From Spirochaetota bacterium (lineage in GTDB: Bacteria; Spirochaetota; UBA4802; UBA5368): a stretch of 45,607 nt of DNA. The position numbers and the translations under genes are program-made. Below the pieces are notes generated by a model. It was not told the DNA's origin and did not search any database. It saw nothing but the letters and a program-made list of their open reading frames with translations. The stretch lies in the NCBI GenBank assembly GCA_025457965.1, contig JALOTJ010000018.1:1-45607 (forward strand). Reading direction: 5' to 3'. The first letter of the stretch is position 1. The number at the start of each line of letters is the position of its first letter. Shown here in pieces: positions 1-45,607 of this stretch.

Positions 1-2
1 CC

Positions 3-1340
3 GGCAGCGAGGTCCTCGACCTGGGCAGGGAGGGCGGGCATTCGCGAAACCGGATAGTTCACGCCACGGACCTCACGGGCCGGGAAATCGAGATGGCCCT
101 GCTCGAGCGAATCGCGCAGAGCCCGCGCATAACGGTATTCGAGGACCACACGGCCGTCGACCTCCTCACCGAGCACCAGCTGCAGCGCGAGCCGATTGAC
201 GGCGTCAGCTGCTACGGCGCCTATATCATAGAAAATTCGAACGGCGACGAGCATGTCTTCAATGCCGCCGTTACCATACTTGCCTCCGGAGGCGCGGGCC
301 AGGTGTACCAGCATACCACCAATCCCGAGATCGCCACGGGCGACGGAATAGCCATGGCCTACCGGGCCGGGGCGCTTATCGCCGACATGGAATTCATGCA
401 GTTCCATCCCACCACGCTGTACGTAGAAAACCAGCAGGGGAGGAGCTTTCTCATTAGCGAGGCCGTGCGCGGGGAGGGAGCGGTGCTGTTGAACGCGCGC
501 GGCGAGCGGTTCATGGAGCACGTGCACCCGCTCAGGGAGCTCGCGCCGCGCGATATCGTTGCGCGAGCCATCGACATGGAGCTCAAGAAAACGGGTGAGC
601 GCTGCGCGTACCTGGATATCTCGTTCAAGGAGAGCGACTTCCTCATGCATCGCTTCCCCTACATCTATTCCCACTGCCTTAAACGCGGCATCGACATGGC
701 CTCGCAGCCCATCCCGGTGGTGCCCGCCGCGCACTATCTCTGCGGCGGTATCGTCTCGGACCTGGAAGGGCGCACCTCCATACGGCGTCTCTACGTCTCG
801 GGCGAATCGTCCTGCACCGGCGTGCACGGGGCGAATCGCCTGGCGAGCAACTCGCTCCTGGAGGGCGTGGTGTTCTCTCACCGGTCTTTCTCGCATATTG
901 AGCGCTCGTTCGGGGGGCGGATGGAGTCGATACAGCGGCCCGAGTTCCCGCACTGGAACAAGGAGGGGACCTTCGACCTTGAGGACTGGATTCTTATCCA
1001 GCACAACGTCGAGGACGTCAAGCGCCTCATGTGGGACTACGTGGGCATCGTGCGCTCCAACCTGCGCCTCCAGCGCGCATGGCGGCGCATATGCCTGCTC
1101 GACGAAGAGATAAAGGACTACTACCGGAGGACAACCATCCACCCGCAGATGGTGGAACTGCGAAACCTCGCCACCGTGGCCAAGCTCATCATCCGCGGCG
1201 CCATGACCCGGCTGGAAAGCCGGGGCCTTCACTACAACACCGACTATCCCGAACCGGTCGAGGCGATGCGCCGGAATGTGGTGCTCGTCCAGGGTCGCGA
1301 TCCCGAGATACGCTCGCTTGAAGAGGTGAGCTTCGACTGA
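3..1340 (+). CDS. nadB: L-aspartate oxidase, 5'-truncated by window edge
   Basis: This is the flavoenzyme that oxidises L-aspartate to iminoaspartate, the first step of de novo NAD synthesis in the cytoplasm. The reading frame is open to the left edge, so the protein starts outside the window; about 445 residues are visible of a family length near 530, and the N-terminal FAD-binding Rossmann segment is missing. Visible family motifs are GGHSRNRIVHATD at the left edge, ASGGAGQVYQ, EFMQFHPTTLY, SEAVRGEGAVL, the active-site region LAPRDIVARAID, PAAHYLCGGI and HGANRLASNSLLEGVVF. The HGANRLASNSLLEG stretch favours NadB over succinate dehydrogenase or fumarate reductase flavoproteins. The C-terminal helical domain is complete and ends in a normal TGA. 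No NAD-pathway partner (nadA, nadC) lies in view; nadK lies further right on the other strand. Confidence 0.93.
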   Translation, partial: GSEVLDLGREGGHSRNRIVHATDLTGREIEMALLERIAQSPRITVFEDHTAVDLLTEHQLQREPIDGVSCYGAYIIENSNGDEHVFNAAVTILASGGAGQVYQHTTNPEIATGDGIAMAYRAGALIADMEFMQFHPTTLYVENQQGRSFLISEAVRGEGAVLLNARGERFMEHVHPLRELAPRDIVARAIDMELKKTGERCAYLDISFKESDFLMHRFPYIYSHCLKRGIDMASQPIPVVPAAHYLCGGIVSDLEGRTSIRRLYVSGESSCTGVHGANRLASNSLLEGVVFSHRSFSHIERSFGGRMESIQRPEFPHWNKEGTFDLEDWILIQHNVEDVKRLMWDYVGIVRSNLRLQRAWRRICLLDEEIKDYYRRTTIHPQMVELRNLATVAKLIIRGAMTRLESRGLHYNTDYPEPVEAMRRNVVLVQGRDPEIRSLEEVSFD

Positions 1341-1456
1341 AGCCCGCGGCATCTGTGGCAGGGCCACCGCATTGACGGGGAAGCGAACGTAGTCCCCTGT
1401 CGGGGGCGGGTGGTCTGTCGGTGTTCCCCCGCGCTCCGGCCGATTTGATAAAATAA

Positions 1457-1486
1457 TTGAAACCGCGTGCGTGCGGGTGCTAGTAT
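1457..1486 (+). promoter_or_regulatory. Sigma70-type promoter candidate before the acylphosphatase-like gene
   Basis: A TTGAAA box (1457-1462) and a TAGTAT box (1481-1486) are separated by 18 bases. The -10 is preceded by TGC, an extended -10 element. It lies in the 232-base gap after nadB and would give a leader of about 80 bases. Position and spacing are read directly; activity is inferred. Confidence 0.45.
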
Positions 1487-1572
1487 CGACGTGCGCGGGG
1501 CTCTCCGTCAAAGGCCCTTCGCGGAGCGATGCTTTGTACTGATCGGACTAAATCACGGAGGTCGCCGGAGCG

Positions 1573-1848
1573 GTGCCCATTGAACTCATACTCAGCGGGA
1601 AGGTGCAGGGGGTGGCGTGCCGCCACTATTGCAGCCGCTACGGCCGAATGATGGGCCTGCACGGCTCGGCCACCAACCTCTACGGCGGCACCGTCCGCGT
1701 GCTCATTGACACCGACGACGACGGCACGGCCCGTGCCTACATGCGGGCCCTTATGCAGAACCCCCGGCAATTGACCTTCTACGGGTTTATCGAGCGCATC
1801 GACCTGCGCGGATGCGAAGGTCCGATCGAGGGAGATTATGTATTTTAA
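1573..1848 (+). CDS. Acylphosphatase-like protein
   Basis: This is a 91-residue protein of the acylphosphatase fold, a family that hydrolyses carboxyl-phosphate bonds such as acetyl phosphate. The N-terminal signature reads GKVQGVACRHYC, where the usual form is GxVQGVxFR; the phosphate-binding loop and the catalytic Arg are kept. The second signature, GLHGSATNLYGGTVRV, matches the usual GLxGWVRNLxDGxVxV and keeps the catalytic Asn. The GTG start at 1573 is chosen because a GGAGGT ribosome site (1558-1563) lies nine bases upstream and the family N-terminus begins there. The Ala-Cys pair in place of Gly-Phe is unusual, so the activity is likely but not certain. The gene stands alone, with its own promoter candidate, and converges on the HExxH gene that follows. 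Confidence 0.75.
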   Translation: MPIELILSGKVQGVACRHYCSRYGRMMGLHGSATNLYGGTVRVLIDTDDDGTARAYMRALMQNPRQLTFYGFIERIDLRGCEGPIEGDYVF

Positions 1849-1878
1849 AACGGGATCGCGTCTTTGCGGTGTGTTCTC

Positions 1879-2454
1879 TCAGCTGACCACCACGGGCTTC
1901 GGCATCTTCATCCTGCGCCCCTTTATCTTTTCGAACGAGAGGCGCAGCGCGCGCGCATTCATCTCCAGAAACTTCATGTAGGGCGTTTTCTCAATGTACG
2001 CGTAGAATTTCGTTAAATCGTGCTCGAAGAAATCGTCGAAGCGCTCGCGCGAGGCGCCGTGCGAGGCCTTGTGCGCGGCGAGCCGCCGTATATCGCCGTT
2101 GAAATCGGGACTTATATGGTAGAGCTCGTGGAATATCACCTTGAGCTTCTCGCTCGGCGAGAGGTTGAAGAAGCGGGGATGATAAAAATAGATGAGATAC
2201 CGCTGGTCCACGCCTCCGTGGCGAAGGCGCGGCATGGCGTAAAGCTTCCCCCGGTAGCGCAGCGTTTCGGCGCCGTCCTTGAAGCGCATCGGCACGAGCT
2301 TGCCGAAGGTGCCGCCGCTCGCGTTCGACCGGTTGGTGGCCATGCACACCAGCACCCTGCGCGTATCCACATGGGAGAAGTCCTCGCAGCGGAGCGCGAT
2401 CTCCTGGATAATGAGCGTGATGACGTCGGTGAGGTTTATCTCCGGAAGCTTCAA
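1879..2454 (-). CDS. Putative HExxH zinc metallopeptidase-like protein
   Basis: The 191-residue protein has an HELYH sequence (HExxH zinc signature) near residue 109, followed by HISPDF. The sequence after it (GDIRRLAAHKASHG) supplies further His residues that could complete a metal site. No signal peptide or membrane segment is seen, so it is probably cytoplasmic. It resembles the putative metallopeptidase domain found in some phage and bacterial proteins, but I cannot assign a substrate. The likely start is a TTG at 2454 that overlaps the recN stop codon in a TTGA arrangement, which suggests translational coupling to recN. A link to DNA repair is suggested only by that coupling. The C-terminus is basic (KIKGRRMKMPK). 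Confidence 0.6.
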   Translation of the reverse strand: MKLPEINLTDVITLIIQEIALRCEDFSHVDTRRVLVCMATNRSNASGGTFGKLVPMRFKDGAETLRYRGKLYAMPRLRHGGVDQRYLIYFYHPRFFNLSPSEKLKVIFHELYHISPDFNGDIRRLAAHKASHGASRERFDDFFEHDLTKFYAYIEKTPYMKFLEMNARALRLSFEKIKGRRMKMPKPVVVS

Positions 2455-4160
2455 CCGCCCTTCTCCGCCAGTGCGATCATCTCTTCGGCGTGGCGCACCG
2501 ACAGCTCGGTGACCTTTTCGCCGGCGAGCATCCGCGCGACCTCGTTCACCTTTTCCCTGCGCGAGAGCTTCTTTACCAGGGTCGTCACCCGGCCGCCGAT
2601 GTTTTCTTTCTGAACGGTGAAGTGTACGTCGGACATCGCGGCGATCTGCGGAAGGTGCGTGATCACGAGTACCTGCCGCTCCATTGCGAGGGACTTGAGC
2701 TTCTTGCCCACCACCTCGGAGGTCTTGCCGCCTATCCCCGCGTCCACCTCGTCGAAGACCAGGCTTTCGACGATGTCCGCGGAAAGAATGACCTTCTTGA
2801 TGGCGAGCATGATACGCGACATCTCGCCGCCGGAGGCCGCCTTGCGGAGCTGGCGCAGGTCCTCGCCCTCGTTGGCCGACAGCAGAAACTCTATGCGGTC
2901 GAGCCCGTGCGGATAGAGCACGTAGCGCTTGTTCTCGGTTTCAATCTCGCCGTCGGGCGAGAGCTCTCGCTTGATCGAGATGCGGAAGACTGTTCCGGGC
3001 ATGCCGAGGTCGGCAAGCTCCTTCATAACCTTCTCCTCGAGGTCCTTGGCGGCGAGCCTTCGCTTTTCGGAGAGGTCCAGCGCGGTATCCCTGGCGACCT
3101 GCACCATCGCGCGGTAGTCGGCCTTCAGTTTCTCGATCTGCTCCTCGGAGGACGAAATGGCGTCAAGCTCGCGTTTCGACTTTTCTGCGTAGTCGAGCAC
3201 TTCGCGAACGGTGGTGCCGTATTTCTTCCTGAGAGAGGAGATCAGCGAAAGGCGCTCCTCTACCTGGTTGATCCGCTCGGGCGAAAACTGTATGTCCTTC
3301 TCAAAGGTCCGGAGGTCAGCGGCCGCGTCCTCGAGCGAATAGAGAGAGGTACGGACGGTTTCCAGGATGGATGATATTCGCACGTCGAAGCCCGATATGG
3401 CCGAGAGGCTCTGGTCGGCCCGCTTGAGGCTCTGGACAATGCCGCCGTCGCCCTTGAGCAGCGACGAGCTGGCACTGATCTCGGTGAAGAGCTTTTCCGA
3501 GTTCTGCAGCAGCGCCGATTCGTTTCGCAGATCCTCCTCCTCGTTCGGCTGGAGGCGGGCGGCCTCGATCTCCCTGATGGCATAGCCGAGAAATTCGATC
3601 TTGCGCGCCTTCTCCTTCTCGTCGATCTCGAATGAGCTGATGCGTTCCTTGAGGTCGGAAAGTCCGGCATGGAGGCCGCGTACCGTATCGACCAGCGGAC
3701 CGAGGCGGGCGAAGCTGTCGAGCGTCTCGCGGTGCTTCGCAATGCGCATGATGTTCTGGTGTTCGTTCTGTCCGTGGATGTCGACCAGGTATTCTGATAG
3801 CGCCTGGAGTTTGGCGATCGGGATCTGGGTGGCGTTGGCGAAACAGCGGCCCTTGCCGCTGGTGTATATCTCGCGCCTGAGCACGAGCGTCCCGTCATCG
3901 CAGTCGATGCCCGACTCGTCGAGGATCGCACGCACCTGCGGGACCGTGGAAACGTCGAAGACGCCCTCGAGGGCCGCGCGCTCGAAGCCCGAACGGATCT
4001 GGTCGGTGGTCATTTTGTCGCCAAGCACGCCCGAAAGCGCGTCGATGAGGATGGATTTGCCGGCGCCCGTCTCACCGGTGAGGATGTTGAGGCCCGCGCC
4101 GAAGGGAATCTTTAATTCGTCGATGATTACGAAGTTCTTGATTCGCAGCTCAGTCAGCAT
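2451..4160 (-). CDS. recN: DNA repair protein RecN
   Basis: RecN is an SMC-like ATPase that acts early in double-strand-break repair. The protein has about 569 residues, close to the usual family length. The N-terminus carries MLTELRIKNFVIIDEL and a Walker A loop GETGAGKS. A long coiled-coil region rich in Glu and Lys follows. The C-terminal half has the ABC-type signature ASGGEMSRIMLA and the Walker B sequence LVFDEVDAGIGG. I prefer the ATG at 4160, which gives the canonical MLTEL N-terminus; a GTG four codons further upstream (4172) would overlap the end of nadK. nadK and recN are nearly contiguous and almost certainly co-transcribed, and the HExxH gene follows with a 4-base overlap. Confidence 0.95.
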   Translation of the reverse strand: MLTELRIKNFVIIDELKIPFGAGLNILTGETGAGKSILIDALSGVLGDKMTTDQIRSGFERAALEGVFDVSTVPQVRAILDESGIDCDDGTLVLRREIYTSGKGRCFANATQIPIAKLQALSEYLVDIHGQNEHQNIMRIAKHRETLDSFARLGPLVDTVRGLHAGLSDLKERISSFEIDEKEKARKIEFLGYAIREIEAARLQPNEEEDLRNESALLQNSEKLFTEISASSSLLKGDGGIVQSLKRADQSLSAISGFDVRISSILETVRTSLYSLEDAAADLRTFEKDIQFSPERINQVEERLSLISSLRKKYGTTVREVLDYAEKSKRELDAISSSEEQIEKLKADYRAMVQVARDTALDLSEKRRLAAKDLEEKVMKELADLGMPGTVFRISIKRELSPDGEIETENKRYVLYPHGLDRIEFLLSANEGEDLRQLRKAASGGEMSRIMLAIKKVILSADIVESLVFDEVDAGIGGKTSEVVGKKLKSLAMERQVLVITHLPQIAAMSDVHFTVQKENIGGRVTTLVKKLSRREKVNEVARMLAGEKVTELSVRHAEEMIALAEKGG

Positions 4161-4161
4161 A

Positions 4162-5043
4162 TCAGCCGTCACCGTTCGTGTTTTTGCCCCAGCCGAGCTT
4201 TCTTCGCAGGATTTCGTAATAGTCCCGTGCCGGGTGCTGTATCAGGTGGACCTTTTTCTCGGAGCCGCGGACGCGGATCTCGTCATCGCCCTCGATGGGG
4301 ATAGCCTCCTGTCCGTCGATTGTCAATAATAAATTTTCGAAGTCAGAGACGATCCGCGCCCGGAGCGTCGTTTGTGCCGGAATGATCATGGGCCGTACGG
4401 CGAGCATGTGAGGGCAGATGGGGTTGAGCACGTAGGCGCTGTCGATGCTCGGGATTACGATGGGCCCGCCGGCCGAAAGCGAGTAGGCCGTGGAACCGGT
4501 CGGTGTCGCGATGATGAGTCCGTCGCCGGAGTAGCAGTTGAGAAAGGCGTCGTCGAGCTCCAGGCGGACGCTTATGGGGCGCGAGAAGGCGCCCTTCGAT
4601 ATGACGGCGTCGTTAATAACCGTTATGGTTCGAAGCTCCTTTCCTTCGCGGATGAGCGAGGCCTCGAGCGTGGAGCGGGCGGAAGGGGTGCGCTTTCCGG
4701 CGACGACCTCGTCCAGGTAGCGGAAGGCCTCTCCCGGGGAAAACTCGGTGAGGAAGCCCAGACGCCCCCGGTTGATGCCGAACAGCGGCGCGTTCTTGCC
4801 CGCAAAGAGCCGCGCGGTGCGGAGGAAGGTACCATCGCCGCCGATGACGATGACGAGCTCGGACCCGGCAACGAGCCCACCCTCGTCCATTCGGTGTTTC
4901 GACAGGGCGGCGTCCGAGAACAGCTCAATATCGGGCAGGAGTGTTCCGATACCCCGCTCCGCAAGGAACGCGACGATGTCTCCCACCAGTGTGAGCGACC
5001 CGGTGTCGTCGGGGCGTATGTGGATGGATGCGGTTTTAATCAT
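4162..5043 (-). CDS. nadK: NAD kinase
   Basis: NAD kinase phosphorylates NAD to NADP in the cytoplasm. The 293-residue protein has the diagnostic GGDGTFLRT motif near residue 70, then NRGRLGFLTEF. The second domain contains SGDGLIIATPTGSTAYSLSA, the NAD-binding region, and an ENLLLTIDGQE stretch typical of the C-terminal domain. The length matches the family. The gene is first in a leftward block with recN, an arrangement common in many bacteria. An ATG start at 5043 is used; the upstream 143-base gap to the divergent importer operon should hold both promoters, but no convincing boxes were found. Confidence 0.95.
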   Translation of the reverse strand: MIKTASIHIRPDDTGSLTLVGDIVAFLAERGIGTLLPDIELFSDAALSKHRMDEGGLVAGSELVIVIGGDGTFLRTARLFAGKNAPLFGINRGRLGFLTEFSPGEAFRYLDEVVAGKRTPSARSTLEASLIREGKELRTITVINDAVISKGAFSRPISVRLELDDAFLNCYSGDGLIIATPTGSTAYSLSAGGPIVIPSIDSAYVLNPICPHMLAVRPMIIPAQTTLRARIVSDFENLLLTIDGQEAIPIEGDDEIRVRGSEKKVHLIQHPARDYYEILRRKLGWGKNTNGDG

Positions 5044-5186
5044 GGATATAGCGCTGTGCGCACGTCCGGTTATATGCGCGGGGGTCGCCGGACGTCAATG
5101 AAATTATGGAGGGAGGGGCCGGGATAAAAATACCTTGATTTTGGCGGGTGCGCGCGTCACAAGGGACTATCCATGCGTACCGGCCG

Positions 5187-6032
5187 ATGAAAAACACGAT
5201 CAATATCCTCGCGCTTGTCGCGGTTTTCGCCCTGCCGCTCACCCTGTTTCCCGCCCGGTCGCCCGGGCCCCCGGCGACCGGCAGGGTGCACAGCGTCGTG
5301 TCCCTTTCGCCCTCGATCACGGCCGCCATCGTCGACCTCGGCGCGGCGGACCTTCTGGTCGGCGTGAGCTACCGCCATCCGCCCCTTTCGCGGAGCGTGG
5401 AGGTGGTGGGCGATCTGGCGCGGGTCGACATGGAAAGGATAGTGGCGCTCGGCCCGGACATGGTGTTCTTCTCGGCCGAGGACGGGGCGACGCAGATCGC
5501 CGACCGGGTGCGCGCGATCGGTGTGCCGGCCCACCGTTTCGGGCGCAGCAGGGATTTCGACGACATCTGCGCGCACTACATGGATCTGGGCGACATGCTC
5601 GGAAGAGGAGCGCGTGCGCGCGAGCAGATCGGCGAGTACCGACGCGCCCTGAGCCGTATCGCCCGGGCCCCCGGCGGGCCCCGGGTGGCGCTGTTCATCT
5701 CGCACGCGCCGCTCATCCCCGCCGGCGGCGGATCGTTCGCGGGGAGGATGATCGAGGCCGCGGGAGGGCGTAACGCCTTCGGCGGCATCGATCGCCCGTT
5801 CCCGGTAGTGTCGGCCGAGCACCTCGTGCGGCTCGACCCGGACGTCATCGTTTCGATCGACGCCGATCCCGGGAAATATTTTTCCTCGGGGGCATTCCGG
5901 GGGCTGCGCGCCGTTCGCCGCGGCGCGGTGCGCAGTATTGACGCGGATCTCATCGGCATGTACACGCCGCGAAACTTTGTCGCGGCGGCCGGAGAACTGG
6001 GGAGGTTGATCGCCGATGCCGGTAAGAGTTAG
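5187..6032 (+). CDS. Periplasmic substrate-binding protein of a BtuF/FecB-type importer
   Basis: This is a class III solute-binding protein (TroA/BtuF fold) that would capture a cobalamin- or siderophore-like metal chelate in the periplasm and deliver it to the permease encoded next. The N-terminus MKNTINILALVAVFALPLTL is a clear export signal or membrane anchor. The mature part begins with RVHSVVSLSPSITAAIVDLG, typical of BtuF/FecB proteins, and contains GDLARVDMERIVALGPDMVF and later LVRLDPDVIVSID. The ATG at 5187 is chosen because it sits directly before the signal; a GTG at 5148 in the same frame is possible. The gene overlaps the permease gene by 17 bases. The substrate cannot be told from the sequence. 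Confidence 0.85.
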   Translation: MKNTINILALVAVFALPLTLFPARSPGPPATGRVHSVVSLSPSITAAIVDLGAADLLVGVSYRHPPLSRSVEVVGDLARVDMERIVALGPDMVFFSAEDGATQIADRVRAIGVPAHRFGRSRDFDDICAHYMDLGDMLGRGARAREQIGEYRRALSRIARAPGGPRVALFISHAPLIPAGGGSFAGRMIEAAGGRNAFGGIDRPFPVVSAEHLVRLDPDVIVSIDADPGKYFSSGAFRGLRAVRRGAVRSIDADLIGMYTPRNFVAAAGELGRLIADAGKS

Positions 6033-7005
6033 GCCCCTGCTCGCCCTGGCTTTCCTTGTCGCGCTCGGGGCGGTCGCGATTTTCCTGGCGCTTTCGTCAG
6101 GATCGACGTACCTTGCCCCTGCGGATATCGCCAGGGCGCTTGCCGGCGATTCCGGCACGGCCGAATACCGCATACTCGTGCACCTGCGCCTTCCCCGCGT
6201 GCTCATGGCGCTCGTTGTGGGCGCGTCGCTTTCGGTCAGCGGCGCAATGTTCCAGTCGCTATTCAGAAATCCCCTGTCCGATCCCTACACCGTCGGCGTG
6301 TCAGGGGGGGCGGCCCTCGGCGCGAGCGCGGCCATCGTCCTGGGCTCCTCCTTCGCGCTGGTGGCCATTTTCTCGTTTGCGGGCAGCCTCGCCGCCATCA
6401 CGCTTGTCTACGGGCTTTCCCGGCTGAGGGGACTCGGTTCGGGCGGGCTAATCCTCGGGGGGATTTCGCTCAGCTTCATTTTCTCCTCCGGTGTCATGCT
6501 CATCTTCGCGCTCGCCCGTCCCGAGGCGGTACACAAGGCCCTCATGTGGCTGATGGGCGACCTCTCACTCGCGCGCTACGATGCGCTCTACCGCATGGGG
6601 GGGGTCGCGCTGCTTTTGCTCGGCGGGGCCCTGTTGCTGCACCGCCATCTCGACATCATATCCTTCGGCGGCGATTTCGCCCGCTCGCTCGGCGTTGCTC
6701 CGGTCGATACGCGCGCGGTGTTCTGGATCGGCGGCCTCCTGGCCGCGCTTTCGGTGGCGCTGGCGGGGGTGATCGGCTTCGTCGGCCTCATCGTTCCGCA
6801 CTCCGTGCGCGCGCTCGTCGGACCGGTCCACCGGCGGCTCCTCCCGACTTCGGCGGTTGCGGGGGCGCTCTTTCTCGTTATATGCGATACGATTGGCAGG
6901 ACCGTGGCCATGCCGTATGAAATACCGGTGGGCGTCATAACGGGTTTTGTCGGCGGCATATTTTTTCTCGTCCTTCTGCTCGGGAGGGGAAGGGGCATGG
7001 GGTGA
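6016..7005 (+). CDS. FecCD/BtuC-family ABC permease
   Basis: The 329-residue inner-membrane protein forms the translocation channel of a vitamin B12 or iron-siderophore importer. Around nine or ten hydrophobic segments are visible. Family sequences are RLPRVLMALVVGASLSVSGA near residues 57-76, FRNPLSDPYTVGVSGGA, LMWLMGDL and GFVGLIVPHSVR, which includes the coupling region facing the ATPase, followed by EIPVGVITGFVGGIFFL at the C-terminus. It starts inside the binding-protein gene, and its stop overlaps the start of a 47-codon ORF in a TGATG arrangement. The set of three importer components is complete in this operon. Confidence 0.93.
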   Translation: MPVRVRPLLALAFLVALGAVAIFLALSSGSTYLAPADIARALAGDSGTAEYRILVHLRLPRVLMALVVGASLSVSGAMFQSLFRNPLSDPYTVGVSGGAALGASAAIVLGSSFALVAIFSFAGSLAAITLVYGLSRLRGLGSGGLILGGISLSFIFSSGVMLIFALARPEAVHKALMWLMGDLSLARYDALYRMGGVALLLLGGALLLHRHLDIISFGGDFARSLGVAPVDTRAVFWIGGLLAALSVALAGVIGFVGLIVPHSVRALVGPVHRRLLPTSAVAGALFLVICDTIGRTVAMPYEIPVGVITGFVGGIFFLVLLLGRGRGMG

Positions 7006-7148
7006 TGGTACACTTCAACGCCGCGATGCCCCGGCCGCGGGGACTGCAACACCTCCGGGAACGTGACGGCATGCGCCACGAGGATCCGAGCGGAGAGCAT
7101 ATGGCCGTGCATGCGGGCAAAATGCTGATAGAAGGAACACCGCGATGA
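7005..7148 (+). CDS. Candidate 47-residue His/Met-rich protein coupled to both ABC importer genes
   Basis: Between the permease and ATPase genes there is an uninterrupted 47-codon frame. Its ATG overlaps the permease stop (TGATG) and its TGA overlaps the ATPase start (ATGA), so it fills the interval exactly. A purine-rich SD-like run (GGGAGGGGAAGGGG) lies at the end of the permease gene just upstream. The predicted peptide begins MVHFNAAMPRPRG and contains five His and five Met residues; no membrane segment is visible. No family is recognised. It may be a genuine small subunit or metal-binding peptide, or a coupling leader that keeps ribosomes running from permease to ATPase. The double overlap is observed; expression is inferred. 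Confidence 0.4.
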   Translation: MVHFNAAMPRPRGLQHLRERDGMRHEDPSGEHMAVHAGKMLIEGTPR

Positions 7149-7933
7149 ACCTGATCGAGATACGGGATGTGCGCGCCGGTTACGGCGGCGATGACGTGCT
7201 CAAGGGCGTCAGCCTGTCGTTCGTGGAAGGGGAGATGACGGCGATCATCGGTCCCAACGGCGCCGGGAAAAGCACACTGCTCAAGACGGCCTGCGGTGCG
7301 CTCGCTCCCGCGTCGGGCGGTGTATTCTTCCGCGGAAGGCCGATCGGCTCGATCGGCGAGGCGGCGCTCGCGCGCGAGCTTGCCGTCGTTCACCAGCTCA
7401 TCGAAAACATTCCGCCCTTCACCGTGTACGAGTTCGTGCGCCTGGGCAGATTCCCCTATCGGGCGTTCTGGCGTCTTGATTCTCCCGGAGACGGCGCGAG
7501 GATAGAAGAGGCGCTTGCGGCCGTAGGGGCCGGCCATCTACGCAACCGGACCGTCACGGGGCTTTCGGGCGGGGAGCGCCAGCTGGTGTATCTGGCGCGC
7601 GCTCTGGCGCAGAACGAGCGCGTTATCATCCTTGACGAACCGGTCTCACATCTCGATATACGGCATGCGGTCCGGGTTATGGACGTACTCCACGGGCTCA
7701 ACGCCGCGGGCACGACCATTATCACGGTACTGCACGACATCAACCTGGCGTCGGATTACTGTACACGCATCATCGCGCTCAGGGACGGCGCCATCTTCGC
7801 CGACGGCCCGCCGGAGGAGGTGATTCGCTACCAGGTGGTAGAGCCGCTGTTCGACACCGTCTGTGTGGTGTTTGAGAACCCCATCACGAAAAGGCCATAC
7901 ACCTTCCCGGTTCCCCGGTATGCGAAGAGTTAA
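7145..7933 (+). CDS. ABC importer ATPase, FecE/BtuD type
   Basis: This 262-residue cytoplasmic ATPase energises the importer encoded just upstream. The nucleotide-binding domain is complete: Walker A GPNGAGKSTLLK near residues 38-49, the Q-loop region VVHQLIENIPPFTVYEF, the signature LSGGERQLVYLARAL, Walker B VIILDEPVSHLD and the switch His in VLHDINLASDYC. The order and spacing are those of the FecE/BtuD family. The ATG at 7145 overlaps the stop of the preceding micro-ORF. The C-terminal tail (FENPITKRPYTF) resembles the tail of other siderophore-type ATPases. Confidence 0.93.
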   Translation: MNLIEIRDVRAGYGGDDVLKGVSLSFVEGEMTAIIGPNGAGKSTLLKTACGALAPASGGVFFRGRPIGSIGEAALARELAVVHQLIENIPPFTVYEFVRLGRFPYRAFWRLDSPGDGARIEEALAAVGAGHLRNRTVTGLSGGERQLVYLARALAQNERVIILDEPVSHLDIRHAVRVMDVLHGLNAAGTTIITVLHDINLASDYCTRIIALRDGAIFADGPPEEVIRYQVVEPLFDTVCVVFENPITKRPYTFPVPRYAKS

Positions 7934-8007
7934 GCGTTGCACGCGCCATTTGTTGGTCGCCGACCAGCGCCCGGCCGGTCGCGTGCGGCCGGCGAAGAAT
8001 TAATGAC

Positions 8008-8038
8008 TGGACATTATTCCTTATTTTAATTATATAAT
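8008..8038 (+). promoter_or_regulatory. AT-rich promoter candidate before the small Cys protein
   Basis: A consensus TATAAT (8033-8038) lies in an AT-rich island within GC-rich DNA. A TGGACA (8008-8013) is upstream with a long 19-base spacer. A TATACT sequence about 20 bases downstream is an alternative -10. The 193-base gap after the importer operon holds nothing else clear apart from short GC-rich inverted repeats. Confidence 0.4.
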
Positions 8039-8126
8039 GACACATATGAATATTCGAGCTATACTTTTAGATCAGCGACACCCGGGCCTGCGCCGCGGGT
8101 AATATCAGGCCGATCGGAGGAGCATC

Positions 8127-8405
8127 ATGAGCAAGCGTTACCAGTCGGGGATGTTTTGCGTCGATATCAGCTGCCCGCGCCACAAGCCGCTTGAGGGGCT
8201 CGAAGGGGACGCATACCTGAACAAAAAGGCGGAGCATTGCAAAGAGTGCTATGCGTGGATGTTCTTCAGCTGGCTTAGGGACAAGAATTACCGCATCGTG
8301 CTTACCATGCCTGAAATGGCCTCAAGGGAGCTCGTCGCGCGCATTAAGGGGATCGATCCCGTCCGGGTCGAAGACCTCACCGAGGACGAGATTCTCTGCC
8401 TCTGA
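8127..8405 (+). CDS. Small Cys/His protein of unknown function
   Basis: The 92-residue protein is not recognised. It has CVDISCPRH near residues 11-19 and HCKEC near residues 37-41, giving two Cys/His pairs that could hold zinc or an iron-sulphur centre. The middle contains YAWMFFSWLRDKNYRIV and the acidic C-terminus ends DLTEDEILCL. There is no signal peptide. The start is well supported by a CGGAGGAG ribosome site seven bases before the ATG. It appears to be a single-gene unit behind its own AT-rich promoter region. The fold could be a small zinc ribbon-like domain, but this is a guess. Confidence 0.7.
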   Translation: MSKRYQSGMFCVDISCPRHKPLEGLEGDAYLNKKAEHCKECYAWMFFSWLRDKNYRIVLTMPEMASRELVARIKGIDPVRVEDLTEDEILCL

Positions 8406-8575
8406 ACGAAGGCGCGTACCGCGGTTTTCGATAGGGGCGGTTGAGCACCTTCCCCCGCAAATCCCGTGTATTCGTGCCTCCGGCAACCGGTTCCGCGCCG
8501 GACGCGGAGAAATTTTAATTGAAAAGCCGCGCCCGGGATGAGCCAATAGGGAAAAATCGAGAACGGGGGTATCCC

Positions 8576-9541
8576 ATGACACGACGCCTTTCCCTTTTTC
8601 TTTTCGTCGTTTTCTTTATCCTGGCGGCCGCGGCGGTAATGATCCGCGTTGTGGCGGCGCCTTCCGCCGGAAAATCCGCGGCCGAGCGGCTGGGCATAAT
8701 CCATCCGACGGTGGTCGCCCATCGCGGTGCCTCGTACCTGGCGCCCGAGGCCACCGCTCCGGCATATATTCTCGCAAGGGAACTGGGCGCCGATTACATC
8801 GAGATGGACGTACAGCGTACATCCGACGGTGTGCTCATCGCCTATCACGACGATACCTTCGAACGGACGACCGATATCGCGGTGCGCTTTCCGACACGCG
8901 CCAAAAACCCCGTTGCCGATTTCAGTCTGGCCGAGGTAAAGTCGCTGGACGCTGGCTCGTGGTTCAACGCCCGCTATCCAGACCGGGCGCGTCCATCCTA
9001 TAAAGGCCTTCAGATTCTTACCTTCGAAGAGGTCGTCGCCATCGCGTCCGCGGCACGGAAACCGATCGGCCTGTACATCGAAAGCAAGAGCCCCGAATTA
9101 TATCCCGGCATCGAGTACGACATCGTTAAGATTGTATCCAGAAGGGGCTGGCTCGATGCGAAGAAGGTCATATTTCAGTCCTTCAGCCGGGAGAGTCTCG
9201 ATATCTTCGCCAGGTCGGCCCCTGCCATACCGCGCGTCTATCTGATCGACGAGAAAATGGAAAAGGAATCGGGCTGGGGCAAGCTGGTGCGCACGGCCGC
9301 CGAGGCCGGGTCGGGGATCGGTCCGGTGGGCTATGTCGCGTTTCCCTGGAACCTCGGAGCCGCCCATCGCGCCGGGCTCATCGCGCATGTCTATACCGTA
9401 AACGCGTCGTGGCAGTTTTCGGTCTTGAATTTTTTCGGAGCGGACGGTTTTTTCACCGACCGGTGCGACCTGTTGATGGAATACTACGGCAGACGGCCCG
9501 ACAGGGCCCCGGGCGACATACTTGAAAAATTTAAATATTAG
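8576..9541 (+). CDS. Exported glycerophosphodiester phosphodiesterase
   Basis: This enzyme family hydrolyses glycerophosphodiesters to glycerol-3-phosphate and an alcohol. The 321-residue protein has an N-terminal hydrophobic segment (RRLSLFLFVVFFILAAAAVM), so it is secreted or membrane-anchored. The GDPD domain starts with VAHRGASYLAPEATAPAY (catalytic HRG; PEAT replaces the common PENT), followed by YIEMDVQRTSDGVLIAYHDD, which carries the metal-binding Glu and Asp and the second catalytic His. Later motifs are GLYIESKSPELYPG, VIFQSFSRESL and VYTVNA. The ATG at 8576 is preferred because the signal begins there and a GGGGGT run lies upstream. A terminator hairpin follows the gene. Confidence 0.88.
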   Translation: MTRRLSLFLFVVFFILAAAAVMIRVVAAPSAGKSAAERLGIIHPTVVAHRGASYLAPEATAPAYILARELGADYIEMDVQRTSDGVLIAYHDDTFERTTDIAVRFPTRAKNPVADFSLAEVKSLDAGSWFNARYPDRARPSYKGLQILTFEEVVAIASAARKPIGLYIESKSPELYPGIEYDIVKIVSRRGWLDAKKVIFQSFSRESLDIFARSAPAIPRVYLIDEKMEKESGWGKLVRTAAEAGSGIGPVGYVAFPWNLGAAHRAGLIAHVYTVNASWQFSVLNFFGADGFFTDRCDLLMEYYGRRPDRAPGDILEKFKY

Positions 9542-9592
9542 TGGTATTCCGCCGGGTGTGATAATCCGATAAAAAAAACAACGGGCCTTTTG

Positions 9593-9634
9593 GGAGCCGG
9601 CGCGTTGACGTGTGCCGGCTCCGGCATATTTTTC
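9593..9634 (+). terminator. Rho-independent terminator after the phosphodiesterase gene
   Basis: A perfect nine-base-pair stem, GGAGCCGGC (9593-9601) with GCCGGCTCC (9614-9622), is followed within a few bases by ATATTTTTC. It sits about 50 bases after the GDPD stop codon and just before the next promoter. Confidence 0.65.
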
Positions 9635-9663
9635 TTGACTGAGCCCTGTCATTTTCATAAAAT
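9635..9663 (+). promoter_or_regulatory. Sigma70-type promoter for the amidohydrolase gene
   Basis: TTGACT (9635-9640) and TAAAAT (9658-9663) are separated by exactly 17 bases. It immediately follows the terminator. It would produce a transcript with a leader of about 185 bases before the amidohydrolase start at 9857. The leader is GC-rich and contains several inverted repeats. No gene or known riboswitch is recognised in it. Confidence 0.55.
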
Positions 9664-9856
9664 CCTACGGGGTTATCCGTTCCCGGCCGTACAGGGCCGG
9701 ATTCTCGGGTGGAGGCAGACGGAGAGGGGCGCCTTCCGATTTTCCGGACCGGGAGGGTCATATGGGAATCGTTCCGGAGTAATTGCGCTCCGGCCGCATG
9801 TAAGGGTTCGCGGCCGCTTTGAGTGCGCACAACCAGCATGCAGGAAGGAATGCGGA

Positions 9857-11086
9857 ATGAAAGAGTGGGGTATTAGCGGAGTCACCGTTCTGACGCCCGA
9901 GGATTTTTCGAAAAGCGGCGGTCTGGAGATTAAAGACAGCAAGATTGCACGAGTCATCAGGGAAAAACCAAAAACCGCGCTCACCCTCGAAATCGAGAAC
10001 GGCGTGCTCACCCCCGGCCTTATAAACGCCCACGACCACCTACTCGGTACCTATTATCCCAAGGTGGGCAACGGTCCCTACGAGAACTGGCTTCCCTGGG
10101 ACAACGATCTCAAGAGCGCTCCCGTTTACCAGGAGCGACAGCAGATTGAGAACAGGGACCTGTATCTTCTCGGAGGGTATCGAAACCTCATCTCGGCCGT
10201 AACGACCGTTTCCGATCATATACCGCACTTCGTTAACGAGCAGTTTCTCGACACCCTGCCCATGCGGGCGCTCCGTGATTACGCGCTTGCCCATTCCATC
10301 ACCTCGTTCGCCCTGGCCTGGGGCGACGGTGTCGAGGTGGAGTACCAGAAGGCCGCGAAGAACGACATTCCCTTCATCACCCATATCGCGGAAGGCTTCG
10401 ATCCCGAGACCATCCGCGACCTGAAAACCCTTGACAGCAAGGGCGGACTGGGCGAGTATTCGGTGCTGGTGCACGGTATCGCCTTCTCAGAGGAAGACAT
10501 CCGGCTGATAAAGAAAAAGGGCGCGTCGGTCGTGTGGTGCGGGGATTCAAACGTATTCATGTTCAACAAGACCGCCAATGTGGGCAGGATGATCGAGGAG
10601 GGCGTCAATCTCTGCATCGGCACCGACTCGCCGATGTCCGGCGGGCTCAATCTCCTGTACGAGATGAAATTCGACAAGGAGTATTACCGGAAGACCTACG
10701 GCAAAAACCTGCCCGACGAGCAGATACTGAGGATGGTGACGCTCAACCCAGCCAGGGCCTTCCGTCTGAAGAAGTCCGGGCAGGTGAAATCCGGATTTGT
10801 CGCGGACCTCGCCGTTTTCGCCGACAACGGTAAAACGCCTTATGAATCGGTGGTGTCGGCCGAACTTCGTGACGTTATGCTGGTGGTTATAAACGGAAGG
10901 CCGGCCTACGGTAACGCGGAATATGCATGGCTGTTCGACGCGTTGAAGATAAAGTACCAGCGGGTAGTCATCGACGGCGCGGAAAAGGTAATCATCGGCG
11001 ACCTGCTCGGGCTCATGAAGCGGATCAGCAGGGCCGTGGGATTTAAGAAAGAGTTGCCGTTTCTGCCGGTACAGTTCGATGTATAG
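9857..11086 (+). CDS. Amidohydrolase-superfamily protein (deaminase/chlorohydrolase-like)
   Basis: The 409-residue protein belongs to the metal-dependent amidohydrolase superfamily. Metal ligands are visible: INAHDHLLG (HxH after the first strand), ITHIAEG, LVHGIAF and IGTDSPMSGG (the conserved Asp). The family C-terminus, MVTLNPARAFRL followed by GFVADLAVF, is present. This arrangement is close to the ATZ/TRZ and S-adenosylhomocysteine-deaminase branch, but the substrate cannot be read from the sequence. The frame is open upstream, but the ATG at 9857 begins the conserved domain and follows an AAGGAA ribosome site. A promoter lies at 9635-9663. The cNMP-binding/TPR gene starts only 18 bases downstream, so the two may be co-transcribed. 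Confidence 0.8.
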   Translation: MKEWGISGVTVLTPEDFSKSGGLEIKDSKIARVIREKPKTALTLEIENGVLTPGLINAHDHLLGTYYPKVGNGPYENWLPWDNDLKSAPVYQERQQIENRDLYLLGGYRNLISAVTTVSDHIPHFVNEQFLDTLPMRALRDYALAHSITSFALAWGDGVEVEYQKAAKNDIPFITHIAEGFDPETIRDLKTLDSKGGLGEYSVLVHGIAFSEEDIRLIKKKGASVVWCGDSNVFMFNKTANVGRMIEEGVNLCIGTDSPMSGGLNLLYEMKFDKEYYRKTYGKNLPDEQILRMVTLNPARAFRLKKSGQVKSGFVADLAVFADNGKTPYESVVSAELRDVMLVVINGRPAYGNAEYAWLFDALKIKYQRVVIDGAEKVIIGDLLGLMKRISRAVGFKKELPFLPVQFDV

Positions 11087-11104
11087 TATCTCGGGAGAGT
11101 AGCA

Positions 11105-12337
11105 ATGTCCAACGGGGCGATGGGTCAGACATCAGGAATCGTTACGAGGCGCTACAAGCACGGTTCCATCGTCTATTTCGAAAACGATAAAAGCGAATAT
11201 ATCTATATTCTGAAGGGAGGCAGGGTCATCCTCACCTCGTTAAAGGTTGATACCGGCGAGGAGGTCAAGGAGGAGATCAAGCCCGGAGAGTTCTTCGGCG
11301 TGAAGTCCTCGCTCGGCAAGTATCCCCGCGAGGAGACGGCTCAGACCATAGGCGAGACCGTGCTTCTTGTGCTCACGCTCGCGGACTTCGAACGGCTCGT
11401 TTTACAGAACGTAAACGTTGTGCGCAAGATGCTCCGTATTTTCAGCAACCAGCTCAGGCGCATCGGAAAAAGCCAGCGCGAGGTGCTGGGCGAAAGTGAA
11501 TCCATCAACCCGGCCGAGGAGCTCTTTAAAATAGGCGAGTACTATTACAAGGTCGGCAGGGTGCAGCAGGCCCAGTATGCCTACAAGCGTTATATGGAGT
11601 ACTATCCCGACGGCAAGTATTCGGGGCCGTCGATGCAGCGTATACGGGCCATAGAGTCCGGGAGCACTGGCGGCGGCGACGATTTTCCGCCGGTCGGCCC
11701 GGCTGCGCCTCCCTCTCCGCCCGTGCGCGGCGATGAGAACGTTGATTTCACTGACTTCAGCATCGATGACGAAAAGCCGGCCGCCGCGGCACCGTCCCGG
11801 TCTCCCCTCGACGATTTCGGCGTCGACGCGGCGTCATCCTCTCCTCTGGCGAGCGAGATGGACGATTTCTTCTCCGAGGGCAAATCGGTCGATTTCGACG
11901 GCGATCCTTTCAACGGGGGCGACATGAACGGAAAAGGCGGCAAGGGCGTGGCCGAAAACTTCTACGCGGCCATGAGCAAGTTCTCGCAGGAGGATTATGC
12001 CGGGGCCCTCGCTCTTTATTCCCGCATCCTCGAGGTGCACAATCTCAAGAACGACTCCGAGGCGAAAATATTCGAGAAGGCTCATTTCGAGATCGGCAGA
12101 TGTTATCTGAAGCTCGGCAAGTTTACCGAGGCGCTCACCGCATTTTCCAACATGATCAAAAAATTTCCCAGCTCCGAGAACGTCAAGAACGCTCTCTTCC
12201 ACATGGGCGTCGTTTACGAGAGCGTTAAAAAGGCCGACAAGGCCGCCGCGTATTACAACAGGGTCATCCCGATGGAGCCCAGGGATTCCATCAATAAATT
12301 AGCCGCCAAGCGGCTCAAGGCGATAGAGAACGGTTAG
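11105..12337 (+). CDS. Cyclic-nucleotide-binding domain plus TPR protein
   Basis: The 410-residue protein combines an N-terminal Crp-like effector domain (residues about 15-125) with tetratricopeptide-type helical repeats, but has no DNA-binding wing. The effector domain shows YIYILKGGRVIL, EEIKPGEFFGVKSSLG and a PREETAQ region in the phosphate-binding cassette position. A first TPR-like segment covers residues 139-180 (PAEELFKIGEYYYKVGR). A Pro/Asp/Ser-rich linker covers about 185-280. C-terminal repeats with an outer-membrane-lipoprotein/YbgF-like pattern follow (KAHFEIGRCYLKLGKFTEAL). No signal peptide is seen, so it is probably cytoplasmic. It ends 5 bases before the Crp/Fnr gene, and the pair is probably one signalling unit. 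The ligand is unknown. Confidence 0.8.
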   Translation: MSNGAMGQTSGIVTRRYKHGSIVYFENDKSEYIYILKGGRVILTSLKVDTGEEVKEEIKPGEFFGVKSSLGKYPREETAQTIGETVLLVLTLADFERLVLQNVNVVRKMLRIFSNQLRRIGKSQREVLGESESINPAEELFKIGEYYYKVGRVQQAQYAYKRYMEYYPDGKYSGPSMQRIRAIESGSTGGGDDFPPVGPAAPPSPPVRGDENVDFTDFSIDDEKPAAAAPSRSPLDDFGVDAASSSPLASEMDDFFSEGKSVDFDGDPFNGGDMNGKGGKGVAENFYAAMSKFSQEDYAGALALYSRILEVHNLKNDSEAKIFEKAHFEIGRCYLKLGKFTEALTAFSNMIKKFPSSENVKNALFHMGVVYESVKKADKAAAYYNRVIPMEPRDSINKLAAKRLKAIENG

Positions 12338-12342
12338 GTGCC

Positions 12343-12993
12343 ATGAGTATGTTTCTTGACAGCCAGCTTTTTGATAAGTTCGGGGTCGAGTATTCCCCTA
12401 ACGATATCATCTTCTGTGAGTACGAGCCGGGCAACGAGTTCTATTTCATCCAGAACGGCCGGGTGAAGATCGTAAAAATCATCAACAACACCGAAAAAAC
12501 GCTTGATATACTCGAAGTTGGTGATGTCTTTGGCGAGATGGCGATCCTCGAGGAACAGCCGCGCTCGGCGTCGGCGATCGCGATGGATCATGTAAAGCTT
12601 TTGCGGTTTCGCAGGGAGAACTTCGACGCACTCCTTCAGGGAAACCCGCAGCTTGCCTACAAGCTCCTGATCATTTTCTCGAAGAGGATCTACGATGCCA
12701 AGCGACGGCTAATGATCCTCCTGCTCGAGGAACCGCAGATCAAGGTGATGGACGTGATGTGCATGCTCTCCGAGCAGGACCCGCACCTGGATCTCCAGGA
12801 GGCGATAACGCTCAGGGTGACCATGCAGGAGGTCGCGAACTGGGCGGGAATGCAGATCGTGGATGTACAGAAGATCCTTTCGCACCTCAACCAGCTCGGC
12901 AAAATCGAGCTTTTCAACGACAGGATCGTCGTCAAGAACATCCGCGATTTCCAGCGTATGGTGAGTTCGCGTCGCAAGAATATGTTTTCGTAA
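12343..12993 (+). CDS. Crp/Fnr-family transcriptional regulator
   Basis: The 216-residue protein has an N-terminal cyclic-nucleotide-binding domain and a C-terminal winged helix. The phosphate-binding cassette FGEMAILEEQPRSAS is nearly canonical, including the Arg and Ser that contact a cyclic-nucleotide phosphate, so cAMP or cGMP binding is plausible. A dimerisation helix follows (about residues 105-135). The DNA-binding region contains VTMQEVANWAGMQIVDVQ, in the position of the recognition helix. No Cys cluster of the Fnr type is seen. It follows the cNMP/TPR gene by 5 bases and precedes a tRNA gene. Its target genes cannot be told. Confidence 0.88.
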   Translation: MSMFLDSQLFDKFGVEYSPNDIIFCEYEPGNEFYFIQNGRVKIVKIINNTEKTLDILEVGDVFGEMAILEEQPRSASAIAMDHVKLLRFRRENFDALLQGNPQLAYKLLIIFSKRIYDAKRRLMILLLEEPQIKVMDVMCMLSEQDPHLDLQEAITLRVTMQEVANWAGMQIVDVQKILSHLNQLGKIELFNDRIVVKNIRDFQRMVSSRRKNMFS

Positions 12994-12999
12994 CCACAG

Positions 13000-13073
13000 G
13001 CTCCCGTAGCTCAGGCGGATAGAGCAGTAGTTTCCTAAACTATGTGCCGGAGGTTCGAGTCCTCCCGGGAGCG
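13000..13073 (+). tRNA. tRNA-Arg (anticodon CCT)
   Basis: A full cloverleaf can be folded: acceptor GCTCCCG (13000-13006) with CGGGAGC (13066-13072), D arm with GCTCAGGCGGATAGAGC, anticodon stem GTAGT/ACTAT around loop TTCCTAA, and T arm GGAGG-TTCGAGT-CCTCC. The anticodon CCT reads the Arg codon AGG. The 3' CCA is not encoded. The gene follows the Crp/Fnr stop codon by six bases and may be co-transcribed with it. Confidence 0.93.
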
Positions 13074-13080
13074 CACCGCT

Positions 13081-14082
13081 TCAATTTCCCGCCGGTTCGC
13101 CGTTCTCCCATCGTCCGGTAACGGGCTTCATCTTCGGGACTGTAAGCGTGCCCGTTCCGTGCATCTCGCCGTTTTGCCATTCTCCGCTGTATCCCTTTCC
13201 ATCGCGGAACTTCATCGTTCCGACCCCGTGCATTTCAGCGTTACGCCAGCTGCCGGTGTAGTGCCGTCCGTCGGGCCATCGCATGCTGCCGGTCCCGTTA
13301 ATGGCGTCATCGGTGAATTGGCCCCGGTAAAGCCTGCCGTCGGCGAAACTCATTTCGCCGGTGCCGTTCATTTTATCGTTTTTGAATTCTCCGGTATACA
13401 CGCTGCCGTCGCGTCGCCGGAGTGTTCCTTTTCCCTCCATACGGTCGTCAGTCCACTGGCCCTCGTACCGGGAGCCGTCGGGCCAGGTCATCACCCCCGT
13501 GCCGCTGCGCCTGCTGTCGCGAAACCGGCCGGTGTATTTAGTGCCGCGCGCGTATGTATATTCGCCCGCACCGTGCATGCGGCCGTAGGCCCATTCGCCC
13601 CTGCAACTTGAGCCGTCCGAAAAAATGAACGCACCGGCGCCGTGCATGAGGTCATCCTTCCATGCTCCCGAATATGTTTCGCCATTGGGCCAGGTCATTG
13701 TTCCCGTGCCGTCTATGCGGTCATTCTTCCATCTACCGTCGTATTGTCGGCCGTCGGGAAAGGCAAAACGGCCTTTTCCGTGGCGGCGTCCGTTCAGCCA
13801 TTCGCCCTCGTAGCGGCTTCCGTTGGGGCGCGAGAGTGTGCCGCTGCCGTGCATTCGATCATTACTCCATTCCCCTTCGTATGCGTCGCCCTCGGGGCGA
13901 AGGTAGCGTCCCCTGCCGTGACGGAGGCCGTTTTTCCATTCGCCCGTGTAGACGGCGCCGTCGGCCCAGGTCATGGTGCCGCTGCCGTTTTCGCAGTCCC
14001 CGTGTGAGCATTCGGAGGGTTCGGCCGCATATAGCGGCAAAGAGAGAAATGTCAGAAATGACAGCAGGAGGAAGTACCTCAT
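13081..14082 (-). CDS. Secreted MORN-repeat protein
   Basis: The 333-residue protein is almost entirely made of MORN repeats behind a signal peptide (MRYFLLLSFLTFLSLPLYAAE). After a short Cys-containing lead (CSHGDCENGSG) there are about twelve tandem 23-residue units of the form Y-x-G-x-W-x-(N/D)-x-x-x-x-G-x-G-x-(M/L)-x-x-x-D-G, plus a partial thirteenth at the C-terminus. MORN repeats form an extended beta-hairpin sheet and often act as membrane-lipid or protein-binding scaffolds. Export is inferred from the signal. The ATG at 14082 has a GGAGAA ribosome site. The gene converges on the tRNA, only 7 bases away. The 292-base upstream gap contains an AT-rich stretch (14260-14320) with a TTGACA at 14264 pointing rightward. 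Confidence 0.88.
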   Translation of the reverse strand: MRYFLLLSFLTFLSLPLYAAEPSECSHGDCENGSGTMTWADGAVYTGEWKNGLRHGRGRYLRPEGDAYEGEWSNDRMHGSGTLSRPNGSRYEGEWLNGRRHGKGRFAFPDGRQYDGRWKNDRIDGTGTMTWPNGETYSGAWKDDLMHGAGAFIFSDGSSCRGEWAYGRMHGAGEYTYARGTKYTGRFRDSRRSGTGVMTWPDGSRYEGQWTDDRMEGKGTLRRRDGSVYTGEFKNDKMNGTGEMSFADGRLYRGQFTDDAINGTGSMRWPDGRHYTGSWRNAEMHGVGTMKFRDGKGYSGEWQNGEMHGTGTLTVPKMKPVTGRWENGEPAGN

Positions 14083-14374
14083 GATTTTTCTCCGTCGGCC
14101 GCAGGAGGGCGATGCCTCACCGTGATAACGGCCCTTTGGTAGTTGTGGCCGCCCTCCACCCCGGCGGTGGGGGGAACGACCCCTATTAATAGAATCGGCA
14201 CGAAGGGCCGATTTTCGTACACCAATGCAGGGGGTAAAAGTCGTCCTGCCTGCCCGCAAGTTGTTGACAATTTTAAAAATATGAACGCTGATGTAATATC
14301 ATAATACAATATCACAGAATGCTGAACGGGCGCATGCCCGGTGCCGGCGCGCGGCGTTACGGCGGGAGGATGGT

Positions 14375-15283
14375 ATGGCAAATATTCGCTTCGATGGCAG
14401 GGTCGCGATCATTACAGGATCCGGTGCGGGGCTGGGTCGGGCCTACGCGCTGGAGCTCGCGAAGAGGGGCGCGAAGGTCGTAATCAACGATCTGGGAGGG
14501 GCGCGAGACGGGACCGGTGCGGGACACGCCGCCGCAGACTCGGTTGTGGATGAAATAAAAAGGGCCGGCGGCGAGGCGGTCGCAAATTATGACTCGGTCG
14601 CCACAGTGGAAGGCGGAGCGGCGATCGTAAAGACCGCCATCGACGCCTTCGGAAGGGTGGACGTGCTCGTCAACAATGCGGGGATTTTACGCGACAAAAC
14701 CCTGGTCAAGATGGGAGAGGAGGAGTGGGACCTGGTGATGAGCGTCCACCTGCGCGGGGCCTATTGCGTCACCAGACCCGCATTAGAGGTTATGCGTGCG
14801 GCCGGTTACGGCAGGATCCTTTTCACCACCTCGGGTGCCGGACTGTACGGCAACTTCGGGCAGGCCAATTATGCGGCGGCGAAGGCGGGACTTATCGGTT
14901 TTATGAATGTGGTCGGCATAGAGGGAGCCAAGTACGATATCAAATGCAACGCTATCGCGCCAATGGCGGCATCGCGCTTCACCGAGGACATGCTGCCCCC
15001 GGAGATCTTCGCGAAGCTCAAGCCGGAATTCGTGGTACCCATCGTCGTTTTTCTCTGTTCGGAAGAGAATAAGGATTCGGGAATGATATTCAACTGCGGG
15101 GCGGGCTGGTACAGTAGGACGGCATTCGTATGTGCTCCCGGCGTAGCGATCGGCGACGCGAAGAGAAACATCCCCGCCGAGGAGATACGCGACTCCTGGG
15201 AAAAGATAAAAAGTCTGGAGGATGCAAAACCACTCGGCAACATCGCCGAGACGTATGCTTACATAATGCCGCTTTTACAATAA
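14375..15283 (+). CDS. SDR-family dehydrogenase, (3R)-hydroxyacyl-CoA dehydrogenase-like
   Basis: The 302-residue protein is a classical short-chain dehydrogenase/reductase with a C-terminal extension. The cofactor motif TGSGAGLGRAYALELAKRGA is followed by VVINDLGG, an Asp that favours NAD over NADP. NNAGILRDKTLVKM, Ser in FTTSGAGLYG and the catalytic YAAAK are all present. The GAGLGRAYAL plus INDLGG combination is characteristic of the dehydrogenase domain of peroxisomal multifunctional enzyme type 2 and its bacterial relatives, so a 3-hydroxyacyl-CoA substrate is likely. The last 60 residues are outside the standard fold. A GGAGGA ribosome site precedes the ATG. It converges on an acyl-CoA ligase gene, consistent with fatty-acid metabolism. 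Confidence 0.88.
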   Translation: MANIRFDGRVAIITGSGAGLGRAYALELAKRGAKVVINDLGGARDGTGAGHAAADSVVDEIKRAGGEAVANYDSVATVEGGAAIVKTAIDAFGRVDVLVNNAGILRDKTLVKMGEEEWDLVMSVHLRGAYCVTRPALEVMRAAGYGRILFTTSGAGLYGNFGQANYAAAKAGLIGFMNVVGIEGAKYDIKCNAIAPMAASRFTEDMLPPEIFAKLKPEFVVPIVVFLCSEENKDSGMIFNCGAGWYSRTAFVCAPGVAIGDAKRNIPAEEIRDSWEKIKSLEDAKPLGNIAETYAYIMPLLQ

Positions 15284-15328
15284 AAACAGGCACGGCGCTT
15301 TCACGGTTAGCCGCCCGTTGCCGATCCA

Positions 15329-15368
15329 CTCTGTGACAGGCGGGTGACGATCCCCGCCTGTCACAGAG
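15329..15368. terminator. Strong inverted repeat between convergent genes
   Basis: A perfect 16-base-pair stem (15329-15344 with 15353-15368) encloses an eight-base loop. It lies between the convergent SDR and acyl-CoA ligase genes, where a bidirectional terminator is expected. No T-run follows on either strand, so factor-independent termination is uncertain. Confidence 0.5.
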
Positions 15369-15464
15369 GGACAGGCGTAGTTGCCGCAGGATGCCTCGGT
15401 GATACGGATATGGTAGTCCTCCATAGGGGTATGCAGGCATGGCAACCCCGGGGGACGCTTTCCT

Positions 15465-17084
15465 TCACGCCAGCTGCGGCAGTACGGTCGCACGGAGCAT
15501 CTTCTTGTCGAACTTTCCCACGCTGGTTTTCGGAATGGCGTCCAGGAATACCACCCTGTCTGGCACCCACCATTTCGCGACCCGCGCCTGCAGGTATTCG
15601 ATGATATCCTTCTCGCTCACCGTTTCCGCCGCGCCGGGCGACAACACCACGCATGCAAGGGGGCGCTCCTGCCATTTCTCGTGCGGCATGCCGATCACGG
15701 CGGCCTCCATCACCTTCGGGTGCGCCATAATCTCGTTTTCAAGGTCGACGGACGATATCCATTCCCCCGCGCTTTTAATGAGGTCCTTCGTCCGGTCAAC
15801 GAGGCGGATGTAGCCTTCCTCGTCGATCGTGGCGATGTCGCCGGTATGGAGCCATCCGTTCTTGAAGGTCGCCTTGCTTCGCTCGGGGTCTTTGTAATAT
15901 TCGTCGGCGATCCATGGGCCGCGCAGGCATACCTCACCCATCTCTGCGCCGTTCCAGGCCACTTCTTTCCCCGTGTCCAGGCTCTTGACGAGCATGTCGA
16001 GACAGGGCACTATCATTCCCGCGGTGGTCCTAACGTCGTAGAGTTCTTTCTCGGAGAACCCGGCCATATAGCTCTTGGGGAGCGCCACGGTCGCCAGCGG
16101 CGAGGTTTCGGTCATGCCGTAGGCCTGGACGATGTTGAAATTATATTTTTTCGCCATCTCCTCCATCAGGTGTCGCGGCATGGCCGAGCCGCCTGAATAT
16201 ACCGCGTGCAGTTTTGAGAAATCGTGTTCGCCGCCGTCCTCAAGGTACTTGTGGAGCATCATCCAGATGGTGGGAACCCCGCAGGTGAACGTCACCTCCT
16301 CGTCCTTGATTATGCCGCACAGCGCCTTCATGTCGAGTATCTGCCGGCCGGGGAGCACCTGCTTGCAACCCAGCATGGTGCTGGTAAACGGCGCCCCCCA
16401 GGCGTTGGCGTGAAACATCGGAACCACATGCAGCACGCAGTCGCTATCCTTTGTACCCAGTACCACCCCGGCGGTGAGCGCGTGTAACACCAGGCCCCTG
16501 TGGCTGTATACCACTCCCTTGGGATCGCCCGTTGTCGCCGAGGTGTAGCAGATCAGGGCCGGGTCATTTTCATCGCGGTCGATCGGGAAGTCGTAGTGCT
16601 CAGGGAATTCGGCGATAAGCTTGTCATAGAGCACAACGGGAGCGAGGCTGGTTTCGGGCAGTTTGCCGCTCTGCGACATGATAACATACTGCTTGACGGT
16701 CTTCAGGCGGTCCTTTACGGGCTCCAGCAGAAAGTACAGGTCCTCGTCGACGAAGATTACGCGGTCTTTGGCGTGGTTTACGATATAGACCAGATGCTCC
16801 TGTGACAGTCGGACATTCAGCGTGTGCAGCACCGCCCCCATGCAGGGTACGCCGAAGTAAAGCTCGAGGTGCCGGTGATTGTTGAGTGAGAACGACGCCA
16901 CGCGGTCTCCCTTTTTAATGCCCAGCGACTTGAGTGCGTGGGCGAGCCGGCAGGTTCGACGATACCAGTCAGCGTAGGTGTAGCGAAAGGTCGAATCACC
17001 GTAGACCGAAACGATCTCTTTTTTTGAAAAAAGTTTAGCGGCCCGGTGCATGGAATTGGTGAGCAGCAGCGGATACTGCATCAT
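15465..17084 (-). CDS. Long-/medium-chain fatty acid-CoA ligase
   Basis: This adenylate-forming enzyme activates a fatty acid with ATP and joins it to coenzyme A. The 539-residue protein has the AMP-binding signature YTSATTGDPKGVVYSH near residue 187, the A5 motif QAYGMTETSPLATV, the hinge motif GWLHTGDIATIDEEGY and the C-terminal DRTKDLIKSAGEWISSVDLE. The catalytic Lys lies in the C-terminal SVGKFDKK. The ATG at 17084 follows an AGGAGG ribosome site by six bases. The mid-chain relatives include the AlkK-like ligases, judged by the WGAPFTSTMLG region (inference). It converges on the SDR gene across an inverted repeat. Confidence 0.92.
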   Translation of the reverse strand: MMQYPLLLTNSMHRAAKLFSKKEIVSVYGDSTFRYTYADWYRRTCRLAHALKSLGIKKGDRVASFSLNNHRHLELYFGVPCMGAVLHTLNVRLSQEHLVYIVNHAKDRVIFVDEDLYFLLEPVKDRLKTVKQYVIMSQSGKLPETSLAPVVLYDKLIAEFPEHYDFPIDRDENDPALICYTSATTGDPKGVVYSHRGLVLHALTAGVVLGTKDSDCVLHVVPMFHANAWGAPFTSTMLGCKQVLPGRQILDMKALCGIIKDEEVTFTCGVPTIWMMLHKYLEDGGEHDFSKLHAVYSGGSAMPRHLMEEMAKKYNFNIVQAYGMTETSPLATVALPKSYMAGFSEKELYDVRTTAGMIVPCLDMLVKSLDTGKEVAWNGAEMGEVCLRGPWIADEYYKDPERSKATFKNGWLHTGDIATIDEEGYIRLVDRTKDLIKSAGEWISSVDLENEIMAHPKVMEAAVIGMPHEKWQERPLACVVLSPGAAETVSEKDIIEYLQARVAKWWVPDRVVFLDAIPKTSVGKFDKKMLRATVLPQLA

Positions 17085-17195
17085 GACGTACCTCCTGGGC
17101 AGATGTGTTTTCGTTGTGTGCGATGGCAGTCGAGCAAGGGCGGATGCGCGTGAATGCATTGGCTGGAGAACTGAACGCCGCGGGGCGGCGGTGGG

Positions 17196-17516
17196 TCAGA
17201 AATAATTAACCTGGGTGCAACCCTCCTTCTCCTTCAATATGTCCTCGATCTCCTTTCTCTCAATCGAGTCGGTCACCGGATCCACTTCGGTCCGACCGTC
17301 ATCCGCGGTGTGCCGATCCTTTATAAAGCCCGCCACCAGGCAGAAGACGCACGCACCACTGCCGCAGCATGAGGAATCCGCGACCGCAAACCCGGTATAG
17401 TAAAGAAGCTCTCTCTCACGGTAGACGATGACTCCTTCATGCAGAAAGGAATAATGTCCCGAGATTGAGCCTATTTCTTCGCCGATTTTGGGGTGCGTGA
17501 ACATTTTTTTGGTCAT
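17196..17516 (-). CDS. Small Cys-rich protein of unknown function
   Basis: The 106-residue protein has a central cluster, DSSCCGSGACVFC, with four Cys residues closely spaced. A compact iron-sulphur or zinc site is possible. N-terminal MFTHPKIGEEIGSISGHYSF and the acidic C-terminus (IERKEIEDILKEKEG) are soluble in character. No signal peptide is seen. The cluster resembles those of small electron-carrier or metal-trafficking proteins, but no family is recognised. A start at 17516 is chosen because the protein-like sequence begins there. It lies upstream of the acyl-CoA ligase on the same strand, 111 bases away, and could be in the same transcription unit. Confidence 0.65.
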   Translation of the reverse strand: MTKKMFTHPKIGEEIGSISGHYSFLHEGVIVYRERELLYYTGFAVADSSCCGSGACVFCLVAGFIKDRHTADDGRTEVDPVTDSIERKEIEDILKEKEGCTQVNYF

Positions 17517-17637
17517 CGGGAAAACCTCAATGATTTGCCGAAGCCCCGGAGTTTGTAGAGGACACCCCCGTCTCGGTCGGCGATGGCCCCCGGTTCCATC
17601 CGGACGACCGCCATGCAAATGCACATATCTTGAATAA

Positions 17638-17646
17638 TGTTATAAT
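17638..17646 (+). promoter_or_regulatory. Extended -10 promoter candidate upstream of the paraoxonase-like gene
   Basis: TGTTATAAT is a perfect extended -10 element (TG at 17638-17639, TATAAT at 17641-17646). No good -35 is seen. A second, weaker extended -10, TGGTATTAT, occurs at 17749-17757. Either would serve the gene starting at 17833. Confidence 0.4.
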
Positions 17647-17832
17647 ACCGATACGGCGCCGGGCTAAAAATGTCAATACTAAAAGATGTCGCGTGAATCT
17701 GACGAGGTGTATGGCCGGATGTGGACTGATTTTTCAGGCAAAGAATGCTGGTATTATACAGGCGGTCATGGTACGATTTCAGTACGCTTCCGCGTTCCGG
17801 GCGGCGCGATCTCTTTGACGGGAGGGTATATA

Positions 17833-18894
17833 ATGAGTATGCGGGTCAGCTTAACGGTTGCCGGCGTCATAGTAGTGCTGGCGATCATTTTATCGCTGAA
17901 AACATTTCACGACGCCGGTGAGTTTAAAAGTATTGTATCGCGATGCGACTGTGAGTGTGTCGAGTTCCACGGGTTGGCAGGGCCCGAAGACATCACCATA
18001 GACCCGGTTACCGGCCGGGCGTTCATATCGGCCGACGACAGACGTGCGGCGAAGGCGGGGAAGGCGGTAAGGGGAGAGATTTACGGTTTTGATACGCGTG
18101 CGGCCGATCCGAAACCCGTGCCGCTCACGGGAGATCTTCCGTTCGATTTTCACCCGCACGGCATCAGCCTGTACCGCGGCGACGGGGGAGATGTCAGGCT
18201 TTTCGTGGTGAACCACCGGACCGACGGGAATTATATAGAGATTTTTAAAGTGCGCGGCGAGAGGATCACTCATCTTGAGTCTATATCGGGCCCCCTGATG
18301 CACAGTCCCAACGATGTCGCCGCGGCCGGCAGGCGCAGTTTCTACGTGACCAATGACCATGGAAGCCTGACGAAAACGGGACGGATGGTGGAAGACTATC
18401 TGCAACTCAAGCGCTCATTCGTGCTGTATTACGACGGCTCCGCGTTCAGGATCGTCGCCCGGGGACTGGGATACGCCAACGGGGTCGCACTCAAGCCGGA
18501 CGGCAGCGAGCTCTATGTAACGTCCACCGTGGGGAAGAACCTGCTCGTGTACGGGCGCGACCGGAAATCGGGCGCGCTCTCGGCCGGGCGCTCGATAGAC
18601 ACGGGATTCGGTTCGGACAATATCGAGCTGGACGCCGATGGTTCGCTATGGATCGCGGGGCATCCGCGCATGTTGACCTTCCTCCGGCATGCCGCCGACG
18701 CGGCGGTACCCTCTCCCTCGAAGGTGCTGCGTATCGAGCTGAAGGCCGATGGCGGTGCGGCCATACGGGAGGTGTTCCAGGACGACGGTACGAAGCTGTC
18801 GGCCTCGAGCGTTGCGGCCCCGTTTCCGGGCGGCTTTCTCGTCGGTGCCGTTTTCGATGCACGCTTTCTTGCGTGCAGAACATCCGGACGGTAG
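17833..18894 (+). CDS. Paraoxonase/SMP-30-like six-bladed beta-propeller hydrolase
   Basis: The 353-residue protein resembles animal paraoxonases (PON), calcium-dependent lactonases and arylesterases. It starts with a membrane-anchor segment (VSLTVAGVIVVLAIILSL). PON-like landmarks appear in order: GPEDITIDPVTGRAFIS, FHPHGISLYRGDGGDVRLFV, HSPNDVAAAG followed by FYVTNDHGS, GLGYANGVALKPDG, and DNIELDADGSLWIAGHP. The Asn and Asp residues in NDV, ND, ANG and DN correspond to calcium ligands in PON1. The ATG at 17833 follows a GGAGGG ribosome site and begins the anchor. The C-terminus is close to the expected family end. A terminator hairpin follows before prfA. The natural substrate is unknown; a lactone is a reasonable guess from the family. 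Confidence 0.75.
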   Translation: MSMRVSLTVAGVIVVLAIILSLKTFHDAGEFKSIVSRCDCECVEFHGLAGPEDITIDPVTGRAFISADDRRAAKAGKAVRGEIYGFDTRAADPKPVPLTGDLPFDFHPHGISLYRGDGGDVRLFVVNHRTDGNYIEIFKVRGERITHLESISGPLMHSPNDVAAAGRRSFYVTNDHGSLTKTGRMVEDYLQLKRSFVLYYDGSAFRIVARGLGYANGVALKPDGSELYVTSTVGKNLLVYGRDRKSGALSAGRSIDTGFGSDNIELDADGSLWIAGHPRMLTFLRHAADAAVPSPSKVLRIELKADGGAAIREVFQDDGTKLSASSVAAPFPGGFLVGAVFDARFLACRTSGR

Positions 18895-18975
18895 ACTTTC
18901 CGTACGGGGCTCGCCGTACGGGCATTCAATATATTGTTGACAGCGGTTCGTTGCCTGACAGAGGTTAGAGCAAAA

Positions 18976-18998
18976 GGGCGGCATGGCCGCCCGTTTTA
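18976..18998 (+). terminator. Terminator hairpin upstream of prfA
   Basis: GGGCGGC and GCCGCCC form a seven-base-pair stem with a three-base loop (18976-18992), followed by GTTTTAT and preceded by AAAA. It fits as the terminator of the paraoxonase-like gene. It ends only 14 bases before prfA, so prfA transcripts starting upstream would pass through it. Confidence 0.5.
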
Positions 18999-19011
18999 TC
19001 AGAGGTGACGA

Positions 19012-20082
19012 ATGGAAGAAAGGCTTCAGGAAATTGCCGGCAGATGCGCCGAGATCGAGGACCAGCTCGCGCGGCCGGAGATAATTCGGGACAATAACCG
19101 TTTCAGGGACCTCACCAGGGAACACTCACAGATCAGGCCCATCGCGGCAAAGTACGATGAATATCGAAGAATCAGAAAGGAGATGGAGGAGTCTCTGGAG
19201 ATCCTCAAAAGTGAGAAGGACGACGAGATGCGCGAGATGCTCCGCTCGGAGGTGGCCCTGCTAAAAGAAAGAATCGAGACACTCGACGCGGAGCTGATGG
19301 TGCTACTGCTCCCCAAAGACCCAAATTCTGGAAAGAACGTAATCATGGAAATACGCGCGGGGACCGGTGGAGAGGAGGCGGCGCTTTTCGTTGCGGACCT
19401 CTTCCGTATGTACAGCAGGTATATCGACGACAGGAAGTGGAAGCTCGATTTATTTGAGTCCAATGCCACGGGGATCGGCGGGTACAAGGAAGTGGTCTTC
19501 GCGGTTTATGGATCGGAGGCCTACGACAGCCTGAAATACGAGTCCGGCGTGCACCGCGTGCAGCGCATACCCAGCACCGAGTCGGGCGGCAGGATCCACA
19601 CCTCCGCCGTCACCGTGGCCGTGCTTCCCGAGGCCGAGGAGAGCGACGTCGTCATCGACTCCAGCGACCTTCGTATCGACGTGTACCGCTCGACCGGCCA
19701 CGGAGGACAGTCGGTGAACACCACCGATTCCGCCGTACGGATCACCCACATTCCCACCAACATGGTAGTGACCTGCCAGGACGAGAAATCCCAGCTGAAG
19801 AACAAGATCAAGGCGCTCAAGGTGCTTCGTGCGCGGCTTTTCGAGAGGATGGAACAGGAGCGCCTGGAGAAGGAGGCCCGGGAGAAGCGTTCGCAGGTGG
19901 GCTCCGGCGACCGGAGCGAACGTATCCGCACGTACAACTTCCCGCAGTCGCGTGTTACCGACCACCGTATCGGCCTTACCGTGCATGCGCTCGAGAGCTT
20001 TCTGGAGGGAGACCTCGAAGAGATGATCGACGCGCTTAAGCGCCATGACATAGAGCAGAAACTGAAGACCGTCTCAGGTTGA
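19012..20082 (+). CDS. prfA: Peptide chain release factor 1
   Basis: RF1 recognises UAA and UAG stop codons on the ribosome and triggers peptide release. The 356-residue protein has the family length. The GGQ motif that reaches the peptidyl-transferase centre is in [21 protein letters not shown] strongly charged coiled-coil N-terminal domain is visible, with [20 protein letters not shown] in domain 2. The codon-recognition loop contains a PxT-like tripeptide region near [22 protein letters not shown]1 rather than RF2 is supported by the absence of the RF2 programmed frameshift and by the prmC gene that follows at once. Confidence 0.96.
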
Positions 20083-20096
20083 ATGACGGACATGCC

Positions 20097-20927
20097 ATGA
20101 ACATCGCCGAGGCCCTCAGGGAAATGACCGACCGGCTCGGGGCCGCGAGCGTCGAGTCTTCCGCTCTCGATGCCGAGGTGCTTTTGGCGCACTCGCTTGG
20201 TGTCGAGCGCTACCGCCTTCTCGTCGACCGGGCGGCGCCAGTCGATCCGGTGAAACTCAGTTCCTGCCGCCGCGTGGTGGCGCGCCGGTGCGCGGGCGAG
20301 CCCGTTGCCTATATCACCGGAAGAAAAGAGTTCTATTCACTTGAATTTCTGGTAACGCCGGACGTGCTTATTCCGCGTCCGGAGACCGAGCTGCTCGTGG
20401 ACATGGCGCTTTACCATGCCGCGCCGGGTGCGGGTCTCCTTGACCTGGGGACCGGTTCCGGTGCAATCGCCGTGGCAGTCCGTAAAAATCGCGAAGACAT
20501 AAAGGTGAGCGCCTCGGATATTTCCGCCGCGGCACTGCGCATCGCCAGACGCAACTGCAGGCGAATCATGGGGGACATGCCGATAGTATTTCGGATCGGC
20601 GATCTTTTCTCCCCGTTCGAGGGAAAGCGGTTCGACGTTATCGCCTCCAACCCCCCCTATGTGGACCCCGCGCTTAAGCCCACGATGCAGCGCGAAATAC
20701 GATTCGAGCCCGAACATGCGCTTTTCGCCGACGATCACGGGCGCGCCGTTTTGCGCAGAATCGTCAGCTCTGCCGAAGCATATCTCCGCCCGGGCGGTAT
20801 CGTGCTGCTCGAGATAGGGCACGATATGCGCGATTTTATACTCGAAGCGGGAGCGCGCGCGGGTTATGCCGTTTCTGTGCTCAACGATCTGGCCGGATGC
20901 CCCAGGGTTGCGCTTCTTAAAAGATAA
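20097..20927 (+). CDS. prmC: Release-factor glutamine methyltransferase
   Basis: PrmC methylates the glutamine of the GGQ motif in release factors, using S-adenosylmethionine. The 276-residue protein has an N-terminal helical domain with EVLLAHSLGVERYRL, and the linker VAYITGRKEFYSLEF followed by LIPRPETELLVD. The methyltransferase core contains LLDLGTGSGAIAVA and the substrate-binding ASNPPYVDPALK. A TTG at 20079 overlaps the prfA stop in the same frame, but the ATG at 20097 gives the normal family N-terminus (MNIAEALREM). The prfA-prmC pairing is typical and links the enzyme with its substrate. Confidence 0.94.
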   Translation: MNIAEALREMTDRLGAASVESSALDAEVLLAHSLGVERYRLLVDRAAPVDPVKLSSCRRVVARRCAGEPVAYITGRKEFYSLEFLVTPDVLIPRPETELLVDMALYHAAPGAGLLDLGTGSGAIAVAVRKNREDIKVSASDISAAALRIARRNCRRIMGDMPIVFRIGDLFSPFEGKRFDVIASNPPYVDPALKPTMQREIRFEPEHALFADDHGRAVLRRIVSSAEAYLRPGGIVLLEIGHDMRDFILEAGARAGYAVSVLNDLAGCPRVALLKR

Positions 20928-21014
20928 AAATATCGAACGACTTCCAAAAAAAGAATTGAAATATCCGTATGAACGTGTATATATACCCCCGTTTTGTGTA
21001 AAAAAACAGAATTG

Positions 21015-21167
21015 ATGTTCAGTAACAATCCCGATGCCCGTATCCGCCGCGAAGGCGTAACAGGGATTGCTGATGATTGGGTATTCAAAGTCTTTCCTGG
21101 CATCTCCTTCATCGGGCGTGGAATTAAACTAGTAAACGGTACTGACGGCATTAATCGGCGCGCATAG
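21015..21167 (+). CDS. Doubtful 50-codon ORF in the gap after prmC
   Basis: The 283-base interval between prmC and the next gene holds an AT-rich segment and one 50-codon frame beginning MFSNNPDARIRREGVTG. It has no ribosome site and no recognised domain. The peptide reads like part of a folded protein (DDWVFKVFPGISFIGRG), so it could be a remnant of a decayed gene or chance. Nothing else is seen in the interval. Confidence 0.15.
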   Translation: MFSNNPDARIRREGVTGIADDWVFKVFPGISFIGRGIKLVNGTDGINRRA

Positions 21168-21210
21168 GCTGTCTGCAGGATTTTTCCATAACGCGGGGTT
21201 CGGATCTTCA

Positions 21211-22152
21211 ATGATAAACGTGAAAGATGAGTACCTGCACGAAGGGAAAAAGATCGCCGGCTGGGCGGAGTCGTACAGCATTAACTTCGCCGACAAGAAG
21301 AACAGGTTGTTCGGTTTCGCCGATATCAATTATTTTCCCGCGTCGCACGAGGCCGAATTCTCCTGGTCCGTTTTTTACAACGATGTGCTTCATACCTACT
21401 CCAACACGGTGGACTTCCGGCCGGCCGAGGCCATCCGTGTCCTGACCGACCGGCGCCTGACCTACAGGATGGTTAGCCCGCCCGAGAAATTTGAGTTGAA
21501 GCTCAAAGGCGAATCGATAGCGATCGACCTTGCGATAACGGGAGCATACCCGGCATACGTCTTTCCCGCAGCGACGGCCGATGAGTCCAGGTCGGCCGCC
21601 GGACAGCGCGAGATCCAGCTATGGGAACGGTACGAGCAGCGCTGCAAAATTTCGGGAAAGGTCTCGATACTGCGTGGTGAGAAGAAAGGACAGTCAAAGC
21701 GTTTTGAATGCCCCGGCATGCGCAAGCATTCGTGGGGGGAGCGCTTCTCGGATCGACTGCAGTGCTACAGCTGGGTGACGGTCCAGTTCAGGGACATGAG
21801 CAAGGACCTCACCTACTTTGAAGTGGGCTCCGTCCCGTATTCGCAGGGCTTTATTTCGCGCAGAAGCGGTAATATCCCCATAATGAACGTGGAGCTCGAG
21901 CTTCTCGCCTTCAGCCGCGAGAAGAAGGTTCTGCTGTCGGGCGAGTTCTCGTACCGGGACGCCCAGGACGATCGCGACCTGATCGTTTCCCGGCGCATCC
22001 ATTCGGTCGATATGCCGCTCCCCCGCAGCAAACGGAGCAGGTACGTGCGTTTTCGCGCATTCTCTGAATTCACCGTAATCGGGACCGGTAAAAAGGGGAT
22101 CGGGATGGAAGAGCATCTCATCTCGCTGGAACGGCTCAAGACCCTGGATTGA
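21211..22152 (+). CDS. Lipocalin-fold (AttH/CrtC-like) hypothetical protein
   Basis: The 313-residue protein has no signal peptide. The motif CPGMRKHSWGERF near residue 170 matches the D/K-H-S-W-G-x-R signature of the AttH/hydroxyneurosporene-synthase (CrtC) group, whose members fold as two lipocalin-like beta-barrels. Beta-rich sequence with alternating hydrophobic residues precedes and follows it (LTYFEVGSVPYSQGFI; RYVRFRAFSEFTVIG). Relatives bind or hydrate hydrophobic ligands such as polyenes; the ligand here is unknown. The ATG at 21211 has only a weak ribosome site. The gene ends 9 bases before a membrane-protein gene, so the two are likely co-transcribed. Confidence 0.55.
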   Translation: MINVKDEYLHEGKKIAGWAESYSINFADKKNRLFGFADINYFPASHEAEFSWSVFYNDVLHTYSNTVDFRPAEAIRVLTDRRLTYRMVSPPEKFELKLKGESIAIDLAITGAYPAYVFPAATADESRSAAGQREIQLWERYEQRCKISGKVSILRGEKKGQSKRFECPGMRKHSWGERFSDRLQCYSWVTVQFRDMSKDLTYFEVGSVPYSQGFISRRSGNIPIMNVELELLAFSREKKVLLSGEFSYRDAQDDRDLIVSRRIHSVDMPLPRSKRSRYVRFRAFSEFTVIGTGKKGIGMEEHLISLERLKTLD

Positions 22153-22161
22153 TGAGAGCGT

Positions 22162-23487
22162 ATGTCACTTCTTTCGACACGACTCCGAAACATCGCCGTT
22201 TTTATTTATGTCCTGCTTTTTCTGCTCGCGCTTAATCTCTATTTTAACATGAATTATTCCTGGGAGGGGATAACCCTCATCGTACGGATATACATCTACA
22301 TCTTTTCCTTCTACCTGGTGTTCACCTTCTCTTCAATCAATATTGACCTGTTCGAAAACATGTACAGGGAGCGTTTCGGCCCGTCTGGCGAGCAGATACT
22401 CTTCCTGGAGGCGCGTGTTGTTCCCCTGCTCATCATATATCTGGTTATCATCGTTTTTACCCTGATCGCGGGAGTGCACCGTCCCGAGTGGCCATGGGCT
22501 CCTGTAATAGAGGTGCTCAACGGGCGCTATTCCAACCTCGTGGTCTATTCGCTTTTCCTCCTTTTTGTCCTCAAGCTGCGCCGGGACCCGTTCGTAACGA
22601 TACCGCTGTTTCTGGGCATGTGCGTGATATATTTCTATCTCGATATGGCGGTTGATTCCTTCGCAATGGGCGGCGCGATCTTTCATATATTGATGATCGG
22701 GAAGTTTATCATTTTCTTTTTTTTCCTGTTTGTGGAGTTTTTCGCGCGGCGCAATCCGCTGAAGCTTCTGGCAACGGCCGTGGTCATCAGTGTCGCCGCC
22801 TACCTCCTCTCCCTGGCGGCCTACCGGATCATCTTTGTCACATCCCAGGATCTTTCGTACCAGAAGAGGGAGTCGGGCCTGCAGCTTCTCAGGTTGGGAT
22901 TCACCTCGCCGCTTGCCGATCTTAAAAAGCAGGTCATGCAGAATCCCGATCAGGAGTTTTTTCGGACGCTCCTTCTCTTCGCCAGGGAATACCGGGTCGA
23001 TATGGATTTCAGCGAGGAGGAATGGGAAAGCCTGCTCTTTTCAGGGTCCGCCGGAATGGCCGATCTCATCTCCGAACATGTGATGAACAGGAACCTCCAG
23101 CTTTCATACGATCGGTTGCTCGCCTTCGCCCTCGAAAAGTCCGGCCGGGACGAGTCGGGGCTGCAAAACGCGACGAGTTTTTCCAGGTTCGCCGCGCGCT
23201 ATATTCGAGGAAACGAAACCGACTTTAAATTGAAAATACGGAACTCAGGCAAGGATTTCGCGCGATGGGGGCTTGCGGCGCTGGGCGAGATCCCCGGCGT
23301 GGAAAACGTGCCTTTTCTAGTGGAATACCTCGCAAACACCGATTCCGCACTCGCCGAGATCGCGTATACATCCCTCCAGAAGATTACGCGCCTTGACCCG
23401 CGGGGCAACCTGAACCGGCGGATAAACGATCCCGAGGTGATGGCAGCTTTCAAGGTATATTACCTGCAAAATCGCAAAGCGCGCTGA
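22162..23487 (+). CDS. Multi-spanning membrane protein of unknown function
   Basis: The 441-residue protein has about seven or eight hydrophobic segments in its first 225 residues (for example IAVFIYVLLFLLALNLYF and FIIFFFFLFVEFF), followed by a soluble C-terminal half of about 215 residues. That half looks helical and contains HEAT-repeat-like phrases (WGLAALGEIPGVENVPFLVE; LAEIAYTSLQKITRLD). No enzyme motif is recognised. It follows the lipocalin-like gene by 9 bases, and its 3' end overlaps the convergent nth gene by 38 bases. The two partners may act together at the membrane, but this rests only on position. Confidence 0.65.
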   Translation: MSLLSTRLRNIAVFIYVLLFLLALNLYFNMNYSWEGITLIVRIYIYIFSFYLVFTFSSINIDLFENMYRERFGPSGEQILFLEARVVPLLIIYLVIIVFTLIAGVHRPEWPWAPVIEVLNGRYSNLVVYSLFLLFVLKLRRDPFVTIPLFLGMCVIYFYLDMAVDSFAMGGAIFHILMIGKFIIFFFFLFVEFFARRNPLKLLATAVVISVAAYLLSLAAYRIIFVTSQDLSYQKRESGLQLLRLGFTSPLADLKKQVMQNPDQEFFRTLLLFAREYRVDMDFSEEEWESLLFSGSAGMADLISEHVMNRNLQLSYDRLLAFALEKSGRDESGLQNATSFSRFAARYIRGNETDFKLKIRNSGKDFARWGLAALGEIPGVENVPFLVEYLANTDSALAEIAYTSLQKITRLDPRGNLNRRINDPEVMAAFKVYYLQNRKAR

Positions 23488-24082
23488 CCGGGCACCGGGT
23501 ACACAGGGGCCCGCGGGCTTTGCAGGTTTCGCGCCCGTGGGTGATAAACAGCAGGTGCCCGGCGATCCAGTCCTCGGACGGTATAACCGCGGTCAGGCAT
23601 GACTCCACGACGTCCGGGCTGTCGGTCCGCGCGTAGCCTATCCGGTTCGAAACCCTCAGTACGTGCGTGTCTACCGCAAATGCCGGAACCCCGAATCCCA
23701 TCGCAAGGATAACATTTGCCGACTTGCGGCCGACCCCGGGAAGCTTCATGAGCGCCTCGCGATCGGACGGGAGGACCCCTTTGTGCAGATTCGTCACGAG
23801 CCGCGCAAGTTCGCGAATGTTCTTCGCCTTGGTCCGGAAAAACCCCACTCTTTTAATTATTTTTTCAAGCTCTGAAATTCTCGCCGCAGCGAGGGCCGTA
23901 AAATCCGGGTAGCGCTCGAACAGACGCGGAGTTACCGAGTTCACCTGTTTGTCAGTCGTCTGCGCCGAAAGAACGACGGCAACGGCGAGCTGGTAGGGAC
24001 TCCCGTACTCGAGTGCCGGCTCGGGTCGACCGTAGCGTGCGGTCAGGGCGGCCACAATCCGGCCAGAACGCTCCGGAGTCAT
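23450..24082 (-). CDS. nth: Endonuclease III
   Basis: This base-excision-repair glycosylase/AP lyase removes oxidised pyrimidines. The 210-residue product (E. coli Nth has 211) shows LSAQTTDKQVN, the helix-hairpin-helix LPGVGRKSANVIL with the catalytic Lys, and the catalytic Asp in AVDTHVLRVSNR. The C-terminus carries four Cys in the spacing C-x6-C-x2-C-x5-C that binds a [4Fe-4S] cluster. The ATG at 24082 gives the family N-terminus; an ATG at 24133 and a GTG at 24184, which overlaps the stop of the histidine-kinase gene, are alternatives. It overlaps the convergent membrane-protein gene. Confidence 0.95.
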   Translation of the reverse strand: MTPERSGRIVAALTARYGRPEPALEYGSPYQLAVAVVLSAQTTDKQVNSVTPRLFERYPDFTALAAARISELEKIIKRVGFFRTKAKNIRELARLVTNLHKGVLPSDREALMKLPGVGRKSANVILAMGFGVPAFAVDTHVLRVSNRIGYARTDSPDVVESCLTAVIPSEDWIAGHLLFITHGRETCKARGPLCTRCPVSALCDFAGNIP

Positions 24083-24180
24083 CGATTCCGGACAGGCCGG
24101 GTCTGCCGGGGGACGTGTCCGTTCGCCTTTCATTGCCCTAACGCTTTGCGCCGGTGCGCCATGTGATGCTTCATGAAAGA

Positions 24181-25656
24181 TCACCGCGTTGCCGCGGCAA
24201 CGCGCTCGCGCTGGGCCGGGAATGTCATGGTGAACCGCGCGCCGAGCCCGGGGGTCGATTCGACGCTTATGGCCGCGTTGTGTTCTCGCAGTATCCTGCT
24301 GCTTATCGAAAGGCCGATACCCGTGCCGCTTGGCCTGCGCTTGGTCGTAAAAAACGGCGACCAGATTTTTTTGACAATGTCCTCGGGAATGCCCGTGCCG
24401 TTGTCCTCTATGAACAGGCGCACGTGGTCTCCCGCCTGCTCTGTGGCGATCGTGATCCTTCCGGTAAATCCGTCGCCGGCGGTCTTCTGCCTGTCCACTA
24501 TTGCGTCCCGTGCGTTAAGGAGGAGGTTGATGACCAGCTGCTCGATGCTGATCCTGTCGCCGTGGACTTTGTTGATGCTCTCGCTGAGCACCAGGATAAT
24601 GTCCACGTGGTATTTCTTGAATTGAAGATTCACCAGGTCTATGGCGTCGAGCACGACGCGGTTGAGGTCGATCATCCGCATGTTCATGCCGCTGCGCCGC
24701 GAAAAATTCCTGATGTGGTCGATGATCGACGCCGATTTGTCCACGAGCGTGCAGATCTTCATGAGCTCCGACGCCGCCGCCAGGCCGTCGAATTCGTCGC
24801 AGTTTATGTCGTCCATCATGTTTTGCGCGATCGCCTTTATGCCTGTCAGGGGCTGGCTGAGCTCATGGGCGATGCCGGTGGTGACCTCCGCGAGGCTCGC
24901 GTGCCGTGACATCTGCAATAGCTCGTCGTCCCTCTCCTGCACAAGGGCCTTGAGCTGCTCGACCTTCTGTCTCAGGCGGGCATTATTGTGGATCAGCCGC
25001 CTGTTGAGTTCGCGCGATTCCCTGAAGTGCACCGCTATCCGTATGATCCTCGCGTGATAACTGTACAGGAAGAGTAGCGAAGTCATGGCGTGGACCAGTC
25101 CCACTCCAGCTGCGAAATAATGGGGTGAGAGCGTGTATGCCGAAAAGGCGGATGCGATCATTGCCGCCACAAGCGTCACCTGGAGCACGAGGTAAACTTT
25201 TACGGAGGCGAAAATGCTGTTAAAGAAATAGTACATGACCCAGGCGAAGAACATGATGAGCACAAGCGGGGAAAGAACGGATGAATGAGCGTTAAAGATA
25301 ACGACAAGCGCCATGAAGAGCGGCGAGAGCGCGGCAAGCAGGCGAATCGGTGCGCGCGTCCTGGTTTTAACGTAATTCTGAATCATCAGGGTGTAAGTAA
25401 ACGGAAAGAGCGAAACGCCGGCAAGCGACGCGAACACCAGCGCGGCGGGCGGATCGATGCCTTCAAGAAGAAGGCAGCCCGGCAGGAGTATGGCGAGCGC
25501 CGAGAGGGAGGCGGCCAGAAATTCCATCGCCGTCCTTCGCCTCACGAAAAATAACATCGCGATGAATTCGAAAAGAATCGCGAAAAACAGGAAATCGATG
25601 ATGATTTTTACCGGGCTCATGACAGGGCGTTCATCCGGCGACTTGTTATTTGACAT
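24181..25656 (-). CDS. Membrane-bound sensor histidine kinase
   Basis: The 491-residue protein has an N-terminal membrane domain of about six or seven hydrophobic segments (residues about 14-205, for example IIIDFLFFAILFEFIAMLFF), a short coiled coil (LRQKVEQLKALVQERDDEL) and a kinase core. The phosphoacceptor His is in VTTGIAHELSQPLTGIKAIA. The ATPase domain has QLVINLLLNARDAIVD (N-box), LFIEDNGTGIPEDI (G1) and RRPSGTGIGLSI (G2). HELSQPL is typical of the NtrB/DctB-like group that controls metabolism and transport. No response regulator lies next to it, so its partner is elsewhere. The stimulus is unknown. The start at 25656 is a weak call. Confidence 0.85.
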   Translation of the reverse strand: MSNNKSPDERPVMSPVKIIIDFLFFAILFEFIAMLFFVRRRTAMEFLAASLSALAILLPGCLLLEGIDPPAALVFASLAGVSLFPFTYTLMIQNYVKTRTRAPIRLLAALSPLFMALVVIFNAHSSVLSPLVLIMFFAWVMYYFFNSIFASVKVYLVLQVTLVAAMIASAFSAYTLSPHYFAAGVGLVHAMTSLLFLYSYHARIIRIAVHFRESRELNRRLIHNNARLRQKVEQLKALVQERDDELLQMSRHASLAEVTTGIAHELSQPLTGIKAIAQNMMDDINCDEFDGLAAASELMKICTLVDKSASIIDHIRNFSRRSGMNMRMIDLNRVVLDAIDLVNLQFKKYHVDIILVLSESINKVHGDRISIEQLVINLLLNARDAIVDRQKTAGDGFTGRITIATEQAGDHVRLFIEDNGTGIPEDIVKKIWSPFFTTKRRPSGTGIGLSISSRILREHNAAISVESTPGLGARFTMTFPAQRERVAAATR

Positions 25657-25738
25657 TTGCCGTAACTGGTTTCAATATGTCAATAGCTTTTACCCGGTGT
25701 GCGGCGACGCCCCGGTACGACAATCAGACGGATAACGC

Positions 25739-26203
25739 ATGATCGATCCAGATGACAGAAGACGCCGCTACCTGCTGCTGTTCGGACTTGCCGGGACGTT
25801 CGGCCCGGACGAACTCCAGGCGGCATATCGTACGCTTGCCAAACTCAACCATCCCGACGTGGCGACCGACACGGGCGCGGGCATGCGGATGGTGATCATC
25901 AACGAAGGGTACCGCTTTTTACGGGAGATACTGGAAGGAGCGCAGGCTCCTGTCCCGGCGGAGACGCCGGAGGACCCGTACTACGACCGCTATCGACGGG
26001 CGTTTAAAATCATGTCCGCGGCCTTCGATGACTACTTCGGCGAGGGAGGGCGAAAGGGGCTTGTCGGCGAACTGGAGACGCTGCGCGGGCGGCTGCGCGA
26101 GGCCAAGGCGCAATTCGCCGTACTCGTCGACGACATGGAGTATAATCCCTACGTGGACGACGCGATTGACCGCATTGCGAGTATAAATAAATGGCTTCAG
26201 TAA
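25739..26203 (+). CDS. Small J-domain protein
   Basis: The 154-residue protein begins with a J-domain-like segment: LFGLAGTFGPDELQAAYRTLAKLNHPDVATD carries the HPD tripeptide needed to stimulate a DnaK ATPase (the motif is at residue 39-41). The rest is helical and contains GKRxLVGELETLRGRLREA-type sequence, so it is probably an adaptor rather than a full DnaJ, as the Gly/Phe-rich and zinc-finger regions are absent. The ATG at 25739 is used. A second, longer J-domain protein is encoded about 2 kb away on the other strand. The tRNA-Arg gene follows by 62 bases. Confidence 0.7.
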   Translation: MIDPDDRRRRYLLLFGLAGTFGPDELQAAYRTLAKLNHPDVATDTGAGMRMVIINEGYRFLREILEGAQAPVPAETPEDPYYDRYRRAFKIMSAAFDDYFGEGGRKGLVGELETLRGRLREAKAQFAVLVDDMEYNPYVDDAIDRIASINKWLQ

Positions 26204-26265
26204 CAGAAAGTAGTTGAAAAAAACGTCATGCCGCCCCATGGTAGCATCAGATTGTAAGCGGTCAT

Positions 26266-26338
26266 GCGCCTGTAGCTCAGTGGATAGAGCAATGGCCTCC
26301 GGAGCCATGTGTCGCACGTTCAACTCGTGTCAGGCGCA
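26266..26338 (+). tRNA. tRNA-Arg (anticodon CCG)
   Basis: The cloverleaf has acceptor GCGCCTG (26266-26272) with CAGGCGC (26331-26337), D arm GCTCAGTGGATAGAGC, anticodon stem ATGGC/GCCAT with loop CTCCGGA, and T arm GCACG-TTCAACT-CGTGT with one G-T pair. The anticodon CCG reads the Arg codon CGG. No CCA is encoded. Confidence 0.93.
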
Positions 26339-26345
26339 CAGCAAG

Positions 26346-26369
26346 AGGGACGCGGAAAGCCGCGTCCCT
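26346..26369. terminator. Hairpin after tRNA-Arg(CCG)
   Basis: A perfect ten-base-pair stem, AGGGACGCGG with CCGCGTCCCT, closes a four-base AAAG loop 8 bases after the tRNA. It overlaps the last bases of the convergent gene. No strong T-run follows, so it may act as a tRNA 3' processing or termination signal. Confidence 0.5.
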
Positions 26370-27078
26370 ACCTGTTCTCAAGTCCCGCGCGCTCCAACTC
26401 CCGCTTTCTCTCTCGGACCCTGGCCAGGTGGCCGTTGATGATCCTGGCGTAATCCAGCTCGCCGCGCACGATTGAATAGCGCTCCGATTCAATGAATCCC
26501 AGGTCCGTCGTGAGCCGGAATTCACTCGCCCGGCCGGCGTACCGTCGCGCCTCCTCCCAGTACGGCAGTGCCTGGAGGTAGAACGCTTCGGCGATATCCA
26601 GACTTTCGGCGATTTCCTTTGCGAAATCCAGGTTGTAGAAATAGATCCTCCGCTTGTCATAGCGCGCGGCGATCTTCATGTGGTCGCGCATTATGAGCAT
26701 GTTGATGTGCATGAACATGAGGTTGCGGTACTTCGAATATTCGTCGTCGCTTTCAATTTTAATCAGCGCCTCGGAGGGGTGGCGAAATTTACTCCCCAGG
26801 GCCGACTTCATCCGCTCGATATTTTTTCGCAGCGAGTTCTCGTTGTAATACTGCTTCATGCCGTAGAGCAGGTAGTAGTCTTCGAGGTGATGGGGAACGG
26901 TCTTGAAGTGAAGCCGTGATTTCGGAATATAATCGGAGAAGGGCACATACCGGTCCTTCTCGTCATTGAAGTACTGGTACTGATAATCCTCGGGGTGTGC
27001 GCTGTCCGTCATCAGAAGCAGAGCGAAGGACAGAACGGCGCAGAGCGCGATTTTTCTCGTGATGTGTATCGTATGCAT
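26368..27078 (-). CDS. Exported hypothetical protein
   Basis: The 236-residue protein starts with a signal-like segment (ITRKIALCAVLSFALLLMTD) and continues as a Tyr/Arg/Glu-rich helical protein (YQYQYFNDEKDRYVPFSDY; HHLEDYYLLYGMKQYYNE). No known domain is recognised. The C-terminus is a charged helix (HLARVRERKRELERAG). It might be periplasmic. The ATG at 27078 is chosen because the signal starts shortly after. The gene lies on the same strand as mntP and the second J-domain gene, 92 bases downstream of mntP, and converges with tRNA-Arg. Confidence 0.65.
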   Translation of the reverse strand: MHTIHITRKIALCAVLSFALLLMTDSAHPEDYQYQYFNDEKDRYVPFSDYIPKSRLHFKTVPHHLEDYYLLYGMKQYYNENSLRKNIERMKSALGSKFRHPSEALIKIESDDEYSKYRNLMFMHINMLIMRDHMKIAARYDKRRIYFYNLDFAKEIAESLDIAEAFYLQALPYWEEARRYAGRASEFRLTTDLGFIESERYSIVRGELDYARIINGHLARVRERKRELERAGLENR

Positions 27079-27169
27079 GACGCCTGTAACCGGAGAATGG
27101 CCCCCTTTTCCCGGCCGGGGCGGATTCGCTTCATATATCGACAAAACGGGGCTGAAAATAAAGGACCGT

Positions 27170-27730
27170 TCAGGCCATATGCTCGAATACGATTCTCACG
27201 CCGATTGCGATCAGGATGATCCCGCCGACGCGCATCACGCGTTTTCCCAGTAGCTCTCCCGCCTTTTTACCCAGCGCGATCCCCGTAACCGAAAAGAGCG
27301 CGCAGACCACACCGATGATGATACTGGGAAGTATGATCGGCTTGCCCAGTACGCCGATGCCGAGGCCGACCGCCAGTGCGTCAATGCTGGTGGCTACAGA
27401 GAGCAGCACCAGGGTCCATCCACGCGAGGGGTCGGCGGATGGAGCGCTCGCATTCTCCGGGGTGTACGAATCCCGTATCATCTTGATTCCTATAAAAGCC
27501 AGAAGCGCCATCGCGATCCAGTGGTCATATTCGCGGATCAGGCTTTCGATGAAGACACCCCCGAGGTAGCCGAAGACGGGCATGAGAAACTGGAAGAGTC
27601 CGAAGTGAAAGGCCAGGCGGAAATAATGGCGGGGAGTCGGATGCTCGATGACCATGCCGGCCGCGATCGAAACGGAAAAGGCGTCCATGGCAAGGGCAAC
27701 GGCTATGCCGGTGATGTTTATAAGATCCAT
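27170..27730 (-). CDS. mntP: MntP-family manganese efflux pump
   Basis: The 186-residue inner-membrane protein exports Mn(II), protecting against manganese overload. It has about six hydrophobic helices and the two conserved acidic helix motifs, ALAMDAFSVSIAAG near residue 12 and ATSIDALAVGLGIG near residue 113. The C-terminal segment GKRVMRVGGIILIAIGVRIVFEH is standard for the family. It lies 28 bases downstream of the J-domain gene and so probably shares a transcript. No yybP-ykoY manganese riboswitch is seen in front of it, because there is no leader. Confidence 0.9.
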   Translation of the reverse strand: MDLINITGIAVALAMDAFSVSIAAGMVIEHPTPRHYFRLAFHFGLFQFLMPVFGYLGGVFIESLIREYDHWIAMALLAFIGIKMIRDSYTPENASAPSADPSRGWTLVLLSVATSIDALAVGLGIGVLGKPIILPSIIIGVVCALFSVTGIALGKKAGELLGKRVMRVGGIILIAIGVRIVFEHMA

Positions 27731-27758
27731 GTTCGGCTCCGGTAGCGTCCGTGCTCGC

Positions 27759-28619
27759 TCAGGCGGCGTCTTCGGTGAAGAAGAGCTCGATGTAGCGCTT
27801 CAGGGACAGCGCGTATTCGAGTTTTATTGTGGTCTCCACCACCCAGGTGGACTGGGAATAGCGCTCGAGCGCCTCTCTGAAATGATAGACCGCCTTCAGT
27901 ATCATCGCCCCGCTGATGTCGCGCTTGAGAAAGCCGCGGTTGTGCCTGTCGTAAAATAGTTCCCGATGGGCGAGGTGAAGCGCGTCGTCGCCCTTCTTGT
28001 ATATCCTGAACGCCTCGACATCGACGAGATTGGCGTACGAGTCGGGAATGTTCAGGCATTCCGACGCCCGGTAAAAATTGAAAACCATTTCCGAGAAAAC
28101 GGCGAAATGGTCAATGAGGTCACGGTCGGCCGTGAGCGCGGAGAGTTTTCGTACGGCGTGATAATTCCGGCGCAGAATGCCCGTCACTTCCTTGAAGATG
28201 CCCCGGTTTACGGCGTTTTCCCTGCGGAGCAGATTGTACAGGCTGTACTGAAAATAGCGATAGAGCGCGTCCTTCACTGCCTCGCGGTGTCGCACGAACT
28301 GCCGTATGAGCAGATCATCTTTAAGTTCTTCGCGGGGGTCCGGGCCGAAGGGGCGGGTGCGGGCGGCGCCGGCCGTTTGTCGCCGGTCCTCCGGCGGCGC
28401 GGCGTCGGGTTCTTCCTGGCGGGCGTTACGGAAACGATGTCCTTTCAGGCTGGTATAGGCGTCGTTGAGCGAAGCCATCGCGCGCGTGGCCAATTCCACC
28501 CTGTGCGGATTCCTGTCCGGGTGAAACTTGAGCGCCAGGCGTTTGTACGACTTCGCAAGGTCTTCGTCGCTCGCCGTTTCCGGAATTTCAAGCAGCCTGT
28601 AGCACGCCTGTATATCCAT
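27759..28619 (-). CDS. J-domain protein with helical C-terminal region
   Basis: The 286-residue protein has an N-terminal J domain (CYRLLEIPETASDEDLAKSY to about residue 62) with the HPD tripeptide in LKFHPDRNP. The standard DnaJ zinc-finger and client-binding domains are missing. A low-complexity linker rich in Arg, Pro and Ala follows (residues about 65-100). The C-terminal 180 residues are helical with many aromatic residues. It is likely to recruit DnaK to a particular client. The first gene in a leftward run with mntP; the ATG is at 28619. The role of the C-terminal region is unknown. Confidence 0.75.
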   Translation of the reverse strand: MDIQACYRLLEIPETASDEDLAKSYKRLALKFHPDRNPHRVELATRAMASLNDAYTSLKGHRFRNARQEEPDAAPPEDRRQTAGAARTRPFGPDPREELKDDLLIRQFVRHREAVKDALYRYFQYSLYNLLRRENAVNRGIFKEVTGILRRNYHAVRKLSALTADRDLIDHFAVFSEMVFNFYRASECLNIPDSYANLVDVEAFRIYKKGDDALHLAHRELFYDRHNRGFLKRDISGAMILKAVYHFREALERYSQSTWVVETTIKLEYALSLKRYIELFFTEDAA

Positions 28620-28755
28620 CTCTTGCCTTATCGGGGCCCTGTAAATTCACGCGGCCTGCCGGCCACCGGCCGGCGCGGCAAAACAATGCTCACAGGGCGC
28701 ACGTCGATTTCCGGAGGCTATTAAAATGCTCGCGTACCTTCAAGAGATTTTTAGG

Positions 28756-29592
28756 TCAGCGCACTATTTTTTCGATGAGGTCGGACGAGTAGTTCCGCTT
28801 GATGTGCTGCCGTCGCAGGCAGTAGTTGTTGCGGGTTATTACGTTGGATCCGTAGTCCGTAGAAAAGACGCGCTCATACCCGGCATGCATGCACATTTGA
28901 ATGAGCGGGAGGTTGTAGCGCCCATAGGGAAAGGCGAAATACCTGATCCTCTTTCCCAGGTAAAGCTCGAGGATCCTTTTCGAGAGATATATTTCATCAA
29001 AGATCTTTTTCCTCGATTCCGGGGTGTTCCTGGCGTAAAGGCGGACCAGATCGGCATGGCTGATGGTGTGGCTCTCAACGGTAACGCCGCCGGCATCCAG
29101 TTCGCGAAGCCGCCGCCAGGTAATGCTTTTCTCCGCGCGCGAATAAACGTTGTCGGTGTAGACGAAAAGCGTTACGGGATAATTAAATTCGCGGCTGAGC
29201 GGCAACAGCTTCGTGTACATGGACTGGAAGCCGTCATCGAAGCTGATGGCGACGGTCCTGCCGCCGGGGCGGGAGGGGGTGCCCAGCCTGTCAATAAAAT
29301 CCGGAAGGTCTATCACCCCGATTCCCGCGTTTTTTAAAAGGGCGAAATGACTCCTCAGAGTTTCAAGATCAAGGGAGAAGGGTCCCTTCCCGTCGATATT
29401 ATGGTATAATAAAATGGGGACCGAGTTGAGGCGGCCTGTTTCCTCTTCCAGCATCAGTTCCCACCGCGTGTCGTCCTGCACGGGAGGCTTGAATGCCGCG
29501 CCGCGCCAGAAAAGAAGCAGATAGACGGCCGCTCCGGTAATCAGGAAAATTGCGGCAAGCACGGGGATGTTGTTTTTATAAACCTGTTTCAC
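28756..29592 (-). CDS. Membrane-anchored polysaccharide deacetylase
   Basis: The 278-residue protein has an N-terminal membrane segment (IPVLAAIFLITGAAVYLLLF) and a NodB-homology domain that removes N-acetyl groups from cell-surface or peptidoglycan sugars. Metal-binding motifs are visible: AISFDDGF (catalytic Asp pair), SHTISHADLV (HxxxH) and FAFPYGRYN. The leading VPILLYHNID is standard. The GTG at 29592 (KQVYKNNIPVLA after it) is preferred; an upstream TTG at 29682 keeps the same frame with an uncharacteristic 30-residue lead. The rightmost end is close to the divergent dapF promoter. Confidence 0.85.
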   Translation of the reverse strand: MKQVYKNNIPVLAAIFLITGAAVYLLLFWRGAAFKPPVQDDTRWELMLEEETGRLNSVPILLYHNIDGKGPFSLDLETLRSHFALLKNAGIGVIDLPDFIDRLGTPSRPGGRTVAISFDDGFQSMYTKLLPLSREFNYPVTLFVYTDNVYSRAEKSITWRRLRELDAGGVTVESHTISHADLVRLYARNTPESRKKIFDEIYLSKRILELYLGKRIRYFAFPYGRYNLPLIQMCMHAGYERVFSTDYGSNVITRNNYCLRRQHIKRNYSSDLIEKIVR

Positions 29593-29692
29593 CGGTGTTT
29601 CAGGGCTCTGGCATTTGCGCGTTCCTGTATTACTATCGTACGAAACCGGTGAAATCAACCCTAAAATACGTCCCGCCTCCAATAAAGAATTC

Positions 29693-29721
29693 TTGACAGG
29701 CGCTGATCGATAGGGTACTCC
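29693..29721 (+). promoter_or_regulatory. Promoter candidate for dapF
   Basis: A consensus TTGACA (29693-29698) is followed after 17 bases by TACTCC (29716-29721), a weak -10. The spacing is ideal and the site lies 36 bases before the dapF start. Confidence 0.35.
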
Positions 29722-29756
29722 AACTCCAGCGATCGGACCGGGGAGATTTTATTAAA

Positions 29757-30596
29757 ATGGTTAAATTCACAAAGATGCACGGGATCGGCAACGATTACCT
29801 ATACATCGACGCAAGGAGTGCTGCGGTGCGTCATCCGGAAAAGCTCGCGGTGGCCATGAGCGACCGGCACTTCGGCGTTGGATCGGACGGGCTCATCCTC
29901 ATTCTCAAATCGGATTCGGCCGATTTCAGGATGCGCATGTTCAACGCGGACGGCAGCGAGGCGGAAATGTGCGGCAACGGCATACGCTGTTTCGCGAAAT
30001 ATGTCTACGATCACGGATTGATAAAAAACAAGCGGATTTCGGTCGAGACGCCCGCCGGCGTGAAGCACCTGGACATGCAGGTCAAAAATAAAAAGGTCGA
30101 AACCGTCCGTGTCGACATGGGGGAGCCTATTCTTCAGCGCGAGCGCATCCCGATGGTCGGGAGCCCCGGGATGGTCATCGGCGAAGCCCTTTCGCTCGAA
30201 GACGGGGTGCGGTTTGAGATAACCGCCGTGTCGATGGGGAACCCGCATGCCGTCATTTACGTCGAAGACGTCAAAAAATTTCCGGTCGAGAAATACGGCA
30301 CGATGATAGAGAACCACGATCTCTTTCCCAACCGCACCAACGTGGAATTTGTGCAGATACTCAACGAGGACGAGGTAATCCAGCGGACATGGGAGCGCGG
30401 GTCGGGTGAAACGCTTGCGTGCGGCACGGGAGCCTCGGCGGTGACGGTCGCCGGGGTGTTGACGCGGCGTACGGCGCGGTCGATACTCGTTCATCTTAAT
30501 GGAGGAGACCTGCGAACCGAATGGAAGGAGGACGATAACCACGTTTTCCTCACCGGGCCCGCGGTCGAAGTTTTTCAGGGGAACTGGCCCGAGTAG
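29757..30596 (+). CDS. dapF: Diaminopimelate epimerase
   Basis: DapF converts LL-diaminopimelate to the meso form used for lysine and peptidoglycan. The 279-residue protein has the two active-site Cys motifs, EMCGNGIRCFAKY near residue 73 and LACGTGASAVTVA near residue 220. The N-terminus FTKMHGIGNDYLYID and the central VSMGNPHAVIYV are typical. The length fits the family. Its stop is only one base from the stop of the convergent GerMN gene. Confidence 0.96.
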   Translation: MVKFTKMHGIGNDYLYIDARSAAVRHPEKLAVAMSDRHFGVGSDGLILILKSDSADFRMRMFNADGSEAEMCGNGIRCFAKYVYDHGLIKNKRISVETPAGVKHLDMQVKNKKVETVRVDMGEPILQRERIPMVGSPGMVIGEALSLEDGVRFEITAVSMGNPHAVIYVEDVKKFPVEKYGTMIENHDLFPNRTNVEFVQILNEDEVIQRTWERGSGETLACGTGASAVTVAGVLTRRTARSILVHLNGGDLRTEWKEDDNHVFLTGPAVEVFQGNWPE

Positions 30597-30597
30597 C

Positions 30598-31227
30598 CTA
30601 GTTAACGGTCCCGGCGACCTCCCACAGCCGCTTGAGGGGCACGCCCTTTTCAAGCAGCACAACGCGTTTAATGGACGGAATGTTCTCCGTGATGCTTTTC
30701 TCGAGCGCCGTGCGGAAATTTTCTTCCGAACCGGGAATTACAATGGCGTTGTCCCGGAGCACCGCGAATCCGGCGTCGATGTAGCAGGTATCCCCCCTTA
30801 GCCAGACAGTTCGGACATACGTATCCACGGGTACCGCTCCGGAAGTGTTCTCATAAATTGACCCTTTCGCCACCATCCTGAAAAGAAGTCCCGCGAAACG
30901 GTCCTTGTCCTCGGGCACATCGATTCTTCGCGTTTCTTTCAGGTGGCTTTTGCCGTCGTTTGCCGGAATATAAATGGAACAGCGCTCCCGTAAATCGAGC
31001 TCGGGCAGCGCGGGAAAGATGTCGAACAGGTTTTTGTCGGCGTGGTAACAGAAAACCATGTAATCGAAGATGAGTAACAGCGAAATGGCAAGCACCAGGA
31101 AACGGTTTTTCCTCAACGGATCGCCGTCAAGGGTGCGCTTGAATGCCATCGCCCGGTCGAACGATACGGCGGTGAAAGCACGTATCGTCGATACGTGGGT
31201 TTTTATGCGATCTTTCAGTTTTTTCAT
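30598..31227 (-). CDS. GerMN-domain protein
   Basis: The 209-residue protein has an N-terminal basic stretch, a membrane-anchor helix (RFLVLAISLLLIFDYMVF) and a C-terminal GerMN-type domain (CSIYIPANDGKSHLKETRRI, then VRTVWLRGDTCYIDAGF and the closing IPSIKRVVLLEKG). GerMN domains occur in sporulation and cell-wall proteins and are often found next to N-acetylmuramoyl-L-alanine amidases, as here. It probably sits in the cytoplasmic membrane with its domain outside. It follows the amidase gene by 63 bases on the same strand. Function at the envelope is inferred from this neighbourhood. Confidence 0.65.
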   Translation of the reverse strand: MKKLKDRIKTHVSTIRAFTAVSFDRAMAFKRTLDGDPLRKNRFLVLAISLLLIFDYMVFCYHADKNLFDIFPALPELDLRERCSIYIPANDGKSHLKETRRIDVPEDKDRFAGLLFRMVAKGSIYENTSGAVPVDTYVRTVWLRGDTCYIDAGFAVLRDNAIVIPGSEENFRTALEKSITENIPSIKRVVLLEKGVPLKRLWEVAGTVN

Positions 31228-31290
31228 GCCGCGGAGTCCGGATCCGTTTGGTAGTGGAGGCAGGGTAGATGCCTCGGCCCGGCAATGTCA

Positions 31291-32478
31291 CTAATTTTTT
31301 ATCATCTGGTTATATTTTTTTATAAAAGAAACAAGTCCCTCTCCGATCCCGCGCGCCATCTTCTCCTGATAGGCCGCCTTCGTCAACTGCTGCGCCTCGC
31401 GCGAGTTGGTGATATACCCGATCTCCGCCAGCGCGGCCGGCATCAGCGAGCCGCGAAGAACGAAAAAATCGGCCTTTCTCACACCGCGCGACTTGAATTC
31501 GGTTATCCTGCTGTCTATCCCCGACTGAATGCATTCCGCGAGAAGGGCACTCTCCCGCTGGATCTGGGCGGTCAGCATGAACGCCTCCATGTGTTCGATA
31601 TCGTCATAGCTTTTCCGATGCGACTTCTCTTCCAGTACCACCACATTGTTTTCGAGCGCGGCCGTGGCGCGAGCCTCGTCGTTGGATGGATTCTGAGAGA
31701 GGTAATAGGTTTCGAAACCGGAAATTCGCGGCGAAATGGAGGCATTAACGTGAATGCTGACAAACACGCCGTTCTCGTTTTCCCGGAGGTGGCCGTTCGC
31801 GATTTTCGTGCGCGTGGCGAGTTCGATGAATTTGTCCGACCGTCGTGTGAGCACTATGCGGACACCCTTAAGGTTCGCCTTCAGGTAGCCCTCGAGCCGG
31901 CTGGCGACGCCCAGGGTAATTTTCTTTTCATGCAGGCCGCCCCTCCCGATCGCCCCGGGATCCCTGCCGCCATGGCCCGGGTCGATGATGATGAAACCGA
32001 TCCTGTCCCGGACAGGGGGAGCCTCTGTCTTCTGCCGGGGCAGGGCTTTCCCGTTCGCAGGCGTTTCGCGTGGACCGGGTTCGGCCGCCGAAAAGACGAC
32101 AAGCCGGTCTTTCCGCGATACGGTCCAGTGGGGGTAGAAGCCGTGCAGGAGGTCTTCGGCGAAAGCCGCGGGGAAAAGAACGTCGCCCGCTTTCCGCAGA
32201 ACCGGTCGGGGGTATTTCTTCAGTGCACCGTTGAAAAGCACGGCCGAGAGGCCGACCTGGTAGACCGCCGTGCTGGTTCCCCGGTAGAACCTGCCGCGCT
32301 GGGTGATGATATCGAACGAACTGTCGAGGCCGTTCACACGGCCCAGGTCCGACAGCGCGACGTATTCGTCTCCATCGATATCGACGACGGGTACCGACCC
32401 GTTATCCGCCATCGAGTGGGAAAAGATAAACAGGAAAAACAGCACGAGCGCGAGTCTGTTTTTACCGCTCTTTTCCAA
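31291..32478 (-). CDS. N-acetylmuramoyl-L-alanine amidase
   Basis: This secreted zinc amidase cleaves the bond between muramic acid and L-alanine in peptidoglycan. The 395-residue protein has a signal peptide (NRLALVLFFLFIFSHSMA), an N-terminal region resembling copper-amine-oxidase-type domains (residues about 32-125), and a C-terminal Amidase_3 domain. Zinc and catalytic motifs are IIIDPGHGGRDPGAIG, the Glu in GGLHEKKITLG, VSIHVNAS and the terminal LAEIGYITNS. The TTG at 32478 is used: AAGGA lies seven bases upstream, and the start overlaps the end of pgsA by 17 bases. Co-transcription with pgsA and the GerMN gene is likely. Confidence 0.9.
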   Translation of the reverse strand: MEKSGKNRLALVLFFLFIFSHSMADNGSVPVVDIDGDEYVALSDLGRVNGLDSSFDIITQRGRFYRGTSTAVYQVGLSAVLFNGALKKYPRPVLRKAGDVLFPAAFAEDLLHGFYPHWTVSRKDRLVVFSAAEPGPRETPANGKALPRQKTEAPPVRDRIGFIIIDPGHGGRDPGAIGRGGLHEKKITLGVASRLEGYLKANLKGVRIVLTRRSDKFIELATRTKIANGHLRENENGVFVSIHVNASISPRISGFETYYLSQNPSNDEARATAALENNVVVLEEKSHRKSYDDIEHMEAFMLTAQIQRESALLAECIQSGIDSRITEFKSRGVRKADFFVLRGSLMPAALAEIGYITNSREAQQLTKAAYQEKMARGIGEGLVSFIKKYNQMIKN

Positions 32479-33055
32479 AATAGATCCTTGAGTAAATCTT
32501 CCAGTAGGCGAACGACGAAATGAACAGGAACACGAGTACCGCGGCGAGCGAAATATCCTGCAGGGTCAGTCCGTATACGGTGATACCGGGCTCGAGAATG
32601 AAGACGAGCCCTGAAAGACCCAGTAAACCCACCATGATCTTCCCGTAGATGTTGGGTCGCACCTGGATGTCCCTGCGCGAGAAGAGGAGGGTGCCGCCGA
32701 TGACCGCGTAAATGTCGCGCGCGAGTATGACGGCGAGCATCCAAAAGGGGAAGTCCTTGTATACGCACAGCGCGATGCCGAGCGTAAGCGCGGCGATCTT
32801 GTCGGCGAGCGGGTCGATAAACTGGCCCAGGCGCGACACCTGGTTGAGCGTTCGGGCGAGGAAACCGTCGAAGAAGTCCGTGGCCGCAAGGAAAATGAGA
32901 AGTATGATGCTGTAGTAGCGGTATTCAGGTATGCCGTTGACTTTTTCGAGATGGAAAGCCACGGCGATGAAGGGGACGAGCAAAATCCGCGTCAGCGAGA
33001 GGAAATTGGAGATCGTAAATATTCTGCCGGAAAAAAGCTCTCGTATCTTCATCAT
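32462..33055 (-). CDS. pgsA: CDP-diacylglycerol-glycerol-3-phosphate 3-phosphatidyltransferase
   Basis: PgsA makes phosphatidylglycerophosphate, the precursor of phosphatidylglycerol and cardiolipin, in the cytoplasmic membrane. The 197-residue protein has four or more membrane helices and the CDP-alcohol phosphotransferase signature D-x2-D-G-x2-A-R-x8-G-x3-D-x3-D in FFDGFLARTL through QFIDPLADK. The N-terminus IFTISNFLSLTRILLVP is typical. I chose the ATG at 33055, with AAGGA just upstream; a TTG at 33076 is possible. First gene of a leftward envelope block. Confidence 0.93.
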   Translation of the reverse strand: MMKIRELFSGRIFTISNFLSLTRILLVPFIAVAFHLEKVNGIPEYRYYSIILLIFLAATDFFDGFLARTLNQVSRLGQFIDPLADKIAALTLGIALCVYKDFPFWMLAVILARDIYAVIGGTLLFSRRDIQVRPNIYGKIMVGLLGLSGLVFILEPGITVYGLTLQDISLAAVLVFLFISSFAYWKIYSRIYFGKER

Positions 33056-33330
33056 TCCTTCATTCGGCCTTTGCAACGGCGCCGGAGACCGCCTCTGTCG
33101 GCGACGAAGCCGCCGTCTCCGCCGCGCCCGGCGTCAGGGATCCAATGGGCAATGTGCAACTATTTATACGGTGATGGCATTCAGTCAAGAGAATTTCCCG
33201 ACCCGAATAATTATGCTTGACGAATACCGGCCGCCTATTTCTGATACTCCAGTATCTCGCTGCCGCGCGGCTTCTCGCGACTACCTCGGTTGTTTACGCG
33301 GCATGCACTCATTGATATTGCGGGACGGCG

Positions 33331-34368
33331 ATGCAGGACCAACCTCAATCAGACAAAAGCAGGGAAAAGGCCCGTTTCGATTTTACCTATTTCAGGCCGG
33401 TGGGAACGATCGCGCTCATATTTTTTGTGGGGCTTTCCTTCTATCTATTTGTCTCCACGATCACACTGCTTCTCCTCACCAAGCCGGACCGCGAGCTGAA
33501 AGTACCGGACGTTGTAGGCAAACAGTTTGTTGATGTATGCAACGGGCTGGTGCGAAAGGGATTGAAGCCTGAGGTCAGGTTTTACGATGTCTATGACATA
33601 ACAAACGGCACCATCCTGACCCAGTACCCCGAAGGGGGCGAGATCGTGTACGAGGGCGGAGCGCTTAAACTCCTGGTCAGCAGGAGTGTGCTCTATGTGG
33701 ACGTGCCCAATCTCACCGGCATCGAGCTTCCGTTCGCGGTGAACAAACTTAAGAACCTTCACAGCCACAACCGGTCGGTCTCGCTGGCCACCGGAGCGAT
33801 AACCTACATACCCTCCGACAAGACGGCCGAGAACATCGTCCTGGACCAGAGTCCGAAGGCGGGTGACAGGGTTACGCCCGACCGCCGTGTGAACATTCTC
33901 GTGTCCGCCGGAAAAATCGAAGGGGAAATGCTGATGCCCGAGGTTGCCGGGCAGTCCGTTGACCTCTGTCTCGACCTGCTGCTTTCAAAGGGGCTGTCGG
34001 TCGAGGAGGAGGTTGTCGATACGGGTCTGCCTGAGCGCAGCGGTCTGGTCGAATCCCAGAAACCGGAGAAGGGAGCCGCAGTCCGGCGCGGAGACGCGGT
34101 AAAACTCAAGGTGTCGTACTACAAACCGGTGGAGCAGATGTACCGTGCCTACGAACGTGTGCAGTACGAAGTATCGAAGGGCGACGATCCGGGCCTGTAC
34201 GAGGCCTATGTCGAGGACGACAGCCCGCGGCGCATTGCGTACTCGCGAATGATGCAGCCCGGACAGAAAATGGATTTTGTGTTTCATCGAAACGGGAACG
34301 CGCGTGTCGCGATCGTATTCAATAAAAAGAACATTAAAACCCTGCGGTTCAATGCCGACGAGTTCTGA
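33331..34368 (+). CDS. Membrane-anchored PASTA-repeat protein
   Basis: The 345-residue protein has a short cytoplasmic N-terminus, one membrane helix (IALIFFVGLSFYLFVSTITL) and three PASTA domains outside the membrane: VPDVVGKQFVDVCNGLVRKG near residue 57, VPNLTGIELPFAVNKLKN near 130 and MPEVAGQSVDLCLDLLLSKG near 201. PASTA domains bind peptidoglycan muropeptides and the protein could sense or organise the cell wall. Unlike Stk/PknB it has no kinase domain. A C-terminal region of about 75 residues without PASTA character follows. The end overlaps rpe by 17 bases. The 275-base gap before it holds nothing clear. Confidence 0.88.
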   Translation: MQDQPQSDKSREKARFDFTYFRPVGTIALIFFVGLSFYLFVSTITLLLLTKPDRELKVPDVVGKQFVDVCNGLVRKGLKPEVRFYDVYDITNGTILTQYPEGGEIVYEGGALKLLVSRSVLYVDVPNLTGIELPFAVNKLKNLHSHNRSVSLATGAITYIPSDKTAENIVLDQSPKAGDRVTPDRRVNILVSAGKIEGEMLMPEVAGQSVDLCLDLLLSKGLSVEEEVVDTGLPERSGLVESQKPEKGAAVRRGDAVKLKVSYYKPVEQMYRAYERVQYEVSKGDDPGLYEAYVEDDSPRRIAYSRMMQPGQKMDFVFHRNGNARVAIVFNKKNIKTLRFNADEF

Positions 34369-35038
34369 CAGCGGCATTCTCCTCTCGCCTTCCATAATCG
34401 CATCGGACCTTTCCACGATGGGGCGGGACGTCTCGGCCTTCGATCCTTTGGCCTTCGACCTCCTGCACCTTGACGTGATGGATGGAAATTTCGTTCCCAA
34501 CCTCACCTTCGGGCCAGGTTATATAAAAAGCCTCAAAGCGCATACCGCCATACCGCTCGACGTACACCTGATGATCGAAAGCCCGGAGCTATCGGTGGAA
34601 AGATATCTCGAGCTTGCACCCTGGTGTGTGACGATCCATTACGAGTCGACAAAATTTCCATCACGGCTGCTGCAGCTCATCCGTCGATCGGGCGTGCGCG
34701 CCGGCCTTTCCGTCAATCCGGCCACCCCGCTCGAAGCGATCTTTGACCTCTGTTCCGAATGCGACCTGGTACTTGTGATGTCGGTGGACCCCGGATTTTA
34801 CGGCCAGCCCTTTATGCCGGCCTCCCTCGATCGGATCAGGCGCCTGCGCGAATTCCTGGACGGGCGCCCCGGCGGCGCCGCCACGCTCATTCAGGTGGAC
34901 GGCGGGATCTCAATTAAGAACATCGCCTCGGTGGCGGCCGCGGGCGCGCGCGTAGTCGTGGCCGGGAACGCCGTATTCGGCGCCGGCGATCCGAACCGCG
35001 CGGCGTTCGAGCTCAAAAAGGCGGCACAAAAGGGATAA
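34352..35038 (+). CDS. rpe: Ribulose-phosphate 3-epimerase
   Basis: This TIM-barrel enzyme interconverts ribulose-5-phosphate and xylulose-5-phosphate in the pentose-phosphate pathway. The 228-residue protein shows LLSPSIIASDLSTMG, LLHLDVMDGNFVPNLTFGP with metal-binding His/Asp, LDVHLMIESP, LVLVMSVDPGFYGQPF, and IQVDGGISIKN with the phosphate site. The ATG at 34352 lies within the end of the PASTA gene; the frame extends upstream but without family sequence. Placement after a PASTA gene is common in several phyla. Confidence 0.95.
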   Translation: MPTSSDSGILLSPSIIASDLSTMGRDVSAFDPLAFDLLHLDVMDGNFVPNLTFGPGYIKSLKAHTAIPLDVHLMIESPELSVERYLELAPWCVTIHYESTKFPSRLLQLIRRSGVRAGLSVNPATPLEAIFDLCSECDLVLVMSVDPGFYGQPFMPASLDRIRRLREFLDGRPGGAATLIQVDGGISIKNIASVAAAGARVVVAGNAVFGAGDPNRAAFELKKAAQKG

Positions 35039-35232
35039 TATAGCCGGCAGGTTGGGGGGGGGTCCTTTCTTCGGCGGCCGGAGCATACCATAAATCCGAT
35101 GGTTTCAGCAGAGGTTGCCGCTCTTCAGGGCCCGTTTAAGGCGGGTAAGGGCAGCCTTGCCTGCAAAGTGCCGGATTATTCCCATTGCCGGGCCAATTAT
35201 TGATGCCGGGCGGGCGGTCCGGGCATTTTGTA

Positions 35233-35260
35233 TTGACAAAAATCGGGCGGGGGAAATAAT
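35233..35260 (+). promoter_or_regulatory. Promoter for the rpsP operon
   Basis: TTGACA (35233-35238) is a perfect -35. AATAAT (35255-35260), 16 bases later, is the best -10. It lies about 30 bases before the rpsP start, within a 252-base gap that otherwise shows no clear element. Confidence 0.5.
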
Positions 35261-35290
35261 CATCCCCTAATCTTCTGAGGAGGTAGCGGT

Positions 35291-35554
35291 GTGTCGGTAA
35301 AGATTCGGTTGCAAAGAGTAGGGACCAAAAAAAAGCCCTTTTACCGGGTGGTTGTGGTTGATGAGCGCAAGCGCAGGGACGGCGTGGCGATAGAAAATCT
35401 CGGGCAGTACCAGCCCATATCCGCCGGGAATCAGTTCTCGGTCGACGAGACTCGAATTATCGACTGGCTCAGGAAAGGTGCCCAGCCGACCGCGACTATC
35501 GCGAGGCTCTTGAAGAAAACCGGGGTGTGGCGGAAATTCAAGAGCGCGGAGTAA
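35291..35554 (+). CDS. rpsP: 30S ribosomal protein S16
   Basis: S16 is an 87-residue small-subunit protein essential for assembly. The whole family pattern is present: MSVKIRLQRVGTKKKPFYRV, RRDGVAIENLGQYQP and QPTATIARLLKKTGVW. The GTG start at 35291 has a GAGGAGGT ribosome site. It is the first gene of a compact operon with khpA, rimM, trmD, rplS and rnhB. Confidence 0.97.
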   Translation: MSVKIRLQRVGTKKKPFYRVVVVDERKRRDGVAIENLGQYQPISAGNQFSVDETRIIDWLRKGAQPTATIARLLKKTGVWRKFKSAE

Positions 35555-35569
35555 TTCCTGGAGGCCGGA

Positions 35570-35806
35570 ATGAACTATAAGGACCTGGTGGAATACATGG
35601 TGAAGTCCCTGGTGGACCACCCCGACGAGGTACAGATCCGGGAAGTAGAGGGCGAGAAATCTACAATCCTTGAGCTCAAGGTCACCAAAGAGGACATCGG
35701 AAAGGTCATCGGAAAGCACGGTCGCATTGCGAGGGCCATACGGACGATTATCAACGCTTCGGCCACTAAATCCGGGAAGAGGGTAGTGCTGGAAATACTT
35801 GATTGA
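35570..35806 (+). CDS. khpA: KH-domain RNA-binding protein KhpA
   Basis: The 78-residue protein is a single KH domain. The GxxG loop is in [19 protein letters not shown]. KhpA-type proteins bind RNA and influence ribosome assembly and cell division, usually with a KhpB (Jag) partner. Position between rpsP and rimM is typical. The GATTGA at its end carries the TTG start of rimM. Confidence 0.93.
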
Positions 35807-36327
35807 GCGATTCCCATATCAGAATAGCCAGGATCGCGGGCGCTCACGGGCTTAAGGGGCGTCTCAAAATCGTTCTTATATCCGACATCGCCGAGCGTTT
35901 TTCCCCGGGAAACCAGGTATACATTAAAAAGGAATCGCTTTACGCGGCGTACACCATAAGGGAATTCCAGACTGTGGACGGTAAGACGGCGCTGCTTTAC
36001 CTTGCGGGCATTGAGGACAGGGACTCGGCGCTCGCCATGCGGGGATCGGAGTTGTTCATTACCCGCGAAGAGGCGGAAAGAACGAGGGATTTGCTGGACG
36101 GCGATTCCTTCTATTATTACGATATTATTGATTGTGATGTATACAGGAACGGGAGGCATTTCGGCCGGGTGACGAATATCGTTTCCGGCGGCGCGGGCGA
36201 GCTGCTCGTCATTCTTGATTCCGACGGTCGCGAGCATCTTGTTCCGTTTGTCGGCGCGATGGTCGACACGAAGGAAATCAAAGAGGGAAGGATCGATATC
36301 GATCCCGTAGAAGGGCTTCTGGATTGA
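35803..36327 (+). CDS. rimM: Ribosome maturation factor RimM
   Basis: RimM helps process 16S rRNA and fold the 30S head. The 174-residue protein has the N-terminal [18 protein letters not shown] and a C-terminal PRC-barrel-type region: [20 protein letters not shown], then [19 protein letters not shown]-like sequence. The TTG at 35803, overlapping the khpA stop, starts directly at family sequence. The order khpA-rimM-trmD is standard. Confidence 0.93.
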
Positions 36328-37085
36328 CGGTACGGCGGGAGTCCTCGAAACTATATGAGAATGATGGCCGGTCGTCATTGGCAGCGGTAAAAATCATAAC
36401 CCTTTTCCCGGAGTTTTTCAACAGCCCCCTTTCGACGGGGCTTCTGGGCAGGGCGATACAGGCGGGGCTTTTCCGGGTGGACGTGATAGACCTGCGTGAT
36501 TTTGCCGAGAACCGCTATCGCCAGTGCGACGACTACCCCTACGGTGGAGGAAGCGGCATGGTGCTGATGCCTGGTCCGCTTTTCCGGGCCATCTCGTCCG
36601 TCAGGGAAGAGGGCACCAGGGTGCTGCTCACCAGTGCCTCGGGGACGCTGCTCACACAGGAACTGGTAAAGCGTTTTGCCGGCGAAAGGGATCTCTGCAT
36701 CGTCTGCGGGCACTACGAGGGCGTGGATCAGAGGGTCGTTGAGCGGTTCGTGGATTACGAGGTCTCGGTTGGCGATTATGTGCTTTCGGGCGGAGAGTTC
36801 GCGGCCCTTGCGATCGTAGACGCGGTCGCGCGGTACGTGCCGGGCTTCATGTCGAACAGCGAGTCGCTCGTTGAGGAAAGTTTCGAAGACGGACTGCTTG
36901 AGTATCCGCAGTATACCCGGCCGGCGGAGATCGATGGGCTCGCGGCACCGGAGGTGCTGCTGAGCGGTGACCACGCCAGGATCAGGCGCTGGCGTGAGGA
37001 ACAGCGAATTGAGAAAACCAGAAGGGTGAGGCCCGATCTGTATAAACGATATTGTGAAGGCAACGATAAAGGAGAAGAGCGATGA
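36324..37085 (+). CDS. trmD: tRNA (guanine-37-N1) methyltransferase
   Basis: TrmD methylates G37 of certain tRNAs with S-adenosylmethionine and prevents frameshifting. Family motifs are [41 protein letters not shown] and the trefoil-knot sequence [14 protein letters not shown]. The end DLYKRY is normal. The start is uncertain: TTG at 36324 overlaps the rimM stop but adds about 18 non-family residues; TTG at 36378 would begin at [10 protein letters not shown]. Both give a functional-looking enzyme. The gene overlaps rplS by 4 bases. Confidence 0.94.
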
Positions 37086-37513
37086 ATATACTGGAAAACA
37101 TCCAAAAAGAAATCATGCCGCCTGCGCGACCCCTGAATTTCGAGGTCGGCGACACCGTCAAAGTACACTACAAGATCGTGGAAGGCAACCGCGAGCGTGT
37201 ACAGGTGTTCGAAGGCATCGTAATCGCCATCAATAACAAGGGCGTCGGCAAGAGCTTTACCGTTCGCCGAATTTCCTACGACGTCGGCGTCGAGAGGGTC
37301 TTTCCGCTCTATTCGGCCCGTATCGCCAAAATCGAATCCATTCGCAAGGGCAAGACCCGTCGCGCCAAACTGTACTTCCTGCGTGAGCGGACCGGAAAAT
37401 CGGCCAAACTCAAGGAAAAGCGCGTCGCCCGTGGCAAGTCCGCGACGTCCGCAGTGGAAGTGCCGGCCACTACCGAGGTGGCGCCTGAGACCCCGGAAAC
37501 CGAAAACGCCTGA
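37082..37513 (+). CDS. rplS: 50S ribosomal protein L19
   Basis: L19 lies at the interface of the two ribosomal subunits. Residues 1-115 are canonical ([71 protein letters not shown]). A tail of about 28 residues rich in Ala, Thr, Pro and Glu is added ([20 protein letters not shown]), longer than in typical L19. The gene starts in an ATGA overlap with trmD. The tail looks disordered and is the only odd feature. Confidence 0.96.
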
Positions 37514-37544
37514 TTCGTCCGGCGGGGCGTCCCCGTCTCCCCGC

Positions 37545-38174
37545 ATGCCGTCGTTCGGCATCGAACGGGAATTGTTCGAGCAGGGTTATCGGCGGGGGGC
37601 CCTCGCGGGGCCCCTGTGTCTGGGCCTGGTGATATACTCTCCCGAGGTGCTCGCCGGCCCACCGGCCGCGCTCCTTTCATGCGTCAACGACTCCAAGAAG
37701 CTGACCCATTCCGCCCGTCTGCGTGCGTGCGGCCACATCCACGGAAGTGCAATGTGCGTTCATACCGCGATGGCCTCCCACAGAACCGTCGACCGGCTTA
37801 ACGTCAACGGAGCCACCCAATACCTTCTGAGTAAAATCATAACCGAGCTGGCCGAGCCGCCGGACGTTGTGATCATGGATGGCCGTTTCTCCTTTTCTCC
37901 CGGCGTGCGCTTTGTCGCGGTAAAGGGAGGGGATTCGCTTTCCATCAGCATCGCCTCCGCGTCGATCGCGGCCAAAATACACAGGGATGGCATACTCGAT
38001 AAATTTGAATTGCTATATCCAGGCTATGGCTTTAATAGAAATAAAGGCTACGGAACGCTCGAGCACCGGGAGTCCATCGGGCGTATCGGCCCATCGCCGG
38101 TGCACCGTCGCAGTTTCGCTCCTCTGCGCGATATGGCGTACCGGGAGGATCTTTTCGCGGGCCATGAGGATTGA
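37545..38174 (+). CDS. rnhB: Ribonuclease HII-like protein lacking the DEAGRG motif
   Basis: RNase HII removes ribonucleotides from DNA. The 209-residue protein carries most of the family: NDSKKLT near residue 48, VVIMDGRFS (Asp 112), VKGGDSLSIS (Asp 130), ASIAAKIHRDGILDKF and PGYGFNRNKGYGTLEHRE, ending PSPVHRRSFAPL. The N-terminal catalytic motif DEAGRG is absent. The sequence passes from IERELFEQGYRR directly to GALAGP, whereas homologues have about nine extra residues (IAGIDEAGR) there. It looks like a precise in-frame loss of 27 bases. The enzyme is therefore likely inactive or rewired, unless this is an assembly error. The position after rplS is typical for rnhB; the FliK-like gene overlaps its end by 11 bases. 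Confidence 0.85.
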   Translation: MPSFGIERELFEQGYRRGALAGPLCLGLVIYSPEVLAGPPAALLSCVNDSKKLTHSARLRACGHIHGSAMCVHTAMASHRTVDRLNVNGATQYLLSKIITELAEPPDVVIMDGRFSFSPGVRFVAVKGGDSLSISIASASIAAKIHRDGILDKFELLYPGYGFNRNKGYGTLEHRESIGRIGPSPVHRRSFAPLRDMAYREDLFAGHED

Positions 38175-39246
38175 TAATACCGCAACGATTACCGTAACGG
38201 GGAAGGGAGGCCTGGTCGAGGCCTTCCGGAGCCTTAAAAAGGGCGGGGAAATCAGCGCCAGAATAGTTGAGCGCATCGACGCGCATCGGGCGGTCATCGA
38301 GGTGGCGGGTCGACGCATTACCGCCGGCTTTGTGCGGGGGCTTCCCCCGGGCAATCTGCTAACACTGGTGCTCGAAAAGAGGAGCGGGGCGACCCTGGTG
38401 TTCAGGCTCGCGACGGCCGATCCGCAGGCCGCGGGTCGGGAGCGCCTGCTGGGATACACCGCCTTTGGCCGGGCCGATAGTGGCGGAATTCCCTTCGCGC
38501 GCGCGGCGGCGGACGGGATTTCGGGTGTATATGCGTATAACAGCCTGCTTTTCAGGCTGGCCGGTGGAGTCGAGAAAAAGGGAACCATGGTTGACGTGTT
38601 GAACGCACTTGCCGCCAGGGGTATAAAAAAAGAGCACGTGTTGTTTTTTTCTTTCCTTTTTTCGGATTTCGAGGGTATTAGTTTAAATTGCCTTGTCTCT
38701 GCCTTGGCGATTTCCGACAGGGAGGGCAGGCGGCGTCACAACCTAGCATTGAAAAGCTTTGCCGAACAAATGCGTTCCGGGGAAGGGTTGGACGGCGTTC
38801 TCGACGCTCTAAATGACCTCGTCGGGGAGGATTTAAACGGGGGTGAGCTGTTGCGGCAACTGCTCCAGGCCCTTCACGATGGTGGCGGGGCGACGGAGAT
38901 TCAGGCCAAAAGCGGCGTATTTTACTATTTAGACGATGGCTTTAAAGAGGCCCGGTACATAGGTAGCACGGACTCCATTGTGGCAATGGTGGATCTTTCG
39001 AAGATAGGACGTGTAGAGGTGCTTGCAAAAGACCGTGAAGGTCGGATAAGCATTGACGTTTATTGCGAAAACGAGAGCTTTCGCGCCGATCTGGGCGCCG
39101 ACGCGGAGTTCCTTGCCGGCACGATAGAAGAAGCTCTTGGCAGGGGCTGTTCGCTTTCCGTTAACGCAAGCGCTCAAGCCGTATTGAACATTCGCGCGCT
39201 CGGGGCGCTCCTTTCTCAAGGTGGTGAGTTCGATGCGCGGGCGTAA
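38164..39246 (+). CDS. FliK-like (flagellar hook-length control) protein candidate
   Basis: The 360-residue protein has no signal peptide or membrane segment. The C-terminal 70 residues (SKIGRVEVLAKDREGRISID, then VYCENESFRADLGADAEFLAGTIEEAL) match the general pattern of the FliK C-terminal domain, which has alternating strands and a helix after an 'E-x-x-R-x-x-L' phrase. The N-terminal part is unassigned. The neighbouring gene encodes a FlhB C-terminal-type domain, the normal partner of FliK in the substrate-specificity switch, which supports the call. It starts within the rnhB 3' end. Typical FliK proteins are longer and low-complexity; this one is compact. Confidence 0.45.
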   Translation: MRIDNTATITVTGKGGLVEAFRSLKKGGEISARIVERIDAHRAVIEVAGRRITAGFVRGLPPGNLLTLVLEKRSGATLVFRLATADPQAAGRERLLGYTAFGRADSGGIPFARAAADGISGVYAYNSLLFRLAGGVEKKGTMVDVLNALAARGIKKEHVLFFSFLFSDFEGISLNCLVSALAISDREGRRRHNLALKSFAEQMRSGEGLDGVLDALNDLVGEDLNGGELLRQLLQALHDGGGATEIQAKSGVFYYLDDGFKEARYIGSTDSIVAMVDLSKIGRVEVLAKDREGRISIDVYCENESFRADLGADAEFLAGTIEEALGRGCSLSVNASAQAVLNIRALGALLSQGGEFDARA

Positions 39247-39529
39247 AGGCGCCGAAAAACTGAGTATTGCCCTGGCATACTCCCCGGCGGACGAGGCTCC
39301 GCGCATTCTGGCAAGCGCGAGGGGGTACCTGGCCGAGCGGCTGGAGAAAATGGCGCGGGACCACGGCGTTGAAGTATACGCCGATCCGGATCTCGCCGGC
39401 GCGCTTTCGGCCCTGGACACGGGCAGTCTCGTGCCGCCGGACCTCTACAGGGCTGTTGCGGAAGTGCTGGCATACTGTTACAGGATTAATGAGCGCTTAA
39501 AAGAGAAACTGGCGGAGCAAGGGAATTAG
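39233..39529 (+). CDS. Stand-alone FlhB C-terminal-domain protein
   Basis: The 98-residue protein resembles the cytoplasmic C-terminal domain of FlhB/YscU export-apparatus proteins without the membrane part. It has ALAYSPADEAPRILASARGY, followed by KMARDHGVEVYADPDLAGAL and LVPPDLYRAVAEVLAYCY. These are the usual FlhB-C landmarks. The NPTH autocleavage motif of true FlhB is replaced by other sequence, so it is the separate 'FhlB/YlqH' type of accessory protein. The ATG at 39233 follows an AAGGTGG site. The gene overlaps the FliK-like gene by 14 bases. Confidence 0.8.
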   Translation: MRGRKGAEKLSIALAYSPADEAPRILASARGYLAERLEKMARDHGVEVYADPDLAGALSALDTGSLVPPDLYRAVAEVLAYCYRINERLKEKLAEQGN

Positions 39530-39532
39530 AGA

Positions 39533-40723
39533 ATGGCGGGAACCATGAAGAAAATCCCGGTTGAGGAACTCAAGCCGGGTATGAGGTTTGACAAGCCGGT
39601 CTATATCGACAGCAATAATATGCTTGTCGGTGCCAACGTCACCATAAAGGAGAGCGATATCAAACGGCTGATGAAGTGGGGCATCAGCGAGATTGAAACG
39701 CTCGGCAACATTTCCTCCAGCGAAGACGACATGCGTTTTACCCAGAAAATAGACGCGTCGATTTCCGCCGACGCCAAAAAAATTGTCGACCAGTACAGCC
39801 TTCTGCTCCTCAAACGGAAGGAATTGATGGATATCCATCGCGAGGCCTGCCGCGTGGTGGGTGACGTTTATAACGCCATCAAGAACGACGAAATGTTTAC
39901 CACCGATTCGATCGAAGGCGCGGCAAAGAACATCATCAGGCTCATGGAAGAGGATAACAACATCGTCCTTTTTCTCTATGGTCTTGAGGAGGGCAAAAAC
40001 TATCTGGTGGCGCATTCGGTCAACGTCACCTTCTACGCACTGCTCATCGGCACGGCGCTGAAGTACACTCAGGATAAAATTCGGGAGCTCGCCCTGGGCA
40101 CGCTGCTTATCGACGCCGGCATGGTGAAGATGCCGGCCTATATCGCGTACAAACAGTCGAACCTCAGCGATCACGAGTTCAATCTCATCAAGACGCATCC
40201 GCTGCATGGCTACAGGCTTATCAAGCAGCTCGGTAAAATTCGAGAAAAGAGCGCGCTGGTGGGCCTGCAGCATCACGAGTACTTCGACGGCAAGGGGTAC
40301 CCCCGCGGCCTCAAGGGAAACCAGATCGACGAATACGCCCGCATAGCCGCAATCGCCGACTCGTACGAGGCACAGATCTCAAGCCGGAGCTACAGGGAAA
40401 AGCAGTCATTTTATCACGCTATGAAAAACCTCCTTTCGAGCGGGGTCAACAGGTTCGATCCGGTGATTCTCCGCGTCTTCCTTTCAAAAATGTCGGTTTA
40501 CCCGATCGGCTCGCTGGTTGAGCTCAATGACGGCGGCGTGGGCCTGGTCATAGGCTCGGTGCCAAAGAAGCCGTTACGCCCCATCATCAAGCTTATATTC
40601 GACAGCGAGAAGAACAGGCTTTCCGATCTGATCATCATCAACCTGCTCGAGGAAACGGCGCTTTTCGTTAACCGCGTGCTCGACGAAAAAGAAGCCGGCG
40701 TAAGCCTCCTCGACGTTCTCTGA
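39533..40723 (+). CDS. HD-GYP-domain protein with degenerate HD motif
   Basis: The 396-residue protein has an N-terminal DUF3391-like segment (KIPVEELKPGMRF and the SDIKRLMKWGI helix) and an HD-GYP domain, a family that degrades cyclic di-GMP. The signature HHE-x3-DGKGYP is intact (residues 247-256), with H161, H222 and D276 in place. The HD motif itself reads LLIDAGMVKMP at about residues 191-201, so the His and the Lys of the usual HDIGK are Ile and Met. Activity on c-di-GMP may be lost or altered. A C-terminal extension of about 80 residues follows. The gene follows the FlhB-C gene by 3 bases, suggesting a motility-linked role. Confidence 0.85.
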   Translation: MAGTMKKIPVEELKPGMRFDKPVYIDSNNMLVGANVTIKESDIKRLMKWGISEIETLGNISSSEDDMRFTQKIDASISADAKKIVDQYSLLLLKRKELMDIHREACRVVGDVYNAIKNDEMFTTDSIEGAAKNIIRLMEEDNNIVLFLYGLEEGKNYLVAHSVNVTFYALLIGTALKYTQDKIRELALGTLLIDAGMVKMPAYIAYKQSNLSDHEFNLIKTHPLHGYRLIKQLGKIREKSALVGLQHHEYFDGKGYPRGLKGNQIDEYARIAAIADSYEAQISSRSYREKQSFYHAMKNLLSSGVNRFDPVILRVFLSKMSVYPIGSLVELNDGGVGLVIGSVPKKPLRPIIKLIFDSEKNRLSDLIIINLLEETALFVNRVLDEKEAGVSLLDVL

Positions 40724-40731
40724 TCCTTCCG

Positions 40732-41094
40732 GTGGACGATCATAATTTACGTCAGATCGGGTCCGAAGGCGAAGACCTTGCGGCCTCATTCCTCGAAGCA
40801 CGCGGTTTTGATATCCTCGAACGTAATTACCGTTTCGGCAGGACGGGTGAAATCGACCTGATCGCCCGGAGAGGAGACCTGGTGGTCTTCGCGGAGGTGA
40901 AAAGCCGGAACACCGCCGTTTACGGAGGGCCTCTCTACGCCATAAACGAGCGAAAAAAACGTACGATCAGACTCATCGCCTCTCAGTACCTCGCCGCACG
41001 ACCCGCCCTGAACGTCAGGAGCATCACCTTCAGATTTGATATGATCGCCGTTTACGGGGGTGCAGTCGAATGGATCGAGGATATTCTGCGCTGA
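40732..41094 (+). CDS. YraN/UPF0102-family nuclease-like protein
   Basis: The 120-residue protein has the restriction-endonuclease-like pattern of the family: GSEGEDLAASFLEARGFDIL, then RTGEIDLIARRGDLVVFAEVKSR, which contains the predicted D-ExK catalytic residues. Family members are predicted Holliday-junction-resolvase-like nucleases of unknown role. The GTG at 40732 is close to a TTCCGG site. The position after rnhB and the flagellar genes is conserved in several phyla. Confidence 0.9.
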   Translation: MDDHNLRQIGSEGEDLAASFLEARGFDILERNYRFGRTGEIDLIARRGDLVVFAEVKSRNTAVYGGPLYAINERKKRTIRLIASQYLAARPALNVRSITFRFDMIAVYGGAVEWIEDILR

Positions 41095-41214
41095 TCAACC
41101 CCTCCAGCACCAAAAAACGCTCATGATTTGCCTTCCGCATTCCGACACGTAAAGATGAGGTCCAAAGACCCGTTCATGGAGGAACGGGCGACCTTAATGC
41201 AAGGAGTGCGCCAA

Positions 41215-41379
41215 ATGAAGACTCTCATGAACAAGGATGATCGTGAGATAAAGCCGGGATCCCTCCGCGGCGATCCAAAAAAGATAGAAGAATATCGAAA
41301 ACGTATCGCTGATGAGACGTATCTGGACCACGCGATCAACAGGATAGCGACCGATCTGTCTCATTATCTCACGAAATGA
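41215..41379 (+). CDS. Small 54-residue protein, possibly FlgM-like
   Basis: The protein starts MKTLMNKDDREIKPGS and ends KRIADETYLDHAINRIATDL. The KIEEYRKRIADETY sequence resembles the C-terminal sigma28-binding helix region of the anti-sigma factor FlgM (typically IxxGTYxxDxxxIA), but the match is short. An AAGGAG ribosome site lies ten bases before the ATG. Upstream, a seven-base-pair hairpin CCCGTTC/GAACGGG lies at 41169-41188. If FlgM-like, it would fit the flagellar neighbourhood; otherwise it is a small hypothetical. Confidence 0.4.
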   Translation: MKTLMNKDDREIKPGSLRGDPKKIEEYRKRIADETYLDHAINRIATDLSHYLTK

Positions 41380-41425
41380 TTAAAGTCCGTATCTGCCCGA
41401 AGAAGACCGGGGCTGGCGTGGTGCC

Positions 41426-42553
41426 ATGATTGAAAAGACCGATTCCTACAGGAGCCTGCAGCAGAATAAGAAGCTCAAGTACCTGTTTCTGGCTTTGTTC
41501 TCACTGCTGCTCTTTTCAATGGCATACATCTTCCAGTATTATTTCTGGCCGCTTCTTTTTGCGCTGGTCATCTATATCGCCCTGTCTCCGCTGCACGTTT
41601 TTATCGGCAGGTTTGTAAAGAGGAGGTCGCTGTCGGCGTCCATTATGATCCTGCTGCTCATTGTCGGCTTCCTTGTCCCGCTTTTTTTTCTGCTGCTAAA
41701 CCTGGCCGACCAGAGCTATGACGTGTACCAGTTCGTCGAAAAAAAATTTAAACCCTCGAAAATTGATGATTTTTTTTATCGCAGCAATTTCGTCGGGGAA
41801 TTTGCGTACAGCCTGCGTATTTCACGCGGGGAACTCATCAAGAAAGCGACCGAAATTCTACAGAGTGCGTCGTTTTCGGTGTTCCGCAACCTCACGGACC
41901 TGCTGACCTTTTCGATCAAGTTTTCAATCAATCTCTTTTTCATGCTGCTCATCCTCTTCTTTCTTTTTATTGAGGGCGGCAAATTCAAGGAGGCAATTTA
42001 TCGGGCCAGCCCCTTTCCGAGGGACATCGAAAACGATATCGCCAACCGCCTCAAGGACGTCATAAAGGTCCTCATCGCCGGAAATTTATTGATCATGCTG
42101 CTGCAGGGGGGCATGGTTGGTCTGGGCTTTTATATCGCGGGACTCGACGGACCGCTTTTGTGGGGAAGCGTTGCGGCGGTCTTCTCGCTCATCCCGGTTA
42201 TCGGAACCTCGGTTACCTGGATTCCGGCAACGGTCTATCTGCTCGCGGTCGGAAAAATCGGCTGGGCGGTGTTTCTTTTCGTCTGGGGGCTTTTCTGGTA
42301 TCTGCTTCTGGAGAACATGCTCAAACCCAAGGTCTTCGGTGAGCGACTGAATTTCCATCCCCTGATTTTCTTTTTCCTGCTCCTGGGCAGCCTTCAGGCG
42401 TTCGGCCTGTCGGGGATTATTGTGGGCCCCATGCTCCTGACGCTTTTCTACTCGTTCCTGGAGATTTACCGGGTGCTCGACGCGTATGATATCCGGCAGG
42501 CGGCCCAGGGCTGCGCCGGGCAGGATGCGGACGCCCCGCGTACGGGTCCCTAG
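41426..42553 (+). CDS. AI-2E/PerM-family membrane permease
   Basis: The 375-residue protein has about eight membrane segments with the family layout: two helices near the N-terminus, a soluble part (residues about 85-155), then closely spaced helices (LFFMLLILFFLFIEG; VFSLIPVIGTSVTWIPATVY). The VIGTSVTWIPA region and ENMLKPKVFGERLNFHPLIF are typical of the family. Some members export autoinducer-2 or act as Na+/H+ antiporters; the substrate here is unknown. Its TAG shares a CTAG with the stop of the convergent cyclase gene. Confidence 0.9.
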   Translation: MIEKTDSYRSLQQNKKLKYLFLALFSLLLFSMAYIFQYYFWPLLFALVIYIALSPLHVFIGRFVKRRSLSASIMILLLIVGFLVPLFFLLLNLADQSYDVYQFVEKKFKPSKIDDFFYRSNFVGEFAYSLRISRGELIKKATEILQSASFSVFRNLTDLLTFSIKFSINLFFMLLILFFLFIEGGKFKEAIYRASPFPRDIENDIANRLKDVIKVLIAGNLLIMLLQGGMVGLGFYIAGLDGPLLWGSVAAVFSLIPVIGTSVTWIPATVYLLAVGKIGWAVFLFVWGLFWYLLLENMLKPKVFGERLNFHPLIFFFLLLGSLQAFGLSGIIVGPMLLTLFYSFLEIYRVLDAYDIRQAAQGCAGQDADAPRTGP

Positions 42554-43491
42554 TGCCGGTCGCCGGCTTCGAGTGAGCCGTCATAAATCGTAAAGCGGTT
42601 TTTACCATTCCCCTTGCTGGCATAGAGCGCGAGATCCGCCTTCTGGATCAGTTCCGTTCTGTCCATCGCGTGGTCGGGGAACGAGGCGATTCCGATTGAA
42701 ATGGTGATGTTCTGCGCGACGGGAAGGTAGCTGTTGGATGAGACGGCATCCAGCATGCGTTCGGCGACGCGCGTTGATTTTTCGATCCCGGTCTCCGGAA
42801 GTATGATTCCGAATTCCTCACCCCCGTAGCGTGAGACGGTATCGTGGCTGCGGCAGGCCTTAATGATGTTCGAGGATATCTTCTGGAGGACCATGTCCCC
42901 TGTCTGGTGCCCGTAGTTGTCGTTGACCGCCTTGAAACCGTCTATGTCCGCCATCATTATCGTAAGGTTCTCCTTTTTGCGCTGGGAATACAGCATCTCG
43001 CGCTCCAGGCTTTCCTGGAAATACTTGTGATTGAACATGCCGGTGAGCGCATCGGTGAGTGACATGCGGAAGTAGATGTCACGTTCGCGGGCGGCCTTGA
43101 TGAGTTCCTTGCGCTCGAGCGTTTTCTGTACGATGATATCGAGGTGCCCGAAGTTTATCGGTTTGCTGATGTAATCGATGGCCCCGGCCCTCATGAACGA
43201 CACGGCCGACTCGATGGAACCGAAGCCGGTGATCACGACGATATCGATGTCCTCGTTGATGGACTTGATTTTTTCGAGCACCGCCATTCCGTCCATGCCC
43301 GGCAGGTATATGTCCGTGATGACGATGTCGTACTCGCAGTTTCCAATCAGACGGATTCCTTCCTCTCCGCTGTCGGCCGTATCGACAGTGTGGCCGGACC
43401 GTTCCAGGAATTTCTTGACGACGCTGGTTACGCCACTGTCGTCATCGATGAGGATGATACGTCCCTTGCTGCTACTTTCGGGCCTGAACAT
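42550..43491 (-). CDS. Response regulator with GGDEF diguanylate cyclase
   Basis: The 313-residue protein joins a receiver domain (residues about 11-128; phosphoacceptor D60 in DIVITDIYLPGMDG, K110 in YISKPINF) to a GGDEF domain that makes cyclic di-GMP from GTP. The active site is RYGGEEFGI (GGEEF at 223-227). A product-inhibition site RSHD lies five residues before it, as in feedback-controlled cyclases. DADGLFKxVND-type metal residues are in ADIDGFKAVNDNYGH. Its kinase is not encoded next to it. The gene overlaps the end of the methylase gene by 20 bases. Confidence 0.94.
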   Translation of the reverse strand: MFRPESSSKGRIILIDDDSGVTSVVKKFLERSGHTVDTADSGEEGIRLIGNCEYDIVITDIYLPGMDGMAVLEKIKSINEDIDIVVITGFGSIESAVSFMRAGAIDYISKPINFGHLDIIVQKTLERKELIKAARERDIYFRMSLTDALTGMFNHKYFQESLEREMLYSQRKKENLTIMMADIDGFKAVNDNYGHQTGDMVLQKISSNIIKACRSHDTVSRYGGEEFGIILPETGIEKSTRVAERMLDAVSSNSYLPVAQNITISIGIASFPDHAMDRTELIQKADLALYASKGNGKNRFTIYDGSLEAGDRH

Positions 43492-44179
43492 TGGCTTTTT
43501 CCTTTTTCATTATAAACAGGTAATTAAAACCCCGAAGAAAGAAGTTACCTTCCTCGGCCGCCCTGTGATAATTCCCCATCTTGAGGGTCTTGTTGTGCCG
43601 CGTTACGGCAATTATGTCAACCGGGGTAAAGCGTTGTGAGAGAATGCCAAACAGCTCAAAGCCGATTGGGATAAAGCCCTTTTTCCGGTGATAGTAGTCA
43701 GAGACGTAGAGGGCCATGTAGCGGTCGCTTTTGAGAACGCGGTCGATCTCGCCGATCACGCCGCCCATTGCGGTTAAATAACCCGGGTCGGTCGCGTTGA
43801 TCCGGCCGATGCAGTCCTTCTCGTCGGAGTATTCGATGTTATCGCCGTACGGCGGATCCACGAAGACGAAATCCGCCTTCTGGTTTTCGAGGGGAAGCTT
43901 CCGGGCGTCGGCCCGGTAGATATCGCCTCTGGCCGGATGGATGTCGTACCCGAGGACGCGGCGGCCCGTATCCCTGCAGACGTCTATCGTCGTTCCGCTG
44001 CCGCACATGGGGTCCACCACGAGCTGTCCCTCTTTAGTGTAGCGGGAAAGGACATTCCAGATGATATAGGAAGGAGTGGCGCCCGCGTAATTCTGATCGC
44101 CCTGTTTTCCCTTGCCGTAATTCTGGGAGGGGTAATTCCAGAGGGTGGTTGTCTGAATGCGCAGCGAAGGTTTGTTCAT
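43472..44179 (-). CDS. N4/N6-type DNA methylase family protein
   Basis: The 235-residue protein has SAM-binding DPMCGSGTTIDV near residue 56 and the catalytic DPPYGDN near residue 108, the layout of DNA adenine-N6 or cytosine-N4 methyltransferases. The N-terminus (TTTLWNYPSQNYGKG) and the C-terminal HNKTLKMGNYHRAAEE lack an obvious target-recognition domain of a restriction-modification system. There is no endonuclease nearby. The ATG at 44179 is preferred over an upstream GTG at 44194. The methylase and the cyclase genes overlap and are likely co-transcribed. It could also act on RNA. Confidence 0.75.
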   Translation of the reverse strand: MNKPSLRIQTTTLWNYPSQNYGKGKQGDQNYAGATPSYIIWNVLSRYTKEGQLVVDPMCGSGTTIDVCRDTGRRVLGYDIHPARGDIYRADARKLPLENQKADFVFVDPPYGDNIEYSDEKDCIGRINATDPGYLTAMGGVIGEIDRVLKSDRYMALYVSDYYHRKKGFIPIGFELFGILSQRFTPVDIIAVTRHNKTLKMGNYHRAAEEGNFFLRGFNYLFIMKKEKANVQARK

Positions 44180-44388
44180 CTCGTTTTCTGGCACGCTAAG
44201 GAGTTGCTATAAGGGAGGAGGCACTATTGAGCCCCTCCGGGGAGCGTATTGCCGGTTACCGTGATTTGTAAAGGAGTTTTTTTGTGTACCCAGTGCGGCA
44301 GGTCCGCATTTGCGTTTTTTACCGGCAGTGTTATAGCAGATCTTTTGTTTATACGGTTTGAAATAATGGGCCGATTAGAAAAAATTCA

Positions 44389-44416
44389 TTGACATATATG
44401 CTCATGGAAATAAAAG
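44389..44416 (+). promoter_or_regulatory. Promoter candidate of the formate dehydrogenase unit
   Basis: TTGACA (44389-44394) is followed after 16 bases by TAAAAG (44411-44416), a modest -10. It lies just before the riboswitch candidate. The 591-base gap between the methylase gene and the formate dehydrogenase gene has no coding sequence that I trust. Confidence 0.4.
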
Positions 44417-44424
44417 AAAATCAC

Positions 44425-44520
44425 TTCGAGTCTTCGCTCCTACGGCGGGTGCTATGGAGCCTGACCGCAGGCCGGGCGAGAAATCACCCCGCCTCCCGAT
44501 TCAGTAAAGAAGAAAAGCCT
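44425..44520 (+). promoter_or_regulatory. Moco (molybdenum/tungsten cofactor) riboswitch candidate
   Basis: The leader of the formate dehydrogenase gene contains a core that resembles the Moco RNA motif known upstream of E. coli moaA. Seen: outer stem TCTTC/GAAGA (44431-44435 with 44509-44513), a GCTCC/GGAGC arm (44436-44440 with 44456-44460) and a hairpin GGCG (44475-44478) with CGCC (44490-44493) around an AAAT-containing loop, followed by TCCCGATTCAGTAAAG. In E. coli the same place reads GGCGAAG-loop-CTTCGCCTCCCGTATCTGGAAAG as I recall it. The gene it precedes encodes an enzyme that uses bis-molybdopterin guanine dinucleotide, so the regulation makes sense. Downstream hairpins (44549-44580; 44610-44642) could be the expression platform. 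Confidence 0.7.
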
Positions 44521-44609
44521 TTTCGGGCAATGGAGGATGGGGCCCCCGGGCTCCGGTTTCCGCCGTTGCGGGAAGGAGCCGCGCATGGTGCGGCCATACT
44601 AATTTCAGG

Positions 44610-44646
44610 ATCGGGAAGTATGAGATTGGCTGTTTCCTCGATTTTT
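44610..44646 (+). terminator. Possible attenuator terminator in the formate dehydrogenase leader
   Basis: ATCGGGAAG (44610-44618) pairs with TTTCC-T-CGAT (44633-44642) with one bulged T, and is followed by TTTT (44643-44646). It is downstream of the Moco riboswitch candidate and 125 bases before the gene. It may be the switch for transcription attenuation; pairing is observed, function is inferred. Confidence 0.35.
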
Positions 44647-44770
44647 CACGGTATCCGGGTATGCTCTTTCATGCCTCCATCGAATATATGTCTTTCGCCT
44701 TCGCGGAATGCACATAGAGAATTTAAACATTTCATCACCGGTCGATCAAAATAAAGGCAGGAGGATAGTT

Positions 44771-45607
44771 ATGTCCATAACCAGAAGAGATTTCCTCAGG
44801 CTGTCCGGCGTAACGGCGGCGGGGGCTTTCTTTGGTGGCGTATCGTTCCTCAGCGGATGCAAGTCCGCGCCGGACAAGCTCCAGGGGACTCGCGAGAGCA
44901 CGACGATATGCCCCTATTGCGGAGTCGGGTGCGGCCTTATCGTTTCCGCCAGGAATGGGAAAGTCGTCAATATCGAGGGTGATCCTGACCATCCGATAAA
45001 CCAGGGCTCCCTTTGTTCCAAGGGCAGCGCGCTCTTTCAGATCTCCGACAATCCAAGAAGGCTTTCGAAGGTCCAGTACAGAAAGCCGTACGGCACGGAC
45101 TGGGAGGAGATTTCCTGGGACCAGGCCGTAAAGATGATCGCGCGTAAAGTCAAGGACACCCGCGACGCGACCTTCATCGAAAAGGAAGGCGATGTTACGG
45201 TGAACCGCTGCGCGGGAATCGCGAGCCTCGGCGGCGCCGCGCTCGACAACGAGGAGTGTTACACGCTCTCGAAATTCGCGAGGATGCTCGGTATAACATA
45301 TTTAGAGCATCAGGCGCGTATTTGACACAGCGCAACAGTCGCCGGTCTGGCGGCTACCTTCGGTCGTGGCGCGATGACCAATCACTGGATTGATATTAAG
45401 AACGCGGACGTCATTCTTGTCATGGGGTCGAACGCCGCGGAAAACCATCCCATTTCATTCCGCTGGGTGCAGAAGGCGAAGGACGAACACGGGGCCAAGC
45501 TCATCGTTGTCGATCCCCGCTTCACCAAGTCGGCCTCGCTCGCCGATCTCTACGCGCCGCTGCGTCCCGGGTCGGACCTGGCTTTTCTGGGCGGCATCGT
45601 CAACTAT
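44771..45607 (+). CDS. TAT-exported selenocysteine formate dehydrogenase catalytic subunit (3' end outside window)
   Basis: This is the N-terminal part of a molybdenum/tungsten formate dehydrogenase alpha subunit (FdnG/FdhA type), oxidising formate to CO2. It starts with a twin-arginine signal, SITRRDFLRLSGVTAAGAFF, ending in a Cys that could be lipidated. The [4Fe-4S] motif CPYCGVGCG-x26-CSKG follows. At 45323-45325 an in-frame TGA is read as selenocysteine, giving ARI-Sec-HSATVAGLAATFGRGAMTNHW, the FdnG active site; the frame stays open to the window edge with family sequence (DVILVMGSNAAENHPISFRW). The ATG at 44771 has an AGGAGG ribosome site. A SECIS element follows the TGA. A sequence annotator could wrongly end the gene at 45325. 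Confidence 0.95.
45323..45361 (+). promoter_or_regulatory. Bacterial SECIS element
   Basis: Immediately after the TGA, GTCGCC (45338-45343) and GGCGGC (45349-45354) form a six-base-pair stem with the loop GGTCT (45344-45348). In E. coli fdhF the SelB-binding loop is also GGUCU, and it starts at the same position, 22 bases from the U of UGA. This strongly supports selenocysteine insertion. A selB/selA/selC set must exist elsewhere in the genome. Confidence 0.88.

Follow-up and report, generated by a model that had tools for sequence, protein, structure and literature searches.

A recent in-frame deletion appears to have left a Spirochaetota bacterium with a catalytically dead RNase HII, encoded by the sole RNase HII gene found in this lineage; the probability of this reading is put at about 60%. 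The gene lies in the window, i.e. the whole stretch of 45,607 nucleotides that was analysed, which corresponds to one contig (C156) in a 3.23-Mb genome (174 contigs, 77.6% complete). Most likely, the active-site segment was lost recently and in this genome only, or the assembly is at fault; neither a new system nor a new kind of enzyme is indicated, and the best explanation rests on a single assembly of one genome of the species. The features concerned are:

37082..37513, + strand: rplS (ribosomal protein L19), intact upstream neighbour (PF01245, 148 bits)
37545..38174, + strand: rnhB-like ORF, RNase HII minus nine residues, 209 aa plus stop (PF01351)
37587..37604, + strand: deletion join YRR/GAL, from pairwise DNA and protein alignment with a congener
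37596..37615, + strand: GC-rich inverted repeat GGGGCCC...GGGGCCC, just 3' of the join
38167..39246, + strand: intact downstream gene (ORF), its ATG overlapping the rnhB end
Contig C107: RNase HI ORF, 229 aa

The deletion and its surroundings

The translation of the ORF at 37545-38174 begins MPSFGIERELFEQGYRRGALAGPLCLGLVIY, and the product matches PF01351 over profile positions 8-197 (64.1 bits, cut-off 25.8; Pfam). It misses the cut-offs of the NCBIfam RNase HII equivalogs (150.9 bits versus 243 and 150.4 versus 167), these scores being those of the window protein only and not of its congeners. In the pairwise DNA alignment, 27 bp of the congeners are missing at ~37592/37593, in frame and equivalent to nine codons. 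The join, at ~37587-37604, has the sequence TAT CGG CGG GGG GCC CTC (YRRGAL), and the window thus reads YRRGALAGP where congeners read YRR-IAGVDEVGR-GALAGP. The columns of D22, E23 and G25 are gaps in the window protein, and motif 1 (DExGRG), the Asp and Glu of which are invariant across 25 homologues, is absent; the RG at the join consists of the arginine preceding the deletion and the glycine following it, and which arginine was retained is not distinguishable. The third and fourth carboxylates (the MDG Asp, D112, and the GGD Asp, D130), both invariant in the alignment, are kept. There is one private substitution in a nearly invariant column, E92Q, which is not among the four carboxylates.

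The preliminary description, made from the sequence alone, had reported an N-terminal Asp-Glu motif cleanly missing in frame, with CGG triplets flanking the join and with intact later motifs, frame and operon. Alignment with close relatives, one of the checks it proposed, bears this out: all four congeners (L003-L006; 71-92% protein identity to the window protein) carry the nine residues, as IAGVDEVGR or, in one, IVGVDEVGR, and the nearest of them, L003 (92% identity), has 27 extra bases coding for IAGVDEVGR. CGG codons are seen at the join, the motifs NDSKKL, MDG, GGDS, NKGYGT and HRRSF are all undamaged, and since neither the frame nor the overlap into the downstream gene is lost, the operon would be undisturbed. 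The loss of the motif named there as DEAGR(G) therefore stands, but not the wording, as the genus has DEVGR.

The gene downstream (38167..39246) matches no Pfam family and is conserved in the congeners. A short protein of 102 aa in the same gene run (39221-39529) has a match to FlhB (PF01312) that is confined to the C-terminal part. Upstream of rnhB (37383-37545), the start assignment is ambiguous across the genus: the ATG at 37545 is common to L003 only among the congeners, L004 having CTG there, and in L004 and L005 no ATG, GTG or TTG occurs within 60 codons upstream in the open frame that overlaps rplS. Elsewhere in the window, a molybdenum/tungsten cofactor riboswitch (RF01055, 45.9 bits) at 44412-44528 is located ~180 bp upstream of an ORF (44708-45325) that combines a TAT-like signal and the Fe4S4 domain of molybdopterin oxidoreductases.

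Assembly, origin and age of the deletion

Over 28.9 kb the window is syntenic with the nearest congener, G004, at 88% DNA identity, and synteny with two of the congeners is supported by DNA alignment. No indel other than the 27-bp deletion falls inside a gene body in these 28.9 kb; the rest are found outside genes or at most a few bases from where a gene ends, and a generally error-prone assembly of this stretch was rejected on these grounds. A single-base difference at 17817 falls before the point where its gene, the arylesterase/SMP-30-like ORF 17686-18894, probably begins: the start assigned mechanically at 17686 is likely incorrect, and the conserved protein seems to begin near 17830.

A local artefact of assembly or library preparation, in which the organism has the full motif and 27 bp were skipped by the assembler or polymerase at the GC-rich inverted repeat, is clearly less probable than a real deletion but remains a serious competitor. 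The join directly abuts GGGGCCC...GGGGCCC, a possible stall site for replication or PCR, and the genome is fragmented and incomplete, as in metagenome assemblies; the records of three congeners are MAGs. However, the DNA fold of the repeat (-13.7 kcal/mol, z -1.65) is only weakly better than that of shuffled sequences, the deletion length is an exact multiple of three, and no other gene body in the 28.9 kb carries an indel. Moreover, short-read assembly errors are typically not consensus deletions with ~3 bp of microhomology, which makes such an origin atypical here. A real deletion, on the other hand, would imply an allele present in at least part of the population, and its cause would presumably be slippage. 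L005 and L006 have CGG as the arginine codon preceding the join; if this was also the ancestral codon, as the sequences suggest, the microhomology flanking the deletion amounts to ~3 bp. Slippage at CGG is a plausible origin, with a deduced repeat of only this length.

The precision of the deletion is no argument for a special mechanism, which is not required. When 27-bp deletions are placed at random in the ORF, both acids are lost in ~3.5% of placements and one of the four carboxylates is hit in ~14%, while an in-frame length arises by chance in one of three cases; the retained overlap with the downstream gene may also favour in-frame survivors.

Using G003 as outgroup, nine amino-acid changes and 22 silent ones fall on the window branch and nine and 26 on the sister branch, whereas ~89 amino-acid changes would be expected if the gene had been neutral over the whole window branch. 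The dN/dS versus the sister is near 0.11, as low on the window branch as for the neighbours, and at most ~4-11% of the branch was free of constraint, a rough estimate from three taxa. Because there is no excess of amino-acid changes on this branch, either the deletion is very recent, or it is a minority allele, or it is an artefact, or the protein is constrained otherwise. The unaltered purifying selection on the remainder of rnhB is thus also in line with the artefact, since an assembly error or a minority allele would yield the same pattern of constraint.

Active site and predicted fold

In the RNase H2 of T. maritima, D18 and E19, where strand 1 ends, form the active site together with D107 and D124, archaeal enzymes mutated at the equivalents of D18, E19 and D107 are devoid of activity, and the GRG motif and a tyrosine detect the ribonucleotide (PMC3025331). 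The window protein lacks the segment that corresponds to strand 1, the Asp-Glu pair, which supplies half of the four metal-binding carboxylates, and the first two positions of GRG. Given the known roles of these residues (PMC3025331), the window protein would lack metal-dependent cleavage and is presumably catalytically dead; of the options offered in the preliminary description, that of an inactive enzyme follows from the same roles. In the proposed scenario, a very recent 27-bp in-frame deletion would have removed strand 1, the Asp-Glu pair and most of GRG in a single step.

The AlphaFold model of the window protein adopts an RNase HII-like fold (pLDDT 85.9; highest TM-score by query against solved RNase HII 0.79). 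By target, the TM-score to 7uwe_C is 0.84 for the window protein and 0.92 for the intact congener, with E-values of 2.6e-15 and 1.8e-20, respectively. The intact congener has strands at residues 18-24 and 33-39, and the window protein at 17-21 (RGALA) and 25-31; with strand placement judged from the order of elements in the models and not from coordinates, downstream residues appear to be drawn into the place of strand 1, bringing no acidic residues with them.

Retained activity, in which IERELFEQ or the shifted RGALAG strand would stand in for the missing part, is highly improbable. In its favour, phmmer aligns FGIERELFEQGYRRG onto T. maritima FGIVAGVDEAGRG with a gap; but the congeners have IERELFEQ as well as DEVGR, residues 5-12 form a helix in the model as in the intact protein, and RGALA, in its predicted strand position, offers no acidic residue. 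The presence of both segments in the congeners also led to the rejection of a displaced Asp-Glu pair in IERELFE, a placement that had been raised at the outset; this segment is an ordinary N-terminal flank.

A non-catalytic role in binding nucleic acid or RNA polymerase, for which loss of the motif would be tolerated or selected, is unlikely. Structures of E. coli RNase HII within a complex for transcription-coupled repair exist (PDB 7uwe, 7uwh), and both the persistently low dN/dS and the predicted RNase HII-like fold are compatible with such a role. However, a recent deletion explains the low dN/dS equally well, and alignment-based AlphaFold models tolerate destabilising deletions and are no test of stability. 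Furthermore, the state occurs in no other genome of the order, i.e. there is no sign of long-term upkeep. The stronger version, in which a precise excision made the RNase HII of this lineage a folded but non-catalytic protein selected for binding, is more doubtful still.

Distribution, remaining RNases H and known enzymes

A recent inactivating deletion, the preferred reading, would be an isolated event. The Pfam profile detects RNase HII in 44 of the 46 genomes of the order; the match starts at profile position 8 in this genome alone and at position 1 or 2 in the other 43, and the two genomes without a match are ~71-72% complete. Across the phylum, matches occur in 284 of 296 genomes, and among those listed the best-scoring all begin at positions 1-3. 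Re-checking 15 genomes, mostly low-scoring ones, yielded no second case in which motif 1 alone is missing: their partial matches are located at contig ends or are split by an insertion or break. The phylum survey is incomplete, covering the listed matches and these 15 genomes, with the partial matches judged collectively. A scan of a named collection, which returned three of the four congeners, gave no second genome of this species. Among the papers searched, none has both RNase HII and DEAGRG, and three matches for RNase HII with pseudogene and rnhB appeared off topic, judging from titles and abstracts.

In the assembly (174 contigs, 77.6% complete), neither a second RNase HII or HIII gene nor a second or intact copy of the rnhB locus was found, and a DUF429-type RNase H, considered as a substitute, is likewise not present in the genome; as the genome is incomplete, another enzyme could reside in its missing parts. 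The search for other RNases H suggested in the preliminary description thus gave no RNase HIII but did retrieve an RNase HI. On inspection, this ORF carries TDGASRGNPG, NNFAEY, RTDSELV and NDKADYLA, with the four acidic motifs in place. Type 1 RNases H need four ribonucleotides to cleave (PMC3025331), and single ribonucleotides would therefore stay in the DNA. Judged by its motifs, RNase HI should still clear R-loops and primers and cover longer hybrids, whereas the excision of single embedded ribonucleotides would be lost. By analogy, the loss of RNase HII is probably survivable, since E. coli and B. subtilis are reported to be able to do without RNases H in some conditions (PMC4429107).

Ribonucleotide removal from DNA is initiated by RNase HII, which nearly all genomes surveyed retain. 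Should the deletion prove genuine, the lineage would be naturally rnhB-null and dependent on RNase HI alone, offering a way to ask how far ribonucleotide excision can be dispensed with outside the laboratory; as an artefact, the deletion would instead caution against calling pseudo-enzymes from single assemblies. By sequence and predicted fold, the window protein belongs to the same family as T. maritima RNase H2 (2etj, 3o3g) and E. coli RNase HII (7uwe chain C), with which it shares the later motifs. In contrast to bacterial RNase HII (RnhB, PF01351) in general, it is devoid of IAGVDEVGR and thereby of strand 1, two carboxylates and most of GRG.
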